Part shown: positions 1 to 64,000 of the stretch, in pieces
Numbering within the stretch: the stretch's first letter is position 1
How the letters are laid out: every line of letters starts with the position of its first letter
Assembly: GCA_021739695.1 (NCBI GenBank)
Contig: JAIPBM010000010.1
Coordinates: forward strand, 62,001 to 126,000
Length of the DNA stretch: 64,000 nt
Direction: 5' to 3'
From: Flavobacteriales bacterium
Lineage (GTDB): Bacteria > Bacteroidota > Bacteroidia > UBA10329
Program-made: the position numbers and the translations under genes
Notes under the pieces: generated by a model
What the model was told of the DNA's origin: nothing
Database searches by the model: none
Seen by the model: the letters and a program-made list of their open reading frames with translations, nothing else

Positions 1-72
1 GCCCTTCTCAGATTTCCGCGATAGCTTATAAATGGCCTTGAGGTAATTCTCCTCTGTAAATGATTGTGACAT
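1..72 (-). CDS. DtxR/MntR-family metal-dependent regulator, N-terminus only
   Basis: The first 24 codons of a leftward gene are visible; the rest lies outside the window. The start is the CAT at 70-72 and the peptide begins MSQSFTEENYLKAIYKLSRK. The TEENYLKAIYKL stretch is characteristic of the first helix of DtxR/MntR-type winged-helix repressors, which sense Mn2+ or Fe2+ and repress metal uptake. The gene is divergent from a TonB-dependent receptor across about 80 bp that holds a strong inverted repeat, so the regulator probably controls the receptor and itself. The metal specificity cannot be read from this fragment. Confidence 0.75.
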   Translation of the reverse strand, partial: MSQSFTEENYLKAIYKLSRKSEKG

Positions 73-103
73 GTGCCGACAAAGGTATTTAAATTAAGGT
101 TGT

Positions 104-146
104 CAAAACTAAAATTTAGACTGGTCTAAAAATAAATTTAGTTTTG
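104..146. promoter_or_regulatory. Nested inverted repeat, probable DtxR/MntR-type operator
   Basis: A perfect 16-bp palindrome, TTTAGAC-TG-GTCTAAA, lies at 115-130. Around it is a second, outer pair: CAAAACTAAAATTTA (104-118) against TAAATTTAGTTTTG (133-146), matching except for one extra A. The inner palindrome has the size and symmetry of DtxR/IdeR/MntR boxes, and it sits between a gene of that regulator family and a TonB-dependent receptor, ending about 20 bp before the receptor start. Binding by the neighbouring regulator is inferred from position and symmetry. Confidence 0.6.
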
Positions 147-150
147 TCGC

Positions 151-2436
151 ATGAATCTTAGGATTACCATATTTTTCCTATTGTTGATCTGGAGCGTTGG
201 AGTCTTTGCTCAAAGCGGTTCTATCATTGGCATTGTAAGTGACGGAGCCGCCTGCATCCCATTTGCGAATGTGGTCTTGAAGGGAACAACACTTGGGACA
301 TCTGCCAAAGAAAATGGCGAATTTGAACTCAAAAACGTCCCATTTGGGAATTATCAACTGCAGATTTCTTCGGTTGGATTTATGCCATTCACTCAAAAGA
401 TTGAATTGAATTCAACTCGGATAGATCTTGGAATATTGCCAATGATTCCGTCTGTTTTGGGGCTAGATGAAGTGGTTGTAACGGGCACGATGAAAGAGAC
501 CTTTGTTTCCGCCTCTCCCATCAAAATTGATGTCATCACGCACAGCTTTTTGGAGCAAACAACCACTCCAACCAACTTGGTTCAGGCGGTTAGGTTGGTC
601 AATGGCGTGAAGGAAGTGGTAGGCTGTGGCGTGTGTTTTACCAACAGCATCAGCATAAATGGCCTTCCTGGACCCTACACAGCTGTGCTGATTGATGGAA
701 CTCCGCTTTATGGAAATCTAGCTTCTGTTTACGGTCTGAATAGTATTCCAGCAAGTATCATCGATCGAATGGAAGTGATAAAAGGACCGAACTCAACACT
801 ATACGGTTCCGAGGCCATGGCCGGAGTAATCAACATCATTACAAAACGGCCTAAGGATCAGCCGCTTGTGGCCGTTCACATCAAAGGAACTTCTCAAGGA
901 GAAGTGTTTGGTGATGTGGCTTTTAGTCATGGCTTAGGTAAGCTACTATATAGCACAACAGGTGTCAGTTTAGCTTACACGAACACTTTTGTAGATAATA
1001 ATCAAGACGGTTTTAGCGATCTCATTTCTATGGATCGTATTTCGGTGTTTTCCAAACTTCAATTGGAACGGAAAGAGCACAGACGCGCCACGTTGATGTT
1101 GAAGTATTACTATGAAGATAGACGAAATGGTGTAGAGAAATTCTTAAAAGACAGAGCTTACAGGCAGATTCGTGGAAACGATAGTATTTACGGGGAAAGC
1201 ATTTATACACATCGCGTAGAAGCACTTGGAACGTACGATCTTCCTACAAAGGAAAAGTTCTGGATCAACTACTCGTTTAGTTTCCATGATCAGAATTCGG
1301 CTTACGGCAACCATCGCTACCTCGCAACGCAATACATAGGGTTCTTGAACTTGATTTGGAGTAGGAAAATTGGTAGGCACGATTTGCTTGCGGGTCTCAC
1401 GGGACGCTACCAATGGTACGATGACAACACGGTTGCCACAGCAGATTCGAGTTCCAGTTTCGCCAAGGGACAAGCCATTCCAGGGATTTTTATGCAAAAT
1501 GATTGGGAAGCCATCAAGGAGAAACTGACCATTCTTGCAGGTTTCCGATTTGATTATTACCAAGCCAATGGGCCGATCGTATCGCCACGTTTGAGTTTGA
1601 AATACAGACCAGGGAAATGGACAACCATCCGTGGCAATTTCGGGACTGGTTTTAAGGTTGTAAACCTATTTACGGAAGATCATGCTTTCATTACAGGGCA
1701 ACGAAAAGTAGTGATTGAAGACGAACTGAAGCCTGAGAAATCATATAACGCAGCCCTCAATTTCAACCATGTGTTCACCTTGGGCAATTCGCAGGGTTCC
1801 ATTGATGTGGATGGATTTTACACCTACTTCGTCAATAAGATCATCCCTAACTATGATGTTCCCGGCCAGATCATTTACGGCAACACAGACGGACATGCAA
1901 GCACGTGGGGCATCAGTGCATCGGTCAATCACCAGTTCATGTTTCCGTTGCGAAGCAACATCGGCTTCACTTATCAGCGTGCTACTTCCACAGATAGAAA
2001 CGAATTGGGTCAGTTTGAGACCCGCCCGATACTCTTCGCATCCGAATGGTCGGGCGTGTTCTCTTTTGTGTACACGCTTAGAAAGTGGAAACTCGATTTC
2101 GCGTATTCCGCAAATATCACTGGGCCAATGCAATTGCCCGAAGTTTATGACCTGGATGAAGCTGGCGAACAACTGCCGAATCCTCGTCCAATACGCTCAA
2201 AACCTTTCTATTTGGATAACCTTCAAATCACGAAAGACATTCCGAAGATCAATCTGAAAGTGTATTTCGGCATCGAAAACTTGGTCGGCTATAGGCAACC
2301 ATTCTCACCATTAACAGGAAGCAATGATCCGAATTACGCGGTTGGTTTCAGTCCCAAGTTCGATACCAGTTATGCTTATGCTCCCATTCACGGCAGGGAA
2401 GTGTATTTCGGGGTGAGATGGTTTGTTGGAGGGTGA
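151..2436 (+). CDS. TonB-dependent outer-membrane receptor, probably for a metal chelate
   Basis: 761 residues. A signal peptide (MNLRITIFFLLLIWSVGVFA, then QSG) is followed by a carboxypeptidase-regulatory-like beta-sandwich (about 24-105), a plug domain (about 110-235, with the usual IDRMEVIKGPNSTLYGSEAMAGVINI segment split around residue 205) and a 22-strand-type barrel to the C-terminus. Such receptors import large substrates such as siderophores, haem or other metal complexes using TonB energy. The plug contains a CGVC pair (about residue 165) that might bind metal or form a disulfide. The divergent DtxR/MntR-type gene and the palindrome upstream suggest metal-repressed expression. The substrate is not determined. 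Confidence 0.92.
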   Translation: MNLRITIFFLLLIWSVGVFAQSGSIIGIVSDGAACIPFANVVLKGTTLGTSAKENGEFELKNVPFGNYQLQISSVGFMPFTQKIELNSTRIDLGILPMIPSVLGLDEVVVTGTMKETFVSASPIKIDVITHSFLEQTTTPTNLVQAVRLVNGVKEVVGCGVCFTNSISINGLPGPYTAVLIDGTPLYGNLASVYGLNSIPASIIDRMEVIKGPNSTLYGSEAMAGVINIITKRPKDQPLVAVHIKGTSQGEVFGDVAFSHGLGKLLYSTTGVSLAYTNTFVDNNQDGFSDLISMDRISVFSKLQLERKEHRRATLMLKYYYEDRRNGVEKFLKDRAYRQIRGNDSIYGESIYTHRVEALGTYDLPTKEKFWINYSFSFHDQNSAYGNHRYLATQYIGFLNLIWSRKIGRHDLLAGLTGRYQWYDDNTVATADSSSSFAKGQAIPGIFMQNDWEAIKEKLTILAGFRFDYYQANGPIVSPRLSLKYRPGKWTTIRGNFGTGFKVVNLFTEDHAFITGQRKVVIEDELKPEKSYNAALNFNHVFTLGNSQGSIDVDGFYTYFVNKIIPNYDVPGQIIYGNTDGHASTWGISASVNHQFMFPLRSNIGFTYQRATSTDRNELGQFETRPILFASEWSGVFSFVYTLRKWKLDFAYSANITGPMQLPEVYDLDEAGEQLPNPRPIRSKPFYLDNLQITKDIPKINLKVYFGIENLVGYRQPFSPLTGSNDPNYAVGFSPKFDTSYAYAPIHGREVYFGVRWFVGG

Positions 2437-2499
2437 TATTTGCTAGACTTTGGCGAGGGTAACATTTGGTTAACTTGCGCGCCTCAAAAAAATCCAGGA

Positions 2500-3933
2500 A
2501 TGAGCATGAGCAAACCAATTGAACTGAAAAAAGTAACGGGACCTATCGGTCCGGTGATATACCTAATTTCCACAAAAGCAAATGTTGCCCAAGTTCCGGA
2601 ACTTGGCGTTTTGCAGGCCAAAGTAGAAGGGCGCATCAATGATGATGAATTAGTGTTTTTTGCTCCTGCAGCAGAAGACGGAATAGTAGTGGCGAAAGTG
2701 AAAAAGGATGCCGAGATCAGCTACAGATTGCAGAATGCACGAGTGCTGGGAGCAAAACTGACCACATTGCTTAATCGCGAGAAATCAACTTTTGCCACCA
2801 TTGTGAATCTTGGCGTGCCAATGGATGAATTACTGGCTGTTTTGGAAGGTCTCGTGCTTTCCAATTATCAGTTCCTCACTTATAAGACGGGAGATGCGAA
2901 TAAACCTCGCGCCTTGTCCACCATCAATGTGGTTTCGGATGCTTCGCAAGCAGATTTGGATGAACTGAGCAACATTTTGACAGGCGTTTTTGCTGCTCGC
3001 GATTTTGTGAACGAACCTGTTATTACCCTTACATCAACAGAATGGAGCAAGCGGATAGTTGAGTTGGGTAAAAAAACTGGCTTCAGTACCACGGTTTTTG
3101 ATAAAAAGAAGATCGAGGAGCTGAAAATGGGCGGTCTTTTAGGAGTGAACAAAGGTTCAGTGGAGCCACCAACCTTCAATGTTTTGGAGTGGAAGCCGAC
3201 AAACGCCAAGAATACTAAACCATATGTTTTGGTTGGAAAAGGAGTGGTTTACGATACTGGTGGCTACAATATTAAAGTAGCACAAATGGCAAATATGAAG
3301 TGCGATATGGGTGGTGGAGCCGCTGTTTGCGGTGCAATGGCTGCCATTGCTGCAAACAAATTACCTGTTCACGTTATCGGTCTTATTCCATCAACAGATA
3401 ACAGAATTGACGGAAAAGCGCTGGTTGCAGATGATGTCATCACCATGATGAGCGGAGCAACCGTGGAGGTTTTGAACACGGATGCTGAAGGTCGATTGAT
3501 CTTGGCTGATGCGCTTCATTATGCAAAGCAATTCGACCCTGAATTAGTGATCGATCTGGCAACATTGACTGGTGCTGCTGCACGTATCACAGATTACCAT
3601 GGAATTGCCATGTGTGCTGACAAAGCTCCGCAGAAGGAGTTGTTGAAGGAATGTGGTGAGAACGTGTATGAGCGATTGATGGAATTTCCGATGTGGAAGG
3701 AATTTCATGATGTGATCAAATCGGAAGTGGCAGATATCAAGAATATTGGCGGTGCGGCAGGTGGAAACATCACAGCAGCCACGTTCCTCAATCATTTCAC
3801 CGATTATCCTTGGATCCATTTGGATATTGCTGGGCCAGCTTTCATGGAAAGCTCCAAAGACTATCGCTTGAAAGGCGGAACAGGTTCAGGAGTTAGATTG
3901 CTTTACGATTTTGTGAAAAAATCTGTTGCCTGA
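2500..3933 (+). CDS. pepA: Leucyl aminopeptidase, M17 family
   Basis: Cytosolic metallo-aminopeptidase that releases N-terminal residues from peptides. The open frame extends to 2440, but the ATG at 2500 behind CCAGGA is the better start, giving 477 residues. The C-terminal catalytic domain shows the M17 signature NTDAEGRL (about residue 335), the metal-binding GKGVVYDTGGYNIK segment and a CDMGGG segment that supplies further ligands. The N-terminal half is the usual, less conserved macro-like domain. It is followed after 6 bp by a deformylase-like gene, phosphoglycerate mutase, a HAD protein and methionine aminopeptidase, all on the same strand, so it may start a protein-maturation transcription unit. 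Confidence 0.93.
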   Translation: MSMSKPIELKKVTGPIGPVIYLISTKANVAQVPELGVLQAKVEGRINDDELVFFAPAAEDGIVVAKVKKDAEISYRLQNARVLGAKLTTLLNREKSTFATIVNLGVPMDELLAVLEGLVLSNYQFLTYKTGDANKPRALSTINVVSDASQADLDELSNILTGVFAARDFVNEPVITLTSTEWSKRIVELGKKTGFSTTVFDKKKIEELKMGGLLGVNKGSVEPPTFNVLEWKPTNAKNTKPYVLVGKGVVYDTGGYNIKVAQMANMKCDMGGGAAVCGAMAAIAANKLPVHVIGLIPSTDNRIDGKALVADDVITMMSGATVEVLNTDAEGRLILADALHYAKQFDPELVIDLATLTGAAARITDYHGIAMCADKAPQKELLKECGENVYERLMEFPMWKEFHDVIKSEVADIKNIGGAAGGNITAATFLNHFTDYPWIHLDIAGPAFMESSKDYRLKGGTGSGVRLLYDFVKKSVA

Positions 3934-3939
3934 TCTGTT

Positions 3940-4473
3940 TTGATAAAAGCATTCGGAAACAACATCTATAAAACGAAGTCGCAGGTAATTGGAAATGCCA
4001 CTGGCACTTCGGAATTGGCTGCGCAACTTCGCGAAGTACAGAAACGTGTCAAGCATCCGTTGGTCTCTGCCAAGCATCTCGGATTGGATCTTCAGGCCTT
4101 TATTGTCGACCTGAATTTTCTTTCTCAAGATGCAGTCGATTTCCGTCAGCTTATCATCAATCCAGAGTTGATCTTAACCAAAGCTCCGCTTACGGCTCAG
4201 TTGGAAGATGATCTATCTATACCACGCTTGGCCGTTTCCATCGATAGGCCAAAGGAGATTGAGATCAGTTTTTTTGATGAGAATTTAACGCCCCGAACGG
4301 CTGTGTTTTCCGATCTTGCAGCCCGTTGGATCTTGCATGGAATGGATCAGTTGAATGGAATTTCCATCTTAGATAAATTGAATAAGCATAGGCAACGGTC
4401 GGTTCAAACGCATTTGAAGCGAATTGCAGACCGAAAAATTGAAACGAATTACGAATTAGAATACGATAGCTGA
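3940..4473 (+). CDS. Peptide-deformylase-like protein lacking the catalytic motifs
   Basis: 177 residues, starting at TTG 3940 (no ATG is available in the N-terminal half). The sequence follows the order of peptide deformylase: [10 protein letters not shown] where GVGLAAPQIG is expected, FIVDL, IINPEL, then EDDLSIP where EGCLSIP is expected, a [12 protein letters not shown] strand, and [15 protein letters not shown] where HExDHLNGxLFxDxL is expected. The metal-binding Cys, the second His and the catalytic Glu are therefore missing, so deformylase activity is unlikely (inference). It sits between leucyl aminopeptidase and phosphoglycerate mutase, with methionine aminopeptidase three genes downstream. 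It may bind nascent chains or regulate the active enzyme; neither is shown. Confidence 0.75.
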
Positions 4474-4474
4474 A

Positions 4475-5092
4475 ATGACACAACCGTACGCAAAATTGGT
4501 CATCGTCCGTCACGGACAATCGGAATGGAATGCTCAGAACCGTTTCACTGGCTGGGTAAATGTTGATCTTGCTCCAAAAGGCATCGCGGAAGCGAAAGAA
4601 GCAGGCGAGAAATTGAAGGGTTACAAATTCGATATTGGCTTTACTTCCGCACTGATGCGTGCTCAAAAAACGCTGCAGAACATTCTTCAGGTCACTGGTC
4701 AAACCGATTTGGAAGTGGTGGAGAACGAAGCGCTGAACGAACGCATGTATGGCGACCTGCAAGGAATGAATAAGGACGAGGCGCGTGCTGAGTTTGGTGA
4801 AGAGCAGGTTCATATTTGGCGAAGAAGTTTCGATACGCCACCTCCCGGAGGAGAGAGCTTGAAAGGAACAGCCGACCGTGTGTTGCCATACTTCAAAGCA
4901 GTAATTGAACCTGAATTGAAAGCAGGCAAGACCATCATTATTGCAGCCCACGGAAACAGTCTTCGCGCTCTGATCATGTACTTGGAAAAGATGACTCCGG
5001 ACGAGATTCTGAAAACAGAGGTTCCAACAGGCAAGCCGAAACTGTATGAGTTCGATGCTGACCTGAATGTGCTTCGCACAGATTATATCTAA
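4475..5092 (+). CDS. gpmA: 2,3-bisphosphoglycerate-dependent phosphoglycerate mutase
   Basis: Interconverts 3- and 2-phosphoglycerate in glycolysis and gluconeogenesis in the cytoplasm. 205 residues, the short form of the histidine-phosphatase-superfamily enzyme. The RHGQSEWN motif at residue 12 carries the phosphorylated histidine, [11 protein letters not shown] follows as in known dPGMs, [12 protein letters not shown] holds the catalytic Glu region, and [10 protein letters not shown] near 160 holds the second histidine. It starts one base after the stop of the deformylase-like gene, consistent with translational coupling. Confidence 0.95.
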
Positions 5093-5101
5093 CTTCGCAG
5101 C

Positions 5102-5536
5102 ATGGATATGATGATGGGCAAATCGCTCGTGATAGCGGTTGATTTTGATGGTACAGTAGTGGAGCACAAATACCCAGCAATTGGCAAGGAAATGCCATTC
5201 GCTTTTGCTACGCTCAAAGAGTTACAAAAACGTGGTCATCGCTTGATCATGTGGACGTATCGCCATGGGAAAACCTTGGATGAAGCTGTGGAATACTGTC
5301 GGCAGAATGGTGTCGAATTTTACGCCATCAACAAGAGTTTTCCAGAGGAGAAATTCGACCCGAATGAAGCTAGCCGTAAGTTAGATTGCGACATGTTCAT
5401 TGATGATCGGAATGTTGGTGGTTTTTTAGGTTGGGGCGAGATTTTCAACCTGATACATCCGGAAGCTTCAGGACAGCAAATGCAACGACAACCAGAGGTC
5501 AAGAAAGGATTGTTCGGTAAATTATTCAGAGGATAA
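5102..5536 (+). CDS. BT0820-type HAD-superfamily phosphatase
   Basis: 144 residues. The N-terminal motif AVDFDGTVVE (about residues 12-21) gives the nucleophile and acid/base aspartates of HAD hydrolases, IMWTYR (about 50) supplies the second motif and MFIDDRNVGG (about 99) the acidic motif. The length and the FIDDRNVGGF signature match the small BT0820-like subfamily common in Bacteroidota, whose physiological substrate is unclear. It starts 9 bp after gpmA, and its stop overlaps the map start by one base, so it is very likely co-transcribed with both. Confidence 0.88.
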   Translation: MDMMMGKSLVIAVDFDGTVVEHKYPAIGKEMPFAFATLKELQKRGHRLIMWTYRHGKTLDEAVEYCRQNGVEFYAINKSFPEEKFDPNEASRKLDCDMFIDDRNVGGFLGWGEIFNLIHPEASGQQMQRQPEVKKGLFGKLFRG

Positions 5537-6363
5537 TGGCGGTTTTAAAGACAAGAGAGCAGATTGAATTGATGCGCGAAAGCGCCTTGGTGGTTTCGCG
5601 CACCCTAGGAGAAGTAGCTAAGTTGATCAAACCAGGCGTTACACCGCTTGAACTCGACAAAGTAGCCGAAGCATACATTCGCAGCCAAGGTGCCGTGCCC
5701 GGATTTCTGGGCTATGGCGGATTTCCAAACTCGCTTTGCACATCGGTAAATGAGCAAGTGGTTCACGGAATTCCTTCTAACACGCCACTCAAGGAAGGCG
5801 ATATCATTTCGGTCGATTGTGGAGCCATTCTGAATGGTTATTACGGAGATCACGCATACACCTTTGCCGTTGGCGAGATTTCTGAAGAAACGAAGCAATT
5901 GCTAAGAGTTACGGAGGAAAGTCTCTATTTAGGAATTGAACAGATCCGTTCAGGAAATCGGATTGGAGATGTAGGCTACGCAGTTCAGCATCATGCCGAA
6001 AAGCACGGTTATGGTGTGGTAAAGGAATTGGTCGGTCACGGACTTGGAACGCACATGCACGAAGATCCTGAACTTCCTAATTATGGAAGAAGAGGTCATG
6101 GGAAGAAGATGAAAGACGGTTTGGTGTTGGCCATTGAGCCGATGATCAATCTCGGAACTGCTGATGTGGCCCAACTGGAAGACGGCTGGACGATTGTAAC
6201 CTTGGACGGCAAACCATCTGCTCACTTTGAGCACGATGTGGCCATTGTTGGAGGAAAGCCTGAAATTCTATCAACCTTCAAATACGTTTACGAAGCATTA
6301 GGGATTGAAGATCCATTCAAAGACAAGCAATCGTTCTATCAGCTTCAACAGGCTAATAGCTAA
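5536..6363 (+). CDS. map: Methionine aminopeptidase, type I
   Basis: Removes the initiator methionine from nascent proteins. 275 residues with the creatinase-like fold and all five metal ligands visible: SVDCGA and GDHAYTF (two Asp), GHGLGTHMHEDPELPNYG (His), AIEPMINLG (Glu) and HFEHDVAI (Glu). The ATG at 5536 overlaps the last base of the HAD gene. No N-terminal zinc-finger extension is present. With leucyl aminopeptidase and a deformylase-like gene upstream, this stretch is enriched in N-terminal protein processing functions. Confidence 0.96.
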   Translation: MAVLKTREQIELMRESALVVSRTLGEVAKLIKPGVTPLELDKVAEAYIRSQGAVPGFLGYGGFPNSLCTSVNEQVVHGIPSNTPLKEGDIISVDCGAILNGYYGDHAYTFAVGEISEETKQLLRVTEESLYLGIEQIRSGNRIGDVGYAVQHHAEKHGYGVVKELVGHGLGTHMHEDPELPNYGRRGHGKKMKDGLVLAIEPMINLGTADVAQLEDGWTIVTLDGKPSAHFEHDVAIVGGKPEILSTFKYVYEALGIEDPFKDKQSFYQLQQANS

Positions 6364-6387
6364 ATCCTATTACCTAAAACTTAAAAA

Positions 6388-7149
6388 GTGTTTCACTTTC
6401 TCCTCAGAACCATTCCGCGTCCTATACTCATCAGACTGAGTTACATTTTTAGTTTCTTTTCGCCCGTATTCTATGGCGGAAACAAGTACGAATGTCCTGT
6501 TTGCGAAGGAAAGTTTAGGAAGATGCTTCCTTACGGATACGATGGTTCCGCGAAGCGCGATAATGTGCTTTGTCCAAAGTGTCTTACGTTAGAAAGACAT
6601 CGCGTGCTTTGGTTGTATCTTAAAGAGCAAACTGACTTCTTCACAAAACCACGCAAGATGCTTCACATTGCGCCCGAGCAACCATTTCTTGGTCGCTTCC
6701 GCAAGATGAAACACCTCGATCTGATAACAGCCGATCTCTTTTCTCCATTGGCAGACGTGAAGTGCGACATTATGGACATGCCTTTTGAGGATAACACCTT
6801 TGATGTGATTTTCTGTAATCACGTTCTGGAGCACGTGGCAGATGATCACAAGGCCATGAGCGAACTCTACCGCGTGATGAAGCCTGGTGGTTTCGGCATT
6901 TTCCAAGTCCCTGTTGACTACAAGCGCGAAACCACGCTCGAAGACCCGAAAATCACTTCAGAAGCCGATCGCGTGAAGCATTATTGGCAGAAAGACCACG
7001 TTCGTCTATATGGACTCGATTATCCTTCTAAGCTTGAGGCAGTCGGTTTTAAAGCGCAGCGAATTGATTTGGCGAATGAAATTGGCCCAGAACTGAAAGA
7101 CCGTTACCGCTTGGGTCCAGGCGATAAGGTTTACAGAGTCGATAAGTAA
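6388..7149 (+). CDS. SAM-dependent methyltransferase with an N-terminal zinc ribbon
   Basis: 253 residues from a GTG start. Residues about 35-70 contain two Cys pairs (CPVC and CPKC, about 32 residues apart) that look like a zinc ribbon. A class I methyltransferase core follows: MLHIAPE (motif I position), LITADLFS, DIMDMPFEDNTFDVIFCNHVLEHV (split here at about residue 135) and YRVMKPGGFGIFQVP. The CNHVLEHV wording is typical of the Methyltransf_11 group. The hydrophobic N-terminus (about residues 1-25) may contact membrane. The acceptor is unknown; small molecules or cell-surface sugars are common for this type. Confidence 0.85.
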   Translation: MFHFLLRTIPRPILIRLSYIFSFFSPVFYGGNKYECPVCEGKFRKMLPYGYDGSAKRDNVLCPKCLTLERHRVLWLYLKEQTDFFTKPRKMLHIAPEQPFLGRFRKMKHLDLITADLFSPLADVKCDIMDMPFEDNTFDVIFCNHVLEHVADDHKAMSELYRVMKPGGFGIFQVPVDYKRETTLEDPKITSEADRVKHYWQKDHVRLYGLDYPSKLEAVGFKAQRIDLANEIGPELKDRYRLGPGDKVYRVDK

Positions 7150-7196
7150 AGCCTTTGTTGGCCAGGTTGCGTTACCTTAGTGCAGACGCTAACTCA

Positions 7197-8093
7197 ATGG
7201 AACAGATAACCACTTTTTTTCAAACGTGGCTGCACAATGCGGTTCTAGAACGATTGGCCTTTATAGCCATCGGAATTGTGGCGGTGGTGGTGGTTACCAC
7301 GCTGATAAAGCGGGTGGTGAATACCACCATCAAGAATACCGATCATCGCTATAGTGTTCGGAAAGCGGTCAATTTCATCGGTTATGTGCTTATCGGAATT
7401 GTTCTGCTAATCATCTATGGCGATAAACTGGGCAATTTGGGTGTGGCTTTGGGTTTGGCGGGAGCAGGTATCACGTTTGCATTGCAAGAGGTGATTGTCA
7501 GTTTCGCGGGCTGGTTAAGTATTATCCTATCAGGTACGCCAAGTGTTGGACAGCGCGTAAAGATCGGTGATGCCAAAGGAGACATCATCGACATTGGTGT
7601 GATGCGCACCACCATCATGGAAATGGGCGATTGGGTAGAAGGAGATCTGTACAATGGCCGCATCATTACCTTGGCCAACAGCTACGTTTTTAAAGAGAAG
7701 ATCCATAATTATTCTGCGGAATATCCTTTTCTGTGGGATGAAGTGAAAGTGCCGATACGTACGGAAAGCGATCACGAACTTGCACGCAAAGTGTTTTCCA
7801 AAGTGGTGAATGATGTGTGCGAAGATTACGCCATCAAAAGTGAAAAGGACTGGAAGCGAATGGCCTATAAATTTCGGGTCGAACAAGCGAATGTTCGTCC
7901 TTCAGTACGACTGAAGTTTGATGAGAACTGGATCACTTTTACCCTTCGATACATTGTAGATTACAAGAGCAGAGGCATTACCAAGGATAAGATCTTCACT
8001 GCTTTGCTAAATGAAATTGCCAAACACGATAACATTACCATAGCCACCACAACCTCCGAGGTTACGAGCGTTGTAAAGCGTCCAGAAGCGTAG
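7197..8093 (+). CDS. Small-conductance mechanosensitive channel, MscS family
   Basis: Inner-membrane channel that opens under membrane tension during hypo-osmotic shock. The frame is open from 7155 (TTG), but the ATG at 7197 gives a normal 298-residue protein. Transmembrane segments lie at about 20-40 and 60-80. They are followed by the pore-lining TM3, rich in Gly and Ala (LGVALGLAGAGITFALQEV, about 90-110), the conserved SFAGWLSII segment, and the beta domain with GDIIDIGVMRTTIMEMG. It is the minimal channel without the long N-terminal extensions of larger family members. Confidence 0.9.
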   Translation: MEQITTFFQTWLHNAVLERLAFIAIGIVAVVVVTTLIKRVVNTTIKNTDHRYSVRKAVNFIGYVLIGIVLLIIYGDKLGNLGVALGLAGAGITFALQEVIVSFAGWLSIILSGTPSVGQRVKIGDAKGDIIDIGVMRTTIMEMGDWVEGDLYNGRIITLANSYVFKEKIHNYSAEYPFLWDEVKVPIRTESDHELARKVFSKVVNDVCEDYAIKSEKDWKRMAYKFRVEQANVRPSVRLKFDENWITFTLRYIVDYKSRGITKDKIFTALLNEIAKHDNITIATTTSEVTSVVKRPEA

Positions 8094-8179
8094 TTTTTCG
8101 ACTTTCATTTGCGAACGGGATAGTTCAGAAATACCCCGAATGATTAGGATTTCACGCTCATTCATGGTATTATGGGCTT

Positions 8180-8638
8180 ATGATGATTTCAAATTCTATA
8201 GAAACACGGATGTTCGATGCGCTGGAACTTCCGTCTGAGTTACAGAAGCGCGAAATAGTCAATTTTCTTCACCAGCATCTTGAAGCGTATGGCGATCCGA
8301 AAGCCGATATTCTCAAGTGCCTCAACTTCGCTGTGAAGGAAACAACCTCATTTGGTGGTTTTGTGCTCGTCTCTTTTGATGGAGACACCATTACGGGTGT
8401 GGTCATCGTCAACAAGACGGGCATGGGAGGCTACATTCCAGAAAACATTCTGGTGTACATCGCCACACACAAAGATCATCGAGGAAAAGGCATTGGCAAG
8501 AAGTTGATGCAAGAGACGCTCAACTTTGCCAAAGGCGATATCGCGCTACACGTAGAAGCAAGCAATCCAGCTAAGAAACTTTACGAGAAATACGGCTTCA
8601 CCAATCCGTATCTCGAAATGCGTTTAAAACGAAGCTGA
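8180..8638 (+). CDS. GNAT-family N-acetyltransferase
   Basis: 152 residues with the Gcn5-related acetyltransferase fold. The acetyl-CoA-binding motif A is HKDHRGKGIGKKLMQE (about residues 94-109), preceded by the strand ENILVYIAT and followed by ALHVEASNPAKKLYEKYGF, the usual motif B. The acceptor amine cannot be predicted. The gene ends two bases before the racemase-like gene, so the two are probably one transcription unit and may act on related amino-acid substrates (inference). Confidence 0.88.
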   Translation: MMISNSIETRMFDALELPSELQKREIVNFLHQHLEAYGDPKADILKCLNFAVKETTSFGGFVLVSFDGDTITGVVIVNKTGMGGYIPENILVYIATHKDHRGKGIGKKLMQETLNFAKGDIALHVEASNPAKKLYEKYGFTNPYLEMRLKRS

Positions 8639-8640
8639 GT

Positions 8641-9708
8641 ATGGCGTATATAGAACTCTACGGAGATAAACTTCGCCACAACTACCAATTTCTAGACACA
8701 CTTTTTAACCACCACGGCAAAGAATGGGCGGTGGTGACCAAGATGCTTTGCGGCAATCGCAAATACATCGAAGAGATCATTAAACTGGGCACCAAGGAGA
8801 TCTGTGATTCGCGCATCAGCAACCTGAAAGTGGTGAAGAGCATTGACCCTACGGTGCAGACGGTTTACATCAAGCCGCCCGCCAAGCGTAGCATCAGCAA
8901 AATTGTGAAGTATGCCGATGTGAGTTTCAACACGGAATTTGCCACCATCAAGATGCTTTCTGATGAAGCGGTGAATCAGAATAAGACGCACAAGATCATC
9001 ATCATGATAGAGATGGGCGATCTGCGCGAAGGCATTATGGGCGATCATCTGATGGATTTCTACGACAGCATTTTCAAACTGCCTAACATCAAGATATCAG
9101 GCATTGGCACCAACCTCAACTGCCTCAATGGCGTGCTGCCATCGCAAGACAAACTCATACAGCTAGGCTTGTACGAGCAGCTGATCGAGGCCAAATTCAA
9201 CATCAAGATACCATGGGTGACGGGCGGCACATCGGTCATCATTCCCATGCTGTTCAAGCATCAGGTGCCTGATGTGGTCAATCATTTCAGAGTGGGAGAG
9301 ACGCTCTTTTTCGGTGCTGATCTACTCAGCGAGGGCACCATCGAAGGAATGGAGGCAGATGTGATCAAGCTTTTTGCCGAGGTCATCGAGATCACCGAAA
9401 AGCCGAAAGTACCCATCGGTTCCTTGGCCCAGAATCCTTCGGGAGAGGTATTTACCGTAGATGAAAAGGACCTTGGAAAGAACATGCACCGCGCCATTCT
9501 CGACATCGGTCTGCTGGATGTTTCCACCGATTTTCTACTTCCGGATGATGATAGGATAAGCGTGGTAGGTGCCAGTTCAGACATGTTGGTGATCGACATA
9601 GGAGAAAGCGGCAACTACACTGTAGGCGACCTTGTTTCCTTCAAACTCAAATACATGGGGGCGCTTGCCCTGCTGAACTCAGATTATATTGAGAAACGGT
9701 TGGTGTAG
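8641..9708 (+). CDS. Alanine/ornithine racemase-family PLP enzyme
   Basis: 355 residues in the fold-type III (alanine racemase-like) PLP family. The N-terminal barrel carries the PLP lysine in WAVVTKMLCGN (about residue 33); IEMGDLREGI and VTGGTSVIIP are further barrel motifs, and the C-terminal beta domain starts near residue 240. It resembles the group annotated as alanine/ornithine racemase, which interconverts L- and D-amino acids; the exact substrate is uncertain. It is coupled to the GNAT gene. The last 55 bp of this gene are present again as decayed copies about 0.5 and 1.3 kb downstream. Confidence 0.85.
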   Translation: MAYIELYGDKLRHNYQFLDTLFNHHGKEWAVVTKMLCGNRKYIEEIIKLGTKEICDSRISNLKVVKSIDPTVQTVYIKPPAKRSISKIVKYADVSFNTEFATIKMLSDEAVNQNKTHKIIIMIEMGDLREGIMGDHLMDFYDSIFKLPNIKISGIGTNLNCLNGVLPSQDKLIQLGLYEQLIEAKFNIKIPWVTGGTSVIIPMLFKHQVPDVVNHFRVGETLFFGADLLSEGTIEGMEADVIKLFAEVIEITEKPKVPIGSLAQNPSGEVFTVDEKDLGKNMHRAILDIGLLDVSTDFLLPDDDRISVVGASSDMLVIDIGESGNYTVGDLVSFKLKYMGALALLNSDYIEKRLV

Positions 9709-9776
9709 GCTTTCGGACCTATCAAACACGCACCTGAGCGGGTTCAGTCTCTTTAAACGTAATTCAACGTGCGTTC

Positions 9777-10070
9777 GACTGTAGTTAAACTTCAATTGAC
9801 TGTATCCAACCTATCTTTAACTGTAATTGACTTAGCTCTAACTGTAGATAACTTAGCTTTAACCGTAGCTAACTTAGCTCTAACCGTATATAACTTAGCT
9901 TTAACCGTAGCTAACTTAGCTTTAACCGTAGCTAACTTAGCTTTAACCGTAGCTAACTTAGCTTTAACCGTAGTTAAGTTAGCTTTAACCGTAGTTAAGT
10001 TAGCCTAAACTGAAGATAAGTTAGCATAAACTGAAGTTAAGTTAGCATAAACTGAAGTTGGGTTAGGTAC
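9777..10070. repeat. 21-bp tandem repeat array (about 14 units)
   Basis: The stretch 9709-10226 has no convincing gene. It holds about 14 head-to-tail 21-bp units of the form AACCGTAGCTAACTTAGCTTT; three consecutive units (9903-9965) are identical and divergence rises toward both ends. Each central unit contains the palindrome GCTAA-C-TTAGC. Because 21 is a multiple of three, one frame stays open and would encode a repeated LALTVAN heptapeptide from a GTG at 9769, but the array continues past its stop with the same period, which argues for a DNA repeat and not a protein. Confidence 0.9.
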
Positions 10071-10150
10071 AAGCTGAATTTAAACTCCATTTAACTACGA
10101 TTGAAATGCGTTAAGATGGCTTTGCACTGGCACAACTCAATAGAGGTCAG

Positions 10151-10202
10151 TACATGGGCGCTTGGGTTACTGAGCTCAGATTATAGTGAGGTGGGGTTGG
10201 TG
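10151..10202 (+). pseudogene. Decayed duplicate of the racemase gene 3' end
   Basis: This stretch aligns with 9652-9706, the last codons of the racemase-like gene: TACATGG, then GCGCTTG, CTCAGATTATA and GGTTGGTG all recur in order, with a two-base deletion near the beginning and scattered substitutions. The deletion breaks the reading frame, so it is a relic. A third, weaker relic sharing TGAACTCA and TTATA-TGAG lies at about 11001-11026. The two relics bracket the two-gene minus-strand cassette. Confidence 0.7.
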
Positions 10203-10226
10203 CAATTGATATTGAGTCCCCTTTGG

Positions 10227-10532
10227 TTAATTATTCTTACCGAATATGTATCCTAACGCTAATGTCAATAGAGGAGTAGTGATACCCCAAAGTTCAAGAA
10301 TCGTTATTCCACATTTGGTTGGAGTTAGATTCATGATAAGTACTGTACACATTACACCAAACAGAAATATTAAAAAGATGAAGAGTCCAGCAATGTTGAT
10401 CTTGCCACTATCTCCTGACCCGAAAAAACGTCCAAGAACACCTAATTCTTTTGCGTGCTTTTCGCTTTCAAAAGTTTTTTCAACAACAGTTCGAGCCAAC
10501 TCTGGGTCGCTTGGCAACTTTAACTTATCCAT
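10227..10532 (-). CDS. Small two-pass membrane protein of unknown function
   Basis: 101 residues. A charged N-terminal helix (about 1-45, DKLKLPSDPELARTVVEKTF) is followed by two hydrophobic segments at about 47-70 and 78-97 and ends with the short tail FGKNN. I do not recognise the family. Its start lies inside the end of the upstream gene (8-bp overlap), which indicates translational coupling, so the two products probably work together. The position in an accessory patch between gene relics suggests a horizontally acquired cassette. Confidence 0.7.
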   Translation of the reverse strand: MDKLKLPSDPELARTVVEKTFESEKHAKELGVLGRFFGSGDSGKINIAGLFIFLIFLFGVMCTVLIMNLTPTKCGITILELWGITTPLLTLALGYIFGKNN

Positions 10533-10884
10533 TCTGTACCGTTTCTCCTAAATACCAAGTATAATGCACAGTCTTACCTACCGACTTGTCTGCAAGAGAG
10601 TAAATCCGATAGTTTAAAAAAAGTCTTCGTCCTTTTACCGTACCCAATTCTAAGGGCAGTGTATTTCCAATCCCGAGTGCTTCTTCAAAGTTTGTAAATT
10701 CTAATGTCATTTCATTTTCTTGACTGATTTCAGCACGGACTTGGTGGGCCTTCTGGTGCGAATCAATTTTAAACTTGAATACAATTCGTATTTTTTCGGT
10801 AATGTGAAAAGTGATTGGGTCAATACCATAACTGATGATTGTTCCGCTTTCAAAAATTTCAAGGTCTCCAGTTGTTATTCTCAT
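10525..10884 (-). CDS. Small soluble protein, partner of the membrane protein downstream
   Basis: 119 residues without signal peptide or membrane segment. The pattern is alternating polar/hydrophobic and looks like a beta-sandwich (TFHITEKIRIVFKFKI, then MTLEFTNFEEALGIGNT and RRLFLNYRIYSL). No catalytic motif is visible and I do not recognise the family. It overlaps the downstream two-pass membrane protein by 8 bp, so the pair forms a bicistronic unit reading toward the minisatellite. A sensor or ligand-binding domain paired with a membrane partner would fit, but this is a guess. Confidence 0.7.
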   Translation of the reverse strand: MRITTGDLEIFESGTIISYGIDPITFHITEKIRIVFKFKIDSHQKAHQVRAEISQENEMTLEFTNFEEALGIGNTLPLELGTVKGRRLFLNYRIYSLADKSVGKTVHYTWYLGETVQNG

Positions 10885-11211
10885 CTTGACAAAAGCCAGT
10901 TTGATTTAGTTTTTCAAAGTAAGCGAAAAGCTACAGGTTCGTTGCAAATCAAGGTGTGGTTTTTACTGTGTATTTAGCAAAGCCACACAAATCAAGCAAG
11001 TACTGGTGAACTCAACTTATAGTGAGAAGCGCTAGCTCTTCTCAAGTCGTATACACCGAATTGAACATTAAATGATCTGTAGCGAGGTTTGAGCCGTGAC
11101 CTTTGGCGTAGCTAGCCGCCATTCCTCATACCACAGAAATTCCACCTACCTTTACTCAACCAAAGCCGCCCGAATAATCTATATGCGGCAGAGTACGATT
11201 ACAATTCTATT
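10885..11211. other. Non-coding stretch with an inverted repeat and a gene-end relic
   Basis: No gene is visible in these 327 bp. The left part holds GGTGTGG (about 10952) and CCACAC (about 10983) in inverted orientation flanking the AT-rich segment of a possible hairpin, and AAATCAAG occurs twice. A short stretch at about 11001-11026 resembles the racemase 3' end. The right part should contain the promoter of the NYN gene, but no clear TAnnTTTG element is evident. Confidence 0.55.
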
Positions 11212-11943
11212 ATGACAAAAGACACTAAACTGGCCGTCCTTATCGATGGCGACAACATACCTAGTAAGTATATCAAGGAAATGATGGAGGAGATCACCAA
11301 GTACGGTACTCCCACCATCAAACGCATCTATGGCGATTGGACCAATCCGCGCCTAGGCAGATGGAAAGACATCTTGCTCGAAAACGCCATCACACCTATT
11401 CAGCAATACGGATATACCACTGGCAAGAATGCCACGGATAGCGCCATGATCATTGATGCCATGGACATTCTCTATTCAGACAAAGTGGATGGTTTTTGCC
11501 TCGTTTCGTCCGACAGCGATTTTACTAAGCTCGCCACACGACTTCGCGAAGCAGGAATGAACGTGTACGGAATAGGAGAGAAGAAGACCCCAAATCCCTT
11601 CATTGTAGCCTGCGATAAATTCATTTATCTCGAAATCCTTCATGAAGATGAGGAAGTGGAGGAGAAAGGCAAGAAGCGCAGACAGAAACGTCAGGTGGAT
11701 AAGATCACGCCAGAGGTTATCAAGCTTTTGAAAAGCTCGGTGGCCGATGCGGCCGAAGAAGATGGTTGGGCCTTTATGGGCGATGTGGGCAAACTCATTC
11801 TGAAGAAACAACCCAACTTCGATTCGCGGAACTTCGGTTTTGAGAAGTTGACACCGCTCTTCAGTTCACTCAAGCAGTTTGAAGTGGACGCCCGAACCCA
11901 GCCAGGTGCCAAGTTCAAAGTGATTCATGTGAAGAATAATTGA
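11212..11943 (+). CDS. NYN-domain putative ribonuclease with C-terminal LOTUS/OST-HTH domain
   Basis: 243 residues. The N-terminal NYN domain (LabA/DUF88-like, PIN-type fold) shows the expected acidic residues: VLIDGDNIP (about 8-16), DSAMIIDAMDIL (about 76) and CLVSSDSDFTKLATRLREAG (about 97). A basic linker (KGKKRRQKRQ) leads to a winged-helix OST-HTH/LOTUS domain (about 163-240), which in other proteins binds RNA. The combination suggests RNA binding and cleavage in the cytoplasm, but no substrate is known. It stands alone on the plus strand, 26 bp before a convergent gene; the gap holds an imperfect hairpin GAGCTATTA/TATTAGCTC. Confidence 0.88.
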   Translation: MTKDTKLAVLIDGDNIPSKYIKEMMEEITKYGTPTIKRIYGDWTNPRLGRWKDILLENAITPIQQYGYTTGKNATDSAMIIDAMDILYSDKVDGFCLVSSDSDFTKLATRLREAGMNVYGIGEKKTPNPFIVACDKFIYLEILHEDEEVEEKGKKRRQKRQVDKITPEVIKLLKSSVADAAEEDGWAFMGDVGKLILKKQPNFDSRNFGFEKLTPLFSSLKQFEVDARTQPGAKFKVIHVKNN

Positions 11944-11968
11944 GCTATTAGGCGTTAGGAATTAGCTA

Positions 11969-12817
11969 TTAGCTCTTCAGGATATTCCAACTGATGCAGT
12001 TAAGAATACCGCCTGTGCGCGCCAATTCGGTGCATTCCAAGGCTACCACCTTTTTTCCTTGGAAGATCTCGGTGAGAATTTCCATAGCCTCCTTGTCCGA
12101 AGGTAAATTGAACACAGGAACAATTACCGCCTGTTCCATCTCCAAATAGTTCAGATAAAGCCCAACGGCACTTACAAGTGTTGGGTCGTCTTCGGGTTCA
12201 TACGGAAGGATGATCACGTCCAAACCAATGGCTTCGATGGCCGATTGGAAGAGCTCTTGGAATTCTTCTTCCTCGTTCCAATAATCGTTGATGAGTAAGG
12301 TGTTCTGATCTATAAATCGGACCATGCCGTCAGCGTGGCCGGTAAAATCCAGTTCATCCTCAGGCACAAAATGAAGGTTTTCTTCCTTCAGATTCAAGTA
12401 ATCCATCAGTTCTTCAAACACCTCATCTTCCGACAATTTTGGGTTTTCGTGGAACACCTTTTCGCAAAGAATAGCGCGATCAGTCCATTTGCTCACATTG
12501 CCGCCATCCAAGTTCAGCTCAGACTTCACGGGTTTAATGCCAATGGCCTTACAAATGGCATCCACATCAGAAATGGTCGCTCTATTTTCGGGCGTATCCA
12601 TTAGATAATCAGGCTCATATCTAAACTGAATGAACTCATCTTCCCGTGTTTGAACGGGCATGAAATCCTTGGCCCAAATATCCTTGGTACTAGGAAGGAA
12701 CGCGAATGGAATACCGCATTCTTTCAGCACAGCTTCAAAGCGCTTGAAGAATGCTGGATGCTCCGTTGGGAGGATGTCTGAGAGGTAAAGGAAGTTGGTT
12801 TGGTTGTCAGCAATCAT
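11969..12817 (-). CDS. Agmatine deiminase / peptidylarginine deiminase-like protein
   Basis: 282 residues if started at the ATG at 12815-12817 (an in-frame ATG at 12862 would add 15 poorly fitting residues). Guanidine-modifying fold: KDIWAKDFMPVQ (substrate-binding Asp, about 46), NLDGGN (about 103), TGHADGMVRF (catalytic His-Asp, about 158) and the nucleophile in TGGILNCISWN near the C-terminus. Family members hydrolyse agmatine to N-carbamoylputrescine or citrullinate arginine. The protein is shorter than classical agmatine deiminases (about 350 residues), so the substrate is uncertain. The upstream region is shared with the divergent elbB gene. Confidence 0.85.
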   Translation of the reverse strand: MIADNQTNFLYLSDILPTEHPAFFKRFEAVLKECGIPFAFLPSTKDIWAKDFMPVQTREDEFIQFRYEPDYLMDTPENRATISDVDAICKAIGIKPVKSELNLDGGNVSKWTDRAILCEKVFHENPKLSEDEVFEELMDYLNLKEENLHFVPEDELDFTGHADGMVRFIDQNTLLINDYWNEEEEFQELFQSAIEAIGLDVIILPYEPEDDPTLVSAVGLYLNYLEMEQAVIVPVFNLPSDKEAMEILTEIFQGKKVVALECTELARTGGILNCISWNILKS

Positions 12818-12897
12818 GGTCGTTGAATCAAAGTTCAAAGAAGATGAATTCTCTCGAAACATCGCTATTCACTAATTTCACGGCAAACCAAACAAGA

Positions 12898-13593
12898 ATG
12901 AGTTACAGAATAGGAGTGCTTCTTTCAGGAAATGGCGTGTACGATGGATCGGAGATTCACGAGAGCGTGTTTACGCTTTTAGCGATTGACGAGAACCGAG
13001 GAGTAGCAGTGTGTATGGCACCGAATATCCAGCAGCATCATGTCGTCAATCACATTACAGGAGAGGAAATGCCTGAGGCCCGCAATGTGTTGGTAGAAGC
13101 GGCACGCATTGCCAGAGGTGCCATTTCTGATCTCGCTGAAATGACTGCGGATAACTTGGACGCGCTGGTTATTCCCGGTGGTTTTGGCGCAGCCAAAAAC
13201 CTGACCACTTGGGCTTTCAGCGGACCGGATGGCGAGATAAATGCAGAAGTGAAGCGCATCATCAACCAAATGGTGAACGCAAAGAAACCTGTTGTTGGGT
13301 TGTGTATGGGGCCAACGGTTATTGCCAAGGCGCTGCAAGGTGCAGGATTGAACGAACATCTTACGGTTGGTACAACGAAAGAGGCTTCGCCTTACGAGAT
13401 TGATGCGATCAGCCAAGGAATGGAAAAGACAGGTGCAGTGGCTGAAATGAAGACGATTCGCGAGATTTCAATTGATCACAAAAACCGGATCATCACTGCG
13501 CCTTGCTACATGATGGAAGCATCGATAACCGATGTGCGGAACAACATCAAACAGGCCATAGATGAGCTGTTTGAAATGCTGGAAGACGCCTGA
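12898..13593 (+). CDS. elbB: ElbB-type DJ-1/PfpI-superfamily glyoxalase-like protein
   Basis: 231 residues from ATG 12898; the longer frame from 12751 overlaps the divergent gene and is not homologous. Begins RIGVLLSGNGVYDGSEIHE as in ElbB, and carries ALVIPGGFGAAKNL (about 85) and the nucleophile elbow VVGLCMGPTVIAKAL (Cys at about 133). ElbB proteins are class I glutamine-amidotransferase-like enzymes linked to isoprenoid metabolism by early genetic data, with weak glyoxalase activity reported for the E. coli protein. The true physiological role is unsettled. Confidence 0.92.
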   Translation: MSYRIGVLLSGNGVYDGSEIHESVFTLLAIDENRGVAVCMAPNIQQHHVVNHITGEEMPEARNVLVEAARIARGAISDLAEMTADNLDALVIPGGFGAAKNLTTWAFSGPDGEINAEVKRIINQMVNAKKPVVGLCMGPTVIAKALQGAGLNEHLTVGTTKEASPYEIDAISQGMEKTGAVAEMKTIREISIDHKNRIITAPCYMMEASITDVRNNIKQAIDELFEMLEDA

Positions 13594-13619
13594 TTTCTCA
13601 TTTAATATCTCCCTAAATC

Positions 13620-14621
13620 TTGAACCGTTACCCGTTTCTTCTCATTCTCCTTTCTCTTGCATCCTGTGCAGATTATGGAACGTTTACTGGCGATTACAAA
13701 CGCATTGAAACAGGTCCTGGACCAGAGGATATTGCGTTGGATACCATCGGAAACAGTGAGCGTATCATCGCTTCCTGTTCGGAAAGAAGAACAAGCGATT
13801 ATAGCCGAAACGGATTTTACGACTACAACATCAGCACAGGAAAGTTGGTGAAATTGCCAATTGAAGGACTGCCAGAAAGTATTGCATTACGTCCTCACGG
13901 AATTGATATTGCCTTAGTAAATGGAGTTAAAACCCTTTACTGCGTAAATCACGAGAAGAACGCAGAAGCATTTCCTCCTGCTGGGCGACAGAGCATATTG
14001 GTTTTTGAGTTGAAAGATGACAAGGTCGTTTTCAAACAACAACTGACCGATCCATTGATGATATCACCGAATGATGTCTGCACCGATTTCAAAGGCGGGA
14101 TTTTCGTCTCTATTGATAGTGGAAAGATCAACAGTAAGTGGGAAAAACTGATGGCGCTAAAGCACAGTTTCGTCATTCATTTTGATGGAGAAAAATGGCA
14201 ACAGGTTGGAGATAAATTGCGCTACGCGAATGGAGTAGGCGTACGGAACGGCCGCATTTTCATCACTGGAGCGCAGGAATCTACCGTTGTTTCTTACCTC
14301 ATGAAAGAGGATGGAACGTATTCGGATAAGATTCAGATTCCTTCGATGAAGGGAAATGATAACATCACTTTTTACGGAGATAAACTCGTGACCACGGCAC
14401 ACTTGGATTTTCTAAAATTCCTGAAACACGTAAAAGATGGCGATGAACCTTCGCCTTGCGCTGTCTATTCCATCGACCTTCATACGAATGCGTTGGAAAC
14501 GCTTTATTTGGATCAAGGAACGGTTATGAGTGCTGCTTCCACTGGGTTGGTTTATAATGGAAAGCTCTACGTTTCGCAGATATTCAACCCCTGCATACTG
14601 GAGATTCCACTGAATAATTAG
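13620..14621 (+). CDS. Paraoxonase/SMP-30-like beta-propeller lipoprotein
   Basis: 333 residues from a TTG start. The lipoprotein signal ends in LASC (about residue 16), so the protein is probably attached to a membrane outside the cytoplasm. The remainder reads as a six-bladed propeller of the arylesterase/SMP-30 type: GPGPEDIAL, RPHGIDIAL, ISPNDVC (calcium-binding Asn-Asp), YANGVG (second Asn) and GNDNITFYG match the order of Ca2+-site residues in paraoxonases. These enzymes hydrolyse lactones or esters. The natural substrate is unknown. Confidence 0.82.
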   Translation: MNRYPFLLILLSLASCADYGTFTGDYKRIETGPGPEDIALDTIGNSERIIASCSERRTSDYSRNGFYDYNISTGKLVKLPIEGLPESIALRPHGIDIALVNGVKTLYCVNHEKNAEAFPPAGRQSILVFELKDDKVVFKQQLTDPLMISPNDVCTDFKGGIFVSIDSGKINSKWEKLMALKHSFVIHFDGEKWQQVGDKLRYANGVGVRNGRIFITGAQESTVVSYLMKEDGTYSDKIQIPSMKGNDNITFYGDKLVTTAHLDFLKFLKHVKDGDEPSPCAVYSIDLHTNALETLYLDQGTVMSAASTGLVYNGKLYVSQIFNPCILEIPLNN

Positions 14622-14704
14622 TGGGCCATCGGCTTCATTGAATTCAGATCTGAACATTGATCTTATATTTGGGTTGTCTGAGACGCATGCAGACCTTACA
14701 GATA

Positions 14705-15160
14705 ATGAGTTTAGAGCAGGATATAAAACAGGAAAAAGGCTTTAAGAGCGAACGACACAAGGCGATGGTGAATATCATGTTCACTGATGGATGGCTGCGC
14801 GGCATGCTCAACGACATCCTCAGGCCCTACGACCTTACCAACCAACAGTATAATGTGCTACGGATTTTGCGTGGTAGTAGCCCAAAACCACTCAGCACGT
14901 CTGATATCAGAAGTCGAATGCTCGATAAGATGTCTGATGCATCAAGAATCGTGGATCGCCTGTTCAAAAAGGGGCTGTTGGATAGAACTGTATGCCCAGC
15001 CGATAAACGATTGGTGGATGTTTTCATCACTAAAGAAGGCTTGAAAATATTGGAGAAGATTGACGTGGAGATGGAATCGTTCAACACGGACAAGCTTGGG
15101 GAGATAAGCGAAGATGAGGCGAAATCCCTCAATTCAATTCTCGATAGACTTCGCGGTTAG
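14705..15160 (+). CDS. MarR-family transcriptional regulator
   Basis: 151 residues from the ATG at 14705 (the frame is open further upstream). Winged-helix fold: helices around QQYNVLRILRGS (about 53), the DNA-recognition region STSDIRSRMLDKMSDASRIVDRL (split at about 75) and the wing GLLDRTVCPADKRLVDVFITKEG with the signature DKR-V-V. It probably represses a nearby gene in response to a small aromatic or oxidant. Its 3' end overlaps the convergent DUF885 gene by four bases. Confidence 0.9.
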   Translation: MSLEQDIKQEKGFKSERHKAMVNIMFTDGWLRGMLNDILRPYDLTNQQYNVLRILRGSSPKPLSTSDIRSRMLDKMSDASRIVDRLFKKGLLDRTVCPADKRLVDVFITKEGLKILEKIDVEMESFNTDKLGEISEDEAKSLNSILDRLRG

Positions 15161-16926
15161 TTACCGTTTTTCGAGCTGATGTATTCATCCACTCGTTGCT
15201 CCAAAATCTGCAATGGCATAGCGCCTTGACCGATCAGAACATCATGGAATTCTTTAATGTCGAATGCAGGAATTCGGGATTCGGCACGTTCGCGAAGCTC
15301 CAAAAACTTCATCAGCCCCACTTTGTATGCACAGCCTTGTCCGGGCCAAACAATATAACGGTCCACTTCATCCGCGGCTTCTGATTCGGAAATTCCGGCA
15401 TTCTCCACCATAAAATCGATGGCCTGTTCGCGAAGCCATTTTTTGTGATGAATGCCGATGTCGGTCATCATACGTGCCGTTCGGAACAATTCCGATTGAA
15501 CCTGTCCAATTTTGTCCCACACCATCAACGTGCCGGTCATTTCATGTCCAAGTTGTTCGGCATACATGGCCCAACCTTCCGAATAAGCAGTGAATGGTAC
15601 AAATCGCCTGAAAGTTGGAATGTCCTTTAAATCTGCCTGAATTCCTTTTTGCAAGTGATGACCGGGAATTCCCTCGTGATAAGCGTAAGTTTTTGCCAAA
15701 TGCTTGGTCAGATTATTCGCTTTCCACGTGTTTACATACATCTTACCAGGACTCAAAGGTTCACCTCGTGGCGAAATATATAATGCGAACGTGGAGTTAT
15801 TTGATCGGTATTCCGGAAGTTCCAGAACCTCTAATTCAGTTGATGGGAGTTTATTGAAGTAGGATGGAAGCAGTGGTTTTATGTCGTCAGATGCTTTTTT
15901 GAAATATTGGATGGCCTCCAATCGACCAAAGGAATCTGTTTGAAAATATTCGGCATTTGAGCCAGTAGCAAAAACCTCCATCTTCTTAAGCAAAGATTTT
16001 AGCCGTTCCATTTCCATTCTTCCCAATTGGTAAAGGCTATCAGGGTCGAGCGGTAATGTGGTCTGCTGAAGTAGGCACGAGCGGTAGTAAGCATCGCCAT
16101 TGGGCAATTGCCACACGCCAGCAATGGCCAGCGAATGGTGCTCAAGCTGAAGCAAATAACCTGACAATCGCTTATAAGAAGGAATAACAACTTCCTGAAT
16201 GGTCTTGGCGCATCGCTCCAAGTAACTCAAGCGCATGTTCGGTTCCAGTAACTCAATCGAATTCAATTTCTTTTCAAACGAAACGAATAGCGGATTCTCG
16301 CTAACAGGCGTTTCATAAAAGTTGTCGCAGAACGCAATAGACTTTTGCAGAATGTGGGTTGGCGGCACAAATCCAAGTTTCTGTCTTTCGCTCAAGGCGT
16401 CAATCACCGAACCGAACTTCTCGTCCACTTTTTCCAGTCGGCTCAAGTAATTCTCAATTTCGTTCTTAGAATTAAGCGGAAGACTGTTCATGAACTGCGG
16501 GAGTTCAATATGCGCTCCCGAAATGTGCGTGATCGGGTAATCGTGAAACAGAAAAGGCTCAGCCTCTACGCCTGTTTCTAAGAACCAATGCAGCACATCA
16601 TACGAAACCATTTGTGCTGGTTCAAGTTTATTGCGATCGTATTCTTCCAAAATCTCAAGGTTAGCGCGACCGACCTCGGCTAAGTTTCTCGTTGCCGCTG
16701 GAGAAATAAATGTCAGTTCGCTTCGATATCCTTGAAAACCGAAAGGATCCAAAACGCCTGTTTGAGTAAGTGCCTCAGGGTCATTCCACAGAAAATCGAT
16801 GTAAGCACGTTCAAAAAAATGATCAATGCTTAAGGGTCTGAACCAAATGAGTTTCGCAAACCAAACACCAAAGACCAACACGGCAACGGTCACAATTATC
16901 AGTGATATGGTCAGGCTTTTTCGCAT
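15157..16926 (-). CDS. DUF885-family zinc metallopeptidase-like protein
   Basis: 589 residues with an N-terminal membrane anchor or signal (about 5-28), so the bulk is periplasmic. The HEGIPGHHLQ motif (about residue 405) is the zinc-binding HExxH-type signature of the DUF885 family, followed by FVPFTAYSEGWAMYAEQLG, where the Glu is the likely third ligand. Members are thought to act as carboxypeptidases or dipeptidases on periplasmic peptides. The gene is monocistronic on the minus strand between convergent marR and divergent cinA. Confidence 0.88.
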   Translation of the reverse strand: MRKSLTISLIIVTVAVLVFGVWFAKLIWFRPLSIDHFFERAYIDFLWNDPEALTQTGVLDPFGFQGYRSELTFISPAATRNLAEVGRANLEILEEYDRNKLEPAQMVSYDVLHWFLETGVEAEPFLFHDYPITHISGAHIELPQFMNSLPLNSKNEIENYLSRLEKVDEKFGSVIDALSERQKLGFVPPTHILQKSIAFCDNFYETPVSENPLFVSFEKKLNSIELLEPNMRLSYLERCAKTIQEVVIPSYKRLSGYLLQLEHHSLAIAGVWQLPNGDAYYRSCLLQQTTLPLDPDSLYQLGRMEMERLKSLLKKMEVFATGSNAEYFQTDSFGRLEAIQYFKKASDDIKPLLPSYFNKLPSTELEVLELPEYRSNNSTFALYISPRGEPLSPGKMYVNTWKANNLTKHLAKTYAYHEGIPGHHLQKGIQADLKDIPTFRRFVPFTAYSEGWAMYAEQLGHEMTGTLMVWDKIGQVQSELFRTARMMTDIGIHHKKWLREQAIDFMVENAGISESEAADEVDRYIVWPGQGCAYKVGLMKFLELRERAESRIPAFDIKEFHDVLIGQGAMPLQILEQRVDEYISSKNGN

Positions 16927-16976
16927 CTACCTCAAAGTAAACAATTGCAAGCCGAATGTGGTTTCTTTGCGGAACG

Positions 16977-18218
16977 ATGAAGGTTGAGATAATTACAATT
17001 GGAGACGAGATTCTGATCGGGCAGATCGTAGACACGAATTCTGCTTGGATGGCGCAGAAACTCAATGATATTGGTGCAAAGGTCGAACGCATCGTCACTA
17101 TCAGTGATGGTATGGATGCCATAATATCTGCTTTGGCCGATGCTGAAAAACGAAACGATATTGTGCTGATCACAGGTGGGTTAGGACCAACCAAGGATGA
17201 TGTGACCAAGAAAGCACTGGCTAAGTATTTCAATTGCGGATTTACCTTTTATCCCGAAATAGCTGATCACATCGCAAGGTTATTTGCTCGTTTTGGTAGA
17301 GAAATGAGTGAACTGAACAGGCTTCAGGCTGAACTGCCGTCCGCTTGCGAACCGCTTCAGAACAATCAGGGCACAGCGCCCGGGATGTGGTTCGAGGGAA
17401 ACAATACGGTATTCGTGAGTCTTCCTGGCGTGCCTTACGAAATGAAAGGCCTAATGCAGGATCACGTGCTTCCGCGAATCAAGGAGAAATTCAATTTGCC
17501 AACCATTCTGCACAAAACCGTGCTTACAATGGGAATGGGCGAAAGCTGGCTTTCCGAACGGATCTCAGATTGGGAAGATGCACTTCCAGCGGAAATAAAA
17601 TTGGCTTACTTACCTTCTCCCGGAAGAGTTCGCTTGCGGTTATCAGCGTATGGTTTGGACGAAAAGAGTTTGGCCCAAAAGCTTCAAGAGGAAGTAGATA
17701 AGTTAATTCGACTGATTCCCGAACTGGTTTATGGTTTCGATAATGACACGATTGAATCAGTTGTTGGAAATCAGCTTCGCGAGAAAGGAAAAACAGTAAG
17801 CACGGCAGAGAGTTGTACGGGTGGACTAATTGCTCACAGGCTCACATCCATTTCAGGCTCTTCAGACTATTTCATTGGTTCAATTGTTTCGTATGCAAAC
17901 GAAGTGAAAATGGACGCGTTGGGCGTTTCGGAGCAGCATCTCATCCAGTTTGGAGCGGTTAGCGAACAGGTCGTGTCGCAAATGGCAGAAGGAGTGAGGG
18001 TGAAAATGAATACGGATTATGCGATTGCCACCTCTGGAATTGCCGGGCCAAATGGTGGAACGGACGAAAAACCAGTGGGAACAGTTTGGATTGCAGTAAG
18101 TGGTCCGAATGGAACCAAGGCTAAGAAATTCCTATTTGGGCAGAACAGAGAGCGCAATATTGAGATAAGCGCCAACACCGCTTTGAACATGCTTAGAAAG
18201 GAACTTGAAAGAAGTTGA
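16977..18218 (+). CDS. cinA: CinA-like competence/damage-inducible protein; NMN deamidase domain
   Basis: 413 residues from ATG 16977. The N-terminal molybdopterin-binding-like domain (about 1-170; ITIGDEILIGQIVDTNSAWMA split near residue 10, TGGLGPTKDD near 70) is a pyrophosphatase of the COG1058 type in related proteins. The C-terminal domain (about 255-410; STAESCTGGLIAHRLTSISG, ATSGIAGPNGGTDEKPVGTV) is the PncC-type nicotinamide-mononucleotide deamidase, which recycles NMN to nicotinate mononucleotide. In many Bacteroidota this gene precedes rpmB, as it does here. Confidence 0.93.
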   Translation: MKVEIITIGDEILIGQIVDTNSAWMAQKLNDIGAKVERIVTISDGMDAIISALADAEKRNDIVLITGGLGPTKDDVTKKALAKYFNCGFTFYPEIADHIARLFARFGREMSELNRLQAELPSACEPLQNNQGTAPGMWFEGNNTVFVSLPGVPYEMKGLMQDHVLPRIKEKFNLPTILHKTVLTMGMGESWLSERISDWEDALPAEIKLAYLPSPGRVRLRLSAYGLDEKSLAQKLQEEVDKLIRLIPELVYGFDNDTIESVVGNQLREKGKTVSTAESCTGGLIAHRLTSISGSSDYFIGSIVSYANEVKMDALGVSEQHLIQFGAVSEQVVSQMAEGVRVKMNTDYAIATSGIAGPNGGTDEKPVGTVWIAVSGPNGTKAKKFLFGQNRERNIEISANTALNMLRKELERS

Positions 18219-18246
18219 TGTTTTGAAAATAAAATATTTACATTTG
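18214..18246 (+). promoter_or_regulatory. Bacteroidota-type promoter of rpmB
   Basis: The -7 element TACATTTG (18239-18246) fits the TAnnTTTG consensus exactly. A GTTG at 18214-18217, 21 bp upstream, can serve as the -33 element. The start codon of rpmB follows 37 bp downstream of the -7 element. It overlaps the 3' end of cinA. Confidence 0.65.
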
Positions 18247-18283
18247 CACCCCGAAATTAAGAACACACTAAGTAGAAAGAGCC

Positions 18284-18520
18284 ATGTCTAAGGTTTGCGA
18301 TATAACAGGAAAAAAGGTAATGGTGGGAAATAACGTTTCTCACTCTAAACGAAGAACAAAACGTACGTTTCTTCCAAACCTATTCAAAAAGAAATTTTTC
18401 TTGCCTGAAACTGGAGAGTGGATCACATTGAAAGTGTCTGCATCTGGTCTTAGAAACATTACCAAAAAAGGTACTGAGGCAGCTATTAAAGATGCACGTG
18501 CTAAAGGCTTTCTGAAATAG
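18284..18520 (+). CDS. rpmB: 50S ribosomal protein L28
   Basis: 78 residues, a component of the large ribosomal subunit. [32 protein letters not shown] and [15 protein letters not shown] are the standard L28 landmarks. It has its own promoter inside the end of cinA and a strong terminator immediately behind it, so it is transcribed alone. In many Bacteroidota rpmB is followed by rpmG, a DUF4295 gene and ftsY; none of these is here. Confidence 0.97.
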
Positions 18521-18541
18521 GACTCAATCATAAATTATGCT

Positions 18542-18580
18542 AACGCTGCCATCAGGTTTATACTGATGGCAGCGTTTTTA
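18542..18580 (+). terminator. Rho-independent terminator of rpmB
   Basis: A perfect 14-bp stem, AACGCTGCCATCAG / CTGATGGCAGCGTT, with the 7-base loop GTTTATA, is followed by TTTTA. It lies 21 bp after the rpmB stop. Confidence 0.95.
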
Positions 18581-18594
18581 TTTCCTTTAAGTCC

Positions 18595-20214
18595 ATGCGA
18601 CACGTTTCTATAGTACTTCTTCTCATCCTAAGCAACTTTGCTCAGGCACAGGAATTCACCTTGGCTGATACTTTGCGAGGTACGCTTTCGTCCATCCGTT
18701 CCTGTTATGATGTGACCTATTATGACCTACAACTTAAGGTCGATGTTGAGGCACGTACCATTAGCGGTGTCAATCATATTCATTTTAAGAATGAAGCTGA
18801 TTTTGATAGTCTTCAGATTGATCTATTTGAAAATATGCTGATTGATAGCATTGTTTATAAGAGTCAAAAATTGAAGTTCAATAGAATGTTCAATGCTGTT
18901 TTCGTGTCGTTTCCTTCTAAAATGAAAACGGGTGGAAACGGAGTTGTTTCGGTCTACTATCATGGAGAGCCGATTGCTGCAAAAAATGCCCCGTGGGACG
19001 GAGGTTTTGTCTGGAAACAGGATGCCGCTGGCAATCCGTGGGTTGGCGTGGCTTGCGAAGGAACAGGGGCAAGTCTTTGGTGGCCAAATAAGGATCATTT
19101 GTCGGACGAGCCAGATAGCATGCGCATCAGCTGCGAAGTTCCAAAAGGATTGATGTGTGTCGCAAATGGAGAACTGGAGGAAACTATTGAGAAATCAGAA
19201 GCGGCTGTGTGGCAATGGAAGGTCAGTTATCCGATCAACAATTATGATGTCACCTTGAATATTGCTGATTATGCGCATTTCGCAGATGAGTATCAAAGTG
19301 TGAATGGAGAAAAACTGAAGCTTGATTATTATGTATTGCCAGAGCATCTCGAGCAAGCAAAAGTTCAGTTCAATCAAGTTTCCGAGATGATGAATTGCTT
19401 TGAGCAGGCGTTTGGAGCGTATCCTTTTTTCAAAGATGGTTATGCGCTTGTAGAGACTTCTTATTTGGGAATGGAACATCAAGGGGCCATTGCTTACGGA
19501 AATCGCTTCATGCCCGGTTATTTAGGCCGTTTTCCGGCCGATATGGATTTCGATTACATCATTATTCACGAAACGGGGCACGAATGGTGGGGTAATAGTG
19601 TGAGCATGAAGGATGCAGCCGATATGTGGATACATGAAAGCTTCTGCACGTATTCAGAAGCTGTATTTGTGGAGTGTAAATACGGCTACGATAAGATGTT
19701 GGATTACTTGATCTACCAGCGTAATTTCATCAATAATCGAACTCCGATTTACGGGATTTACGGAATGAACCATGAGGGAAATGGAGGAGACATGTATTAC
19801 AAAGGCTCTTGGATGATACATACGTTCCGAAATGTGCTGAATAATGATTCGCTGTTTCGTACCATTCTAAAGGGAATTGCAGAGGACTTCGCGTATCAGA
19901 CGATTGACGGAGAAGCGATCATCGCTTATGTCAATCAGCGCACGCATTACGATTACTCACCATTTTTTGATCAATACCTGAAATTTGCTGAAGTACCTGT
20001 GTTGGAATCCCGTTGGGATAAAAACAAACTCGAATTGCGGTGGAAGGCGGAAGCGAAAGGATTCCGAATGCCCGTTATTTATGAGATCTCTTCTGATCTT
20101 GCGCAAAAGCGTTTGTTGGTGACCAACGAGGAATGGACTTCAGTTCCAATGTCAAAAAAGGAATTCAAGAATCTCAAATTCCGAGACGACCTGATGCTGT
20201 ATTTGAAAAAATAA
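18595..20214 (+). CDS. Secreted M1-family metallopeptidase (aminopeptidase N-like)
   Basis: 539 residues with a signal peptide (MRHVSIVLLLILSNFAQA). An N-terminal beta saddle is followed by the thermolysin-like catalytic domain: the zinc motif HETGHEWWGN (about residue 325) and the third ligand in WIHESFCTYSEA (about 344). The exopeptidase motif, usually GAMEN, reads GMEHQGA here, where His replaces Asn. The protein lacks the large C-terminal helical domain of E. coli PepN, like other short M1 enzymes in this phylum. It probably trims peptides outside the inner membrane. It is followed by a bidirectional terminator. Confidence 0.9.
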   Translation: MRHVSIVLLLILSNFAQAQEFTLADTLRGTLSSIRSCYDVTYYDLQLKVDVEARTISGVNHIHFKNEADFDSLQIDLFENMLIDSIVYKSQKLKFNRMFNAVFVSFPSKMKTGGNGVVSVYYHGEPIAAKNAPWDGGFVWKQDAAGNPWVGVACEGTGASLWWPNKDHLSDEPDSMRISCEVPKGLMCVANGELEETIEKSEAAVWQWKVSYPINNYDVTLNIADYAHFADEYQSVNGEKLKLDYYVLPEHLEQAKVQFNQVSEMMNCFEQAFGAYPFFKDGYALVETSYLGMEHQGAIAYGNRFMPGYLGRFPADMDFDYIIIHETGHEWWGNSVSMKDAADMWIHESFCTYSEAVFVECKYGYDKMLDYLIYQRNFINNRTPIYGIYGMNHEGNGGDMYYKGSWMIHTFRNVLNNDSLFRTILKGIAEDFAYQTIDGEAIIAYVNQRTHYDYSPFFDQYLKFAEVPVLESRWDKNKLELRWKAEAKGFRMPVIYEISSDLAQKRLLVTNEEWTSVPMSKKEFKNLKFRDDLMLYLKK

Positions 20215-20274
20215 CGAACCACAGCTCGTAGTCAGAGTAGCAATTCTTTTGCTATCCTGTAGAGAAGCTAGAGC

Positions 20275-20312
20275 AAAAAAAAATCCCCACCGAATTTCGA
20301 TGGGGATTTTTT
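20275..20312. terminator. Bidirectional terminator between the M1 peptidase and rplS
   Basis: The 11-bp arms AAAAATCCCCA (20279-20289) and TGGGGATTTTT (20301-20311) enclose CGAATTTCG, which extends the stem. Runs of A on the left and T on the right allow termination in both directions between the convergent genes. Confidence 0.9.
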
Positions 20313-20331
20313 ATGATTAGAGCTCTAAGGC

Positions 20332-20685
20332 TTATTTCATTCTCTTTTCCTTAATACGGGCTTTCTTGCCAGTAAGGTCTCTTAGGTAGAATATTTTCGC
20401 TCTACGAACCACACCGTGCTTGTTAACAGTGATAGACGTAAGGTTAGGATTGCTCATTGAGAAGATACGCTCAACACCAACACCTCCAGAAATCTTGCGG
20501 ATGGTGAAAGTTGCAGTAGCTCCTGAACCGCTTTTTTGGATGATCACACCCTGAAAACGTTGCGGACGGGTCTTTTCACCCTCACGGATAAGGTATTCAA
20601 CAGTGATAGTATCGCCAGCTTTGAATGCTGGTGCATCCAGCTTTTTGCTGTAGGTATCTCGTACGTGGTTAAGTATTGCGTCCAT
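20332..20685 (-). CDS. rplS: 50S ribosomal protein L19
   Basis: 117 residues, located at the subunit interface of the ribosome. FKAGDTITVEYLIREGEKTR, RPQRFQGVIIQ and SGGVGVERIFSMSNPNL are the usual L19 signatures, and the protein ends in a basic tail. It lies downstream of trmD, as in the common rpsP-rimM-trmD-rplS order, but 185 bp separate the two and the gap contains its own promoter-like element. Confidence 0.97.
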   Translation of the reverse strand: MDAILNHVRDTYSKKLDAPAFKAGDTITVEYLIREGEKTRPQRFQGVIIQKSGSGATATFTIRKISGGVGVERIFSMSNPNLTSITVNKHGVVRRAKIFYLRDLTGKKARIKEKRMK

Positions 20686-20702
20686 GCTTTCTTTAATATC
20701 TG

Positions 20703-20751
20703 TCCCAAAATTTGGGAGCGCAAATGTAAATAATTAGTTTCTAGATGCAAG
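20703..20751 (-). promoter_or_regulatory. rplS promoter with a palindrome at the expected transcript start
   Basis: On the minus strand, TACATTTG (20728 down to 20721) matches the -7 consensus, with TTG (20751-20749) 20 bp upstream as a -33 element. Immediately downstream, at 20703-20717, lies the 15-bp palindrome TCCCAAA-A-TTTGGGA, which would sit at the transcript 5' end or act as an operator. Its role is inferred from position only. Confidence 0.55.
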
Positions 20752-20870
20752 TCGTTTGCTTGAAGAAAAATCGTAGGAATTTTTAATAGCGGTTTGTTCG
20801 TAGAATTAAAGTTCAAGGTTAGCGATTCATGGAATGCAAACTCCGCAAACTTTATCACTTATCAACGCTA

Positions 20871-21551
20871 TCAACTTTCATCCAAATAACCCGGTCTTCG
20901 TTCTTGCGTTCGCTTCAAAGCCTGTTCGTGCCGCCAATCATCCACCAGTTTGTCGTTTCCCGAAATGAGCACATCTGGCACTTTCCAACCTTTGTATTCT
21001 GCTGGACGAGTGTAAACCGGTGGCGCAAGCATTCCATCCTGATGGCTGTCGAAAAGGGCAGAGGTTTCGTCTGAGATAACGCCCGGAATGAGCCGAATGA
21101 TGGCATCGCAGACCACAGCCGCGGCCAATTCGCCACCCGTGAGGACGTAATCGCCAATGGAGATTTCTTTGGTGATGAAATGTTCGCGAACGCGCTCGTC
21201 AATGCCTTTGTAGTGGCCGCAAAGGATGATCATGTTGCCTTTTGAGGACAAGCGATTGGCCATTGGCTGGTCGAATTGCTCACCATCGGGTGTCATGTAG
21301 ATTACCTCATCGTAATCGCGTTGTTGTTTGAGTGCGGAAATGCAACGGTCAATTGGTTCAATGGTCATGACCATGCCAGCACCGCCACCAAATTGGTAAT
21401 CATCCACTTTTTTGTGCTTATCCAACGTGTATTCACGTAGGTCGTGGAATTCAATTTCTACCAAGCTTTTATCCTGAGCACGTTTGAGAATGCTGTGGCT
21501 GAATGGTCCCGAAAGCAGTTCGGGATGTATGGTGATGATGTCGAAACGCAT
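20871..21551 (-). CDS. trmD: tRNA (guanine-N1-)-methyltransferase
   Basis: Methylates G37 of tRNAs next to the anticodon, preventing frameshifting. 226 residues from the ATG at 21549-21551, beginning [25 protein letters not shown] knot motifs are visible: [12 protein letters not shown] (about 112), [15 protein letters not shown] (about 133) and the C-terminal [28 protein letters not shown] element ends 8 bp before the start on this strand, so the transcript may have a very short leader. rpsP and rimM, often upstream, are replaced here by the divergent biotin operon. Confidence 0.96.
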
Positions 21552-21602
21552 TTGGTGTGCAAAACTAATCAACACAAAATCCTACAAGAAAAAATCGTGT
21601 TC

Positions 21603-21610
21603 TACATTTG
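21603..21610 (+). promoter_or_regulatory. Likely -7 promoter element of the biotin operon
   Basis: TACATTTG matches the TAnnTTTG consensus and ends 16 bp before the bioB start. No good TTG -33 element is seen at the right distance. I see no obvious BirA-type palindrome in the short trmD-bioB gap. Confidence 0.45.
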
Positions 21611-21626
21611 TTTCAAATTCTGAATT

Positions 21627-22724
21627 ATGAGCGACATCAGACACAATTGGACGAAGGACGAGATATTGGAGATCTATAACCGTCCGCTGATTGATTTGAT
21701 ATATGAAGCGGCTAAAGTGCACCGCGAGCACAACGACCCGAAGGAGGTGCAAGTGAGCACGTTGCTTTCGATAAAGACAGGTGGTTGCCCAGAGGATTGT
21801 TCGTATTGTCCGCAGGCGGCCCGCTACCACACGGATATTGAGAAGAATGATCTGATGAGCGTGGAGCAGGTTCGGAAGGCGGCTCAGGATGCGAAGGACG
21901 GTGGTTCATCGCGGTTGTGCATGGGCGCTGCGTGGCGGAATGTGAAGGACAACGATGAGTTTGATCAGGTGTTGGACATGGTGAAGACGGTGTACGACAT
22001 GGATATGGAAGTGTGCTGCACGCTGGGAATGGTGACCGAAAACCAGGCGAAACGCTTGGCGGCCGCTGGTCTGTATGCATACAATCACAACGTTGATAGT
22101 TCGGAAGAGTATTACAAGGAAGTGATTTCCACACGTGGATACGAAGACAGATTGGAGACCTTGAGCAACGTGCGTAAGGCTAAACTGACGGTTTGTTCGG
22201 GCGGAATTATCGGAATGGGCGAAAGCCCTGAAGACCGCTGCGGCATGCTACTGACGCTTTCGTGCCTGAATCCGCATCCTGAAAGTGTGCCGATCAATGG
22301 ACTTGTTCCGGTGGAAGGAACACCTTTGGGCGAGCAGGAAATCGTTCCTATTTGGGATATGGTTCGGATGATTGCTGTGACGCGGATAGTGTTGCCAGAC
22401 ACTACGGTTCGTTTGTCTGCGGGAAGAACACAAATGACAGATGAAGGTCAGGCGCTGTGCTTCTTGGCCGGTGCAGGTTCCATTTTTGCGGGAGATAAAC
22501 TACTTACTACGCCAAACCCTGAGTTTAATCGGGATATGGCTTTGTTCAATGCCTTGGGATTGACGCCAAAAGCTCCTTATAAGAAAGGTGACAAGCCGCA
22601 GGTGGACGAGGAAGCGTACAAGACGCGCCCTGAGAACGCTGAGAAGATCAAGTGGTCTCGACCTGGGCATACGATTGAAAAGAACGTAGCGGCTGCGAAT
22701 AAGGCGAAAACCCCAAGCGCATAA
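21627..22724 (+). CDS. bioB: Biotin synthase
   Basis: Radical-SAM enzyme that inserts sulfur into dethiobiotin, the last step of biotin synthesis. 365 residues. The SAM-cluster motif GGCPEDCSYCPQAARY (about residue 54; Cx3Cx2C) is intact, and the conserved asparagine-containing YNHNVDSSEEYY (about 152) and LSAGRTQMTDEGQALCFLAGA segments hold the [2Fe-2S] ligands. It is the first gene of bioB-bioF-bioD-bioA, with 3 bp to bioF. The C-terminal tail (after about 320) is longer and more charged than in E. coli BioB. Confidence 0.97.
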   Translation: MSDIRHNWTKDEILEIYNRPLIDLIYEAAKVHREHNDPKEVQVSTLLSIKTGGCPEDCSYCPQAARYHTDIEKNDLMSVEQVRKAAQDAKDGGSSRLCMGAAWRNVKDNDEFDQVLDMVKTVYDMDMEVCCTLGMVTENQAKRLAAAGLYAYNHNVDSSEEYYKEVISTRGYEDRLETLSNVRKAKLTVCSGGIIGMGESPEDRCGMLLTLSCLNPHPESVPINGLVPVEGTPLGEQEIVPIWDMVRMIAVTRIVLPDTTVRLSAGRTQMTDEGQALCFLAGAGSIFAGDKLLTTPNPEFNRDMALFNALGLTPKAPYKKGDKPQVDEEAYKTRPENAEKIKWSRPGHTIEKNVAAANKAKTPSA

Positions 22725-22727
22725 ACT

Positions 22728-23867
22728 GTGGAGCAGTTGGACGGACTAGTTGCGGCCAAACTCGCACAACGCAAAGAGCAGGGCACGTTCCGTAGCCTCA
22801 AAACGGTTGAAGGTCAGGTTGATTTCACTTCGAACGATTATCTTGGATTTGCGCGCAGCCAAGAGCTGAAAAGACGCATTTCTGAAGCAGAAAAGCAGTT
22901 TTCTGAAACAGGGGTTGGTTCAACGGGTTCGCGCTTGCTGACGGGTAATTCGAAGCTGGCTGAGGAAGTGGAAAGGCAGATTGCTGATTTCCATCATGCG
23001 GAAACCGCGCTCATTTTCAATTCGGGTTATGATGCCAATGTCGGGCTGTATTCTTCGCTCGGCAGAATTGCCAAGTATATCGTTTATGATGAGTTGATAC
23101 ATGCTTCGGTGCATGACGGTATGCGTTTGTCGCGAGCCGAATTGAAACCGTTCGAGCACAACGATGCGGAAAGTCTACGGTCGGTTCTGTCTGAATTGGA
23201 TGGTGCGACCATGGTTGCTGTGGAAAGCGTTTATAGCATGGATGGCGACCTCGCTCCATTGGAAGAACTGGCAGATGTCTGCAAGGAATTTGATTCGGCA
23301 TTGATCGTTGATGAAGCGCATGCGGTTGGACTGTTTGGAGAGGGCAGAGGCAGGGTTTCGGAATTGGGTCTGGAGCATGAAGTTTACGCCCGTTTGGTGA
23401 CCTTTTCTAAAGCGCTCGGATGCCATGGAGCAACGGTGCTTTGCAACGACAATCTCCGGCAGTTTTTAATCAATCATGCGCGGTCGCTCATCTTCTCAAC
23501 ATTTACCTCAAATCACTCGCTTTTAGCTGTGAAATGCGTGTATGACATGCTGTCAGTTAATGATTATAGTAATTTGAATATCAGTCATTTGATTACGTTA
23601 TTTAATCAATCAATGAAAGATGTGTCAAGCGTTCAGCAGATTGGAGGTGAAAGCCCTATTTTGGGTGTCATTGTTCCAGGAAATGCGGAGGTTCGGGCAG
23701 TTGCGGCAGCCATGCAAAATGATGGTTTTGATGTGCGTCCGATCGTCTCTCCAACGGTCCCGAAAGGCACCGAGCGCATCCGTATTTGCTTGCATGAATT
23801 CAATACCGAAGCAGAGGTGAAAGGGTTGATTGCATCGCTTCAAAATGCCATTGGAAATGTCAAGTAA
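22728..23867 (+). CDS. bioF: 8-amino-7-oxononanoate synthase
   Basis: PLP enzyme joining pimeloyl-ACP/CoA and alanine in the first ring-forming step of biotin synthesis. 379 residues from a GTG start just behind bioB. FTSNDYLGFARS, GVGSTGSRLLTG, the SVYSMDGDLAPL segment, DEAHAVGLFG and the PLP lysine in TFSKALGCHGATVL (about 225) are clear. The 3' end overlaps bioD by 11 bases, so translation is probably coupled. Confidence 0.95.
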   Translation: MEQLDGLVAAKLAQRKEQGTFRSLKTVEGQVDFTSNDYLGFARSQELKRRISEAEKQFSETGVGSTGSRLLTGNSKLAEEVERQIADFHHAETALIFNSGYDANVGLYSSLGRIAKYIVYDELIHASVHDGMRLSRAELKPFEHNDAESLRSVLSELDGATMVAVESVYSMDGDLAPLEELADVCKEFDSALIVDEAHAVGLFGEGRGRVSELGLEHEVYARLVTFSKALGCHGATVLCNDNLRQFLINHARSLIFSTFTSNHSLLAVKCVYDMLSVNDYSNLNISHLITLFNQSMKDVSSVQQIGGESPILGVIVPGNAEVRAVAAAMQNDGFDVRPIVSPTVPKGTERIRICLHEFNTEAEVKGLIASLQNAIGNVK

Positions 23868-24480
23868 AGGCTTGTTCATAACAGGTATCGGGACCGATGT
23901 TGGAAAGACCGTTGCAGCGGCTATCATCACCAAAGCATTGGAAGCGGATTACTGGAAACCTGTTCAGTGCGGTGACTTGGATAATTCAGACAGCATTAAT
24001 ATTGCACGATTAACTGGGCTGAAAACACTTCCTGAAGCGTATCGACTGCAAGCGCCTATGTCGCCACACGCAGCGGCTGAATTGGAAGGAATTGAACTCA
24101 GGATTGATGAAATCGAGCTGCCTCAATCGGACAATCTGATTGTAGTTGAAGGTGCTGGAGGTGTGATGGTTCCACTAAGTTCAACGGAAACCTATGTTGA
24201 TTTGATGGTCAAATTGAGTTTGCCCGTTGTGCTCGTGACGCGTCATTATTTGGGAAGTATCAATCACACCATGCTGAGTTGGAAAGCGCTGAAAGAAGCA
24301 GGTTTGAACGTGGTTGCATTAATCATCAGTGGAAAAGCGCACGAAAGCACAGAAAGCTATTTCGCAACGCAGATAGATATTCCGTTTATTCGGATAAATG
24401 AATTGGAGGAATTTAGTTCAGAAACGATTGGCACGGAAGCACAGCGATTGAAATCAAGCATAAAAGCATTGATGGCATGA
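23857..24480 (+). CDS. bioD: Dethiobiotin synthetase
   Basis: ATP-dependent carboxylase closing the ureido ring of dethiobiotin. 207 residues from the ATG at 23857, chosen because GLFITGIGTDVGKT (P-loop, about residues 5-18) then lies at the N-terminus as in the family. VEGAGGVMVPL (about 98) and the ligand-binding SPHAAAELEG segment are present. It overlaps bioF by 11 bases and bioA by 4 bases. Confidence 0.95.
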   Translation: MSSKGLFITGIGTDVGKTVAAAIITKALEADYWKPVQCGDLDNSDSINIARLTGLKTLPEAYRLQAPMSPHAAAELEGIELRIDEIELPQSDNLIVVEGAGGVMVPLSSTETYVDLMVKLSLPVVLVTRHYLGSINHTMLSWKALKEAGLNVVALIISGKAHESTESYFATQIDIPFIRINELEEFSSETIGTEAQRLKSSIKALMA

Positions 24481-25754
24481 GTGATTGGAGAGAAAACGAC
24501 CGCAATGCTGTTTGGCATCCGTTCACAGCTGTGAATACGGATACGGTCAATGTGCCGATCGTGCGTGGAGAAGGAGTATGGTTGATCGATGCGGATGGAA
24601 AACGTTACTTGGATGCAATTTCCAGCTGGTGGGTTAATCTGCACGGACATTGCAATCCGTACATCGCGAAGCGAGTGGCGGACCAGGTAATGAAACTGGA
24701 ACATGTGATGTTTGCTGGCTTTACTCATGAGCCGGCAGTTGAATTGGCAGCACGCCTCTTAGAGAAAATGCCTAATCAATTCACTAAAGTTTTCTATTCC
24801 GATAATGGCTCCACAGCAGTTGAGGTGGCGCTGAAAATGTCCTTCCAATATTGGTTCAATCAAGGGAAACCAAGGAGGAAGGTGATTGCATTGGAAAATG
24901 CCTATCACGGAGATACTTTCGGAGCCATGGCAGTAGGGGGAAGGGGTGTGTTTTCCAAACCCTTCGACCCGTTTTTGTTTGAGGTTGAATTCATTCCAAC
25001 ACCGGCTGCGGGAAAGGAAAGTGAGTGTTTAGATAGATTGTCTCAAATAATTGAAAAAGAAGAAGTTGCTTCTTTTATTTGTGAACCGTTAGTGCAAGGA
25101 ACGGCTGGGATGCAGGTCTATTCTCCTGAGGTTTTAGATAAGATGATTTCCATGTGTCGAGACAAGGGAATTATCATTATTGCAGATGAGGTGATGACGG
25201 GTTTTGGGCGCACAGGAACCCTATTTGCGATGGATCAATGTGAACAGAAACCAGACCTGATTGCACTGAGCAAAGGCATCACGGGTGGTTTTCTTCCTAT
25301 GGGCGTTACCGTCTGCACGGACGAAATGCATAATTCATTCTGGTCAGATGATGAAGCAGGGAAGATGAAAACCTTTCTACACGGCCATTCCTACACAGCT
25401 AATCCGTTGGCTTGTGCTGCAGGATGCGCCAGCCTTGACCTGATGGAAAAGGACGAAACATGGGTAAATATCAGACGGATTGAACGACAGCACTCAGAAT
25501 TCGCCATGGAAGCTGCAGAATTGAGCGGTGTGGCTGCCGTTCGTCACAAAGGTGTGATTTTGGCCATTGAGTATGAAACACGCGCTCAGACGGGCTATTT
25601 CAACTCCCTGCGTGACCGTTTATATGATTTCTTCATGGAGCGCGGCATCATTCTCCGTCCGTTGGGAAATATAATCTACATCATTCCGCCATATTGTATC
25701 ACGGAAGAAGAGCTAAATTTGGTTTATCAGGCAATTCGTGAATTCAAGCTATGA
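24477..25754 (+). CDS. bioA: Adenosylmethionine-8-amino-7-oxononanoate aminotransferase
   Basis: Transfers the amino group of SAM to 8-amino-7-oxononanoate, giving 7,8-diaminopelargonate. 425 residues, fold-type I PLP enzyme. RNAVWHPFT, ISSWWVNLHGH, YHGDTFGAMAVGG, IADEVMTGFGRTG and the PLP lysine in ALSKGITGGFLPMG (about 265) are all typical of BioA. ATGA overlaps link it to bioD upstream and to the DUF1569 gene downstream. Confidence 0.97.
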   Translation: MSDWRENDRNAVWHPFTAVNTDTVNVPIVRGEGVWLIDADGKRYLDAISSWWVNLHGHCNPYIAKRVADQVMKLEHVMFAGFTHEPAVELAARLLEKMPNQFTKVFYSDNGSTAVEVALKMSFQYWFNQGKPRRKVIALENAYHGDTFGAMAVGGRGVFSKPFDPFLFEVEFIPTPAAGKESECLDRLSQIIEKEEVASFICEPLVQGTAGMQVYSPEVLDKMISMCRDKGIIIIADEVMTGFGRTGTLFAMDQCEQKPDLIALSKGITGGFLPMGVTVCTDEMHNSFWSDDEAGKMKTFLHGHSYTANPLACAAGCASLDLMEKDETWVNIRRIERQHSEFAMEAAELSGVAAVRHKGVILAIEYETRAQTGYFNSLRDRLYDFFMERGIILRPLGNIIYIIPPYCITEEELNLVYQAIREFKL

Positions 25755-26185
25755 GAACACTTCTTCAGCCAAGTGACTACGAGTATGTTTTGACCCGCTT
25801 AAACGCGTTAAACGGCTCAGAAACCCGATTGTGGGGTACGATGACTGAAAGTCAGATGTTGCAACATTGCCGGAAGCAAATTGAAATGGCATTGGGTCAA
25901 ATTCCAACTAAGCCATTGTTTCTACGACCAATTCAATGGCTGACTAAGATCAGCTTCGGTTATTACATCCCGTGGCCCAAGAATTTGATCACTGCTCCAG
26001 AAATGCTGGCTAAAGAGGATGTTTTGTTCGATACTGAGCACGAAAAACTCCTTTCACTCATTTCAGAATTCATGGAAGCGACCGAGCTCTTTCCGCATCC
26101 GATTTTCGGAAATATGACCAAAGAAGATTGGTCGCTCATCATTTACAAGCATCTCGACCATCATTTGCGGCAGTTCGGAGTTTAA
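25751..26185 (+). CDS. DUF1569-family protein
   Basis: 144 residues. The pattern resembles DUF1569 proteins, which share a DinB-like four-helix fold: GTMTESQMLQHCRKQIEMALG (split near residue 30), LITAPEM and the C-terminal IYKHLDHHLRQFG, where histidines could bind a metal. Function is unknown. A 4-bp overlap with bioA places it in the biotin operon, although nothing in its sequence suggests a biotin-related role. No pimeloyl-chain genes (bioC/bioH type) are evident nearby, but I cannot claim this protein replaces them. Confidence 0.8.
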   Translation: MRTLLQPSDYEYVLTRLNALNGSETRLWGTMTESQMLQHCRKQIEMALGQIPTKPLFLRPIQWLTKISFGYYIPWPKNLITAPEMLAKEDVLFDTEHEKLLSLISEFMEATELFPHPIFGNMTKEDWSLIIYKHLDHHLRQFGV

Positions 26186-26724
26186 TTCACGTTCCGCTTC
26201 TTCAACCACTCATCCCAAGGCGTTCGTTTGTAGGCGTTTTCGGCCAAGTATTCCAAGATCGGTTGGATGGTTTCAACATTCAAATAACCAGAAACAGGTT
26301 GGATCATATTCATGCTTTCATCCAAGAAAACCGTTGTCGGGTAGCTCATTTTGCCTTGAAGCAATTCGTTGGCAATCTCATGATACCCGCGCCTTCCGTT
26401 CGGCACATACTCGTACGTTTTACCTCCAATCGTGATCGGTTCACGCTGTTCAGCATCCAATTTCACTGCGTAATAGTGCGCGTTTATGTATGCTACAACT
26501 TTCGGATCACTGAAAGTAGAAGCGTCCATTTTCTTGCACCAACCGCACCAATCCGTGTATACGTCAATCAGAATCTTCCGTGGTTCAGTTCTTCTCAATT
26601 CGTCTGCTTTCTCGATAGAGATCCAATTGATTCCTTCCTTCGTTCCAGCCGTTTGTGCGAAAGTTTGCACAGCGGAATTGAACAGTAGGAATAAGCTCAG
26701 GTAGGTAAGTTGAAACAGTTTCAT
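26182..26724 (-). CDS. Secreted thioredoxin-fold protein with a WCGWC active site
   Basis: 180 residues with a signal peptide (to about FAQTAG). The thioredoxin fold carries YTDWCGWCKKMD (about residue 60), and SYPTTVFLDE (about 127) provides the cis-proline. Periplasmic proteins of this kind reduce or exchange disulfides. A C-terminal extension WDEWLKKRNVN is charged. It overlaps the convergent DUF1569 gene by 4 bp and has no same-strand partner. Confidence 0.87.
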   Translation of the reverse strand: MKLFQLTYLSLFLLFNSAVQTFAQTAGTKEGINWISIEKADELRRTEPRKILIDVYTDWCGWCKKMDASTFSDPKVVAYINAHYYAVKLDAEQREPITIGGKTYEYVPNGRRGYHEIANELLQGKMSYPTTVFLDESMNMIQPVSGYLNVETIQPILEYLAENAYKRTPWDEWLKKRNVN

Positions 26725-27060
26725 GACGCAAAGTTAGGTTTTGATGATCTTAACCATAATCATACCGTAATCTGCGCTTAACGCACTGAAAGACTGTTGG
26801 TTATTCCTTTGTATAAACCTACACCAAGGGCTTCATGGTCCGAGAGACGAGAGCAGTCATTCCACCGCATCTTCACTCTTCCTGCCGAAACAGGACCGAA
26901 CAAACGACCCCTCAGATTTTAGGTTCATCGGTCATAAAATCAACCACCATGTTCCATCTCAAACTAAAGACGCTTTCGCGTCTTTTTTTATTCACCATCA
27001 TTCGCAGCGCATTCCGCTTTGCCAAGAAATACGATATGCCCACAACCATAAAGACAAGTA
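26725..27060 (+). other. Intergenic region, possible short RNA ending in a terminator
   Basis: No convincing protein gene lies in these 336 bp. A clear terminator hairpin with a T-run occurs at 26966-26989 on the plus strand although no plus-strand gene ends here, so a transcript from the region 26740-26960 is implied. The stretch 26830-26910 contains small hairpins such as CCTG-CCGAAA-CAGG. I could not match it to SRP RNA, tmRNA, RNase P RNA or a known riboswitch. It may be a leader of the following gene. Confidence 0.4.
26966..26989 (+). terminator. Rho-independent terminator upstream of the lpxH-like gene
   Basis: The 8-bp stem AAAGACGC / GCGTCTTT with a TTTC loop is followed by TTTT. It lies 72 bp before the lpxH-like start and more than 200 bp from the nearest upstream gene, which reads the other way. 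Confidence 0.8.
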
Positions 27061-27915
27061 ATGAAATTTGAAGAGAGACGAACTGTTGAAACTGTGATCA
27101 TCAGCGATACGCACCTTGGCACATACGGCTGCCACGCAGAAGAATTGGTGCGTTACCTGAAAAGCGTGCGACCCGAAAAACTGATATTGAATGGCGATAT
27201 CATCGACATCTGGCAATTCAGTAAGAGTTATTTTCCGAAAGATCATATCCGCGTCATCAAAGAGATCATGAACATGCTATCTAAGGGCGTTCAGGTCTAT
27301 TACATTCCTGGTAATCACGATGAATTTGTGAGGAAATTCTGTGGACAGAAGATCGGAAATCTCTACATCGACAATAAGGTTGTGTTGGAATTGGACGGTA
27401 AAAAATCATGGATTTTTCATGGCGATGTATTCGATGTAAGTATGCGTTATTCGAAGTGGATAGCTAAATTGGGTGGACAGGGTTACGACCTGCTGATTCT
27501 CTTCAATCGCTTCGTAAACCGATGGCTCCAAAGGTTTGGAAAGGATAAGATTTCGTTGTCGAAAAGAGTGAAGGATAGCGTGAAGGCTGCGGTTAAACAC
27601 GTGAATGATTTTGAAGCGACAACCGCGCTGATAGGTATTTCGAATGGCTACGATAACGTGATCTGCGGGCACATTCACAAACCGATCATCAAAACAATAA
27701 AGGGCGAAGACGGGCAGATCACTTACATGAATAGTGGAGATTGGATTGAGAATCTGACATCGCTCGAATACAACGAGGGTGAGTGGAAGCTTTATCGCTA
27801 CGAAGAAGACGCAGCATTAAAGGATTATAAACTTGAACCAGATCAGGCGATGGAGCTGAGTAGTCAGGAAATTCTATTCGGATTGATTGAGGAATTCAGC
27901 TTCAAACGCGCATGA
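27061..27915 (+). CDS. LpxH-like calcineurin-type metallophosphoesterase
   Basis: 284 residues. Dimetal phosphoesterase motifs are complete: ISDTHLG (about 14), NGDIIDIW (about 43), PGNHDEF (about 83), FHGDVFD (about 118) and CGHIHKP (about 201). LpxH-type enzymes hydrolyse UDP-2,3-diacylglucosamine during lipid A synthesis, and this group of about 270-residue homologues is common in Bacteroidota. The assignment to that exact reaction is inferred. It overlaps the downstream glycosyltransferase by four bases. Confidence 0.85.
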   Translation: MKFEERRTVETVIISDTHLGTYGCHAEELVRYLKSVRPEKLILNGDIIDIWQFSKSYFPKDHIRVIKEIMNMLSKGVQVYYIPGNHDEFVRKFCGQKIGNLYIDNKVVLELDGKKSWIFHGDVFDVSMRYSKWIAKLGGQGYDLLILFNRFVNRWLQRFGKDKISLSKRVKDSVKAAVKHVNDFEATTALIGISNGYDNVICGHIHKPIIKTIKGEDGQITYMNSGDWIENLTSLEYNEGEWKLYRYEEDAALKDYKLEPDQAMELSSQEILFGLIEEFSFKRA

Positions 27916-28952
27916 AAATACTTTACGCCATACAAGGAACGGGCAACGGCCATCTGAGCCGTTCGATGGAGATCATTCCGCATTTGCAGAAGCGCGGCCA
28001 AGTGGATGTGCTGCTAAGTGGAAACCAATGCGAACTGAAGCTTCCGTTCGAAGTGCGCTACCGTTTTCACGGATTGAGCTTCATTTTCGGGCAAAAAGGT
28101 GGAGTCGATTTCGTGAAAACCTACAATAACAACCGCGTCAGGCGATTTATGCGCGAAGTGAATTCGTTAGATGTGTCCAGTTATGACCTCGTCATTTCTG
28201 ATTTTGAGCCAGTCTCATCTTGGGCGTGTTTTCTGGCCGAAAAACGATGTATCGGATTGAGTAATCAGGCTGCTATTCTTACTAAAGATGCGCCCGTTGC
28301 CGACAGCGATGACCTCATTGGTAAGTTCATTCTGAAGAATTACGCGCCTGTTTCGCAGGCTTATGGATTTCACTTTCAGCGCTACAATCCGAGCATATTT
28401 ACGCCCATTGTTCGGCAAGAAGTGCGCGAACTCAAGGTTTCGAACAACGGACATTACCTCGTTTATCTGCCAGCTCATAGCGATGAGCGCATCATCAAGG
28501 CCTTGAAGAAATTCCCTGAAGTGGAATGGCAGGTTTTTTCCAAACATGGAAATGAAGACCTGACAGAAGGGAACATTTGGCTTCGCCCGATCAATAATTC
28601 GCAGTATCTCGAAAGTCTTGCGAGTTGTGCAGGATTGCTCTGTGCTGCTGGATTTGGAGCAACCACCGAAGCACTTTTCCTCGGTAAGAAACTGTGTATC
28701 GTACCGATGAAAAAACAGTTTGAGCAGCAATGCAATGCGCTGGCTTTGAGTCAGATGGGAATTCCGAGCATCAAATCACTCAAGGAGAAATGGCTTGACC
28801 GTTTGCGTTTGTGGCTCAACGAGGAAAATCCGATCCGCGTGAATTATCCAGACAATGCAGAAGAGATTGTGAATACGATTCTCCGAAACGAGATTCTTGA
28901 TGCGCCAAATCCAAGGGAAAAGCGTTTGATGGCGGGGTTGACAGCTACTTGA
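27912..28952 (+). CDS. GT28-like glycosyltransferase
   Basis: 346 residues with a GT-B fold related to MurG/GT28. The N-terminal AIQGTGNGHLSRSMEIIPHL segment (split near residue 12) and the C-terminal donor-binding region CAAGFGATTEALFLGKKLCIVP (near 240) and EQQCNALALSQMG are characteristic. It could glycosylate a lipid carrier or lipid A precursor. Translational coupling with the LpxH-like phosphoesterase by an ATGA overlap suggests a shared role in envelope lipids. Confidence 0.82.
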   Translation: MKILYAIQGTGNGHLSRSMEIIPHLQKRGQVDVLLSGNQCELKLPFEVRYRFHGLSFIFGQKGGVDFVKTYNNNRVRRFMREVNSLDVSSYDLVISDFEPVSSWACFLAEKRCIGLSNQAAILTKDAPVADSDDLIGKFILKNYAPVSQAYGFHFQRYNPSIFTPIVRQEVRELKVSNNGHYLVYLPAHSDERIIKALKKFPEVEWQVFSKHGNEDLTEGNIWLRPINNSQYLESLASCAGLLCAAGFGATTEALFLGKKLCIVPMKKQFEQQCNALALSQMGIPSIKSLKEKWLDRLRLWLNEENPIRVNYPDNAEEIVNTILRNEILDAPNPREKRLMAGLTAT

Positions 28953-29030
28953 TAACTCATCAGCGCGATTGGCTTGAAAGCCGGCATTACTTCAGTGCAT
29001 TCTGTATTTTCGGCAGTCTAAGCATACCCA

Positions 29031-32000
29031 ATGAAGATCAGAAAAGTACTTGTTGCCAATCGTGGCGAAATAGCCATTCGTATTCTGCGTGCCTGTGTTG
29101 AATTGAAACTGCGAACCGTTGCGGTTTACACCTTCGAAGACCGTTACTCGTTGCACCGTTACAAGGCTGATGAGAGTTACCAATTAGGCAAAGACACGGA
29201 GCCGCTAAAACCGTACCTCGACATTGAAGAGATCATCAATCTCGCTTTGGAAAAGAACGTGGATGCGATTCATCCAGGTTATGGTTTCCTTTCAGAGAAT
29301 GAGGAGTTCGCAAGAAGATGCCGTGAGAACGGAATCGTTTTTATCGGTCCGGAGCCGGAAGTTATGGCCCAATTGGGAGACAAGGTCGCAGCCAAAAAAG
29401 TGGCCAAAAGTTGCGATGTACCGATCATTGAAAGTAGCGAGAAAGAGCTGACCGATGTGAAGATCGCCATGGCAGAAGCCGAAAGAATCGGATTTCCGTT
29501 GATGCTGAAAGCCGCTTCTGGTGGAGGAGGCCGCGGAATGCGTGTGATTCGAAAGGCAGATGAACTTGAAAATGCATTCAGCGAAGCAAAAAGAGAAGCA
29601 GGTAGAGCCTTTGGCGATGACACGGTTTTCCTAGAGAAATTCATTGAAAATCCGAAGCACATTGAGGTTCAGATCGTTGCAGATAACGAAGGCAATACGA
29701 TTCACCTTCACGAACGCGATTGCTCGGTTCAGCGCAGATTCCAAAAAGTAGTGGAAGTTGCCCCGGCAATGGGTTTGAATCAAAGCGTGCGCAAGCGGCT
29801 GTTCGAGTACGCCATTAAGATTGCCAAAGCAGTCAAATACAACAACGTTGGAACGGTGGAGTTTCTCGTTGATCCGAAAGGTGAGATCTACTTTATTGAA
29901 GTAAATCCTCGAATCCAGGTAGAGCATACCGTGACCGAAATGGTCACAGGAATCGACATTGTGAAGCTTCAGATTCGCATTGCGATGGGCTACAAATTGT
30001 ACGAAGATGAGATTGCGATTCCAGACCAATCAGCAATTTCTGTAAATGGATTTGCCATTCAATGTCGCATCACGGCCGAAGATCCTGAGAACGATTTCAA
30101 ACCCGATCACGGCACGCTTTACACTTATCGACCAGCGGAAGGCTTCGGCATTCGACTTGATCCAGGAAGTGTTTATTCTGGTGTTCGCATCAGTCCGTTC
30201 TTCGATTCGCTGTTGGTGAAGATCTGTGCTCACTCAAGAACATTGGATGGCGCAGCCAGAAAGATGACGCGTTGCTTACAGGAGTACCGAATCCGAGGCG
30301 TTAAGACGAATATTCGTTTCGTAGAGAATATTGTCAATCACCCTGTTTTCATAAAAGGCGAGGCAACTGTCAATTTCATTCCTGATCATCCAGAGCTTTT
30401 CAAGTTTGTGAAGCCGCGCGACCGTGCCACCAAGATTGTGAAGTTCTTGGGAGAAATCACCGTGAATGGAAATCCGGATGTGAAGTTTACCGATGATAAG
30501 AAGGTGCTTTTGAAGCCGATTGTGCCCGAATATAAGCGATTTGGCGCATATCCGAAGGGAACAAAAGACCTACTCAACGAGCTTGGTCCAGAGCGTTTTA
30601 GCGAGTGGCTGCGAAAGGAAAAAGTGATTCATTACACCGATACCACCATGCGCGATGCGCATCAATCGTTGTTCGCAACACGAATGCGAACCTATGATAT
30701 GATGCGTGTGGCGGAAAGCTATGCGAAGAACCATCCTGAGATTTTCAGTTTCGAAGTTTGGGGCGGAGCGACCTTCGATGTGGCGTTGCGCTTCTTGCAC
30801 GAAGATCCGTGGGAACGTTTGGCTGAACTTCGAAAAGCCATTCCAAACACGCTTTTGCAGATGTTGATCCGTGGTTCAAACGGAGTTGGATACAAGGCTT
30901 ATCCCGACAATATGGTCGAGAAATTCGTGGAGAAATCGTGGGAAACCGGGGTTGATATCTTCCGCATTTTCGACAGTCTGAACTGGATGAAGGGCATCGG
31001 TCCCTGCATCGAATATGTGCGTTCGCGCACCGAAGGAATTGCCGAAGGCGCCATGTGCTACACGGGCGATATTCTCAATCCTGCAAGGGGCAAGTATACG
31101 CTCGAATATTACTTGCAACTCGCCAAGGACATTGAGAACGCTGGAGCACACATTCTCGCCATCAAAGACATGGCCGGATTGCTCAAACCCTATGCCGCAA
31201 CGGAGCTTATCACTGCGCTGAAAAACACCGTGAAAATTCCAATTCATCTGCACACGCACGATACATCTTCACTTCAACCTGCCACGTACTTGAAGGCAAT
31301 TGAGGCTGGAGTTGATGTTGTGGATGTAGCGCTCGGTTCCATCTCAGGATTGACATCGCAGCCGAATTTCAATTCCATTGTGGAAATGATGCGTTTCCAC
31401 GAGCGCGAGAATCCGATTGATATTCATCGATTGAATGAATTCTCTAACTATTTCGATAATGTTCGTGATTACTATTATCCGTTTGAAAGTGGCTTGATGG
31501 CGAGCACGGCCAGCGTTTTTCAGCACGAAATTCCTGGTGGACAGTATTCCAATCTGAAGCCACAGGCCGTGGCACTTGGTTTGGCGGACAAGTTTGAGGA
31601 GATCAAACTCATGTACGGAGAAGTGAATGAACTTTTTGGTGATGTGGTGAAAGTCACGCCTTCGTCAAAAGTGGTTGGCGATATGGCATTATATCTTGTT
31701 TCCAACGGTTTAACCATTCAAGACGTGCGCGAAAAAGGGGACACGATTTCGTTTCCAGAAAGTGTGGTCGATTTCTTCAAAGGAAATCTCGGTCAGCCAG
31801 TTGGTGGATTTCCAAAGGACATTCAGAAAATGATCTTGAAGGATGTGGAACCGTTCACGGATAGACCGAACAGTCATCTGGAACCAATTGATTTTGACAA
31901 AGGTTTTGCTGAATTCAAGAAGAAGTATGATTCAACGCTGAAGTTCACCGATTACTTGTCTTGTCTCATGTATCCGAAGGTTTTTGAGAATTACTACAAG

Positions 32001-32471
32001 CAGAAACAGCTTTTTGGCGACCTAAGCAAGATTCCAACAGGCAATTTCTTCTTCGGAATGAAGCTGCGCGATGAGACTTTGGTGGAGATCGGTGAAGGAA
32101 AGAACATCATCATCGAGCTGCTTTCTGTCGGACCTGCGGATGACAATGGTATGCGCACGCTTTTCTTCCGCGTTAATGGTATGACGAGAAACATCGAAAT
32201 TCTCGACAAAAGCTTGAACATCGTCAAAATTGAGCACGAAAAAGCTGCGAAGGAAGATCCATTGCAGATCGGAGCACCACTTCAAGGCTTATTGAGTAAG
32301 GTGTTGGTGAAGAAAGGGGAGAAGGTCAAAAAGAACCAGCCATTGTTCATTATTGAAGCCATGAAGATGGAAACAACTGTTACGGCTACTGCGGAAGGAA
32401 CAATCAAACGAATCGCATTAGACGATTCTACCTTGGTGGAGTCAGACGATTTGGTTTTGGTTCTTGGTTAA
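29031..32471 (+). CDS. pyc: Pyruvate carboxylase
   Basis: ATP- and biotin-dependent carboxylation of pyruvate to oxaloacetate, an anaplerotic reaction. 1146 residues in the single-chain form. Biotin carboxylase: KVLVANRGEIAIRILRA at the start, ASGGGGRGMR (ATP grasp, about 162), EVNPRIQVEHTVTE (about 290). Carboxyltransferase: TDTTMRDAHQSLFATRMR (about 540), IFDSLNW and HLHTHDTS. Biotin carrier: EAMKMETTV with the biotinylated lysine (about 1108). It ends convergently with a 4-bp overlap with the DUF922-like gene. The biotin operon 3 kb upstream provides its cofactor. Confidence 0.97.
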   Translation: MKIRKVLVANRGEIAIRILRACVELKLRTVAVYTFEDRYSLHRYKADESYQLGKDTEPLKPYLDIEEIINLALEKNVDAIHPGYGFLSENEEFARRCRENGIVFIGPEPEVMAQLGDKVAAKKVAKSCDVPIIESSEKELTDVKIAMAEAERIGFPLMLKAASGGGGRGMRVIRKADELENAFSEAKREAGRAFGDDTVFLEKFIENPKHIEVQIVADNEGNTIHLHERDCSVQRRFQKVVEVAPAMGLNQSVRKRLFEYAIKIAKAVKYNNVGTVEFLVDPKGEIYFIEVNPRIQVEHTVTEMVTGIDIVKLQIRIAMGYKLYEDEIAIPDQSAISVNGFAIQCRITAEDPENDFKPDHGTLYTYRPAEGFGIRLDPGSVYSGVRISPFFDSLLVKICAHSRTLDGAARKMTRCLQEYRIRGVKTNIRFVENIVNHPVFIKGEATVNFIPDHPELFKFVKPRDRATKIVKFLGEITVNGNPDVKFTDDKKVLLKPIVPEYKRFGAYPKGTKDLLNELGPERFSEWLRKEKVIHYTDTTMRDAHQSLFATRMRTYDMMRVAESYAKNHPEIFSFEVWGGATFDVALRFLHEDPWERLAELRKAIPNTLLQMLIRGSNGVGYKAYPDNMVEKFVEKSWETGVDIFRIFDSLNWMKGIGPCIEYVRSRTEGIAEGAMCYTGDILNPARGKYTLEYYLQLAKDIENAGAHILAIKDMAGLLKPYAATELITALKNTVKIPIHLHTHDTSSLQPATYLKAIEAGVDVVDVALGSISGLTSQPNFNSIVEMMRFHERENPIDIHRLNEFSNYFDNVRDYYYPFESGLMASTASVFQHEIPGGQYSNLKPQAVALGLADKFEEIKLMYGEVNELFGDVVKVTPSSKVVGDMALYLVSNGLTIQDVREKGDTISFPESVVDFFKGNLGQPVGGFPKDIQKMILKDVEPFTDRPNSHLEPIDFDKGFAEFKKKYDSTLKFTDYLSCLMYPKVFENYYKQKQLFGDLSKIPTGNFFFGMKLRDETLVEIGEGKNIIIELLSVGPADDNGMRTLFFRVNGMTRNIEILDKSLNIVKIEHEKAAKEDPLQIGAPLQGLLSKVLVKKGEKVKKNQPLFIIEAMKMETTVTATAEGTIKRIALDDSTLVESDDLVLVLG

Positions 32472-33022
32472 TTATTTGCGTAAGAGGCAAATGGCCTCAA
32501 CGCATCCAATTCTCGGGCGACTTTCTGTTCCCAATAGGCCTGTTTTTCCTTGTTCAAGCTATGGTTGCTTTCGCTATCATAAGCATCTTGATACGCCACG
32601 AATTCCTTGTAATTCCGATGGTAGTATTCCTCAATGTGTGAATTCAATTTCTCGCAATCATCTCCGAATTTGGCTAATTGCTGTCGCAGCTTCCGAACAA
32701 ACAATTCCGTAATGTCGAAATGCAATTGTTCGTGACGAAGTAGATAAGTAGACTGCCGATCTTTCGTCCAACTTTTGTGCGGGTTGAAAAAGCATTTGAC
32801 CACAGCTTCAGAGGATTTTCCATCGCATTTCAGTTCAATAGACATGCCGCTGTCTGTCAACGCCTCATTCGGAGAAAGCTTTTTGGGCGAACCCTTAAAG
32901 TCAGACCACTTCAATCTGCTTCCTTCAGTCCATTCAATGCAATCTTTGCACTCGTGTTGCTGACCTGCGACCTTTTCTCCAAGTCCAATCAGTAGAAAAA
33001 ATGAAAACAATATTGGTCTCAT
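32468..33022 (-). CDS. DUF922-like secreted putative metalloprotease
   Basis: 184 residues from the ATG at 33020-33022, giving a signal peptide (MRPILFSFFLLIGLGEKVAG). The LLRHEQLHFDITELFVRKL segment (split near residue 100) contains an HExxH zinc motif (HEQLH) within the DUF922 pattern, and a Cys-x2-Cys pair (CKDC) follows the signal. The family is predicted, not proven, to be proteolytic. Stand-alone gene on the minus strand. Confidence 0.8.
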   Translation of the reverse strand: MRPILFSFFLLIGLGEKVAGQQHECKDCIEWTEGSRLKWSDFKGSPKKLSPNEALTDSGMSIELKCDGKSSEAVVKCFFNPHKSWTKDRQSTYLLRHEQLHFDITELFVRKLRQQLAKFGDDCEKLNSHIEEYYHRNYKEFVAYQDAYDSESNHSLNKEKQAYWEQKVARELDALRPFASYANN

Positions 33023-33055
33023 GGGCCTTAACTTCGTACGCAGATTAAACTGAAA

Positions 33056-33898
33056 ATGGTTCAACTTATTACATCCGTGATCACTGGCTCCGAAGAACGG
33101 CCAATGTTGGTCGATCTCCGCTTTGATAATCAGATTTCAAACCAAGCGGTTATCGTGTTTGTTCACGGGTTTAAAGGTTTCAAGGATTGGGGACATTTTG
33201 CGAAAGTGGGCGAGGAATTAGCGAAAGCTGGTTTCGCGTTTGTCAGTTTCAATTTCACGCATGATGGAACAACTGTAGATAATCCAGTGGATTTCGCTGA
33301 TCTCGAAGCATTTGGCAACAATAACTACCACAAGGAACTGCACGATACAGAGCAGGTGATCAACGCTATTTCCGATGGTTCGCTGTTTCCTGGATCGAAG
33401 TTTGATCGCGACCGGATTTTCCTTCTTGGACACAGTCGCGGAGGTGGAATTTCCATCATCAAAGCAAGCGAAGACGAACGCGTAAAAGGGCTTGTTACTT
33501 GGAATTCGATCGGTGATACGAAACGCACACAGGCTGATTTTGATGTGTGGATGCGCGATGGAGTGATCTATATTCCGAATGCGCGCACCAATCAGCAAAT
33601 GCCGATGTATTATCAGTTTGTAGAGGATTATTTTGCGCAGCAAGAACGCTATGATCTGGAGCAAAGCTGTGCGAATATCAACGTTCCATCGCTTTTCATT
33701 CATGGAACAAATGATCAGACCGTTCCTTTTGAATATGCTCAGAAGCTCAACGATTGGACGCCCAATTCTGATCTACTCGCGATTGAAAATGGCGATCACA
33801 CTTTCGGAGGAAAGCATCCGTTTACGGAAGATGAATTGCCTGTGGACACTCAAACGGCTATTGCCGCAACCATCAAGCATTTGAAAGCAATTTCGTAG
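33056..33898 (+). CDS. Alpha/beta hydrolase
   Basis: 280 residues. The nucleophile elbow LLGHSRGGGIS (Ser at about 124), the oxyanion segment VFVHGFKGFKDWG, GTNDQTVP (Asp at about 221) and GDHTFGGKHP (His at about 253) give a complete triad. It belongs to the dienelactone-hydrolase-like esterases or peptidases. No substrate is indicated. It is divergent from the DUF922-like gene with about 30 bp between the starts. Confidence 0.88.
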   Translation: MVQLITSVITGSEERPMLVDLRFDNQISNQAVIVFVHGFKGFKDWGHFAKVGEELAKAGFAFVSFNFTHDGTTVDNPVDFADLEAFGNNNYHKELHDTEQVINAISDGSLFPGSKFDRDRIFLLGHSRGGGISIIKASEDERVKGLVTWNSIGDTKRTQADFDVWMRDGVIYIPNARTNQQMPMYYQFVEDYFAQQERYDLEQSCANINVPSLFIHGTNDQTVPFEYAQKLNDWTPNSDLLAIENGDHTFGGKHPFTEDELPVDTQTAIAATIKHLKAIS

Positions 33899-33917
33899 GA
33901 GTTTTTCGTGACGAAAC

Positions 33918-35090
33918 CTAAGATTTCAGAACGTCTAAAAGTGGCTTGGTAGCTCCTTCCCAGCTGAAATGAGTTCTTACTAACTGATGTCCTTTCTCAG
34001 CAATTTTATTCGCTTTTTCTGAATGATTGAGTAGATGAATGATGTGCGCAGCGTATTCTTCGGCCGAACGCGCAATCAAGATTTCTGAATCGGGTTTTGC
34101 CTGTAAAGCATTGTTTGCCAATGTCGATGTCACGCACGGAATACGCATGGCCATAGCTTCGAGTAATTTATTCTGAAGGCCAGTTCCGATCATCATAGGC
34201 GCTACAAAAACCTTCGCTTTCGCATAGCAATCGCGGATATCATCTACCCAACCTGTTACCTCAGAAAAATCAGAAGCAAGTTCTTTAACCTTTTGATCGG
34301 GACGAGCGCCTGCCAACATCAATTTGGCATTCGGAATTTCCTTCCGCACAAGCGGCATGACTTCCTTTTCAAGAAAAACAGCACCTTCTACATTTGGCGG
34401 ATAACCCATATTTCCAGCAAAAAGTACGTCAACCGTTTTTGCTTCCGAGCTAGGCGAAAAATCTTCTAATGCAACCCCGTTTCTCACAATGGTCACGTCA
34501 TTCCGCTGCTGAAACGGAAGTTGATCTCTGTCCTGTTCGGAAATGATGGTGCAATGGTCGAATTTCTTGAAAACCGCTTGTTCATATCGATTCAATCGTC
34601 TCAACTCTGAACTTAAAATCGGCTTCCAATACCACGGATCGGTTTCCAATCTCCGTTCAATTCCTTTCGAAAATGCATCTTGAAAATCAATCACCTTTCG
34701 AATTTCATTCTGATTTTCCACATACTTGGCGGTGCGTAGTAATTGGCAGTAAATGGCTTCAGGTTTCCAACGGTCAATACAATCTTGAACACGTTTTTGA
34801 GCACCAGATTGATAGAAATACGCTACTTGAAATGGTTCGGAACCGAATACGGAAAGACCGAGATTTAACAGCTGATTGAACTTGGAAATGCGGATGGTTT
34901 CCATTTCGGTGCAATACTGTTGCACTTCAGCGATCCAACTGGGCTCAAGGTCTTCTTCATGCAGAGCGCAAAGAAAAATCTGATGGTGCTTGGAAAGTAT
35001 GCGCAACTGATGGAACGCGCGCAACTTATCGCCTTTTTCAAGCGGATATGGAAAGCGCGAAAGAAGAACAAAAAGGCGCAAATCGGTCAA
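33918..35090 (-). CDS. GT4-type glycosyltransferase
   Basis: 390 residues starting with TTG directly after the stop of the upstream glycosyltransferase; no ATG is close. GT-B fold: RFPYPLEKGDKLRAFHQL at the N-terminus, VLFAGNMGYPPNVEGAVFL (about 217) and the donor site MIGTGLQNKLLEAMAMRIPCV (near 305), with the EX7E-like acidic pair. The N-terminal wording resembles sugar transferases of the PEP-CTERM/exopolysaccharide group. It probably builds a cell-surface glycan with its neighbour. Confidence 0.87.
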   Translation of the reverse strand: MTDLRLFVLLSRFPYPLEKGDKLRAFHQLRILSKHHQIFLCALHEEDLEPSWIAEVQQYCTEMETIRISKFNQLLNLGLSVFGSEPFQVAYFYQSGAQKRVQDCIDRWKPEAIYCQLLRTAKYVENQNEIRKVIDFQDAFSKGIERRLETDPWYWKPILSSELRRLNRYEQAVFKKFDHCTIISEQDRDQLPFQQRNDVTIVRNGVALEDFSPSSEAKTVDVLFAGNMGYPPNVEGAVFLEKEVMPLVRKEIPNAKLMLAGARPDQKVKELASDFSEVTGWVDDIRDCYAKAKVFVAPMMIGTGLQNKLLEAMAMRIPCVTSTLANNALQAKPDSEILIARSAEEYAAHIIHLLNHSEKANKIAEKGHQLVRTHFSWEGATKPLLDVLKS

Positions 35091-36284
35091 TCAGAGATTT
35101 GCGTAAAAATAGGTCAATTTTGAACTGAGCTTCTTTTGGTCAAAGACGGAGGAGGCAAGCTTTCTGGCATTTTTTCCGATCTGCACGATCTGATTCGGAT
35201 TTTCGCTGAGAAACCTCAGTTTCAATACAAACTCTTCAGGAGTGTTCGCAATCAGTAGGTTTTCGCCATCGGTGTATGGAATGCCCTCGGCACCCGCGCT
35301 GGTCGATAGAATCACTTTTCCCATTGCCAATGCTTCCACGATCTTGATACGCATTCCGCTTCCCGAAAGCAGTGGAACAATAGCGATGTTCTTGCGCTTC
35401 ACAAATTCCTGAACCGAATCGATCTGTCCATCGATCTTCAGCTTTCCCTTTGATAGTTTGAGCAGATGCTGTGGCATTTTACGTCCTGCCAAATGGCATT
35501 CAATATCAGGAAATTCAGCCTCAATTACGGGCCAAACATCATCCAAAAACCAGTTGATTCCCTCAATATTCGGTTGCCAATCCATGGCGCCTACATGGTA
35601 CAGAGACAGCGGATGTTTGCTCAAGGTATCTGGTCTGATGGCATCTACATTGAATCCGATAGGGATCACTTCAATTGGACAACTCACACCGATCTCTTCA
35701 AATGCTTGCTTGTCTTCTTCTGTGATGGAAATGATACCATCGACCAACTTCAGCACAGCGATCTCATAGTTCTTGAGCCGAGTTGCAAGCAGATTCAAAT
35801 ACCGCTTTTTGATGCCGATGACTTCATTTTTGGCAAGCTGCTCCCAAATTCTGAACTCGATATTATGAGCTCGAACCACCACTTTGGCTTTGGAGTGCTT
35901 TCTGATCGTTTCCACATAAGGCGTGCAGAAAATGCTTTCCAAGTGAATGACATCGAACTCGGTTTCTTTTAGAATGCCTGTTAATTTGGCTTCGAAAGTC
36001 TCGCTGAAAAAGCGTTCTACGTTATACGATTTCGAGTTGAAAATATTTAGGAATGCCTTCAGTGGTTTCAGTCGCGTATCCATCGGAATGGCTTCCATCT
36101 TGGTCTTCGCAAGTATTTCTGAAGGAACTTTTGAAGCATCAAACGGATGTTTGTGTGTACTCATGCAGATCACTTTCACCGAATGACCTGCCATCAGCAT
36201 GCTTTCCGTCATGGCCGCCATTGCCATGCAGCCTCCATCCACCTTTGGGTAAGGCGGCTTAAGACAGACCTGAAGTATTCTCAC
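35091..36284 (-). CDS. GT4-type glycosyltransferase
   Basis: 397 residues from a GTG at 36282-36284, where the typical RILQVCLKPPYPKVDGG start appears; an upstream ATG at 36353 is in frame but would overlap the preceding gene by 95 bp. GT-B fold with HVGAMDWQPNIEGINWFLDD (about 217) and the donor-binding LLSGSGMRIKIVEALAMGK (near 296) and AGAEGIPY. It lies directly between the LptF/G permease gene and a second GT4 gene, with no gap, suggesting a common envelope-glycan role. Confidence 0.88.
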   Translation of the reverse strand: MRILQVCLKPPYPKVDGGCMAMAAMTESMLMAGHSVKVICMSTHKHPFDASKVPSEILAKTKMEAIPMDTRLKPLKAFLNIFNSKSYNVERFFSETFEAKLTGILKETEFDVIHLESIFCTPYVETIRKHSKAKVVVRAHNIEFRIWEQLAKNEVIGIKKRYLNLLATRLKNYEIAVLKLVDGIISITEEDKQAFEEIGVSCPIEVIPIGFNVDAIRPDTLSKHPLSLYHVGAMDWQPNIEGINWFLDDVWPVIEAEFPDIECHLAGRKMPQHLLKLSKGKLKIDGQIDSVQEFVKRKNIAIVPLLSGSGMRIKIVEALAMGKVILSTSAGAEGIPYTDGENLLIANTPEEFVLKLRFLSENPNQIVQIGKNARKLASSVFDQKKLSSKLTYFYANL

Positions 36285-37707
36285 TAGGATTGATTTTTCT
36301 GGAAAGTGCAGCAAATGCCGTCTTGAATGGTTTGATGTACGATTCCCATTCAAATATTTTGGAATCGGTGGTTGCCTTGTAGGTCAGGAATAATCCAACA
36401 GGAAGCAACACGAATGAAGAAAGCCACATGCCTTCAAAAACAGTCCACATTCCTTCTTTCGCGAATTTTTCGCCCGTTATCGAAAGCAGGTAATAAATAA
36501 GGAAGAAGACAATGGCGAAGACGGTTGGAAGCCCCAGGCCGCCTTTTCGGATAATGGCTCCAAGTGGAGCACCAATGAAGAATAGAATGAGGCACGCGAT
36601 GGAAAGCGTGAATTTGCGATGGACTTCTATCCAATAGCGATTGACACGCGTAGTTCTTGCCTCAATGTCTTCCTTGGCGGAATGAGCATATGAGCGCGTG
36701 CTTCGGGCCATGTTCAAAGCAGCTTCCACAATTCGTACATGTTGTGCTTGATTGAACATGGAAAGCGCGGAATTATAAGGTTTCACTTTCGAGCTTACCG
36801 CAACGCTGTCCGTTTGAATGTATTTGAAGTTCCGTTTGATATTGGTGTAAAAATTAACCTTGCGTTCCACAAGGTTCTGCTTAAGTGTGTCGATGTTCTC
36901 GGTTAGCTGACCAAGACTCTGCATCTTGTAATTATCCTTGAAAATCTCCTCGTTGCTCCTTCGCATCGAAAATTCGGACATGTCAAAACGAATTACTTCT
37001 TTCTGAAACTCGTTCCGCATGTGCGGATAAGTGATTTCATTTCGGCTACGGTTATCCTGTTGTTCGTAGCTTTTACCGCTGAAAAGAGTGAGCAATAGGT
37101 ATCTGTCGCCCTCAAATTCCATTCGGCCAGAATCGGCCAAAATCACCTTATTGTTGCCCTTGTTCTCGGTATGATCGTAGATCAGTACATCGTAAAGTGA
37201 CTTTTCATTTTTCCCTTTTGAACCAACGCGGATCGAGTAGTTGTCAATTCCCTTGTAGAAAATGCCAGGACGAAGATCCATTGTCGGCTTTTTGTGCCTG
37301 ATATCGTACAGCAGCGTGCCCATTTTGAGGTTGGCAATGGGCAAAAGATTATTTGAGAAATAGAAAGCCAAGCCACTGATGAAAATGGAGAATACGATGA
37401 GCGGATACATCACTCGTCCAATGGAAATTCCAGCAGAACGAAGAGAGACCAATTCGTAATGCTCGCCCAAAGAGCCCATCGTCATGATGGACGAAATGAG
37501 CACAGACAAAGGAAGCGCTAAGGAAACCAAACTGGCCGAAGCGTAGAACATCAACTCCGCAATCACAATCCATTCAAGACCTTTTCCTACCAGGTCGTCA
37601 ATGTATTTCCAAAGGAATTGCATGAGAAGAACGAACAGCGAAATGAAAAAGGTCATGACGAACGGCCCCATGTAAGACCCCAAGACCAATTTGTGCAGTT
37701 TCTTCAA
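36259..37707 (-). CDS. LptF/LptG-family lipopolysaccharide export permease
   Basis: 482 residues. Inner-membrane half of the LptB2FG ABC exporter that extracts LPS. Transmembrane segments lie at about 12-34, 55-80 and 100-122, a large periplasmic domain follows (about 125-360), and three more segments lie at about 370-450 (FTLSIACLILFFIGAPLGAI is typical). LVSLRSAGIS (about 86) is the coupling-helix region that contacts LptB. Which of LptF or LptG it represents is not clear, as no second copy is in the window. Confidence 0.9.
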   Translation of the reverse strand: MKKLHKLVLGSYMGPFVMTFFISLFVLLMQFLWKYIDDLVGKGLEWIVIAELMFYASASLVSLALPLSVLISSIMTMGSLGEHYELVSLRSAGISIGRVMYPLIVFSIFISGLAFYFSNNLLPIANLKMGTLLYDIRHKKPTMDLRPGIFYKGIDNYSIRVGSKGKNEKSLYDVLIYDHTENKGNNKVILADSGRMEFEGDRYLLLTLFSGKSYEQQDNRSRNEITYPHMRNEFQKEVIRFDMSEFSMRRSNEEIFKDNYKMQSLGQLTENIDTLKQNLVERKVNFYTNIKRNFKYIQTDSVAVSSKVKPYNSALSMFNQAQHVRIVEAALNMARSTRSYAHSAKEDIEARTTRVNRYWIEVHRKFTLSIACLILFFIGAPLGAIIRKGGLGLPTVFAIVFFLIYYLLSITGEKFAKEGMWTVFEGMWLSSFVLLPVGLFLTYKATTDSKIFEWESYIKPFKTAFAALSRKINPSENTSGLS

Positions 37708-37790
37708 CTTCGATTCGCTTTAAACGCCAAATATACACGGTGAATCAGGGTGATGTCAATAATGTCCTGATCGGTTACATTTGCCGCTCG

Positions 37791-38546
37791 ATGATAAACG
37801 GCAAAAAAGTAGTTGTAGTATTGCCCGCTTACAATGCGGCACAAACGCTGGAAACCACCTTCAATGAGATACCATTTGATATTGTTGATGATGTAGTTTT
37901 AGTGGATGATGCGAGTCCGGACAATACGGTTGACGTAGGGAAGAAGTTGGGAATCAAACATATAGTGAAGCACGAAAAAAATCGCGGATATGGCGGAAAT
38001 CAGAAATCGTGTTATGCCAAAGCGTTAGAGATCGGGGCCGATATCATTATCATGTTGCATCCAGATTATCAGTACACGCCCAAACTCATTCATTCTATGA
38101 GTTATATGATTGCCAACGATGTTTATCCGGTGGTTTTCGGTTCTCGAATTCTAGGAAAAGGAGCGCTTATAGGAGGAATGCCAACTTACAAGTACATCGC
38201 TAATCGCTTTCTGACGCTCACGCAAAATATCCTTATCGACCAGAAACTATCGGAATACCACACTGGTTATCGAGCTTTCTCCAAAGAGGTGATCACAGCA
38301 ATTGATATAGAAGCAAATTCTGACGATTTTGTATTTGATAATCAGATGGCAAGTCAGATTTTCATGAAAGGTTTTCAGATTGGGGAAGTAACCTGCCCGA
38401 CCAAATATTTCGAAGAAGCGTCTTCCATCAATTTCAGTAGAAGCGTAACTTACGGTTTAGGTGTGCTCAAAACCTCCTTGATGCATCGCTTGCACATGTG
38501 GGGCATTGCCAAATTCAGAATTTACCAAAGTCCTCAGAACGGATAA
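37791..38546 (+). CDS. GT2-family glycosyltransferase
   Basis: 251 residues from ATG 37791. GT-A fold: VVVVLPAYNAAQTLETTF at the N-terminus, LVDDASPDNTVDVGKKLG, NRGYGGNQKSCYAKAL and MLHPDYQYTP, which provides the DxD-like metal site. The layout matches polyprenyl-phosphate mannose/glucose synthase-like proteins without the C-terminal membrane domain. It may charge a lipid carrier used by the adjacent ArnT-like transferase (inference). The ends of the two convergent genes overlap by 13 bp. Confidence 0.88.
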   Translation: MINGKKVVVVLPAYNAAQTLETTFNEIPFDIVDDVVLVDDASPDNTVDVGKKLGIKHIVKHEKNRGYGGNQKSCYAKALEIGADIIIMLHPDYQYTPKLIHSMSYMIANDVYPVVFGSRILGKGALIGGMPTYKYIANRFLTLTQNILIDQKLSEYHTGYRAFSKEVITAIDIEANSDDFVFDNQMASQIFMKGFQIGEVTCPTKYFEEASSINFSRSVTYGLGVLKTSLMHRLHMWGIAKFRIYQSPQNG

Positions 38547-40174
38547 TTCTCGTCTGTTCGTTTAAGAATCACGTATCCGCCTTTTCTATCCATTTCCACT
38601 AAGTGTGGAAAGTAGCCTTGCGTAGTTTGAAGATCTTGACTTCGGCACACGAAATACACGGGTTTATCTACTTTTTCAAAGATCAACCACTTTACCTCAT
38701 CATCTGTATTAACAGGAATTGGAGTTCGTTTACCATAAAATAGGTGTGCGTAAGAATGAAATCCCAATGGCTGTAGATATGCCGCCTCCGCATTTTGTTC
38801 GTAGAAATCGAACAAAGACGTTTGAGTGTAATGGTCAATTTTAGGTGCGATGACCACAGAAAGCAGAGTAACCGTTATGAGCGTTGAACCAAATAACGCA
38901 GCAATCATTTTTCCATTTCTATTGATGAAAATGACAGAAATGCCAGCTGTTATCAGAAAAAACAACCCGATCAGTGGGTCGAGAAATCCGTCAGGAACCA
39001 ATTGACTGAAATTGCCATAGGCAAGGCTGTCATCTTCAAGCAACGGAAGAAGATACACTTTTACTTGATCAAGGATTCCAGAAAGGATGAAAGCTGTTCC
39101 TAGAATTGCCACAAAAAACAAGAGTGCGATCTGCTGCCAGACTCTGAATTTCATCTTGCTTTCTATCGACTCATAAATGAACCATGTTGCCAGAAACGAC
39201 ATTGGGAAATAGGTAAGCGATGAATAATGAATGATTTTGGTTTTTACGATTGAAAACACGACCAGAACGACCCAAAACAGGATGGTCATCCACTTTTTGT
39301 AATGCAGAACTTCTGTTGGTGCGTTTGACTTTTTGCTCCAACTGAAAATGAAGAAAAACGACATTGGAAAGCAGCCGATGAGCAGCACCAAAGGATGGTA
39401 GAAAAACGGTTGACCATGGCCAGCTTCGCTCTTAGAAAACAAGCGAATATGATAATCGATGAACTCCTGAATGACGTAGCCATGACCTCGAGCGATTTCG
39501 ATCAGGAACCACGAAAAACCAATGGACATCACGATGAGGAGATAGATGAATCCATCAATCAACTTCCATCTGTGTTGCTTGAATGAAACAGCAAAATAGA
39601 CGGCTGCACAAATTCCAACCAATCCAACTGCTGTTGGTCCTTTGGTCATCACAGCCAAACCGACAAGTAATGCAGAAATGACGAGTCTTTTCCTTTCAAT
39701 CAGTTCCGATCGCGTAGCTAAGATCAGTTGGTGAATGCCTAAAAAAATGAACAGATTGAACCACGGATCGATGATTCCTGAACGGAAATAGAATTGTGGC
39801 AGAATGGAACCCGCGTAGATCAGCACCCAAAACAGACCGAATTTCTTTGAGACAAGTGAATAACCAATGTTGAATAGTGCAGTAAGCGTCAATGCTCCGC
39901 AAATGGCGTTAGGCAACCTTGCAGCAAATTCATTTATCCCGAAAACGGACATGCTTATGGCTTGCAACCAGATGAAAAATGGTGGCTTTTCCCAAAATGG
40001 TTTGAAGTTGATCTGAACGTAACTGTATTCTCCAGTAACGAGCATTTCGCGCGCGGCTTCAGCAAAATTTACTTCGTCCCAATCGAAAAGGTGCGAGCCA
40101 TTTAAAAAGGGAACGAAAAGTAGAATTGAGGCCAGGAAAACCGCAAACGAAATGGAAGTCTTATTCCAATTCAT
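38534..40174 (-). CDS. ArnT-like polyprenyl-phosphate-sugar glycosyltransferase
   Basis: 546 residues from the ATG at 40172-40174 (the open frame extends further but overlaps PAP2). Integral membrane GT-C enzyme with about 11-12 hydrophobic segments. The first loop has FDWDEVNFAEAAREML (about 30-45), carrying the catalytic acidic residue, and WEKPPFFIWLQAISMSVFG (near 63). Such enzymes transfer a sugar from a polyprenyl phosphate to lipid A, a glycan or protein in the periplasm. It is coupled to PAP2 by a 4-bp overlap. Confidence 0.88.
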   Translation of the reverse strand: MNWNKTSISFAVFLASILLFVPFLNGSHLFDWDEVNFAEAAREMLVTGEYSYVQINFKPFWEKPPFFIWLQAISMSVFGINEFAARLPNAICGALTLTALFNIGYSLVSKKFGLFWVLIYAGSILPQFYFRSGIIDPWFNLFIFLGIHQLILATRSELIERKRLVISALLVGLAVMTKGPTAVGLVGICAAVYFAVSFKQHRWKLIDGFIYLLIVMSIGFSWFLIEIARGHGYVIQEFIDYHIRLFSKSEAGHGQPFFYHPLVLLIGCFPMSFFFIFSWSKKSNAPTEVLHYKKWMTILFWVVLVVFSIVKTKIIHYSSLTYFPMSFLATWFIYESIESKMKFRVWQQIALLFFVAILGTAFILSGILDQVKVYLLPLLEDDSLAYGNFSQLVPDGFLDPLIGLFFLITAGISVIFINRNGKMIAALFGSTLITVTLLSVVIAPKIDHYTQTSLFDFYEQNAEAAYLQPLGFHSYAHLFYGKRTPIPVNTDDEVKWLIFEKVDKPVYFVCRSQDLQTTQGYFPHLVEMDRKGGYVILKRTDENYPF

Positions 40175-40836
40175 GACGGCCAAAGTCGCTTGTTCAGTTT
40201 GGATGAAGGATTTTCTTCCGCGTAGCGAACAATGAAAATGTAGCCGAGATAAGCCAAGAAGAAACCGATCCAAGAACCAACAACCGTGTCTTGGATAAAA
40301 TGCTGAGAAATGTAAACTCTTGAAAATGCTACCAGCAAAGCCAGCACTAGAAAAAAGTATGTGGCCCATTTTTGCTTTACAAAAAAGGCAAACATCAAGC
40401 ACAAACAGAACGCTGTGGCACTGTGGCCAGAAGGAAAACTGTAGTTATGCATGAGAACAACTCCATCAATATCAGGTAAACCTCCTTCTGGAAAAAACAT
40501 GGCTGGCCGATGATCACCAGCAAAAACGGAACGCTTTAAGGTTTGCACCACAATTCCCATCACTAAACTGGAAACTCCTAGGCCAATAGCCCAAGAGTAG
40601 CGTACGAGAAGTAAAAGATGGAATACGATCACGGGTACAAGTCCGTGACCAACGTGGGTCAGATACTTGAATATCAGATCTAGATATGGTCTATGATGGG
40701 AGTTTAGGAATTGATGAGATCCTTCTTTTCCATAAAACAGAAAAACGGCAACGCCAAAAACGCTATAAATAGAAAGCCCTACCAAAAATGGGAGGGCAAT
40801 GGATTGGGTTTCCTTAACGGATTTCATCAATTTCAT
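40171..40836 (-). CDS. PAP2-family membrane phosphatase
   Basis: 221 residues from the ATG at 40834-40836 (an upstream TTG is less likely). Six membrane segments. The acid-phosphatase motifs are present: KRSVFAGDHRP (first motif, about 105), SFPSGHSATAF (second motif with catalytic His, about 138) and SRVYISQHFIQDTVVG (third motif, about 180). It probably dephosphorylates a lipid such as undecaprenyl pyrophosphate or lipid A 1-phosphate. It overlaps the ArnT-like gene by four bases, suggesting linked lipid-carrier recycling or lipid A modification. Confidence 0.9.
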   Translation of the reverse strand: MKLMKSVKETQSIALPFLVGLSIYSVFGVAVFLFYGKEGSHQFLNSHHRPYLDLIFKYLTHVGHGLVPVIVFHLLLLVRYSWAIGLGVSSLVMGIVVQTLKRSVFAGDHRPAMFFPEGGLPDIDGVVLMHNYSFPSGHSATAFCLCLMFAFFVKQKWATYFFLVLALLVAFSRVYISQHFIQDTVVGSWIGFFLAYLGYIFIVRYAEENPSSKLNKRLWPS

Positions 40837-40864
40837 GAAAACCAAAGGTAAACGGTGAACGCTT

Positions 40865-41239
40865 TCAGCTACCCAAAATATGAAGTAATTCTTCTATCTG
40901 ATTGTCCCAAAGCATTCGGGCGGCATCTTCATCGCCTTCTTCGGCAAAAAATGTGACGATCAAAGCCAGATCTTTGGTAAGCGGATCGGTTTTTAGTCTG
41001 AATTCTAGAAAAGTTCCTTCTTCCATGTGTGTCCAATGGAACTTTACATACTCTAAGTTCTTCTTGCTTAGGAGTTTGGCAACTTCTTGTTCGCCATCCC
41101 AGTTGAAGTGATATAATCCGTCTTTGTCGATTGTTACGTCATCAGCAAACCATTCAGCTAGTCCACTTGCAGTGCTCAATCTACTGTATAATACACCGGG
41201 CGAAGAGTTGACCGTGTATTCAGCTTCAATCTTTTTCAT
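40865..41239 (-). CDS. START-like (SRPBCC) domain protein
   Basis: 124 residues. A short SRPBCC fold: the start KKIEAEYTVNSSPGVLYSRLS, then GLAEWFADDV, YHFNWDGEQEVAKLL and the C-terminal helix WDNQIEELLHILG. It belongs to a small START-like family restricted to Bacteroidota and relatives. Ligand and role are unknown. It is the first gene left of the tRNA-Met and the last clearly core gene before the island. Confidence 0.85.
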   Translation of the reverse strand: MKKIEAEYTVNSSPGVLYSRLSTASGLAEWFADDVTIDKDGLYHFNWDGEQEVAKLLSKKNLEYVKFHWTHMEEGTFLEFRLKTDPLTKDLALIVTFFAEEGDEDAARMLWDNQIEELLHILGS

Positions 41240-41331
41240 TGATAATCAAATTGTTACGACTTGGCGATTTAACCAAGAACGGCAAGTTAGAAAATTTTAG
41301 TTCACGTACTTAAAACTTACAAATTTTGACG

Positions 41332-41362
41332 TTTGCGAGAGCGTAATGAGATACTATATTTG
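41332..41362 (+). promoter_or_regulatory. Promoter of the tRNA-Met gene
   Basis: TTTG (41332-41335) and TATATTTG (41355-41362) are separated by 19 bp, a textbook Bacteroidota sigma factor site. The mature tRNA starts 15 bp downstream. Confidence 0.85.
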
Positions 41363-41376
41363 CAGCCGCAAAAAAT

Positions 41377-41450
41377 GGCGAGGTAGCTCAGTCGGTTAGA
41401 GCGCAGGATTCATAACCCTGAGGTCGGGGGTTCAATTCCCCCTCTCGCTA
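41377..41450 (+). tRNA. tRNA-Met (anticodon CAT, elongator type)
   Basis: 74 nt cloverleaf without an encoded CCA. Acceptor GGCGAGG pairs with TCTCGCT (two G-U pairs at the ends), D-arm GCTC/GAGC, anticodon loop TTCATAA, T-arm GGGGG-TTCAATT-CCCCC. The anticodon stem has an A-C mismatch next to the loop. The regular G-T closing pair and the absence of initiator features favour an elongator tRNA, although a CAT anticodon could also be a tRNA-Ile modified at C34. Confidence 0.93.
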
Positions 41451-41453
41451 CGC

Positions 41454-41487
41454 ACAAAGGCTCGGTTTTCCGGGCCTTTGTTATTTT
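41454..41487 (+). terminator. Terminator of the tRNA-Met transcript
   Basis: A 12-bp stem, ACAAAGGCTCGG / CCGGGCCTTTGT, with loop TTTT, is followed by TATTTT. It starts three bases after the tRNA 3' end. Confidence 0.92.
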
Positions 41488-41488
41488 A

Positions 41489-41510
41489 AGGTACAACATA
41501 GGTACAACAA
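41489..41510. repeat. Direct repeat of AGGTACAACA at the island edge
   Basis: Two 11-bp copies, AGGTACAACAT and AGGTACAACAA, lie head to tail just behind the tRNA terminator. This is the point where recognisable core genes stop and genes of unknown function begin. It may be a footprint of integration, but no integrase gene is in the window and the other end is not seen. Confidence 0.4.
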
Positions 41511-41518
41511 CTACCTTC

Positions 41519-41674
41519 TCAAGCTATTTGGAATGCAATTAAATTCTTGTTGAGTATACTATCCAAAGCATGGTCACTCCAGCCTTTGGCTACGTTCATG
41601 CCATTATCAACAATGGTGAATTGTTTCTCATAGCGAGCAACATATCCATCACAGGCAATGTTTCTAATTTCCAC
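41519..41674 (-). CDS. Short reading frame, possible continuation of the gene at 41675
   Basis: 51 codons that begin with GTG immediately after, and in frame with, the TAA of the gene at 41675-42103. The translation (VEIRNIACDGYVARYEKQF, then TIVDNGMNVAKGWSDHALDS and a short tail) reads like protein sequence. It may be the tail of a longer gene interrupted by a nonsense mutation, or a separate remnant. A chance open frame of this length is possible. Confidence 0.35.
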   Translation of the reverse strand: MEIRNIACDGYVARYEKQFTIVDNGMNVAKGWSDHALDSILNKNLIAFQIA

Positions 41675-42103
41675 TTAATCAAGTCGTAAGAGTTCCTGAT
41701 GGTATTTTCTTGAGAAAACCAACATCTCCTCCTGATCTATCGTTCCCGTGGAATTCATAACCCCATCCAATAGGAGTTTTTTTAGAAGCATTTCACCTTT
41801 AAATCCAAAGAAAAGCTCCTTGGACACTACTAACACATCAAATTGATTGAAGTAGATTTTCACATAGTCGTCTCCTTTGAATTCTTTCGTTCCATTATTA
41901 TTGAATTTGAGGAACAACACTTCTTCTTTGGTGTTTGTCCTGTAAACATGTGTTTCCGCGAACATCACCTGAAAGTCAAAGTCGAGAACATTCACTTTGT
42001 CAATGAGAATTTTACCTTTCTTCATTTTAACGTTTTGTCCACAAACAAGATTGGCGAAAGGCAATAACAAGAGGATTAAGACGAAATGAGATTTGCGTAA
42101 CAT
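41675..42103 (-). CDS. Secreted protein of unknown function
   Basis: 142 residues with a signal peptide (MLRKSHFVLILLLLPFANLVCG, then QN). The rest is mixed alpha/beta with no catalytic motif: KGKILIDKVNVLDFDFQVMF, VYRTNTKEEVLFLKFNN and KIYFNQFDVLVVSKELFFGF. I do not recognise it. It is the last gene of the minus-strand island block, separated by about 70 bp from the methyltransferase. The frame reopens directly after its stop codon. Confidence 0.7.
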   Translation of the reverse strand: MLRKSHFVLILLLLPFANLVCGQNVKMKKGKILIDKVNVLDFDFQVMFAETHVYRTNTKEEVLFLKFNNNGTKEFKGDDYVKIYFNQFDVLVVSKELFFGFKGEMLLKKLLLDGVMNSTGTIDQEEMLVFSRKYHQELLRLD

Positions 42104-42172
42104 AGTAATTGTTAGATGGCTGATGCTGAGTTTAGAAATGTGTAAGGTTTTCTTTTTTGACAGAGATCCTGG

Positions 42173-42784
42173 TTAAGAATAGATCCAATTTCGAACAAGT
42201 AGCACCTGATGGTCCGTTGCTGCAACTTGAATCCACCCCTCAGAAAGCAGGTAAGGAATAGCCAGCTTACCCTTTCCAGTGAATTGACCGTCAAAGTTAT
42301 CATCGAATAGTATAAGAGCTCCATCACTGAGTTTGGGCAAAGCTGCCTTCACGAATTTCAATGTTTCCACCTCACTTTCTCGTTCATTACCCAGATGATA
42401 ATCCCACCCATCGACATAAAGGAAATCTATTTGGGAAGCATTCATTCTAAGTATCCACGTATGCGCGTTTTCACACACGACATTAGCGCTTGACGATAGC
42501 CCGTAACTATCCAGAACTGAACGTGATATCGAACAGGCATTTTCAGATACATCAATACTGTAAAATGTAGCATTGCACCTACCTTGAGCCTGAACATGCT
42601 TGCAGAAGGCTGCAAAGGCCAGCGTACTCCATCCATTGGAGTGAGCCTCGTCCATACCTCTGATCGTTCCTACTTCCACTATGGTGAGATGCGATGATTT
42701 GCCTGATTGCGCCAATAGGACTGATAAGGAAAGGTCAATGGAATTTTTCCGTCCGTAAGGAGGTGTGCTTTGCGGTCCTTTCAT
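42173..42784 (-). CDS. Class I SAM-dependent methyltransferase
   Basis: 203 residues. The Rossmann core shows LTIVEVGTIRGMDEAHSNGWST (motif I region, about 33), ATFYSIDVSENACSISRSVL (acidic end of the second strand, about 72), the DFLYVDGWDYHLGNE segment (about 118) and ALILFDDNF. It resembles Methyltransf_24-type enzymes often found in glycan clusters. Its start overlaps the end of the GT9 gene by four bases, so the two are co-translated. Confidence 0.8.
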   Translation of the reverse strand: MKGPQSTPPYGRKNSIDLSLSVLLAQSGKSSHLTIVEVGTIRGMDEAHSNGWSTLAFAAFCKHVQAQGRCNATFYSIDVSENACSISRSVLDSYGLSSSANVVCENAHTWILRMNASQIDFLYVDGWDYHLGNERESEVETLKFVKAALPKLSDGALILFDDNFDGQFTGKGKLAIPYLLSEGWIQVAATDHQVLLVRNWIYS

Positions 42785-43650
42785 GAAGTGGTTTTCGAAA
42801 TTTGAAGATAATCGTGTTTTTCCCTTTGGTGCTTATTCGTTGTATTGATACTCGAACATATAAGACCAAAAACTTGCTCAACACTCACCTTGTTCAACAT
42901 ACCTTGCTGATCATTAAGAGAAGTTTGCCTCCTGAAAAATGGAGACGGTACCAAACGATTGAGAGGAACAGAGGCGGTTTTAACATTGGTCATTGAAAAA
43001 AGATGATCTCGTGAAAACTCAACCGAAGTAATAGCTACCACTGGAGCTTTATACATACCACCCAAATGAGCCATGCCGCTGTCATTAGCAACAATGCAAG
43101 AAGCCTCCAACATCAATGCTATAATGTCTTCTGCTGGCAATCCCGTTTTCCGCATAGACCTGAACCGCGTTAATAGGTCTGTCTTACTGGCAACTCCCAA
43201 CACCATTACATCATAGTTAGCTACGAGCAGCCTCTTTTCAAGTTCAAGCCATTTTTCAATTGGCCATTCTCTGTATGGCCATGCCGCAAACGGGAACAAA
43301 AGAACCGACCTATTCGTACTTCCTTCATAATATCGAGTCAAATTTGGAGCAACAGGAACTAGCCCAGGAATACCCAACCTGTCGGTGTAAATATGCTTTC
43401 TACACTTTTTAATCGACTTATACTCGGCAGTGGCCGAATCAAAGTATAGGTCGATTTCAGCGGGTGGACTTTGAATGTATTCTTTATATGGCAAACAGGA
43501 AAAATCCTTCACATCAACCGCCCACTCTGGATGTCGGCAGTAATACTCCACCGCTGCAGACCTGTTCTGTTCCTTCAGAGCTTGACAGGCATATAACCCA
43601 GTAATTTGGTCTCCAATACCGAGGCCGCTATTACGAACCTTGATAATCAC
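42781..43650 (-). CDS. GT9-family glycosyltransferase (heptosyltransferase-like)
   Basis: 289 residues from a GTG start that overlaps the stop of the preceding gene by one base. Sequence features of GT9: RNSGLGIGDQITGLYACQALKE (N-terminal glycine loop, split near residue 10), LLFPFAAWPYREWPIEKWLELE (about 115) and the donor-site NDSGMAHLGGMYKAPVVAI (about 190). Family members add heptose or related sugars to LPS or protein; bacterial heptosyltransferases of this family also modify autotransporters. Its place inside a block of large unknown proteins raises the possibility that it glycosylates one of them (inference). Confidence 0.82.
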   Translation of the reverse strand: MIIKVRNSGLGIGDQITGLYACQALKEQNRSAAVEYYCRHPEWAVDVKDFSCLPYKEYIQSPPAEIDLYFDSATAEYKSIKKCRKHIYTDRLGIPGLVPVAPNLTRYYEGSTNRSVLLFPFAAWPYREWPIEKWLELEKRLLVANYDVMVLGVASKTDLLTRFRSMRKTGLPAEDIIALMLEASCIVANDSGMAHLGGMYKAPVVAITSVEFSRDHLFSMTNVKTASVPLNRLVPSPFFRRQTSLNDQQGMLNKVSVEQVFGLICSSINTTNKHQREKHDYLQISKTTS

Positions 43651-45086
43651 TACAATACAGTTATCTCAGATCTTTCAGAGGGCGACAACGGATTGGATGC
43701 TAATAACTCAATTGGCCAGAGTGTGCCAACGCTTGAGGCGGTCTGGAAAAATAAACGCATAGAAACAACTTGCGCTACGGCATTGAGTATCGTATTTCCA
43801 GGTGTAGAGGTATCAGAAGGAACACTAGTAGCAAGTGTCAACACACCAATATCCAACATTCCAGGTGCACCTATATCAAGAAGTTCAATATGAACCCTTC
43901 CTCCTGACAATTGGTTTTCCCCAACAACTCCTTCCAAGTTAATACCAAATAGGGTGTAGAAATCGGCATCCCAATTACCTGGGGCTCCTATCATGATGTT
44001 CGAAAGAGAAAGTGTGTTTACTGGGCTTGATTCAACCAAATATGTAGTCGAAGGTGCTACTCCACTTCCTGATCCAGAACCTGCCTCTTTCTTCTCAAGA
44101 ATAATGTAGCTGCACGCCTCTTGCCCAGAGTTGTGGTTGATGAGCTTATACTGAATCATGTCCGCGGCTTTTGGATTATCCCAATAGCCTGACTCCAGAT
44201 TGAATTGATACCTGACAGTATTCATTGGATGATCAATAAAAACAGATCCTCTTTCGGAAGGAGTATTGGTATCAACGTCCAATAGCCCAATGTTGGCGAA
44301 CGTCTGATTGTAATCCAACACGTTTATATACTGATCTGGTGGTGTCGGATTGTTAACACTAAGTTCAATGAATTCTGCATGAAAGGATTTAGTAAAGAAG
44401 TCGAAAACGACCTTTGCCTTTGAAACACTTTTTTCACCATCTACCTCAGCTTCGATGGCGTATTCAATTTCTGTTGTTCTACCGACATTAAAATTGGTGC
44501 ATCCTGTAGCAAATTCCACAACCAATTCTGATTGCTTATCAATGTTGATGGCTACACTTTTGAAAATTTTCTCATTGTAATCACCAACCTCAATGATTCG
44601 CACTGAGGCTTGCTTATTAACCCAAGCAAGATCCATTTGCAACGGTGGAAATCCGAACCATCCATCCATATTAAAGTTATCTACAGGAATAGACACACAA
44701 ACATCCTGAGCTTTGAACGCTCCGTGCTCAATCCGTTCAATAAAGATGTTGCCAGTTGATGTTTGGCCTGTGTTCACATCTCGAATGACGTATCGAACGG
44801 TATCTGTAGCCCCCTCGTTAGACCAAAGCTCAAACTCATCGGTCCAAGCTTTTTCTGAATCAAATGTTTTGTAGATGATTCTCCGTTTGTCGTATGTGAT
44901 GAAGACTCCTTCGGTTTTCATCGACATGCGAGATTCAACGGCCACTACCTCAAAACAGCATAGCCCGTCATAATAAACATCTAGGTCTATTACGATCTGA
45001 CCCTTCTCTAATGGGAAATAAGACTTAATGGTAATATCCTTAGCCACCAATTGGCCTTCTTCGTATAGTGTTTCGTCTGTTATCAT
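43650..45086 (-). CDS. 478-residue beta-rich protein of unknown function
   Basis: No signal peptide or membrane segment is seen. The first 320 residues look like two or three beta-sandwich modules (KDITIKSYFPLEKGQIVIDL, TVRYVIRDVNTG and YINVLDYNQTFANIG mark strand-rich parts). A GSGSGSG linker at about 333-340 connects them to a C-terminal module with two DIGAPG-like repeats (IGAPGNWDADF and IGAPGMLDIG). Such modularity suggests a structural or adhesive component. It is not recognised. It overlaps the GT9 gene by one base. Confidence 0.75.
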   Translation of the reverse strand: MITDETLYEEGQLVAKDITIKSYFPLEKGQIVIDLDVYYDGLCCFEVVAVESRMSMKTEGVFITYDKRRIIYKTFDSEKAWTDEFELWSNEGATDTVRYVIRDVNTGQTSTGNIFIERIEHGAFKAQDVCVSIPVDNFNMDGWFGFPPLQMDLAWVNKQASVRIIEVGDYNEKIFKSVAINIDKQSELVVEFATGCTNFNVGRTTEIEYAIEAEVDGEKSVSKAKVVFDFFTKSFHAEFIELSVNNPTPPDQYINVLDYNQTFANIGLLDVDTNTPSERGSVFIDHPMNTVRYQFNLESGYWDNPKAADMIQYKLINHNSGQEACSYIILEKKEAGSGSGSGVAPSTTYLVESSPVNTLSLSNIMIGAPGNWDADFYTLFGINLEGVVGENQLSGGRVHIELLDIGAPGMLDIGVLTLATSVPSDTSTPGNTILNAVAQVVSMRLFFQTASSVGTLWPIELLASNPLSPSERSEITVL

Positions 45087-45139
45087 GGCTACTTTGTTCT
45101 GTGATTATCGTTGAGTTCAATTATTTTGTGCCTTCCGAA

Positions 45140-45826
45140 CTATTCATATTGCGCTAAAAAATCTTTCACTTTCGGATTAGCAGCTAAATCAAAAGCCGTT
45201 TTACCGTCATGATTTTTAATATCGGTTCGTGCTCCATGAGTGATTAGAAATTGTAGAATGGATACAAGTTCAACTGACGTTTCTTGCGACTTGCATTTGG
45301 AATGAAGCATCAGCAAAGTATTGCCATCATCGTCTTGCCAGTTAAAGTCATACCCTGCTTTAACAAGTTGGGTATAGCGTTTAAAAGTGTCACTAACAAA
45401 TCTATCCAAGCATTCACGTGCTTCAATCGAAACATGACATCCATGATTAACCATTAATTCAATCAGTTCGCTGTCCCCAGTTGCCACGAAACTCTCCAAC
45501 ATGTCATTCTTAGTGGTTTGGGGAATATCGTATTTCAAATAGTATACTATCATTTCATAGGACCTTGACGAGGATACCATGTTATGGAGTTCCAGCCAAA
45601 ATCCAAGACTCTTACCTACCCTCGTATCATAGCATTTCCAACCGGGGTCACCGCCATTTTCAAGGTGGCTTTTAAGCACTTCAATACTCCCGGATTCGAT
45701 TTGCAACATCGTTTTTTTGTCCTCTCTACTACAACTACAGCAAACAGTGTTTAAAACAAGCTCACAACCGCTCAGGCAAATTAAGCAGGCCACTAGGATT
45801 AGAATGAATTTACCACGAAGTATCAT
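45140..45826 (-). CDS. Ankyrin-repeat lipoprotein
   Basis: 228 residues from the ATG at 45824-45826, which overlaps the upstream stop (ATGA). The lipoprotein signal ends in LSGC (about residue 20); several more cysteines follow (CCSC). The remainder contains four to five ankyrin-like repeats (SGSIEVLKSHLENGGDP, TGDSELIELMVNHGCHV, DDDGNTLLMLHSKC, VSILQFLITHGARTDIKNHD). Ankyrin lipoproteins next to toxic effectors often serve as immunity proteins, and the adjacent HET-C-like gene would be the obvious partner; this is inference from context. Confidence 0.8.
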   Translation of the reverse strand: MILRGKFILILVACLICLSGCELVLNTVCCSCSREDKKTMLQIESGSIEVLKSHLENGGDPGWKCYDTRVGKSLGFWLELHNMVSSSRSYEMIVYYLKYDIPQTTKNDMLESFVATGDSELIELMVNHGCHVSIEARECLDRFVSDTFKRYTQLVKAGYDFNWQDDDGNTLLMLHSKCKSQETSVELVSILQFLITHGARTDIKNHDGKTAFDLAANPKVKDFLAQYE

Positions 45827-47868
45827 TGCCCGAATATTTTCACATCGTCCCACCAATCTGAGATGCCCTTCCAACTCTTGTTAAAATACTTATTCAAATC
45901 TTCGTACAACTCAATTGTTCTGTTGTAATAGTGCTCAGTTCTTGTTGCTGTTTCAGAATTTGCGATGGCATCGGGATTCGCCTTTGCCCATTCAGCAACC
46001 ATGCTATCCATCCAATCAACCTCGGATGGGTGTGCAAAATACTTTGTTTCAGCAAGAGTGCACAGTTCTTCAGCGTTAAACTGCTTCGTCTCCCAAATAG
46101 ATTTCATCACAATGCCAACTTCTCTTACCGCTTCAATTGCCAGCAAGCCTGCCAGCGGATTAAGTCTGTGATCCGGTTCATCCTTCGCAACTTGAGTATG
46201 CGTTGGATCTGTACCGAAATCTACCACCCCCTGAATTTCTTTGATTGCTTCAGGAGAAACGGGCTTGGCAATCATCATGATTAAACCATTAAATGGTATG
46301 GCCACATTCTCTCCCGTATTGTGCATCACCTCGAAAGTCTTTTCTAATTCATCGTCTACTTCACCATCCTCTGCTGATTCTATAACGTCATCTCTCAGAT
46401 TCAGATACTGCATCAGCATGTCTTTGGCCTTGCCAGGTTCAAACGGTACATCAGCAATTCTGGCCGACAGTGGCCGATCGTCACCCTCATCTGGGGAAAT
46501 TATATCCCAAATTCTACCAACAACTCCTGAATCTTCAAGTCCTTTCTCCTTCTTATATTCCAGTTCCTTCCTTGCCAAGTCCTCAAGCACAATCTCTGCA
46601 AAACGTTCGCCAAAGGTTCTCTGACGAACTTTCATAGCTGTATATGGAGTTTTGGTAGTTGGAAAAAGCTCCTCCTCTAGTTTTGGCGCAATACTCGCTA
46701 TCGTGTCCCAAGAACCAAATGAACCTGTTACCAAAGGAATTCGTTTCGCCTTCTCCTTTCCATCAACCATATTCATAACCTCATCTGGTAGTCCTTTAAC
46801 CCACGGGAACACATTAATTGTACCTCTAATTTTTTTGCCTTCCCGATTCAAATTATCGTCTTCATTAATGCCAGATGGGCTTACCTGAGAATCTACTTTG
46901 ATTAATGCTATTTCTACGAAATTGCTATGCGCAAAGTAATCCTCAAGAACGTGAAGGGCAGCACCAAAATACCTTAATCTATCTCGCTTATTCTGTGCAT
47001 TAGCAGCTAAGAAGATTTGATCTTGAAAATATGTAAAAGAACTTGGTCTAGGGTCACGAAGCTTGGCACTCGGTTGATACTGGTCGGTATTCGCGGGATC
47101 ATCGTAGCCCTTGACAAAGGGCTTTATCTGGAAACTCTTATTGAGATTTACCTGACGTGATTTTGGATCATCCCCTGCGTACAGCTTTATATACTTAGGC
47201 TCGCCTTTTGAATTCAGATAATTGAACCCGATTGGCTCCTTCAAGCTTGTGTCTGAAAATGGCGTATGGTCAATTAGATTATCAGGGTTGTCTATGTGTT
47301 CTTCGGGTCTATAAATCCCTAGCATGTCCAAACTCAGCCTGCCGTAAGTAGCAACAAACTCATCATGGTAAGAATTGTAAGCCGGTTTAAGTCGCTGCCC
47401 CTTTTGGCGTTTTCGATTGTAAACAAATTCCTTGGCCGCCAAGAGCTCTAAAACTTTGACCCAGGTACTAACGCTTAGCTTTTGATGCATTAGTGGGATT
47501 AGATTCATCACTTCAAGAGCAGCGCGATTATCTTTTAATAACCTGTACTTACCAAGTAAAAAGTCTCTATCTACTTTTCCAAACCCTACCATGAGTGGGA
47601 CAAGTACCTGTGAATAATCTCTCAACCAATTCCCATAGTAAATCATAAATATCTCATCCTCGGAAAACACCTTCGTTAGAGCGATTGCTTCAATATCACC
47701 ATGCGCCACGGAATTCGGATACTCCTTCTTATCGACATTCCCTGCTCCAAATGGTGGAAGTGCAGCCGAAAACAAAGGTTTCCAAGCGCGCCTGCTTTTG
47801 ATGCTGCTAGCATTCAACCCAATTGAATTAAGCACAAACCCCATCATATTTTCATGGGTAACTTTCAT
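45823..47868 (-). CDS. HET-C-like protein, putative effector
   Basis: 681 residues. It carries the HET-C signature arrangement: YYGNWLRDYSQVLVPLMVG (about 73-91), then AALHVLEDYFAHSNFVEIAL (about 299-318), whose His, Asp and Glu residues resemble the metal site of zinc-dependent phospholipase C/P1-nuclease folds. HET-C was first described in fungal heterokaryon incompatibility; bacterial homologues are usually predicted to be toxins. No signal peptide is present, so export would need a secretion system or partner. Couplings of 1 bp upstream and 4 bp downstream tie it to a 165-residue protein and an ankyrin lipoprotein. Confidence 0.8.
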   Translation of the reverse strand: MKVTHENMMGFVLNSIGLNASSIKSRRAWKPLFSAALPPFGAGNVDKKEYPNSVAHGDIEAIALTKVFSEDEIFMIYYGNWLRDYSQVLVPLMVGFGKVDRDFLLGKYRLLKDNRAALEVMNLIPLMHQKLSVSTWVKVLELLAAKEFVYNRKRQKGQRLKPAYNSYHDEFVATYGRLSLDMLGIYRPEEHIDNPDNLIDHTPFSDTSLKEPIGFNYLNSKGEPKYIKLYAGDDPKSRQVNLNKSFQIKPFVKGYDDPANTDQYQPSAKLRDPRPSSFTYFQDQIFLAANAQNKRDRLRYFGAALHVLEDYFAHSNFVEIALIKVDSQVSPSGINEDDNLNREGKKIRGTINVFPWVKGLPDEVMNMVDGKEKAKRIPLVTGSFGSWDTIASIAPKLEEELFPTTKTPYTAMKVRQRTFGERFAEIVLEDLARKELEYKKEKGLEDSGVVGRIWDIISPDEGDDRPLSARIADVPFEPGKAKDMLMQYLNLRDDVIESAEDGEVDDELEKTFEVMHNTGENVAIPFNGLIMMIAKPVSPEAIKEIQGVVDFGTDPTHTQVAKDEPDHRLNPLAGLLAIEAVREVGIVMKSIWETKQFNAEELCTLAETKYFAHPSEVDWMDSMVAEWAKANPDAIANSETATRTEHYYNRTIELYEDLNKYFNKSWKGISDWWDDVKIFGQ

Positions 47869-48365
47869 TATGCCGCTTGCTTCTTGATATCACTTACAAA
47901 ATACTTCTGTACACCATCAATGGGTGACTTGTAGGTCTTCGCCTCCAATGCATTCGCGTTTAGTTTCTGCTCTCTCAACCACTTTTTAAACACACTTCCA
48001 AAACGATACGTTATTTCCACTGCCTCGTCTTGCATTAATTCCATAAAAACCAATATTTCATCTTCAGAAGCCCTTACTGTGTTCTTCATAGTCTCTGCCA
48101 ATACTCCTTTAGGATAGGTGAACACAATTAGCGTAGTCAGTTTGCCAGAACTATCCAGCGACAGAGAGGCCGCCTTAACCGCCTCGACCGTGGGGAACAA
48201 ATTCGCTCCATCATACACCCAAAGAGCTGTTTTACCTTTTATCAACTTAGCCTTTGGTAAAAAGGTGTCTGCAAACTGATGTGGATAATACATACGCCAA
48301 TCCTTACGCAGAACCGGGTGCGGTGCGTTGGCCTCAATCAATATGTCAAATTCCTCTTGGGTCAT
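47868..48365 (-). CDS. Small protein coupled to the HET-C-like gene
   Basis: 165 residues, soluble, no signal peptide. Features are TALWVYDGANLFPTVEAVKAAS, LTTLIVFTYPKGVLAETMKNT and a basic C-terminal helix FKKWLREQKLNANALEAK. I do not recognise the family. Its stop and the HET-C-like start share one base (TAATG), so the two are probably made together; a chaperone, adaptor or immunity role would fit that arrangement. Confidence 0.75.
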   Translation of the reverse strand: MTQEEFDILIEANAPHPVLRKDWRMYYPHQFADTFLPKAKLIKGKTALWVYDGANLFPTVEAVKAASLSLDSSGKLTTLIVFTYPKGVLAETMKNTVRASEDEILVFMELMQDEAVEITYRFGSVFKKWLREQKLNANALEAKTYKSPIDGVQKYFVSDIKKQAA

Positions 48366-48388
48366 TTGAACGGTTTTACGCTGAGTTT

Positions 48389-48937
48389 TCAGCTCATGTA
48401 TAGGTAATCGCGTTCGCCTTTGTAATGACCAGTGATAGTTTTGCCATCTGACATGGAAAGCGTGTAATCCAATGTGTATTCGCTGCCGTCAATGCTAATT
48501 TCCAAGCTGCCACCAACCACGTGCGGTGACGGGTCAGAAGTCAAAGTGGAGTAGTCAAAATTTATCCAAAAACTTTCTGTGTCGCCCCAGATTGTACCAG
48601 GAGTGGTTGCGGACTGGCTAAATGTATAAGTTCCGGCACCTGGTGTATTTCCGTCCTGATAGGTCACAGCATTCAGTCTTAGCATGGTGAAAAGCCCTCC
48701 GGTCACCTGTTGGTCGGTACCATTCCAACCTGTTCCTGTGGACAGTTCAATCCTAAGGTCGTAATCGCTTTGCTGGAACATGTAAACCCCAAATAGCTCT
48801 GCGTCATAGAATGTGCCGTCATATGTGAAGCCATTTGGGGTGTCATCGTTGTCGTCATCATCGCTGTCCTGATTGCATCCGTTCAGAAAGAGACCTCCGA
48901 CTGCGAAGAGCCCAATTAGCAAAATGTTATTTTTCAT
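48389..48937 (-). CDS. Lipoprotein with an acidic linker and beta-barrel-like domain
   Basis: 182 residues. Lipobox LNGC at about residue 18-21, then an acidic linker (QDSDDDDNDD) and a beta-rich domain (FTYDGTFYDAELFGVYMF, TYTFSQSATTPGTIW, GSLEISIDGSEYTLDYTLSM). The acidic tail behind the cysteine is typical of surface-directed lipoproteins in Bacteroidota. Function is unknown. It sits between the 1469-residue gene and the HET-C-coupled genes, on the same strand. Confidence 0.8.
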   Translation of the reverse strand: MKNNILLIGLFAVGGLFLNGCNQDSDDDDNDDTPNGFTYDGTFYDAELFGVYMFQQSDYDLRIELSTGTGWNGTDQQVTGGLFTMLRLNAVTYQDGNTPGAGTYTFSQSATTPGTIWGDTESFWINFDYSTLTSDPSPHVVGGSLEISIDGSEYTLDYTLSMSDGKTITGHYKGERDYLYMS

Positions 48938-49021
48938 GATTAAATTGATTTAGGTTAACTTTTTTAAAGTTCGTATTAATATTTTGGTGCTACACATCAA
49001 GAGCTTTTATACATCCATTTT

Positions 49022-52000
49022 TTAATCGTTGCCCAGTAAACCTTCTTTCCTCATTCTTCTCACTCCATGTGTCAAGAACGAGAGGTAAGACATTCGCATT
49101 ACAGTAACTTCCATCCCTGAAGTGTTAATGGCAACACCCACAAACTGGTTTCGGTATGTATTGATGAAATGCGAATCAATCATATCCTCATAGGCTAACT
49201 CGGCAGGTTTTACCTTCCCATCAGCGGCTGGAATCATCACATGATTCGTGAGCTGCGTAAGATCTGCTCCGGAGGTTATGTCCAGCTCATATCCACTATT
49301 GAACAGTTCATGAGATACTGAGAAAGCACTTTCAAGAGTGTATGTCTCGACCAGCTCGCTGCTGATGATGGCGTTATCTCCATCTATTCCAAGGAGTTTT
49401 CCGAGGGGGAAGCCAACAGGCGCAGCCGGAGATGCTGGTTGAGAAGTTACTACCACTTCCAGACTGAAGTCTGGCCAATCTGATAACTTAACCTCTGACG
49501 AAAGCATGGCTATTTCTTCCAACACCAATTCATCATCAACAATAGACGTTGTGAAATTTGCACTCAGCGTGGCATCAGCATCAATGTAATCCTTAATCAA
49601 GTTCAATTCTGCAAGTGGGTCAGCAGGTGTTACCATACCTCTCCAATCAATCCTGTTAAAATAAACCTGAATTCCCCCAGTTTCTATATCTATTGCTGAA
49701 TCATCGATGAGGTCGGCCAAATCCGTCAGCTTAATAATGTAATTGCCGAGTTGTTCTGGAAGTGGGTCTGCCAACTGTGAAACCTTGGCTAAGCCATCTC
49801 CATCGTTCATTACCAGTTTACCGACATCATTAGAGGATAAATCTCCGTGCTTTGGGAATAGGAAGCTGCTCTTGGAAGAACTGGTAGATGTTCCTCCGGA
49901 TCCAGATTCACCCAAACCTGCAAGCACATTATTCCCTGTTCCAATCGCAGTACCTTCCAATGATGAACAACCACTGCAGTCACAGCCATCACAATGAACT
50001 TCAGTGCCATCTTCGCATAGATGACATGGCAGGCCATTGGCATTCAGCGGAGCACTATTGGTTTGAATAATGGTAAGTGCTGTCGGAACTCGCGATTGCC
50101 AGCATGATTCTGGACAAAGCTGATCTGTTCCAACAATATACGGTCCAATCTCAAGATCCACTTTTATACTCTCATAAGCCTTCTCTATTTCAGGAAGTAC
50201 TTCGAATGTGTTCACATTCCAAATGAGACCAGATTCCATGAAATACAGTACTTGAAACTCATAACCTGCCTTAATCGGAAGCGTGACCTTGGCCATCCCA
50301 CTTTGCAGAAATGCCTCAAATAGGGGGTCAGAACTGCTTTTTTGTTTGATCAGACTTTCCCATTCACATACACTTGCCCAATAGTAGGGGAGGAATTTAT
50401 AGGAGAAAATGTCCCAGTCAAAGGCATCTTCCATAAACTTAACGTAAGTGGCATGACGGTTCAGGCAGTTTTTAGCTGTGTTTAATTTCCACCTGCAATC
50501 TTCTTGGTCATAATGGGAGAGCCCCATGGCATCTAATTGAGTGATGTCTGAGAATGGTTCTAGCATCATTTCTATACACAAGCGCTTAAGCTCGCGTTGC
50601 TCAATAGCTCTTCCAATACCTGGATTGTAGCGGAAATCGGTAGGTTCGGTATCTGTGGGCACAACATTGGCTGCGGCCACAGCATTGTTGTAGTCATCCA
50701 GTTTTTTGTAGTAGGCATTGAGGATGGAAATGTATGTCTCCCTTTGCCAAGCCTCATACAATTCAGGAATTCTTTCACATTTTCCGATAACATTAATCGA
50801 GAAAGATGATATGTCTCTATTAACAACCGTCACACCTAATTTTCCAGTTATGGCTACATTTAAATTTGTATAGTTGTTCATCAAAGTATTCGTGCCACGA
50901 AGGCCGCCACTTTCCCAAATATCCTTGTTCGCTATCGTTACATAGGCCCAAGCTCCTGATGCTGATGATCCGTAGTAAATGTGAGAGTAGTTATACCGAG
51001 CAGCAACACACGCATATCCATCAGGTATTGTAAGCTCAAAACTGTCAGCACCTGTTCTGGGGTCTGTTGTTCCAGTGCTCCCTGGATTTCCCGAAAAAAC
51101 CCCTTCGACTTCAATTTCTGATACTAAGGGTGGTTCAACATCAGCTCCATATTCTGCAGCTAAATCCGCATAGTTGTCCTCAGTTATCTGATTCCAACTG
51201 AATTCGGTCAGGTTTCCTGGGGTATCTTCATCTGGATCACCAATTCTAAAATCGAACTCGGACAGGTCACGAGGTTTTCTTATCTCTGGCGTGTTCGGGT
51301 CAGGGTTTTTGACAGTCATCCAACTTTTGAAGTTCTTTGATGGTTCTGGAACCATGAACTCATAGAGCAACCGTTTACCATAGTTATACAGCTTATTCTC
51401 GTAGATTTTATCTACCCATCTGTAGATTCCCGTAACATGCTTTTCTCCAGCACGGTTGTCAAAACCATGTGTATTTGTTTCCTCAAACTCACGCAACATT
51501 CTAGAAGTTCGCTTGCTTGTGGTTTTAGTGACAATGCGCTCAAGTGCCCGTTGTGTAATCTCTTGGGCAAATGTCTCTGACTGACTGAAATTATTTGTCG
51601 ATGACGAGCCACTTGTCCAAGAAGAATCTGTACTAAAGCTCACACCTAGCGAAAACATGTCTGAAGGCTTGAATTCAGTCTCAATTCCGGCCGAGATTGA
51701 AGTTTCTTGCGATTGTTCCTCCTGCTGCATCTGAGAAATCTCAGTTTGCATTTCATACCTATCCGTTGTGGTGGTATCTGTTAGGTTTTCCACTTCCTTC
51801 TCCGTAGTATCTTCCTGAACTATCTCCGAACGGGTAAGATTTCTTGTTACCTTCTCACGATACTCGCGAGCCATGATGTTTTCGATATGAGAAACTTCGC
51901 CAGCCACGTAACAGCAGGTTTGCTGTTCCACCTTTTTGTACTCCAAAACACCGAGTCGTTTTACACCGTTCAGTTTTTTGTCTTCGCAAAGCTTTACCAG

Positions 52001-53431
52001 ATCACCAAGGAACACCATTTCCAAGTCGGTGCTGAATCTTTCGAAAAGCTGTTTTTCTGGGGTGTAATCCAGAAAATCCATCGACTTCGGCTCAGGGTCT
52101 TCTTCTAAAACGAATGAAAAGGAAAGACTGAATCCTTCATCATTAACCTGTAATCCATCCTTAAACAGCAAAAATGAAACATGGTCTGATGACCTATAAA
52201 ATGGTTCGTTCGAACTGAATTCCGCATCTCCTAATGTGGGATGGGATGTATTCAAGCTCACAGAGACCAAGGCTTTCTCAGGGTTCGTAAAATGCTGTGT
52301 CAAAATCAACCGCACTTTCCCATCAGTACCTGAGATCTTCTCAGATGACATTACGAACGTATTATTCTGAATTGTATTTGGCTCCGTGAGGACCACTCCT
52401 TTGAATAGAACTTGCCGCGGCAACTTTCGCTTATTCTTAGAAAGTACCCCGAATTTCTTCGCCTTCTCGGCTCTTAATGCTTTTAATACCTGATCAAACG
52501 ACTCTAAAGAATCGAAACAAACAAGACTTTCAATCAGTTGTTTTGAATCATCCTTAATGTACTTATCTGCCAACTTGGATAGATCAATATTTACCTTGCC
52601 CTGACTAGAATCTGTTCTTGGGGTGGCAGTTGATACATACTTTCCACCGTTACCCTTGGAGCCAAGTAATTCTGCGGTTTCTCGATACGCTTTAGAGTAT
52701 GCCTCCTCAGCACATTTAACTTCAGAAATTGCCTTTTCAATGAGACTAATTTTGAACCGAGCCCGATCCGAGTTGTTCTTACGAATTAAGAAGTCTTTTG
52801 TCCTAGCACTCAACCCAACTTTGCCCAATGTTGGTTCTGGTATTTCCCTGGAGATCAATTTTCCTGGAATTTCCACATTCGCTCCAGCCAGACGATACAG
52901 TCGATTAAAATTCCGCTGCTTTTGCTTGTCAGACGGGATACCAGCAGCCACTTGGGCATTATATTCTAATAGAAAAGCATTTGCTCTCAACATTCTCACC
53001 AAGGCATTTGCCACGACTGCCGAACGGGTTGTAACCGCTTGAAAATACAGGTTGTCCCAAATCAAATCAAGATTAGGCTGTGACAACTCTGAAAGTCCTG
53101 TTGTCCTGTCTACCAATGTTTCACTGGTGGTTTTTGAGTTGAACAGCTTAATGAAGCTACCAAATTCGTATAAATCTGAATCAATGGCGATGACCTCTTT
53201 ACCAGTCGCGAAAGGAGAAAACGTATCGATTACCCCTTGTAATGCCTCATCCCTCTCCCCAATACTGGCCGCTCCTTCAATTGCATCTAAAAAATCGCTT
53301 GCTGCTGTGTTTCCATTGGTGATTGTCGATACTTGATCATCCGGCTCCGGTTCTCGAGTTGTTGGGTCATAGATGTTTGAGAACCTGAATAAGGTTACCG
53401 CTTCGGTTTCTTTTGATCTTACTTCTGCCAT
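49022..53431 (-). CDS. 1469-residue multidomain protein of unknown function
   Basis: Largest gene of the island and first of its minus-strand block; no signal peptide. The N-terminal 340 residues are mainly helical; about 345-450 is a beta-sandwich; CCYVAGEVSHIENIMAREY (about 509) leads into a Thr/Glu/Gln-rich, coiled-coil-like stretch (about 530-600), then a Ser-rich part and GIYRWVDKIYENKLYNYGKR (about 667). A cysteine-rich patch with CHLC and HCDGCDCSGC (about 1134-1155) may bind zinc, and a Gly/Ser linker precedes a C-terminal module (about 1180-1469). It could be a large scaffold, needle or toxin-delivery polypeptide; I do not recognise it. Confidence 0.8.
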   Translation of the reverse strand: MAEVRSKETEAVTLFRFSNIYDPTTREPEPDDQVSTITNGNTAASDFLDAIEGAASIGERDEALQGVIDTFSPFATGKEVIAIDSDLYEFGSFIKLFNSKTTSETLVDRTTGLSELSQPNLDLIWDNLYFQAVTTRSAVVANALVRMLRANAFLLEYNAQVAAGIPSDKQKQRNFNRLYRLAGANVEIPGKLISREIPEPTLGKVGLSARTKDFLIRKNNSDRARFKISLIEKAISEVKCAEEAYSKAYRETAELLGSKGNGGKYVSTATPRTDSSQGKVNIDLSKLADKYIKDDSKQLIESLVCFDSLESFDQVLKALRAEKAKKFGVLSKNKRKLPRQVLFKGVVLTEPNTIQNNTFVMSSEKISGTDGKVRLILTQHFTNPEKALVSVSLNTSHPTLGDAEFSSNEPFYRSSDHVSFLLFKDGLQVNDEGFSLSFSFVLEEDPEPKSMDFLDYTPEKQLFERFSTDLEMVFLGDLVKLCEDKKLNGVKRLGVLEYKKVEQQTCCYVAGEVSHIENIMAREYREKVTRNLTRSEIVQEDTTEKEVENLTDTTTTDRYEMQTEISQMQQEEQSQETSISAGIETEFKPSDMFSLGVSFSTDSSWTSGSSSTNNFSQSETFAQEITQRALERIVTKTTSKRTSRMLREFEETNTHGFDNRAGEKHVTGIYRWVDKIYENKLYNYGKRLLYEFMVPEPSKNFKSWMTVKNPDPNTPEIRKPRDLSEFDFRIGDPDEDTPGNLTEFSWNQITEDNYADLAAEYGADVEPPLVSEIEVEGVFSGNPGSTGTTDPRTGADSFELTIPDGYACVAARYNYSHIYYGSSASGAWAYVTIANKDIWESGGLRGTNTLMNNYTNLNVAITGKLGVTVVNRDISSFSINVIGKCERIPELYEAWQRETYISILNAYYKKLDDYNNAVAAANVVPTDTEPTDFRYNPGIGRAIEQRELKRLCIEMMLEPFSDITQLDAMGLSHYDQEDCRWKLNTAKNCLNRHATYVKFMEDAFDWDIFSYKFLPYYWASVCEWESLIKQKSSSDPLFEAFLQSGMAKVTLPIKAGYEFQVLYFMESGLIWNVNTFEVLPEIEKAYESIKVDLEIGPYIVGTDQLCPESCWQSRVPTALTIIQTNSAPLNANGLPCHLCEDGTEVHCDGCDCSGCSSLEGTAIGTGNNVLAGLGESGSGGTSTSSSKSSFLFPKHGDLSSNDVGKLVMNDGDGLAKVSQLADPLPEQLGNYIIKLTDLADLIDDSAIDIETGGIQVYFNRIDWRGMVTPADPLAELNLIKDYIDADATLSANFTTSIVDDELVLEEIAMLSSEVKLSDWPDFSLEVVVTSQPASPAAPVGFPLGKLLGIDGDNAIISSELVETYTLESAFSVSHELFNSGYELDITSGADLTQLTNHVMIPAADGKVKPAELAYEDMIDSHFINTYRNQFVGVAINTSGMEVTVMRMSYLSFLTHGVRRMRKEGLLGND

Positions 53432-53842
53432 AGCATTGTTTATTAACGTGATAAGTGTCTATTTACCTGACCTATGAATGTGTCAGTTAGGGCACGACTA
53501 AGAACCTTCAGTTTTCCATAAAATGAAATTCGATTTTCGGGCCATTTTTGACCTAAATGCATCCGCATGTGCAGAATTTCTAGAAGAAGGAAAATACGAA
53601 GGGTTTTACCCAAGGTCATGGCTATCAGAGATGAACAGGGCGGTAGAAAACAGTTGCGAAGCCGCCATTAAGTAGTTTTCAGAGTATGAGCAGCCTGAGA
53701 TCGGTTAAGGAAAAATCCTAAGAGGACACATCTCGATTGCCGAGAATCGTGGATTAAGTTTTAATCAGATGCACGGATTTGACTAAAATGAAAAGATAAA
53801 GATGGAGGATGACTACACCTACACACCCTATTCGCTTTCCTC
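53432..53842. other. Intergenic stretch with one short reading frame
   Basis: These 411 bp separate the 1469-residue gene from the nuclease gene, which both read leftward. A plus-strand frame of 50 codons (53523-53675, starting MKFDFRAIFDLNASACAEFL) is open but lacks supporting context, so I leave it as a possibility. The left part must hold the promoter of the 1469-residue gene. No repeat or hairpin stands out. Confidence 0.4.
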
Positions 53843-54892
53843 TTACAGATTGGCGTATTTTCTATTGAGCATAGGGCGCAACTCTGTAAGGCTGATGAAT
53901 TCTATTGCCAATTGGTTGAATTCCCTTTTGGCCTTCTGAAAGGATTCTTTTTCCTTCTTGGTCAACGGAGGTGGTGCAACAAAGTAGAAATCAAGCAGGT
54001 CCTCTGATTGATCAAGATTCTTAGCAATATCTAAGAGTGTATCCCTTCGCCTCTTGGTCTTGTCCAATTCTGTTTCTAATACCCTTTTAAGATTTCCACT
54101 TTTACACTCGATACAAATTACTCGTTGTCGTGTTCCATGAACCAAGGCCAACACATCGAATTCAATCATTCCCAGATTGTATTCTAGCGCACTTTCCAAC
54201 TCGAACAAAGTCAGCGATTCAAACTGAACGTTTTTCCTACTCGCTTTAAGTTGACTATTGAGCGTAGTGTTTACAAAGCAACTTAACCAATGCCCAGAAA
54301 GTAGCTGTGCCGCAGCTCGGTTATTGATAGGGAAATTCCATTCTTCTGCCCAAAAGGACTTATCATCAGACAAGATTGAATCGATAGAGTCTTTGGTGAG
54401 AAGAGAATTACTTCCGACTGATCCAGCAAATTTGGTAAGTCTTTTAAGCAGTTCTCGCCTTAGACCACCGTTGTTGGAGAGCCGCGTTCGGTTGGTTCTA
54501 ATTGTGACGGTATTTGAATTATGCCGTAATGCGGATAAGAAGATGCTTAGAGCCTCGTAGTGACTTACAACATACATCGAAAGCTCCTTAGACTTCTCGG
54601 AGAACACGGTAAATCGCTTTGGAAGAAAACCCAGTACTTCCAACTGTTGAATAATGTAAAGGCTGCTGGAAACATCTTGGATTTCCGAGGCCTGAACCAC
54701 TTTATCCTGACTCTTATCCCGCTGGAAGATTTTGACCAGATCGGAGTTTTCCTTGTGACCCAAGAATTCATCGAATGGCACAAGCTCCGATTTGGAGATC
54801 AGATCCTGTCGCATAGCTACCAGATTTTCGTAGTAACCATTTATTGACAATGCCAAACCACTCGCAATTTCTCGGTCGCCAATTTTGACCAT
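53843..54892 (-). CDS. PD-(D/E)xK-type nuclease-like protein
   Basis: 349 residues. The C-terminal half shows the nuclease core: a helix SGHWLSCFVNTTL (about 205), MIEFDVLALV (acidic strand, Asp at about 243) and VICIECKSG (ExK, about 257), followed by a helix. This ordering is that of PD-(D/E)xK enzymes and resembles the DUF1887/Card1-like nuclease domains, although the N-terminal part is not a clear CARF domain. It might cut DNA or RNA in defence. It is monocistronic and encoded between the two island blocks. Confidence 0.7.
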   Translation of the reverse strand: MVKIGDREIASGLALSINGYYENLVAMRQDLISKSELVPFDEFLGHKENSDLVKIFQRDKSQDKVVQASEIQDVSSSLYIIQQLEVLGFLPKRFTVFSEKSKELSMYVVSHYEALSIFLSALRHNSNTVTIRTNRTRLSNNGGLRRELLKRLTKFAGSVGSNSLLTKDSIDSILSDDKSFWAEEWNFPINNRAAAQLLSGHWLSCFVNTTLNSQLKASRKNVQFESLTLFELESALEYNLGMIEFDVLALVHGTRQRVICIECKSGNLKRVLETELDKTKRRRDTLLDIAKNLDQSEDLLDFYFVAPPPLTKKEKESFQKAKREFNQLAIEFISLTELRPMLNRKYANL

Positions 54893-55034
54893 GGCAGCAA
54901 TTACCTCGTCAATCTTCCCAATGAAAATTTTACTTTTTCAGGAATATCACTCATGAACGCGTAACATATAGTCTTTCAGACATGGAGAGTTATCATGTTA
55001 ATACTCTTAGTTCATTGGATTGCTTGCCAGTTGA

Positions 55035-55469
55035 TTAATCAATTTTCAGCTGATAAACTGAATAACAACTATTGGAGCATGGTTTGCCATCTTGGTTGCA
55101 TGGGCAAGTGATCGCGACCCCCTCCTTCGCTTGTTTAATTAGAATTGGACACTTAGTAATTTCCCATTCATTTTGGTCAATTCTTGGAAATCCTATCTCG
55201 TCCGAACCCAGAATCCTAGTTCCCCCATCGGTAATCAGTTTCAGTCCCCATTTCGGGTTCTTGCTGTCTAATACCACTGTAAAATATTTCTCGGATTTCA
55301 TCTTTCCGATACAGAAATCCCCAGCAATGGCCTTGATAGCGAAGCCCTGCAAATAGGATTCAGAATAGACCACCTTTCCAGAGTCGTCTTTAATTACCAA
55401 ACCTGAATTACCAAACTCAAAGGAATGATCCGAAAGTTTAAAGCATGAAGTAGGGTCAAATTGTTCCAT
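55035..55469 (-). CDS. Small cysteine-containing protein of unknown function
   Basis: 144 residues without signal peptide. The pattern is beta-rich (FELG-type strands: LSDHSFEFGNSGLVIKDDSG, KYFTVVLDSKNPKWGLKLIT), with a C-terminal cysteine cluster (CPCNQDGKPCSNSC) that might bind metal. I do not recognise it. It is divergent from the 55605 gene across 135 bp. Confidence 0.65.
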   Translation of the reverse strand: MEQFDPTSCFKLSDHSFEFGNSGLVIKDDSGKVVYSESYLQGFAIKAIAGDFCIGKMKSEKYFTVVLDSKNPKWGLKLITDGGTRILGSDEIGFPRIDQNEWEITKCPILIKQAKEGVAITCPCNQDGKPCSNSCYSVYQLKID

Positions 55470-55604
55470 GTGATGTTTTTTAAGGGTTGAGCCTCAAATC
55501 TGCATGGTTAACACGTGGTACACAATTCGACTTTATTGAATTATTTTAGCATTTTAAGCCCTGAGATAAATTCAACCTGATGTGGTAGAAAGTAGGCACA
55601 AACA

Positions 55605-57131
55605 ATGAGTTATGCGAACTTCATATTCGAGTTAATTAATTCCTTGTCAAAGAGTGAAGCGGCACGAGTAATAAGTCACTTGAGCAGCCTCGGAACACAG
55701 CACTCTAAACTCCAAACATTATTATTCAAAGACTCTCGATCCGCTCGAACCGTTGATTCTGAAATCATCCGAAATCGAATTTCCTCTGAAGAATTAAGAA
55801 CCTACTTTTCTTACCACAAAGGAGGGTTACAGGAACATGTTCTGAACGTCCTATTGGAACTTGATGCGGATGACCATGTGGTTTATCGCAATCATATTAT
55901 GGATGCTCTTAGCAAAGCCACAGTTTTATATAACAAAGGTTTTGAAGAAAATGCGGTAAAAGCAATTGACAAGTTACTGACGAAGGTTGATCCACAGTTT
56001 AACGCTGATTTGCGATTGCTAGTACTAAACGAACAATACCGATTGCTAAAGAGAATTCCGCTTTTAAAGCGTCCAGCTCTATTGGAAGCGGTTGGTGGAC
56101 ATAGAAAGGCTGTGATTCATATTCTTACAAACGAAGCAGAATACGATGAACTAAGTGAGAAAATTCATTTTTTGTACTTATCTGCAAGGCAATCTAGTGC
56201 GAGTGAATGTACCGATCAGCTATCGCTTCTATTCCAAAACCCATTGCTAAAAAGTGAAACCAGTGCCCTTTCATTTAAAGCAAGGTTGAATTTTTATATG
56301 TGCCATGTTTTCAAGCACAGCCTACTAGGAGAAGCCACAAAGCAAGTTGCTATCCAGAACCAAATTGTTTCATTATGGAAACAATACCCCGACTTTAGAA
56401 AAAGAAGACCTTTTCTGTATCAGTACTCCTTGGTGAATCTTCTTAACGGCTACTGCAAAGCCGGAAACGACCAGAAATTTGATGTCGTATATAAAGAAGC
56501 AATGTCCATAAAAATACTCAATAAGAAAGAGAACGCGGCTGGATATATTGCCCTGATCAGTTGTAAGCTATACTTCCTGCTTAATATAGCAAGTACTGAT
56601 AAGGTTATCGCATTTGCCAAACGAATTGGAGCGGAATTGCCAACCAAAGCCAAATATGCCATACCCGGAACCATCATTAACCTACAGTATAACCTTGCCA
56701 GTGTCCTGTTCATTTCTGGAGAGTTTGAAGAAAGTGAGCGGGCGTTAAGGATAATTACAGATACCAAAACTGAGCTGCGGTTCGATATTCAAGGCACAGC
56801 ACGAATCTTACTTAAACTGTCTTGTTTTGGCCGCAAGGACAGTGAATATATCCATAGCCTTAACATGGCTTGCCGTAGGTTTTTTCGAAGCCATAAAATG
56901 GTTGACAAAATGCAAGGAATCACATTCCGATTGGTTGACAAGCTACTTAATCAACCAGAGTCAGAGCACCTGTCAACTCTTCAGTTTGAACTTGAAAATC
57001 TTAAGGAATTACAAAATAATATTCCGACACATCTGGGTATCGAAGAGGTCATCATGTGGGTCGAATCAAACTTTCAGGGCGTACCGATTAGAAAAATTTG
57101 GGAATCCAAACGAACGGTCAAGGCGGACTGA
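55605..57131 (+). CDS. Alpha-helical repeat protein (TPR-like)
   Basis: 508 residues, all helical. The N-terminus FIFELINSLSKSEAARVISH and later KATVLYNKGFEENAVKAIDKLL (about 105-126) match the plan of a helical family of about 500 residues common in Bacteroidota, whose members often begin with a sequence like LI-SLSK-EKR. TPR-like pairs occur throughout (ASVLFISGEFEESERALRII at about 365). No enzymatic motif is present, so a scaffold or regulatory role is likely. It heads the plus-strand block, 110 bp ahead of the next gene. Confidence 0.75.
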   Translation: MSYANFIFELINSLSKSEAARVISHLSSLGTQHSKLQTLLFKDSRSARTVDSEIIRNRISSEELRTYFSYHKGGLQEHVLNVLLELDADDHVVYRNHIMDALSKATVLYNKGFEENAVKAIDKLLTKVDPQFNADLRLLVLNEQYRLLKRIPLLKRPALLEAVGGHRKAVIHILTNEAEYDELSEKIHFLYLSARQSSASECTDQLSLLFQNPLLKSETSALSFKARLNFYMCHVFKHSLLGEATKQVAIQNQIVSLWKQYPDFRKRRPFLYQYSLVNLLNGYCKAGNDQKFDVVYKEAMSIKILNKKENAAGYIALISCKLYFLLNIASTDKVIAFAKRIGAELPTKAKYAIPGTIINLQYNLASVLFISGEFEESERALRIITDTKTELRFDIQGTARILLKLSCFGRKDSEYIHSLNMACRRFFRSHKMVDKMQGITFRLVDKLLNQPESEHLSTLQFELENLKELQNNIPTHLGIEEVIMWVESNFQGVPIRKIWESKRTVKAD

Positions 57132-57241
57132 CCTTCTTCAAAGGATTATGGCTCAGGGCACAATTAGCTCAAAATCAGCCGGAAATTAGAATTAGTGTTT
57201 AAGTGGATTTAGGTGACTTTCATGCGCCCTAAGAACCGCGT

Positions 57242-58003
57242 ATGAACACCAATAATCACAATGGATTAGAAGAAAAGGGAACGAACTTCCGCTATCGGCT
57301 TTCCGTATTGATAATACTGGTTGCAACTCTTGGAATTGGGTCAGTAGCCTATCTGGCCATGTGTTGTGGTTCGGATTTAAGCGGAGATACTGTATTCACA
57401 GCAGTGATTGGGCTTGCAGGAACATGGGTGGGTACTATACTGGCCTTTTACTTCTCTAAAGACAATTTTGAGGCAGCAGAAAAAAGCACTCGGGCGATGG
57501 TGGATAAGTTCCGAACATCCACTCAAAAACTGGCATCAACACTTGCGAGCAGTGTGATGCTTAAAATTTCACAAGCGGCAGTTCTAGTGTTGAAAGACGA
57601 AGATCAATCGATCATCCTATTAACCAACATTCTTGAAAAAATGGGCGACCATTATCGATTGCCAGTGCTGGACACAAGTGGAAGGTTGCTATACATAATC
57701 CATCGCAGTATGATAGATCGTTTTTTGGCTCAGTCATTCCTTACTCAGAACAACGACAATCAGCCATATACTCTCAACACTTTGCTGTCTGATAGAACTG
57801 CTGGGGATGCTATTAGCAAAGGAATCGTTACTGTAAAACCCACAGACACACTTCATTTGGCCAAACTGAAAATGGAGCTTAAACGAGAAGATGGGGTTAT
57901 GTGCTCGGATATTTTCGTAACGGACGATGGCACCAGAAACGGCAAAGTTCTGGGGTGGATAACCAATAATGACCTGAACAAGCATTCTCATGTCGAGGGT
58001 TAG
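57242..58003 (+). CDS. Two-pass membrane protein with a CBS-like domain
   Basis: 253 residues. Two hydrophobic segments at about 20-41 and 50-71 (GLAGTWVGTILAFYFSKDNF closes the second) are followed by a short helix and a cytoplasmic part with a CBS-like pair (SIILLTNILEKMGDHYRLPVL, then a second half ending KVLGWITNNDLNK). CBS pairs bind adenine nucleotides and gate partner proteins, so this may be a membrane-bound sensor. It overlaps the next gene by 14 bases. The sensing ligand is unknown. Confidence 0.72.
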   Translation: MNTNNHNGLEEKGTNFRYRLSVLIILVATLGIGSVAYLAMCCGSDLSGDTVFTAVIGLAGTWVGTILAFYFSKDNFEAAEKSTRAMVDKFRTSTQKLASTLASSVMLKISQAAVLVLKDEDQSIILLTNILEKMGDHYRLPVLDTSGRLLYIIHRSMIDRFLAQSFLTQNNDNQPYTLNTLLSDRTAGDAISKGIVTVKPTDTLHLAKLKMELKREDGVMCSDIFVTDDGTRNGKVLGWITNNDLNKHSHVEG

Positions 58004-58820
58004 GAGGCTTGGTATTTCAAAGGTTCTTTCTTTAACAAAAGAGGCTCTGACTTGGTTTGTATTGATACTTGCACCAATAGGACTTGTGGTTGGAATGGTC
58101 GCTTTGAGCGAAAGAGACACTCTTTCCAAAAAATATCAAAAAGCTCTTCAAGACGCATTTGAACCTCAATACTCGGAGGTGTATCGACACTTAACTCAAA
58201 TTAACTTTAACAACAGCAATCTGATTTGGAATCAGGACTCAACAAAGTTGTTGGTTGCTACATGGACACGTTTCCCTCAGAGCTTCACCGGGAGTAATAA
58301 CGATTCTCTGCTAACTAATTGGGGAGATACATGGGTGACTGTAGTTCCGGAACTCTATAATTTCTGCAACAAGCTGAACAGCAAAACGGATGACGAGCTG
58401 ACTCTCCGTCTGGAACAATTACATGGACTTCCCTCTCATAAATGGAGAAATCCTGATGGCACCGAAATAAACCCATTGACCCATGTAGTTGAAATGTGGG
58501 TAAGGCCAAAAGACCTTTTTAGACCATGTGTTGACTCAGAGATTAACGATTCTGAATGCCGTATTGAAATGAATGATAGTCTTATCAGTGCCGACCACCT
58601 TAAATGGTTGACAAACCGCAATCGGTCGAGTTTCAATCAGACCGGAATGAAATCAAAAGACTTCTTATCTAAAATCAATGGCTATCCGTTCACCAGATTG
58701 GGTTACACATATGATTGGGGAAATCGAGACACTGAAATCGGGTTAAGCGAATTTGTAATTGACTCGGGGGCTGTGGTCAGTGTGCTTTCTGTTCAGGGCA
58801 TAAGAGAATATTGCAGATGA
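57990..58820 (+). CDS. Single-pass membrane-anchored protein of unknown function
   Basis: 276 residues with one hydrophobic segment near the N-terminus (about 20-42), so most of the chain lies on one side of the membrane. Noteworthy motifs are LTHVVEMWVRPKDLFRPCVD (about 166-185), with two cysteines further on (SECRIE), and the C-terminal RLGYTYDWGNRDTEIGLSEF. I have a sense of similar sequences in other bacteria but no function. Its start lies inside the CBS-like gene (14-bp overlap), so the two are probably a pair. Confidence 0.7.
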   Translation: MSRVRRLGISKVLSLTKEALTWFVLILAPIGLVVGMVALSERDTLSKKYQKALQDAFEPQYSEVYRHLTQINFNNSNLIWNQDSTKLLVATWTRFPQSFTGSNNDSLLTNWGDTWVTVVPELYNFCNKLNSKTDDELTLRLEQLHGLPSHKWRNPDGTEINPLTHVVEMWVRPKDLFRPCVDSEINDSECRIEMNDSLISADHLKWLTNRNRSSFNQTGMKSKDFLSKINGYPFTRLGYTYDWGNRDTEIGLSEFVIDSGAVVSVLSVQGIREYCR

Positions 58821-58853
58821 ATTCAAATCAACTAACCGTATAACAAATTAATT

Positions 58854-59345
58854 ATGAAAAGAGAAGAGCGTAAGCAACTCAGACAAGAAAGAAGACAGCG
58901 AATTAAAGACCGTAGGGAGGCGCGAAGAAATGAACGAAGAATAAGAAAAGAGCTTCAAAGAGGTAAATGGAATGAGGCTAAAGCAAAAATTGCCGCGTTA
59001 CCAGATATAGAAGAACTCGAACAGACAGTCTATGAAGAACGATTTGGTGAAGTGTGGCCAGCTGTAAAAGCCGTGCTAGAATTTGGTATTAGCTTAAGAG
59101 TAACCGGAGCAAAGTTCGACCAAACCCTTACCTCAATTATCGAATTGGGTGATGAAATGGCCGAGGGAGACGAGATTACGGATGAAAAATCCAAAGAACT
59201 TATTGAGAAACTTCAACAGATATGGGGGTGGATGCAGACGATTCTTACTGTCGTTAAAATCTTCACTGGAGATGAGGCCGATAAGGTCATTGATAAGATC
59301 ATTGAGATCGGTGATTGGATCTTGGACGAGGATGACAAACAGTAG
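58854..59345 (+). CDS. Basic coiled-coil plus amphipathic helix protein
   Basis: 163 residues. The first 45 are an extremely charged helix (REERKQLRQERRQRIKDRRE), and residues about 65-160 form helices, among them WGWMQTILTVVKIFTGDEAD, which could be amphipathic. No enzyme motif. It directly precedes the gasdermin-like gene by about 65 bp and could be a regulator, inhibitor or membrane-active partner; that is inference from position and composition. Confidence 0.7.
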   Translation: MKREERKQLRQERRQRIKDRREARRNERRIRKELQRGKWNEAKAKIAALPDIEELEQTVYEERFGEVWPAVKAVLEFGISLRVTGAKFDQTLTSIIELGDEMAEGDEITDEKSKELIEKLQQIWGWMQTILTVVKIFTGDEADKVIDKIIEIGDWILDEDDKQ

Positions 59346-59409
59346 CTGTAGACTTCGCATGGGAGCGTAGGAATTCGCCTAATAACAGTTTGAATAAAAA
59401 ATAAGAATA

Positions 59410-60039
59410 ATGAATATCGAAAAATTCGTTGAGCGTAGACTGAAGGCCAATGTGCTCAGGTTCAGTAACGAAATGTACAGACCAGGAATCGTTATCGATG
59501 ATGACGATAATGACCGGATGATTGGTCACATAGCGGACGTATTAGGCGGTAATCCAGACATGGGTAATTGGGCTATCCGAAGCCACTCAGCCAACATACT
59601 CGTTGCGACAAAAATTTCGGGTACCAGAAAGGGAGACTTAGCTGTTCAATTTCTTCAGCTTTTCGGAGTGAATATCGCAGGAAACTTTGAACATGAAATC
59701 ACATTTCATTTAGAAAAAGTAACCTCCAAGGACCTGCAGGAAAAAGATCTCACAATTGAAATTATGTTAGACGCATTACGAGAAAAAGACATCAATAAAT
59801 GGCGCTCAATAAAGCGAGATTTTGTTGTTACGGAGACGTATTACGCGGAGGAGTTTAGCGTGAAATTTCACAGAAAAGGGGACGCCAGTGCGGAGGTAAA
59901 AGTTAAAGCCGAAGTGGATGTTGAGGCTTCAGCGAAAGTAGAGTGGGAAACAGAAGGAACTATTAGAGTCACCAACAACGGCAATGTTCCTTTCGCTGTA
60001 CGTGGGTTTGTCGTTAAAAAACCTTTAAATGACCAGTAA
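59410..60039 (+). CDS. Gasdermin-like protein (tentative), putative pore former
   Basis: 209 residues. Order of elements recalls bacterial gasdermins: an N-terminal helix followed by VLRFSNEMYRPGIVIDDD, a strand-rich part (TKISGTRKGDLAVQFLQLF, then EITFHLEKVTSKDL, about 69-110), then RDFVVTETYYAEEFSVKFHR (about 136-155), alternating residues with acidic repeats (AEVKVKAEVDVEASAKVEW) and the ending TNNGNVPFAVRGFVVK. The gasdermin N-terminal domain shows a comparable ending pattern after a VVTE strand. Two differences count against it: no N-terminal cysteine for acylation and no C-terminal autoinhibitory tail. No protease is nearby. Recognition is from pattern memory only, so treat as a hypothesis. 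Confidence 0.45.
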   Translation: MNIEKFVERRLKANVLRFSNEMYRPGIVIDDDDNDRMIGHIADVLGGNPDMGNWAIRSHSANILVATKISGTRKGDLAVQFLQLFGVNIAGNFEHEITFHLEKVTSKDLQEKDLTIEIMLDALREKDINKWRSIKRDFVVTETYYAEEFSVKFHRKGDASAEVKVKAEVDVEASAKVEWETEGTIRVTNNGNVPFAVRGFVVKKPLNDQ

Positions 60040-60041
60040 TC

Positions 60042-60833
60042 ATGTGTAACGATAAGCAGACAGGAATATGCATTGAAACCATCAATCGAAGCTTACACGA
60101 TGGAACCATGTGGGCTGCAATAGCGGGAACACTGGTGGTGATGTTTATGGATTTGGCAAATCCATTTGCTGGATCTGTTTGTAGGCAGTATGCCTATAGG
60201 CTGTTTGAAAACCTCGAACTGATTCACATGTCTGGATTTTTAAAGATTGCCACGTTTGCTGTTTTCATTTCTTTTATTGGAGCTATTACCAGTTGGGTAG
60301 AGAGTCCAAGAACCCGATCTGATGCATTTGCGCGCGGAATGTCGGTAATGGCCTTGATGTCATTAGGACCAAAGGACAGCATAGACCAGCAGCTAACAGA
60401 AGCCACCTCCTCTTTCAAGCATGAAATTCTACAATCTTATAATCAACAGCCACGCTATAGTTCGGTGTTCTCAGCTGGGCTGATTTTTCCTGGCGTACCT
60501 ATTGAATCGTCCGTTAAATCCAAACTGTCGAAACCACAAGAAACCAAGTTCAGACCCAACGCAAGTATTGAACAGAACAATTGGATTTCCGAATCAAAGC
60601 CTTCATACAGTCTTTTTTCCCTTTTCACAAATGAAATAGAAATACACAAAGTGGGCTATTCATTCAACAAGGGAGATTCCATAGAGGTAATCCGAGGAAC
60701 AGAATTTGAAACGCCTTTAAGAAAATACAGGTACGTTCAAGTTAGATACCTATCTAAGGATGGAGAGGTCATGTCAGGGTGGATTTATGCAGGCAGAGGT
60801 TCATGGCAGAACATCAAATTTCACAGCGAATAG
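60042..60833 (+). CDS. Two-pass membrane protein with a C-terminal SH3-like domain
   Basis: 263 residues. Two hydrophobic segments at about 22-42 and 64-86 are followed by a polar middle and a C-terminal small beta-barrel (about 195-260: FNKGDSIEVIRGTEFETPLR, YRYVQVRYLSKDGEVMSGWI) resembling a bacterial SH3-like domain, which often binds peptidoglycan. It begins two bases after the gasdermin-like gene, so they are likely co-expressed, and precedes the M15 peptidase gene. Holin-like help for that peptidase is conceivable (inference). Confidence 0.72.
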   Translation: MCNDKQTGICIETINRSLHDGTMWAAIAGTLVVMFMDLANPFAGSVCRQYAYRLFENLELIHMSGFLKIATFAVFISFIGAITSWVESPRTRSDAFARGMSVMALMSLGPKDSIDQQLTEATSSFKHEILQSYNQQPRYSSVFSAGLIFPGVPIESSVKSKLSKPQETKFRPNASIEQNNWISESKPSYSLFSLFTNEIEIHKVGYSFNKGDSIEVIRGTEFETPLRKYRYVQVRYLSKDGEVMSGWIYAGRGSWQNIKFHSE

Positions 60834-60865
60834 ATGGCTATTCTGCTAATCATAACGGATAAACT

Positions 60866-61657
60866 ATGAAATATTCAATCAAATTCATTCAATCGGAGCT
60901 GACAAAACAAGGCTATAATCCAGGTGGAATAGATGGTGTTTTAGGCCGCAACACACTCGGAGCGCTAGAAAGGATTCCAAGTTTAGCAAAGGAATGGTCG
61001 ACAGAGCGAAAACTGGTAGGATTCATTCAGCTCACTGCGCAAAAGGAAAACATTGAAGTTGGCAAGATCGATGGACTTTGGGGGCCTCAGACAAGTTATG
61101 CCTATGATTGTCTGTTAGAGTTACGAAAACATGGTGCAGTGCCCGTCTTTCGCAGGCCATGTGACGAGGTAGACGTCAACCCGAACGATTGGCCATCAGA
61201 GAAACCGCAACAGAATATCATTGATTTCTACGGTGAGGTCGGTAAAAACCAGACATCTGTTGAAGTAGCCTACCCACACATCTTGGATTGGGACAGAGAC
61301 GTATCCACTACAAAGATTACCTGCCACCAAAAAGTCGGTGATAGTTTGGTTAGAGTACTATCAAAGGTCAAAGACCATTATGGAATGGATGGAATCCATC
61401 GATTAAAACTTGACATCTGGGGAGGCGGTTTCAATGTCCGTAAGAAGCGTGGTGGTTCCGAGTACTCCATGCATAGTTGGGGTATTGCAATGGACTACGA
61501 TCCTAGCAACAACAAACTCAATTGGGGAAGCGACCGCGCATCCTTTGCCCAACCAGATTATAATAAGTGGTGGGAGTTGTGGGAAGAAGAAGGTTGGCTT
61601 AGCTTGGGAAGAGCTCGGAACTTTGATTGGATGCATGTTCAGGCTGCGAAACTTTGA
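60866..61657 (+). CDS. M15-type peptidoglycan peptidase with peptidoglycan-binding repeats
   Basis: 263 residues. Two N-terminal peptidoglycan-binding-like repeats (IQSELTKQGYNPGGIDGVLG at about 8-27, IEVGKIDGLWGPQTSYAYDC at about 58-77) precede a C-terminal M15/VanY-like zinc peptidase domain: SMHSWGIAMDYD (about 201-212; His and Asp ligands), WELWEEEGWLSLG (catalytic acidic residue) and DWMHVQ (third ligand). It lacks a signal peptide, as phage endolysins do. It would cleave stem peptides of peptidoglycan if given access to the periplasm, perhaps through a pore or holin-like neighbour. Confidence 0.82.
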   Translation: MKYSIKFIQSELTKQGYNPGGIDGVLGRNTLGALERIPSLAKEWSTERKLVGFIQLTAQKENIEVGKIDGLWGPQTSYAYDCLLELRKHGAVPVFRRPCDEVDVNPNDWPSEKPQQNIIDFYGEVGKNQTSVEVAYPHILDWDRDVSTTKITCHQKVGDSLVRVLSKVKDHYGMDGIHRLKLDIWGGGFNVRKKRGGSEYSMHSWGIAMDYDPSNNKLNWGSDRASFAQPDYNKWWELWEEEGWLSLGRARNFDWMHVQAAKL

Positions 61658-61723
61658 TATTATAGGACAGGCACAATATTTAACCCACCACCTATTCCCT
61701 ATCTTCACTCAAAATCTTGATTG

Positions 61724-61993
61724 ATGAATGTAATTTGTCTTCATGATGTGGCTTTCTTCTCGCTAGTAGAAGAGGTTGTGGACCGCATCAAAGAAAAGCG
61801 GAGCATCGAGCACAACCGTTGGATTCTTCCCAATGAAGCCATGTCGGTGCTCGGAATCAAAAGTAAGACCACCCTCCAGAAGCTTCGGGACGAGGGAAAA
61901 ATCCGATTCTCCCAACCTCAGAAGAAGGTAATCCTCTATGATCGAGAATCCCTCCTAAAGTATTTAGACACCCATTCAAAAGACGTGTTCTAA
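61724..61993 (+). CDS. Small helix-turn-helix protein (excisionase-like)
   Basis: 89 residues from ATG 61724. The C-terminal half, ILPNEAMSVLGIKSKTTLQK, LRDEGKIRFSQPQKKVILYD and RESLLKYLD, is the HTH_17/MerR-like fold used by excisionases and DNA-binding accessory proteins in Bacteroidota mobile elements. Such proteins often accompany integrative islands. Its stop codon shares a base with the next start. Confidence 0.85.
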   Translation: MNVICLHDVAFFSLVEEVVDRIKEKRSIEHNRWILPNEAMSVLGIKSKTTLQKLRDEGKIRFSQPQKKVILYDRESLLKYLDTHSKDVF

Positions 61994-62268
61994 TGGATGA
62001 CTACGAAGAAGCTGACTCGACCGCGGAGTACGAAAACGAATTGGATGAGGTTGAGTATGCCAAAGGATTCAATTGGGGTTATGTGATTGGAGAGCATAAC
62101 CCAACGCTTGCTCAAGAACTCATGAGGGACTTGGAGCATGATGGCGGACGTGGGAGTGGGTTGATAGCGGGATTCCGAGAGTTATTTCGTGAGAAAGAGC
62201 AGGATAGGATGACTGATCTGGATAGTTTGAGGAGTAGAGATCAGCAGAAGCGCGACTTAGAACGATGA
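61993..62268 (+). CDS. Small acidic protein of unknown function
   Basis: 91 residues, strongly acidic at the N-terminus (DDYEEADSTAEYENELDEVE), followed by AKGFNWGYVIGEHNPTLAQE and a charged C-terminus. No known fold is evident. It overlaps the HTH gene by one base (TAATG), so the two are probably expressed together; an antitoxin-like or DNA-mimic role is only a guess. Confidence 0.65.
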   Translation: MDDYEEADSTAEYENELDEVEYAKGFNWGYVIGEHNPTLAQELMRDLEHDGGRGSGLIAGFRELFREKEQDRMTDLDSLRSRDQQKRDLER

Positions 62269-62313
62269 TGTGATAGCCTAAATTCCCTATCCTATACTTA
62301 ATACCATCAAATC

Positions 62314-63474
62314 ATGCCGTACTGTCTCTATTGTGGTAAGACAAAGGAGAGCTCCGCATTTACAAGCAGGGAGCATGTGATTCCGAAAACCTTGGACGGC
62401 AATTTTAATGGAAGAAACCCATTCATTATCTCCACCGTATGTAACACCTGTAATCACACTGCGGGCGAGTATGTCGATTTACCATTCGCGAAATCATGGT
62501 ATCTCAGTAATGACAAGGCGGACAGCTACACGCAATATTATCCTATCACAGCAACTACGAAGATTCCCCTGCGATATATGGGTGAACTTTCGAATATTGA
62601 GTTTCAGGGATATGTATGTGAATTTTGGTTCGGACCTGCAGGTGATACAATTTACCATTTTCACAAACCGCACCCCAAGCCAATAGCTAAGCTTGGGGTG
62701 AGTAGGATGAAAATCCATCAGAAGAAAATTGATCCCGGTTTCGTTTTTCTCTTCTTTTCTTCTGATAACCCAGAATGGCAGCGGGTTACATTCAATTCGA
62801 CTCGATCTCATTTTAGGGACATTGATATTCACGCTCCTCAGGTTCAGAACGAGCGTGACATGATGCTCTTTAGACAAATTCCCCGAGAACGACTCTTGCT
62901 TTCGGAGAAATTATGGGCAATGATTGGTCAACAGCATAGCATAGACACTATAATTGACCTTGTGGCAGAGCAACGATTTATGTGCAAGTTAGCATTGGGC
63001 TTAGGTGACCTATTCCTTAAGCCAAGCTTTGCTCAGAGTGAACAGGCTGCTTTATTGCGATGTGGAATGTGGGAGAGGAACCTTCAAAAGGCCGAATCCT
63101 TGGATATTCGAGGAATTGGATTTTTCGATACTAGAAACGCAGACAATCAACTTCATAACATGTTGTCATGGCCCTATGGTCATGTCATCGGTCTTGTAGC
63201 TATACCCAACGCAGGAGTGATGCTATATTCTACATTTTACGGAGTGCACAATTCAACCACATGGCTTTCCTTAGACCAAGAGCATTGGAAGCCTGAACTT
63301 GGGCATGGCATCTTTTATCTTATGGTGCCTTACCAGAAAACTTGCATAGGGCCCTTCCGATATGAAGATTACCTGTTTCACAACACCGGAGTGAGAAGGA
63401 TTCCTGAAATTGAAAAATTAGAAGAGAAATTGGAAGCAGTTGTACAACCTCCAAAGCGAATCGCCATTCGTTAA
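62314..63474 (+). CDS. HNH-type nuclease domain protein
   Basis: 386 residues. The N-terminus carries a zinc-binding HNH layout: YCLYCGK (about residue 4-7 cysteines), SREHVIPKTLDGNF (about 18-31; the catalytic His) and CNTCNHTAGEYVD (about 43-55). The rest (60-386) is an uncharacterised helical/beta region. HNH enzymes cut DNA and often act in defence or mobile elements. It precedes the PIN-like gene by 14 bp, so the two form a nuclease pair. Confidence 0.8.
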   Translation: MPYCLYCGKTKESSAFTSREHVIPKTLDGNFNGRNPFIISTVCNTCNHTAGEYVDLPFAKSWYLSNDKADSYTQYYPITATTKIPLRYMGELSNIEFQGYVCEFWFGPAGDTIYHFHKPHPKPIAKLGVSRMKIHQKKIDPGFVFLFFSSDNPEWQRVTFNSTRSHFRDIDIHAPQVQNERDMMLFRQIPRERLLLSEKLWAMIGQQHSIDTIIDLVAEQRFMCKLALGLGDLFLKPSFAQSEQAALLRCGMWERNLQKAESLDIRGIGFFDTRNADNQLHNMLSWPYGHVIGLVAIPNAGVMLYSTFYGVHNSTTWLSLDQEHWKPELGHGIFYLMVPYQKTCIGPFRYEDYLFHNTGVRRIPEIEKLEEKLEAVVQPPKRIAIR

Positions 63475-63488
63475 GCACACTAAACACG

Positions 63489-64000
63489 ATGGATGTACTA
63501 CTTCCTACCATGTCCTTTTATCTTGATACATCTGCCTTCAACTGTTTGGTTGATAAATTCTCAGGTGCAAAAGAAGCATTTGCAACTAGAGAGCACCTGC
63601 GAAAATCCAACAAGATTTGGATAGTATCACCATTGAACTTCTATGAGATTTTTTCCAATAGCGACCCTCATCGAAGAGAGATTCTCATTGCTCGACTATC
63701 ACAACTTCTGCCCAGCCCGGGAATGATTTACAGTTCCCCGACCAGAATACTGCTAGGTCAGGTTCTGAATTTCCATCACCCTTTAACTGAATATGAAGAC
63801 AACATCAATCAGGCATGGTTCTCCATTGTGAAAGATGACCGGAAGACCTTCATTTACGACTTTGATGTATGGCTTGAAAGGACTCGATACCAGAACTCTT
63901 TGCATAAAGTGATTAAATGGATTGGGTGCAACTACGAGCTAACCTCAACAGACGGGACTACAGAGGATATTGCCCTTTCAATTTATGCCGCTATCAAGAC
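63489..64000 (+). CDS. PIN-like domain protein, truncated by the window end
   Basis: An open frame runs from ATG 63489 (or ATG 63510) to the last base without a stop; about 170 residues are visible. The start FYLDTSAFNCLVD (first acidic residue) and SPLNFYEIFSN (second acidic position) resemble PIN-domain ribonucleases, but the later acidic motifs are not all visible. The C-terminus is outside the window. It follows the HNH gene by 14 bp on the same strand. Confidence 0.65.
   Translation, partial: MDVLLPTMSFYLDTSAFNCLVDKFSGAKEAFATREHLRKSNKIWIVSPLNFYEIFSNSDPHRREILIARLSQLLPSPGMIYSSPTRILLGQVLNFHHPLTEYEDNINQAWFSIVKDDRKTFIYDFDVWLERTRYQNSLHKVIKWIGCNYELTSTDGTTEDIALSIYAAIK

Follow-up and report, generated by a model that had tools for sequence, protein, structure and literature searches.

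A degenerate, very probably inactive peptide deformylase paralogue maintained between pepA and gpmA in a genus of Flavobacteriales

What is a peptide deformylase gene kept for when the residues of its active site have been replaced? This question is raised by a gene in the 64,000-nucleotide stretch of Flavobacteriales DNA analysed here (the window), which a preliminary description had presented as a degenerate deformylase, possibly a pseudoenzyme that binds formylated N-termini or regulates the real enzyme. The gene, here called def', lies at 3940..4473 on the + strand (as do all window features below) and encodes 177 amino acids from a TTG startcodon, as delimited by its open reading frame, the PF01327 match and its orthologues. 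PF01327 (Pfam) matches residues 3-151 of the 177 with 78 bits (E 7.6e-22, cut-off 22.8), far above chance, and six NCBIfam deformylase models also match, each under its curated cut-off (TIGR00079 with 56.4 vs 103.95 bits). A single-sequence search of the PDB with an E limit of 1 gave 58 matches, with 4dr8 at the top (E 5.6e-14); 56 of these are deformylases by name, and the other two (3uwa and 5mtc) are deformylases by their structure titles. The profile of the seven-member degenerate set matched a second profile, made from eight other deformylases (including the S. meliloti pSymB protein, which is itself substituted), with an E of 1.7e-22 and a probability of 99.5. Membership of the deformylase sequence family is thus confirmed, and with it the degenerate-deformylase identity first proposed for this gene.

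An AlphaFold2 model built on a 45-row alignment (pLDDT 87.7, pTM 0.84) superposes on E. coli Def (1xen) with a Z of 22.3 and an rmsd of 2.2 over 161 residues, so the predicted fold is the expected one. Since 43 of the 45 rows are viral deformylases, this match carries no independent weight: the model indicates a sequence compatible with the fold, and is no independent proof that def' adopts it. A control prediction on two rows was uninformative (pLDDT 35).

Alignment with the E. coli Def of MG1655, the numbering of which is used for the substitutions, places the replacements G43H, I44P, G45L, Q50H, G89D, C90D, E133G and H136Q in def', with H132, E88 and R102 retained. The former motif I (residues 39-48, 4054..4083) has Pro40 at Ile44 and Leu41 at Gly45, followed by Lys45-His46 at Thr49-Gln50, which is invariant in the seven sequences; the former motif II (residues 89-95, 4204..4224) reads EDDLSIP, with Asp91 at the metal ligand Cys90; and in the former motif III (residues 129-140, 4324..4359) the HExxH of deformylases reads HGMDQ, with His133 kept, Gly134 at Glu133 and Gln137 at His136. 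The metal ligands Cys90, His132 and His136 are therefore represented by Asp91, His133 and Gln137, leaving a single ligand, while the general base Glu133 and the residues Gln50, Gly43 and Gly45 have given way to Gly134, His46, His39 and Leu41. As judged from these residues, the metal site appears to be gone.

The same six positions (Gly43, Gly45, Gln50, Cys90, Glu133 and His136) are replaced in all seven def' orthologues, and several of the replacements are shared: Pro for Ile44, His for Gln50 and Asp for Cys90 are common to 7/7, Glu133 has become Gly or Ala, and His136 Gln or Leu. The metal ligand His132 is present in six orthologues, including that of the window, and is Gln in the seventh (G008). 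All seven complete canonical Defs of the genus keep Gly43, Gly45, Gln50, Cys90, His132, Glu133 and His136. The earlier claim that the metal Cys, the HExxH motif and the glutamine loop are replaced thus stands for Cys90, Gln50, Glu133 and His136, but one metal His (H132) stays in 6/7. With this pattern of losses def' is very probably devoid of deformylase activity. The idea that it binds formylated N-termini is also disfavoured, by the loss of the metal site and by the state of the motif I strand lining the peptide site, where neither glycine is left and an invariant Pro stands at Ile44 in 7/7; in E. coli Def, Ile44 and Gly45 hydrogen-bond the substrate backbone.

An active deformylase had been expected elsewhere, and an intact gene for one was found. 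PF01327 matches at two places in the genome of the window (4.24 Mb, 98.5% complete): the intact canonical def (C10:26536-27006) and def' (C10:65946-66392), 39 kb apart on the same contig. A ruvX gene (named by eye from its sequence) adjoins the canonical def, and a search of 37 def loci, several of them incomplete, showed a ruvX-like frame at 26. Every one of the nine genomes in the genus has a full fmt gene scoring above cut-off, and in 7/9 one type I map gene was found. The canonical def was not found in G001, a genome that is 70% complete, and in G002 a frame change in the assembly interrupts it (L049, G002:C113:23638-24071), so that in these two genomes the degenerate copy is the only deformylase gene seen whole; both cases are probably assembly faults.

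How widely is def' distributed? As the preliminary description had suggested checking, we looked for it in relatives, and it is present in seven of the nine genomes of the genus, which are also the nine genomes of the order sample. The assemblies of the remaining two do not contain the locus. A true loss was considered and rejected for both: in G006 the contig (4680 bases) ends inside pepA and no gpmA was found, and in G003 neither pepA nor gpmA was seen. A search of 395 genomes of the class (including the nine), which scored at most eight candidates per genome, separated the seven carriers, at 273 bits or more, from the other 388 genomes, at 103 bits or less. Twenty-eight of the latter passed E 1e-25 with 91-103 bits; five of these places (in G020, G034, G038, G046 and G078) coincide with canonical def places, and the three that were read, out of the 28 (L021, L027 and L029, all among these five), are intact. 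In a phylum sample of 395 genomes, overlapping that of the class, the window's own genome alone passes E 1e-29, and when genome contigs were scanned with the window protein, a single locus was confirmed, in G004. Among 72,556 plasmid records there were seven matches to def', none over 26.1% identity, and among 50,697 phage records 48 matches, all below 60%. Other second deformylases of the class (six genes in five genomes) keep the two His of motif III and its Glu in 6/6, and the Cys in 5/6. The second deformylase of G028 (L042:862-1503) has Asp for Cys90 (EGDLSIP) and retains HEIDH.

The def' genes form one clade in a tree of 66 rows, with a support of 100/100; its branch measures 2.6 changes per column, and the clade lies inside the Bacteroidota Defs with supports of 94/91 and 94/82; seven Defs of the class, the broken def of G002 and 72 of the 80 viral deformylases were omitted from the tree. 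Given the length of that branch and these supports, the placement among Bacteroidota Defs is likely, not proven. For the five genomes in both sets the branching of def' agrees with that of the canonical Defs, and a duplication before the genus radiated, followed by vertical descent, fits best. A phage origin was also considered, as two viral contigs carrying degenerate deformylases (L065 and L066) came up in a search with the profile of the degenerate set. It was rejected: the tree sets these two with phage deformylases and def' with the Bacteroidota Defs, and from these separate positions the losses look separate. When viral sequences were also scanned with the G005 protein, one intact deformylase (L162) was recovered.

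With regard to selection, dN/dS (Nei-Gojobori) was 0.08-0.24 in 10/10 pairs formed among the window gene and the four orthologues nearest to it, and 0.014-0.052 in the 7 of 21 canonical Def pairs with a defined dS; dS was undefined in 11/21 degenerate and 14/21 canonical pairs and, where defined, was above 1 in 9/10 degenerate and 7/7 canonical pairs, which is near saturation and makes the ratios rough. The gene is under purifying selection and not decaying. The label of pseudoenzyme, in the sense of a degenerate deformylase kept by selection beside an intact def elsewhere in the genome, is therefore apt.

The gene order pepA-def'-gpmA is found in all seven carriers. In the window, pepA (2440..3933; M17 leucyl aminopeptidase, PF00883, E 3.7e-106) stops 6 bases ahead of def', and gpmA (4475..5092; 2,3-bisphosphoglycerate-dependent phosphoglycerate mutase, TIGR01258, 256 bits) starts 1 base past it; these are followed by a BT0820-family HAD phosphatase gene (5102..5536; NF046079, 196 bits) and by map (5536..6363; type I methionyl aminopeptidase, TIGR00500, 300 bits). 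The start of def' overlaps the pepA stop by 4 bases in G004 and as TAATG in G008, and the gap is longer in G005 and G007. The startcodon is TTG in G000, G001, G002 and G004 and ATG in G005 and G008, and is ambiguous in G007. The HAD gene and map follow the operon in five genomes; in G005 the pair sits on a different contig, preceded by what by eye is a NUDIX-like gene, and the map gene of G007, also on a different contig, has no HAD gene before it. What had been described as a protein-maturation neighbourhood with pepA and map thus holds for pepA, constant in 7/7, but only in part for map, which adjoins in 5/7; the stable unit is pepA-def'-gpmA, the last of these a glycolytic gene. Promoter- or terminator-like sequences showed no excess beyond about 1.2 standard deviations over shuffles. 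Further along the window, at 9808-10066 and after the open reading frame at 8641-9708, there is a tandem array of about 11 copies of a 21-base unit with 88% matches.

If catalysis is lost, which part of the protein is conserved? There are 34 columns invariant in all seven def' sequences, nine of which (D145, L147, N148, R151, R153, S154, H158, L159 and R161) lie in the basic C-terminal helix region, residues 145-161 (4372..4422), so that 9/17 residues are invariant here and 25 in the other 160 (Fisher p 0.001, a value that applies to this stretch alone, which was chosen after looking). Among all 17-residue stretches of the protein it ranks first for density, and with correction for the choice this is borderline (p 0.054, as 5.4% of 20,000 draws of 34 random invariant residues gave at least nine in some 17-residue stretch). 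The model predicts a helix at 149-164. In E. coli, Def is described as binding the ribosome through its C-terminal helix, with contacts at L149, K150, R153, K157, K160 and R163 (PMC12690207, accessible text). The alignment is gapless across the helix and sets R151, S154, H158 and R161 of def' against K150, R153, K157 and K160; these four of the six contact positions are invariant in def' (hypergeometric p 0.013 over the whole protein, 0.092 within helix 149-164), and three of the four residues are basic. The residues themselves are changed (K150R, R153S, K157H and K160R), and L149 and R163 are not kept, the corresponding positions holding H or Y (150) and D, E or S (164). The net charge of the 20-residue helix segment is +4 to +6 in def' and +4 to +5 in the canonical Defs of the genus.

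The reading that we prefer, although tentatively, is that def', a Def paralogue without catalysis, persists because it docks or regulates, with the uL22 site as the most likely place. It would descend vertically from an early duplicate of this lineage's Def, and would have lost catalysis and the formyl-peptide pocket while being maintained for binding, with the basic C-terminal helix as its best conserved surface. Through this helix it would dock at uL22 by the tunnel exit, where E. coli Def sits, a step that the helix makes conceivable and to which we give somewhat less than an even chance. Once docked, it might limit or time the access of Def and methionyl aminopeptidase to nascent chains without any chemistry of its own, and its level would be tied to that of PepA through the common operon. 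The sites of Def and MetAP at uL22 are reported to overlap (PMC9099147, accessible text). Competition of def' with Def and MetAP is nonetheless doubtful at present, and so is the fuller proposal that, from the tunnel exit, it gates how far or in what order nascent proteins are processed at the N-terminus. The earlier suggestion that def' regulates the real enzyme might hold by way of such competition on the ribosome. Several points count against docking: the helix density is borderline after correction and the coincidence with the contacts within the helix is weak, the contact residues are substituted rather than identical, and map is not a conserved neighbour in G005 and G007.

The conserved basic helix may also bind another partner altogether; the C-terminal helix of B. 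subtilis DefA is required for inhibition of the tyrosine kinase PtkA (PMC11194573, accessible text). One candidate is PepA, of which def' could be a partner or regulatory subunit, the helix binding PepA and not the ribosome. This is rather unlikely, yet it would account for a pepA gene directly upstream in 7/7, with overlapping genes in two genomes and a gap of only 6 bases in the window; set against it, gpmA is an equally constant neighbour that needs no such partner, and the gap is longer in G005 and G007. By analogy with DefA, which inhibits PtkA, def' might regulate some other protein through its helix. The published case gives a precedent for a deformylase C-terminal helix acting on a non-ribosomal partner, but DefA is itself described as an active deformylase (accessible text of PMC12690207), and no kinase was seen with Pfam and NCBIfam models among the genes from pepA to map, and we regard this regulator role as improbable.

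The remaining alternatives concern the former active site. Asp91, His46 and His133, at positions that we take to line the old metal site in the deformylase fold, might hold a metal in a remodelled site with a new hydrolytic or binding function. Invariance of H46 and D91 in 7/7, unexpected under drift, and presence of H133 in 6/7 speak for this. Against it, G008 has Gln in place of H133, and none of the seven retains the general base Glu133 (Gly or Ala instead); a remodelled site is a fairly improbable outcome. It would be a case of metal ligands at other positions, which the preliminary description had named as a refutation of its idea, so that this refutation is opposed but not fully dismissed. 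That def' should still be an active deformylase with an unusual site is hardly credible: some motif-substituted deformylases are described as active, for example T. brucei type 3 (PMC12690207, accessible text), but here the substitutions remove two of the three metal ligands along with the general base, the Gln and both Gly, in a genome that also has an intact def. It is also very unlikely that def' is a functionless gene in decay. Losses in each of the three catalytic motifs and an evolution faster than that of canonical Def, as the dN/dS ranges above indicate, would fit such a relic, but the frame is open in 7/7, the replacements recur in all of them, dN/dS is far below 1 and the place in the operon is fixed; on the dN/dS values and the conservation, decay was rejected.

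Inactive accessory deformylases have already been listed, and the set described here is unusually clear: in all seven orthologues catalysis and the peptide pocket look lost and the helix that in E. coli Def faces the ribosome is densest in invariant residues, and the genome of the window carries an intact def; a non-catalytic role could be tested directly with one small protein. Genomes with "two deformylases", the targets of actinonin-type drugs, may hold one enzyme only. Should the docking reading be true, a dead member of the deformylase family would be a translation-coupled regulator.

Compared with canonical Def (PF01327; L001 in the same genome), def' shares homology over the whole domain, the Asn-Pro pair, E88, R102 and the basic C-terminal helix, and 5/7 orthologues have a tail of the Bacteroidota Def type. 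Unlike canonical Def, it has lost Cys90, Glu133, His136, Gln50, Gly43 and Gly45 and has an invariant Pro, His and Asp, and it does not have the insert found ahead of the Asn-Pro pair in the canonical Defs of the genus.

Losses of catalytic residues are also seen in phages, where four deformylases (L065:1267-1794, L066:1429-1902, L070:764-1342 and L072:980-1471, the last two from Rhizobium phage RHph_I1_18 and Ochrobactrum phage vB_OspM_OC) have motifs such as EVNVSYP with HAIDQ, or ESSMSFP with QQGMDQ. In each case the preceding gene encodes a gp46-like recombination nuclease; for L070 and L072 its annotation is endonuclease or exonuclease subunit 2, and for L065 and L066 it was recognised by eye. 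Because L066 is sister (100/99) to an intact phage deformylase, the losses in phages look recurrent; the accessible text of PMC5591237 ascribes strict motif conservation to viral deformylases. The S. meliloti pSymB protein (UIJ96367.1, L077:977-1492), annotated as a deformylase, resembles def' in having lost Cys90 (to Ser) and in two identical replacements, His for Gln50 and Gln for His136, but it keeps the HE of HExxH and both motif I glycines and lies elsewhere in the tree.

Accessory deformylases with motif substitutions are described as common in the accessible text of PMC12690207, which names inactive ones in S. aureus and S. pneumoniae, where the inactive second copy lies beside an active Def (see also PMC5591237, accessible text). 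Under the definition of type 3 in the former, i.e. substitutions in motifs I and II, def' would be counted with these deformylases (S. aureus, S. pneumoniae, archaea and trypanosomes), which have substituted motifs and are described as having weak or no activity (accessible text of PMC12690207 and PMC5591237). It differs from them in that its losses span all three motifs and in its fixed pepA-gpmA operon, and it groups with Bacteroidota Defs, in a tree without any named type 3 sequence. B. subtilis DefA offers the likeness of a minor deformylase that acts as a binding regulator, through a C-terminal helix needed to inhibit PtkA (PMC11194573, accessible text), whereas DefA is active (PMC12690207, accessible text) and def' is without a known kinase link. 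A search of the open-licence PMC literature found no deformylase pseudoenzyme or degenerate Bacteroidetes paralogue, which does not imply absence from print. What is new in def', when set beside these systems, is the combination of loss in three motifs, replacement residues in common, a retained helix of the ribosome-binding type and a fixed operon.

Follow-up and report, generated by a model that had tools for sequence, protein, structure and literature searches.

Decayed copies of a racemase gene end flank a two-gene cassette in a Flavobacteriales genome

Genomic islands can integrate at the 3' ends of genes and rebuild these ends. The locus that we describe here, downstream of a racemase gene, shares with such islands the order of gene end, cargo and copy of the gene end, but it differs from them in having no tyrosine-recombinase match on the contig, no defined att core and no recurrence at the ends of other racemase genes. 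It also resembles the effector-immunity displacement arrays of the Vibrio cholerae T6SS as they are described in the passages of PMC5361080 that deal with them: modules are placed behind a conserved 5' anchor without an integrase, and former 3' ends are shifted downstream together with the old cargo. The same passages propose homology-facilitated illegitimate recombination as the mechanism. In these arrays the modules follow a toxin gene that is subject to diversifying selection (PMC5361080, same passages), whereas the host gene of our locus is a racemase of housekeeping type whose product is unchanged, and its cargo is not a known immunity gene. The displacement of Rhs C-termini, as far as it is covered where PMC5361080 cites it, likewise leaves orphan 3' ends strung behind an intact gene, but an Rhs tip is a working toxin domain that comprises many residues, and the copies described here are stubs of 29-54 bp. 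Finally, there is a likeness to integron gene cassettes, because the gene pair of our locus lies beside attC-like sites in two other genomes, although the window (the whole stretch of 64,000 nucleotides that we analysed) is devoid of an attC-like site.

The window lies on contig C10 of a genome of 4.24 Mb (G000), which its relatives and the named loci indicate to be of Bacteroidota type. The gene that bears the repeated end (8641-9708, plus strand) encodes an ornithine racemase-like (Orr-like) protein, matched by the Pfam profile Ala_racemase_N (1.4e-13) and by the NCBIfam profile racem_Orr with 322 bits, under the cut-off of 480 of that profile. It is preceded by a GNAT gene, and its stop codon occupies positions 9706-9708. 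Behind the stop codon we found, in this order, a minisatellite, a first copy of the racemase end, a two-gene cassette on the minus strand, a second copy of the racemase end, about 104 bp of spacer, and the flank of a gene encoding an NYN-domain/LOTUS protein (11212-11943, plus strand, identified by domain search), which is the downstream core neighbour. An earlier, sequence-only reading of this DNA had already placed the minisatellite between the gene and the first copy, and the two copies on either side of a two-gene cassette at 10227-10884. Both placements are confirmed by the TRF rows (9808-10066) and by the two minus-strand genes (10227-10532 and 10525-10884), which overlap by 8 bases. The minisatellite has a period of 21 bp and about 11 units, of which those in the middle are most alike and those at the edges have diverged. 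It contains near-palindromic TTAACYGTAGTTAA cores, and one frame per strand is open over most of its length. A repeat with a period of 21 bp is also found upstream of the DUF6864 gene in L069.

The last sense codons of the racemase gene (9652-9705, plus strand, delimited by repeat search and alignment) recur on the same strand at 10151-10202, with 42 identities in 54 columns and a single gap of 2 bases, the reading frame being lost (score 47). The recurrence had been noticed in the sequence-only reading for the last 55 bp (9652-9706), which we refine to the 54 bp that precede the stop codon. The best of 1000 dinucleotide shuffles scored 26, as did the best match of the gene end elsewhere in the window. 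The second copy (11003-11031, plus strand) is ungapped, with 24 of 29 bases identical to the gene (score 33, against a maximum of 27 in 1000 shuffles), and reads NSTYSEKR-stop in the frame of the gene. It had been described as a weaker match at about 11001-11026; it is real and shorter, but "weaker" is true for its length only, since within the shared 29 bp it agrees with the gene at more positions (24/29) than the first copy does (21/29). The two copies agree with each other at 20 of these 29 positions, so that the three values give no clear order of age. An independent repeat finder grouped all three places, with 79% and 64% identity over 47 bp. Searching the whole genome with the gene end retrieved the first copy (E 7e-5) and missed the second; the six further matches had an E-value of 3.17, which is the level of chance, and thus provided no other convincing copy.

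The earlier reading had named an alignment no better than chance as the result that would speak against it. The matches are indeed short and decayed, but neither score was reached by any of the 1000 shuffles made for each copy, and among 338 gene ends sampled from the same genome only six scored at least 35, with the racemase in fourth place. The three ends that outrank it belong to a tandem pair of paralogous, sorted proteins that share their C-terminus, to a repetitive protein, and to what we read as an interspersed repeat. We therefore regard chance similarity as extremely improbable.

The first copy has no frame and the second is a stub of 29 bp, hence the copies are not live paralogues. 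They could still be the last remains of full racemase genes that once stood in tandem, and the genomes of the class do contain end repeats that come from decayed or paralogous tandem genes (a T9SS-type pair in L099, a pair in L126). Against this, a racemase was matched (E ≤ 1e-60) in 48 of 395 genomes of the class with one match in each, no racemase-like sequence was noticed ahead of the copies, and two independent deletions would each have had to leave nothing but the final 30-54 bp. The tandem origin is thus improbable. The similarity of the first copy ends at the last sense codon, with none behind it, and the 5' borders differ between the two copies.

The cassette encodes a protein of 119 aa of the DUF6864 family (10525-10884, minus strand, PF21732 with 1.1e-28), predicted to be all-beta, and a small putative membrane protein of 101 aa (10227-10532, minus strand), which was matched by no Pfam family. 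The AlphaFold2 model of the DUF6864 protein has nine strands and a mean pLDDT of 86, and searching this fold against the PDB returned nothing at E ≤ 0.001. PF21732 was found in six of 295 genomes of the class, G000 included (five of them above the cut-off), and was absent from the other eight genomes of the genus that we examined. Downstream of DUF6864, the window and five further genomes that were aligned encode a membrane-type protein of about 100 aa, whereas L084 does not. The pair occurs sporadically in Bacteroidota. We found no relative of DUF6864 in the plasmids, phages and viral contigs searched, no similar DNA in the plasmid search, neither protein in any PADLOC family, and no paper on DUF6864 in the literature search. 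All that can be said is that the cassette is a two-gene accessory module. The DNA between the cassette and the end of the second copy (10885-11031) matched 15 others of the 395 genomes searched, with E-values of 3e-4 to 0.009 per genome; these matches were short and scattered, and we took them as chance.

In two of the genomes with this pair (G048 and a metagenome-assembled genome of Chitinophaga) it lies next to repeats of 130 bp, which we read as integron attC sites. We built an attC-like model (R1) from four sites recognised by eye. Searches of L067, L082 and L066 with Rfam yielded no match, and of two attC-like sites that were folded, one did better than all 200 shuffles and the other did not. 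The genome of the window itself contains five matches to the model, the best with 124 bits (C19:1498-1630, C19:2566-2698, C38:25260-25392, C38:3595-3703 and C23:66404-66535; L154-L158), and recombinases that match integron-integrase models with scores under the cut-offs, which indicates some relatedness. Contigs C38 and C19 carry recombinase matches too. An integron integrase (IntI) might thus have set the DUF6864 pair behind the racemase at a secondary site (attG). Yet the region 9500-11300 of the window has no attC-like site even with filters off (the best match, 6.5 bits with E 0.35, falls inside the minisatellite), the folds of both copies are no better than those of shuffles, and an insertion of this type would leave the gene end unduplicated. 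We consider this origin very improbable.

The comparison of nine genomes of the genus, including G000, provided the arrangement without the cassette. The gene order PGM-MAP-MTase-...-NYN is common to the congeners, but the slot between the MTase and NYN genes varies. It holds mscS, GNAT, the racemase and the cassette in the window, GNAT and the racemase in G002, nothing in G003 (where the contig starts inside the MTase gene), and other DNA in G004, including a relative of mscS with 44% identity. In G008 the racemase adjoins mscS and DJ-1 and the NYN gene is elsewhere; in the remaining four congeners we searched for the NYN gene and did not find it. The earlier reading had proposed to look for alternative cargo at this locus in related strains; the contents of the slot differ among the three congeners in which it was readable (G002, G003 and G004). 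In G002 only 81 bp separate the racemase stop codon from the start codon of the NYN gene, with a single racemase end and with neither minisatellite, cassette nor extra ends. These 81 bp do not align with the DNA that immediately follows the racemase in the window but with positions 11136-11210 (plus strand, 69 of 75 bases identical), beyond the distal copy, which identifies the latter stretch as the conserved native flank of the NYN gene. The flank restarts 104 bp past the most distal copy, and this spacer (11032-11135) had no match in G002 or elsewhere in the genome of the window. In total, 1427 bp lie between the stop codon and the conserved flank in the window and are absent in G002. They were probably inserted in the lineage of the window, a loss in G002 being less simple; as the empty arrangement is seen in this one congener (83% complete, 210 contigs, rounded values), a loss there is possible.

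A fresher and clearer parallel of this architecture was found in G060. The last 29 bp of a gene encoding a class III aminotransferase (PF00202, probably rocD), stop codon included, are repeated after 610 bp with 28 of 29 bases identical. The interval holds a small ORF of 76 aa and, downstream of it, a ParE_toxin gene (PF05016; L130:13630-14300 for the arrangement). The DNA behind the distal copy matches the flank of the same gene in G263 (61 of 75 bases, starting about 24 bases past the stop codon in both), whereas the intervening DNA matches this flank at 15 of 17 bases at best. Since the native flank of G263 follows the distal copy in G060, we identify this copy as the native end, now displaced. 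At a greater distance, G060 has a tyrosine-recombinase gene and an attC-like site arranged much as in an integron: on contig C18 (L130:11180-13505) a tyrosine-recombinase gene, a cassette-like gene and an attC-like site are co-oriented and face the end of the aminotransferase gene. In G128 an attC-like site (L128:3073-3205) lies directly behind the same aminotransferase gene.

We surveyed gene ends, starts and middles for repeats in 1.71 Mb of DNA, a non-random sample in which many stretches were chosen as lying downstream of racemase genes. At a score of at least 35 there were 18 hits for ends, 11 for starts and 8 for middles. When we kept only repeats that touched no ORF on either strand, had no more than two copies and were more than 100 bp away, they were left at six of 1364 ends, and at none of 1360 starts and 1364 middles. 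Three of the six are displaced ends by our reading, the locus that we started from included. We dropped the end of a gene of 579 aa on contig C3 of G000, which is an interspersed repeat, and two ORFs (261 aa in L126, 136 aa in L075) that run antisense to what is probably the real gene. In G028 (L166:7300-9129) an ORF of 117 aa and then a decayed copy of the toxin's own end come after an EndoU toxin gene (PF14436), an arrangement that corresponds to the pattern published for toxin arrays. Two adjacent genes in L099 (10328-16651, minus strand), with probable T9SS sorting ends, are nearly identical over a final 100 bp that includes bases past the stop codon. The literature search returned no fitting account of modules that duplicate a gene end.

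The earlier reading had suggested that the racemase end is an attachment site used by small modules. We first compared the ends of racemase genes with about 1.5 kb of downstream DNA at 31 loci, including the window, using a shuffle test (at L013, L014 and L033 the query was a wrong end, because the open frame overruns the homologous end). Among the 30 other loci, that of G275, whose protein is 72% identical, has a candidate decayed end at a distance of 573 bp downstream, and a lipoprotein-like ORF occupies the interval. Its score was reached by 5 of 1000 shuffles over 1.5 kb and is matched by random sequences over 18 kb, and it was the sole one at 35 among 99 AT-rich gene ends; we regard it as a weak possible second case. 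The next lowest values were those of L032 and L043 (4 of 100 shuffles each) and L038 (9 of 100). A longer survey covered 7.6-18.6 kb downstream of 23 other racemase loci, with L013 corrected by hand. At no locus was the score more than 3 above the maximum of 20 random sequences; G012 surpassed this maximum by 2, and G275 equalled it. A general attachment site at racemase ends is ruled against by the two surveys, and a standing one is not supported.

The main rival explanation is nevertheless that the 3' end of this racemase gene is, or was, the att site of a tyrosine or serine recombinase, into which two small non-autonomous modules were inserted, each of them restoring the gene end. The succession of end, cargo and end is the classic form of such events, direct repeats of 29-54 bp would suit them, and the near-perfect, sharply bounded repeat of 29 bp in G060 would fit a site-specific recombinase as well. 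The genome encodes ten matches to the tyrosine-recombinase profile PF00589 that could act in trans, but none of them is on contig C10; with the 23 negative racemase loci and no crossover site identified, this makes site-specific integration possible but doubtful. Of the earlier proposal that integration at the gene end rebuilds it, what stands is an insertion with older ends downstream, to which the empty arrangement of G002, the varying slot and G060 all point; the recurring attachment site does not.

With about even confidence, we interpret the 1427 bp as the scar of at least two homology-anchored insertions right behind the racemase that displaced older ends. Decayed 3' ends of the upstream gene are found downstream of the intact gene with foreign DNA between, which is a feature of displaced gene-end arrays; that the direction was gain here and not loss in G002, that there were two events, and their order and mechanism, we infer. 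Each incoming piece would have consisted of a racemase end with new DNA behind it. On one side it would have entered by homologous recombination, with the anchor inside the racemase gene or close to it, and on the other by an illegitimate join. The gene would thereby receive an intact end, while the older end would be shifted downstream with its trailing DNA and then drift as non-coding DNA. The minisatellite may have expanded by slippage afterwards. Homology-anchored insertion accounts for the 3' border at the stop codon, the differing 5' borders and the lack of a recombinase match on the contig: the homology of the first copy halts at the last sense codon, as expected from conserved coding and diverged intergenic DNA. 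The patterns of variable sites in the racemase genes of G000, G002 and G008 are uneven in one comparison (maximum chi-square, p 0.006) and not in the others (0.14 and 0.27), which lends weak support to recombination and is compatible with a weakly mosaic gene; uneven constraint could also produce them. The spacer of about 104 bp counts against homology-anchored insertion, as does the fact that we saw neither a donor nor a recombination joint. The locus is a readable scar of gene gain, and not a proven new integration system.

It is a more speculative and, in our judgement, rather unlikely extension that small two-gene modules, among them DUF6864 with its membrane protein and ParE-type pairs, insert time and again behind ordinary housekeeping genes of Bacteroidota, all in one common way in which the gene end is restored. 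In that case degenerate gene ends in intergenic DNA would record the turnover of modules far beyond toxin loci. The numbers in our survey are small, and it is readily extended. If ordinary gene ends retain stubs of earlier ends, such short degenerate repeats could serve to date or count gene gains in the absence of integrases or island borders.

Follow-up and report, generated by a model that had tools for sequence, protein, structure and literature searches.

The DNA analysed here, referred to as the window, is a stretch of 64,000 nucleotides from the genome of a Flavobacteriales bacterium. The features discussed below are collected in Table 1. The central one is an intact open reading frame that is preceded by an A-rich leader, starts with ATG, ends with TAA and very probably encodes a divergent homologue of the bacterial gasdermins (bGSDMs). 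Its translation confirms the length of 209 residues and the lack of cysteines given in a preliminary description of this DNA. The gene is present as a single copy in the 4.24 Mb genome and only 2 bp separate its stop codon from the start of the gene for a membrane protein, which is followed after 32 bp by an endolysin gene. All three genes are located on one strand.

Table 1. Features of the gasdermin locus and related loci; positions refer to the window unless a locus (L) is named.
Feature	Position	Strand	Basis or remark
Het-C domain protein	45823-47868	-	PF07217, E 4.3e-30
253-aa protein, two TM segments and CBS domains	57242..58003	+	PF00571, E 8.9e-9; hydropathy
276-aa protein, N-terminal TM segment	57990..58820	+	relatives exist without gasdermin
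163-aa charged helical protein	58854..59345	+	orthologue in G399, L037 9887-10384
Short protein of pore-domain length, very probable gasdermin homologue	59410..60039	+	209 aa; free of Cys and of an inhibitory tail
263-aa membrane protein	60042..60833	+	hydropathy; no family match
Endolysin, peptidoglycan-binding domain and M15 peptidase	60866..61657	+	phrog_17001; motifs
HTH_17 (excisionase-like) protein	61721..61993	+	PF12728, E 5.5e-8; phrog_66, E 1.4e-4
CHAT protein	window-equivalent 65477-67609; L015 14478-16610	-	5.4 kb downstream of the gasdermin gene
Fragment like the 3' half of tRNA-Leu in G399	L037, about 10600-10670		immediately behind the island genes that G399 and the window share
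Flavobacterial-type bGSDMs of G053 and G057	L029 9161-9862; L030 9462-10163		above NF051890 cut-off
Tail-less 242-aa proteins of G277 and G095	L016 9326-10054; L048 9467-10195		beside hemB-like gene (by eye)
306-aa gasdermin-like protein of G080	L031 9100-10020	+	NF051890, E 2.8e-6; PADLOC, E 1.2e-4

The assignment as a gasdermin homologue is based primarily on two profile libraries. The PADLOC profile bGSDM matches residues 11-196 with an E-value of 2.4e-11 (positions 13-207 of 257 in the profile), and the NCBIfam profile NF051890 (prok_gasdermin) matches residues 14-195 with an E-value of 8.4e-9 (positions 7-199 of 203). NF051890 defines an equivalog with a membership cut-off of 100 bits, and the 35.5 bits reached here fall far short of this curated value; the protein is thus a divergent homologue outside the equivalog. 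As controls, the sequence was reversed once and shuffled three times, and none of these versions matched the bGSDM profile. When the PDB was searched by sequence, bGSDMs ranked first, with a weak E-value of 0.12, and no close relatives of the protein were found in phages, plasmids, viral contigs and genome contigs. Pfam matches to SH3_12 (E 0.08) and Trypco2 (E 0.28) were dismissed as noise. A match in genome G259 (L003), which sits inside an open reading frame that by eye resembles a P-type ATPase, was also dismissed.

Two AlphaFold models were obtained with mean pLDDT values of 31 (the first, unusable) and 37.5 (the better one). These very low values result from the shallow alignments that could be made; the input alignment of the better model included two sequences found with the bGSDM profile. 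Foldseek placed gasdermin structures on ranks 1-7 for the better model (E 1.7e-5 to 3e-3), with RCD-1 pores among the matches, and a bacterial gasdermin at the top for the poorer model (E 0.09). VIA-align gave gasdermins Z-scores of 5-7, and both unrelated folds and further pore formers are interspersed among them. Long paired strands are modelled at low confidence (the pLDDT 37.5 model) where the pore hairpins would lie. A BFVD search was uninformative: most of the matches were maturation proteins of leviviruses, and none was named as a gasdermin. The comparison of structures proposed in the preliminary description therefore ranks gasdermins first in Foldseek with both models, but with the low pLDDT values given above and TM-scores of only 0.29-0.37 for the top five gasdermin matches. 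It is consistent with a gasdermin fold and falls short of proof.

A search profile (A2) consisting of the protein and three other gasdermin-like proteins revealed a 211-residue homologue (L047) in genome G452, which belongs to a different order-level lineage of the same class. Both proteins align end to end with 27-28% identity and 83 bits, and L047 likewise lacks cysteines and a tail. The likeness to bacterial gasdermins claimed previously is therefore borne out by the matches in both profile libraries and by a homologue of the same size in another lineage; the fold comparison adds weak support. The conserved core proline is followed by 15 residues in the window protein and by 12-15 across the two proteins, as compared to 28 residues in the flavobacterial-type bGSDMs of G053 and G057. 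By this comparison the window protein has no tail of inhibitory length, and none of the three frames beyond its stop codon continues a gasdermin, in agreement with the earlier statement that a C-terminal inhibitory peptide is missing. Premature truncation of a longer gasdermin was rejected, given the lack of a coding continuation downstream and the same-length homologue. As L047 is tail-less, cysteine-free and of the same size in another lineage, shortness is a trait of the subfamily, which in the strict sense comprises the two members found, with full context known for one. The contig of L047 is only 5 kb long and no endolysin was seen on it; the product of the adjoining gene has a two-TM hairpin (by hydropathy) and by eye looks unrelated in sequence to the window membrane protein.

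An N-terminal cysteine for palmitoylation is present in most bGSDMs. Its absence from the window protein, to which the preliminary description had drawn attention, is real but not unusual, because the proteins of G053 and G057 exceed the NF051890 cut-off and are also free of cysteines, with no protease next door (by eye). A third, more distant tail-less group of 242-residue proteins occupies a conserved chromosomal spot in two genomes of one genus (G277, G095). The surroundings of these hemB-linked genes are no evident defence island, and their link to gasdermins is weaker (E 0.017 with the bGSDM profile). A profile-profile search, which had also been proposed, connected the two-sequence family with this group at a suggestive probability of 61.5%, but was uninformative for the flavobacterial bGSDMs (0.1%).

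The membrane protein encoded downstream has two hydrophobic stretches close to its N-terminus, of which one is clear and the other weaker, and a C-terminal domain that appears SH3b-like by eye only. Pfam and phrog profile searches provided no match to a holin family, an absence that is compatible with a holin, and the protein is possibly a holin-like or anchoring partner of the gasdermin. The endolysin matches phrog_17001 with an E-value of 7.6e-87 and is related to annotated phage endolysins (tblastn). Its M15 motifs SxHSWGIAxD and WMH are conserved and intact, and hydropathy analysis revealed no hydrophobic signal segment. In viral contigs, neither this endolysin nor the membrane protein was found. 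The HTH_17 protein further downstream could either mark a mobile element or act as a regulator. A second copy of the endolysin gene is present on contig C34 of the same genome (L017 7075-10348), with no gasdermin there and accompanied by homologues of the 508-aa and 144-aa proteins of the window. Holin/endolysin cassettes also serve tailocin release. At L018, L019, L020 and L021, relatives of the window endolysin are found beside DUF4157-like (eCIS-associated) proteins (by eye), which suggests that they are lysis genes of contractile injection systems.

On the upstream side, the CBS-domain protein is a possible sensor, with a putative tie to the gasdermin. In G399, a 94% complete genome of the same genus, the upstream genes are kept at about 88-89% DNA identity through the helical gene, the orthologue of which is 89% identical (DNA), and the similarity to the window ends at the end of this gene. 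Protein and profile searches detected no gasdermin in the G399 genome, and neither the endolysin nor the membrane protein was found at its island, the latter having been searched for within that island. The preliminary description had considered control of the gasdermin by the adjacent helical protein. Because the helical gene persists in G399 without a gasdermin, it is unlikely to encode a dedicated controller, and the protein probably belongs to the upstream module. The three genes from the gasdermin to the endolysin resemble an insertion of their own, although only a single island was compared and loss of the three genes in G399 is a possible alternative. The tRNA-Leu-like fragment of G399 is a likely integration site; a search for it in the genome of the window gave no match. 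The same island region of the window also encodes a Het-C domain protein, the name of which derives from fungal heterokaryon incompatibility.

Apart from the peptidoglycan-cutting M15 endolysin, no protease is encoded next to the gasdermin gene within the window. To this extent the reported lack of a neighbouring protease holds, but a CHAT-domain (caspase-like) protein of 710 residues (E 1.5e-21) is encoded just outside the window. Motifs with His and Cys and, at the N-terminus, a probable signal peptide were recognised by eye. Its gene is followed by a DNA methyltransferase-like and then by a replication-initiator-like gene (by eye), and the three genes together suggest a mobile element. In G080, a 306-residue gasdermin-like protein with a lipoprotein-type signal sequence is encoded directly 3' of a secreted protein without a Pfam match that by eye resembles a cysteine protease, and the two are possibly an exported gasdermin with its protease.

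Bacterial gasdermins are kept inactive by a C-terminal peptide of ~20 residues, which is removed by a neighbouring protease (PMC9612521, PMC10989679). Endolysin-like genes occur near some of them, and this arrangement has been likened to holin-endolysin pairs (PMC9612521). Starting from what the sequence shows (homology to gasdermins, neither tail nor cysteine, the order of the genes and an endolysin with intact motifs), we infer pore formation, a mode of control, cooperation with the endolysin and a biological purpose as follows. The favoured reading, at about even odds, is that the protein provides the pore in a lysis cassette of the holin/endolysin type that does not depend on proteolysis. 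The cassette would consist, in this order, of a gasdermin reduced to its pore-forming domain, the membrane protein and the endolysin. As there is no inhibitory tail to remove, restraint would be exerted by non-expression or by the adjoining membrane protein instead of a protease. Once produced, the gasdermin would open the inner membrane by ring pores; the endolysin, which has no hydrophobic signal and thus needs a hole to get to the wall, could then pass through and cause lysis. Lysis might serve to abort phage infection or to release cell contents.

The tight spacing of the three genes on one strand, the location of the tail-less L047 beside a gene for a two-TM-hairpin protein, and the G399 island, which lacks all three genes and retains the upstream ones, support such a cassette. 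Counting against it are the NF051890 score below the cut-off, the very low pLDDT of the models, the membrane protein without a holin-family match, the CHAT protein 5.4 kb away and the fact that the difference in G399 stems from a single comparison at a single island. In addition, only two members of the strict subfamily were found and no endolysin is visible on the short contig of L047, so that a single locus carries the evidence for linkage of the three genes, and any expression of a gasdermin without a tail might be toxic. The more general proposal, that gasdermins consisting of the pore domain alone form a subfamily that acts as the protease-free holin of a dedicated endolysin cassette and is controlled by expression or a small membrane partner, is put forward tentatively.

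Several other readings have to be weighed against this cassette. A likeness to gasdermins that is due to chance, or only to a common beta-hairpin pattern, would agree with the low confidence of the structure models, with the similar VIA-align scores that unrelated folds reach in some cases, with the weak match of L047 to the bGSDM profile and with the failure of a two-sequence profile (the window protein and L047) to retrieve gasdermins from the PDB. It is nevertheless highly improbable, given the E-values in two libraries over ~185 residues in order and the negative reversed and shuffled controls. The protein could also have a gasdermin fold and be past pore formation, either decayed or repurposed. 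Its low similarity to canonical members, the sub-threshold NF051890 score, the N-terminal stretch missing from the alignment and the absence of tail and cysteine point in this direction. However, the reading frame is intact, long paired strands are modelled, at low confidence, at the would-be pore hairpins, and both core and ending are conserved in L047, the other homologue of full length, which indicates that the tail-less form is maintained. We consider a loss of activity unlikely.

The remaining readings concern activation. In fungi, RCD-1 is devoid of an inhibitory domain, and killing requires the encounter of two alleles (PMC11760362). By analogy, the tail-less gasdermin could be activated by binding another protein, for which the membrane protein encoded next to it and, as a sensor, the CBS-domain protein are candidates, and the endolysin would then be unrelated cargo of a mobile island. 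The missing inhibitory domain, the RCD-1 pores among the Foldseek matches, the membrane protein gene 2 bp downstream and the presence of the CBS-domain gene upstream favor this idea. It appears rather unlikely, because a search for a second, partner gasdermin in the genome matched the gene itself only, which leaves no gasdermin pair, and because the two-TM neighbor of L047 looks unrelated to the window membrane protein. A conventional protease switch would have to rely on the distant CHAT protein. Caspase-like proteases, including CHAT proteases, are known partners of bacterial gasdermins (PMC9612521), and both the domain match and the His/Cys motifs are in line with such a role. Yet its gene is 5.4 kb away on the opposite strand, the probable signal peptide makes export likely, and the gasdermin has no tail to cut off, so that activation by this protein is very unlikely.

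In comparison with the bGSDMs of Runella, Bradyrhizobium, Vitiosangium and Lysobacter, the window protein has a homologous pore-forming domain with its elements in the same order, but is shorter and lacks the C-terminal peptide, the palmitoylation cysteine and an adjacent protease gene. It shares the absence of cysteines and of a protease next door (by eye) with the stand-alone bGSDMs of G053 and G057, which extend about 13 residues further at the C-terminus and pass the NF051890 cut-off. The fungal RCD-1-1 and RCD-1-2 are likewise gasdermin pore domains without an inhibitory C-terminal domain, and their activation is known to be cleavage-free; they are a pair of related alleles (257 and 244 aa), in contrast to the single gasdermin found here. 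A natural gasdermin that consists of the pore domain only would, if confirmed, represent another control route for large bacterial pores, in parallel to the cleavage-free fungal gasdermins. Holin-endolysin cassettes also release Tc toxins and eCIS particles (PMC10847046, PMC12961389). As in phage holin/endolysin cassettes, a signal-less endolysin directly follows membrane-active proteins, which are putative in this case; different from these cassettes, the hole is proposed to be made by a gasdermin homologue rather than a known holin, and no spanins were identified. The location directly before an endolysin gene provides a compact test case for the suggestion that bacterial gasdermins imitate phage holins (PMC9612521).
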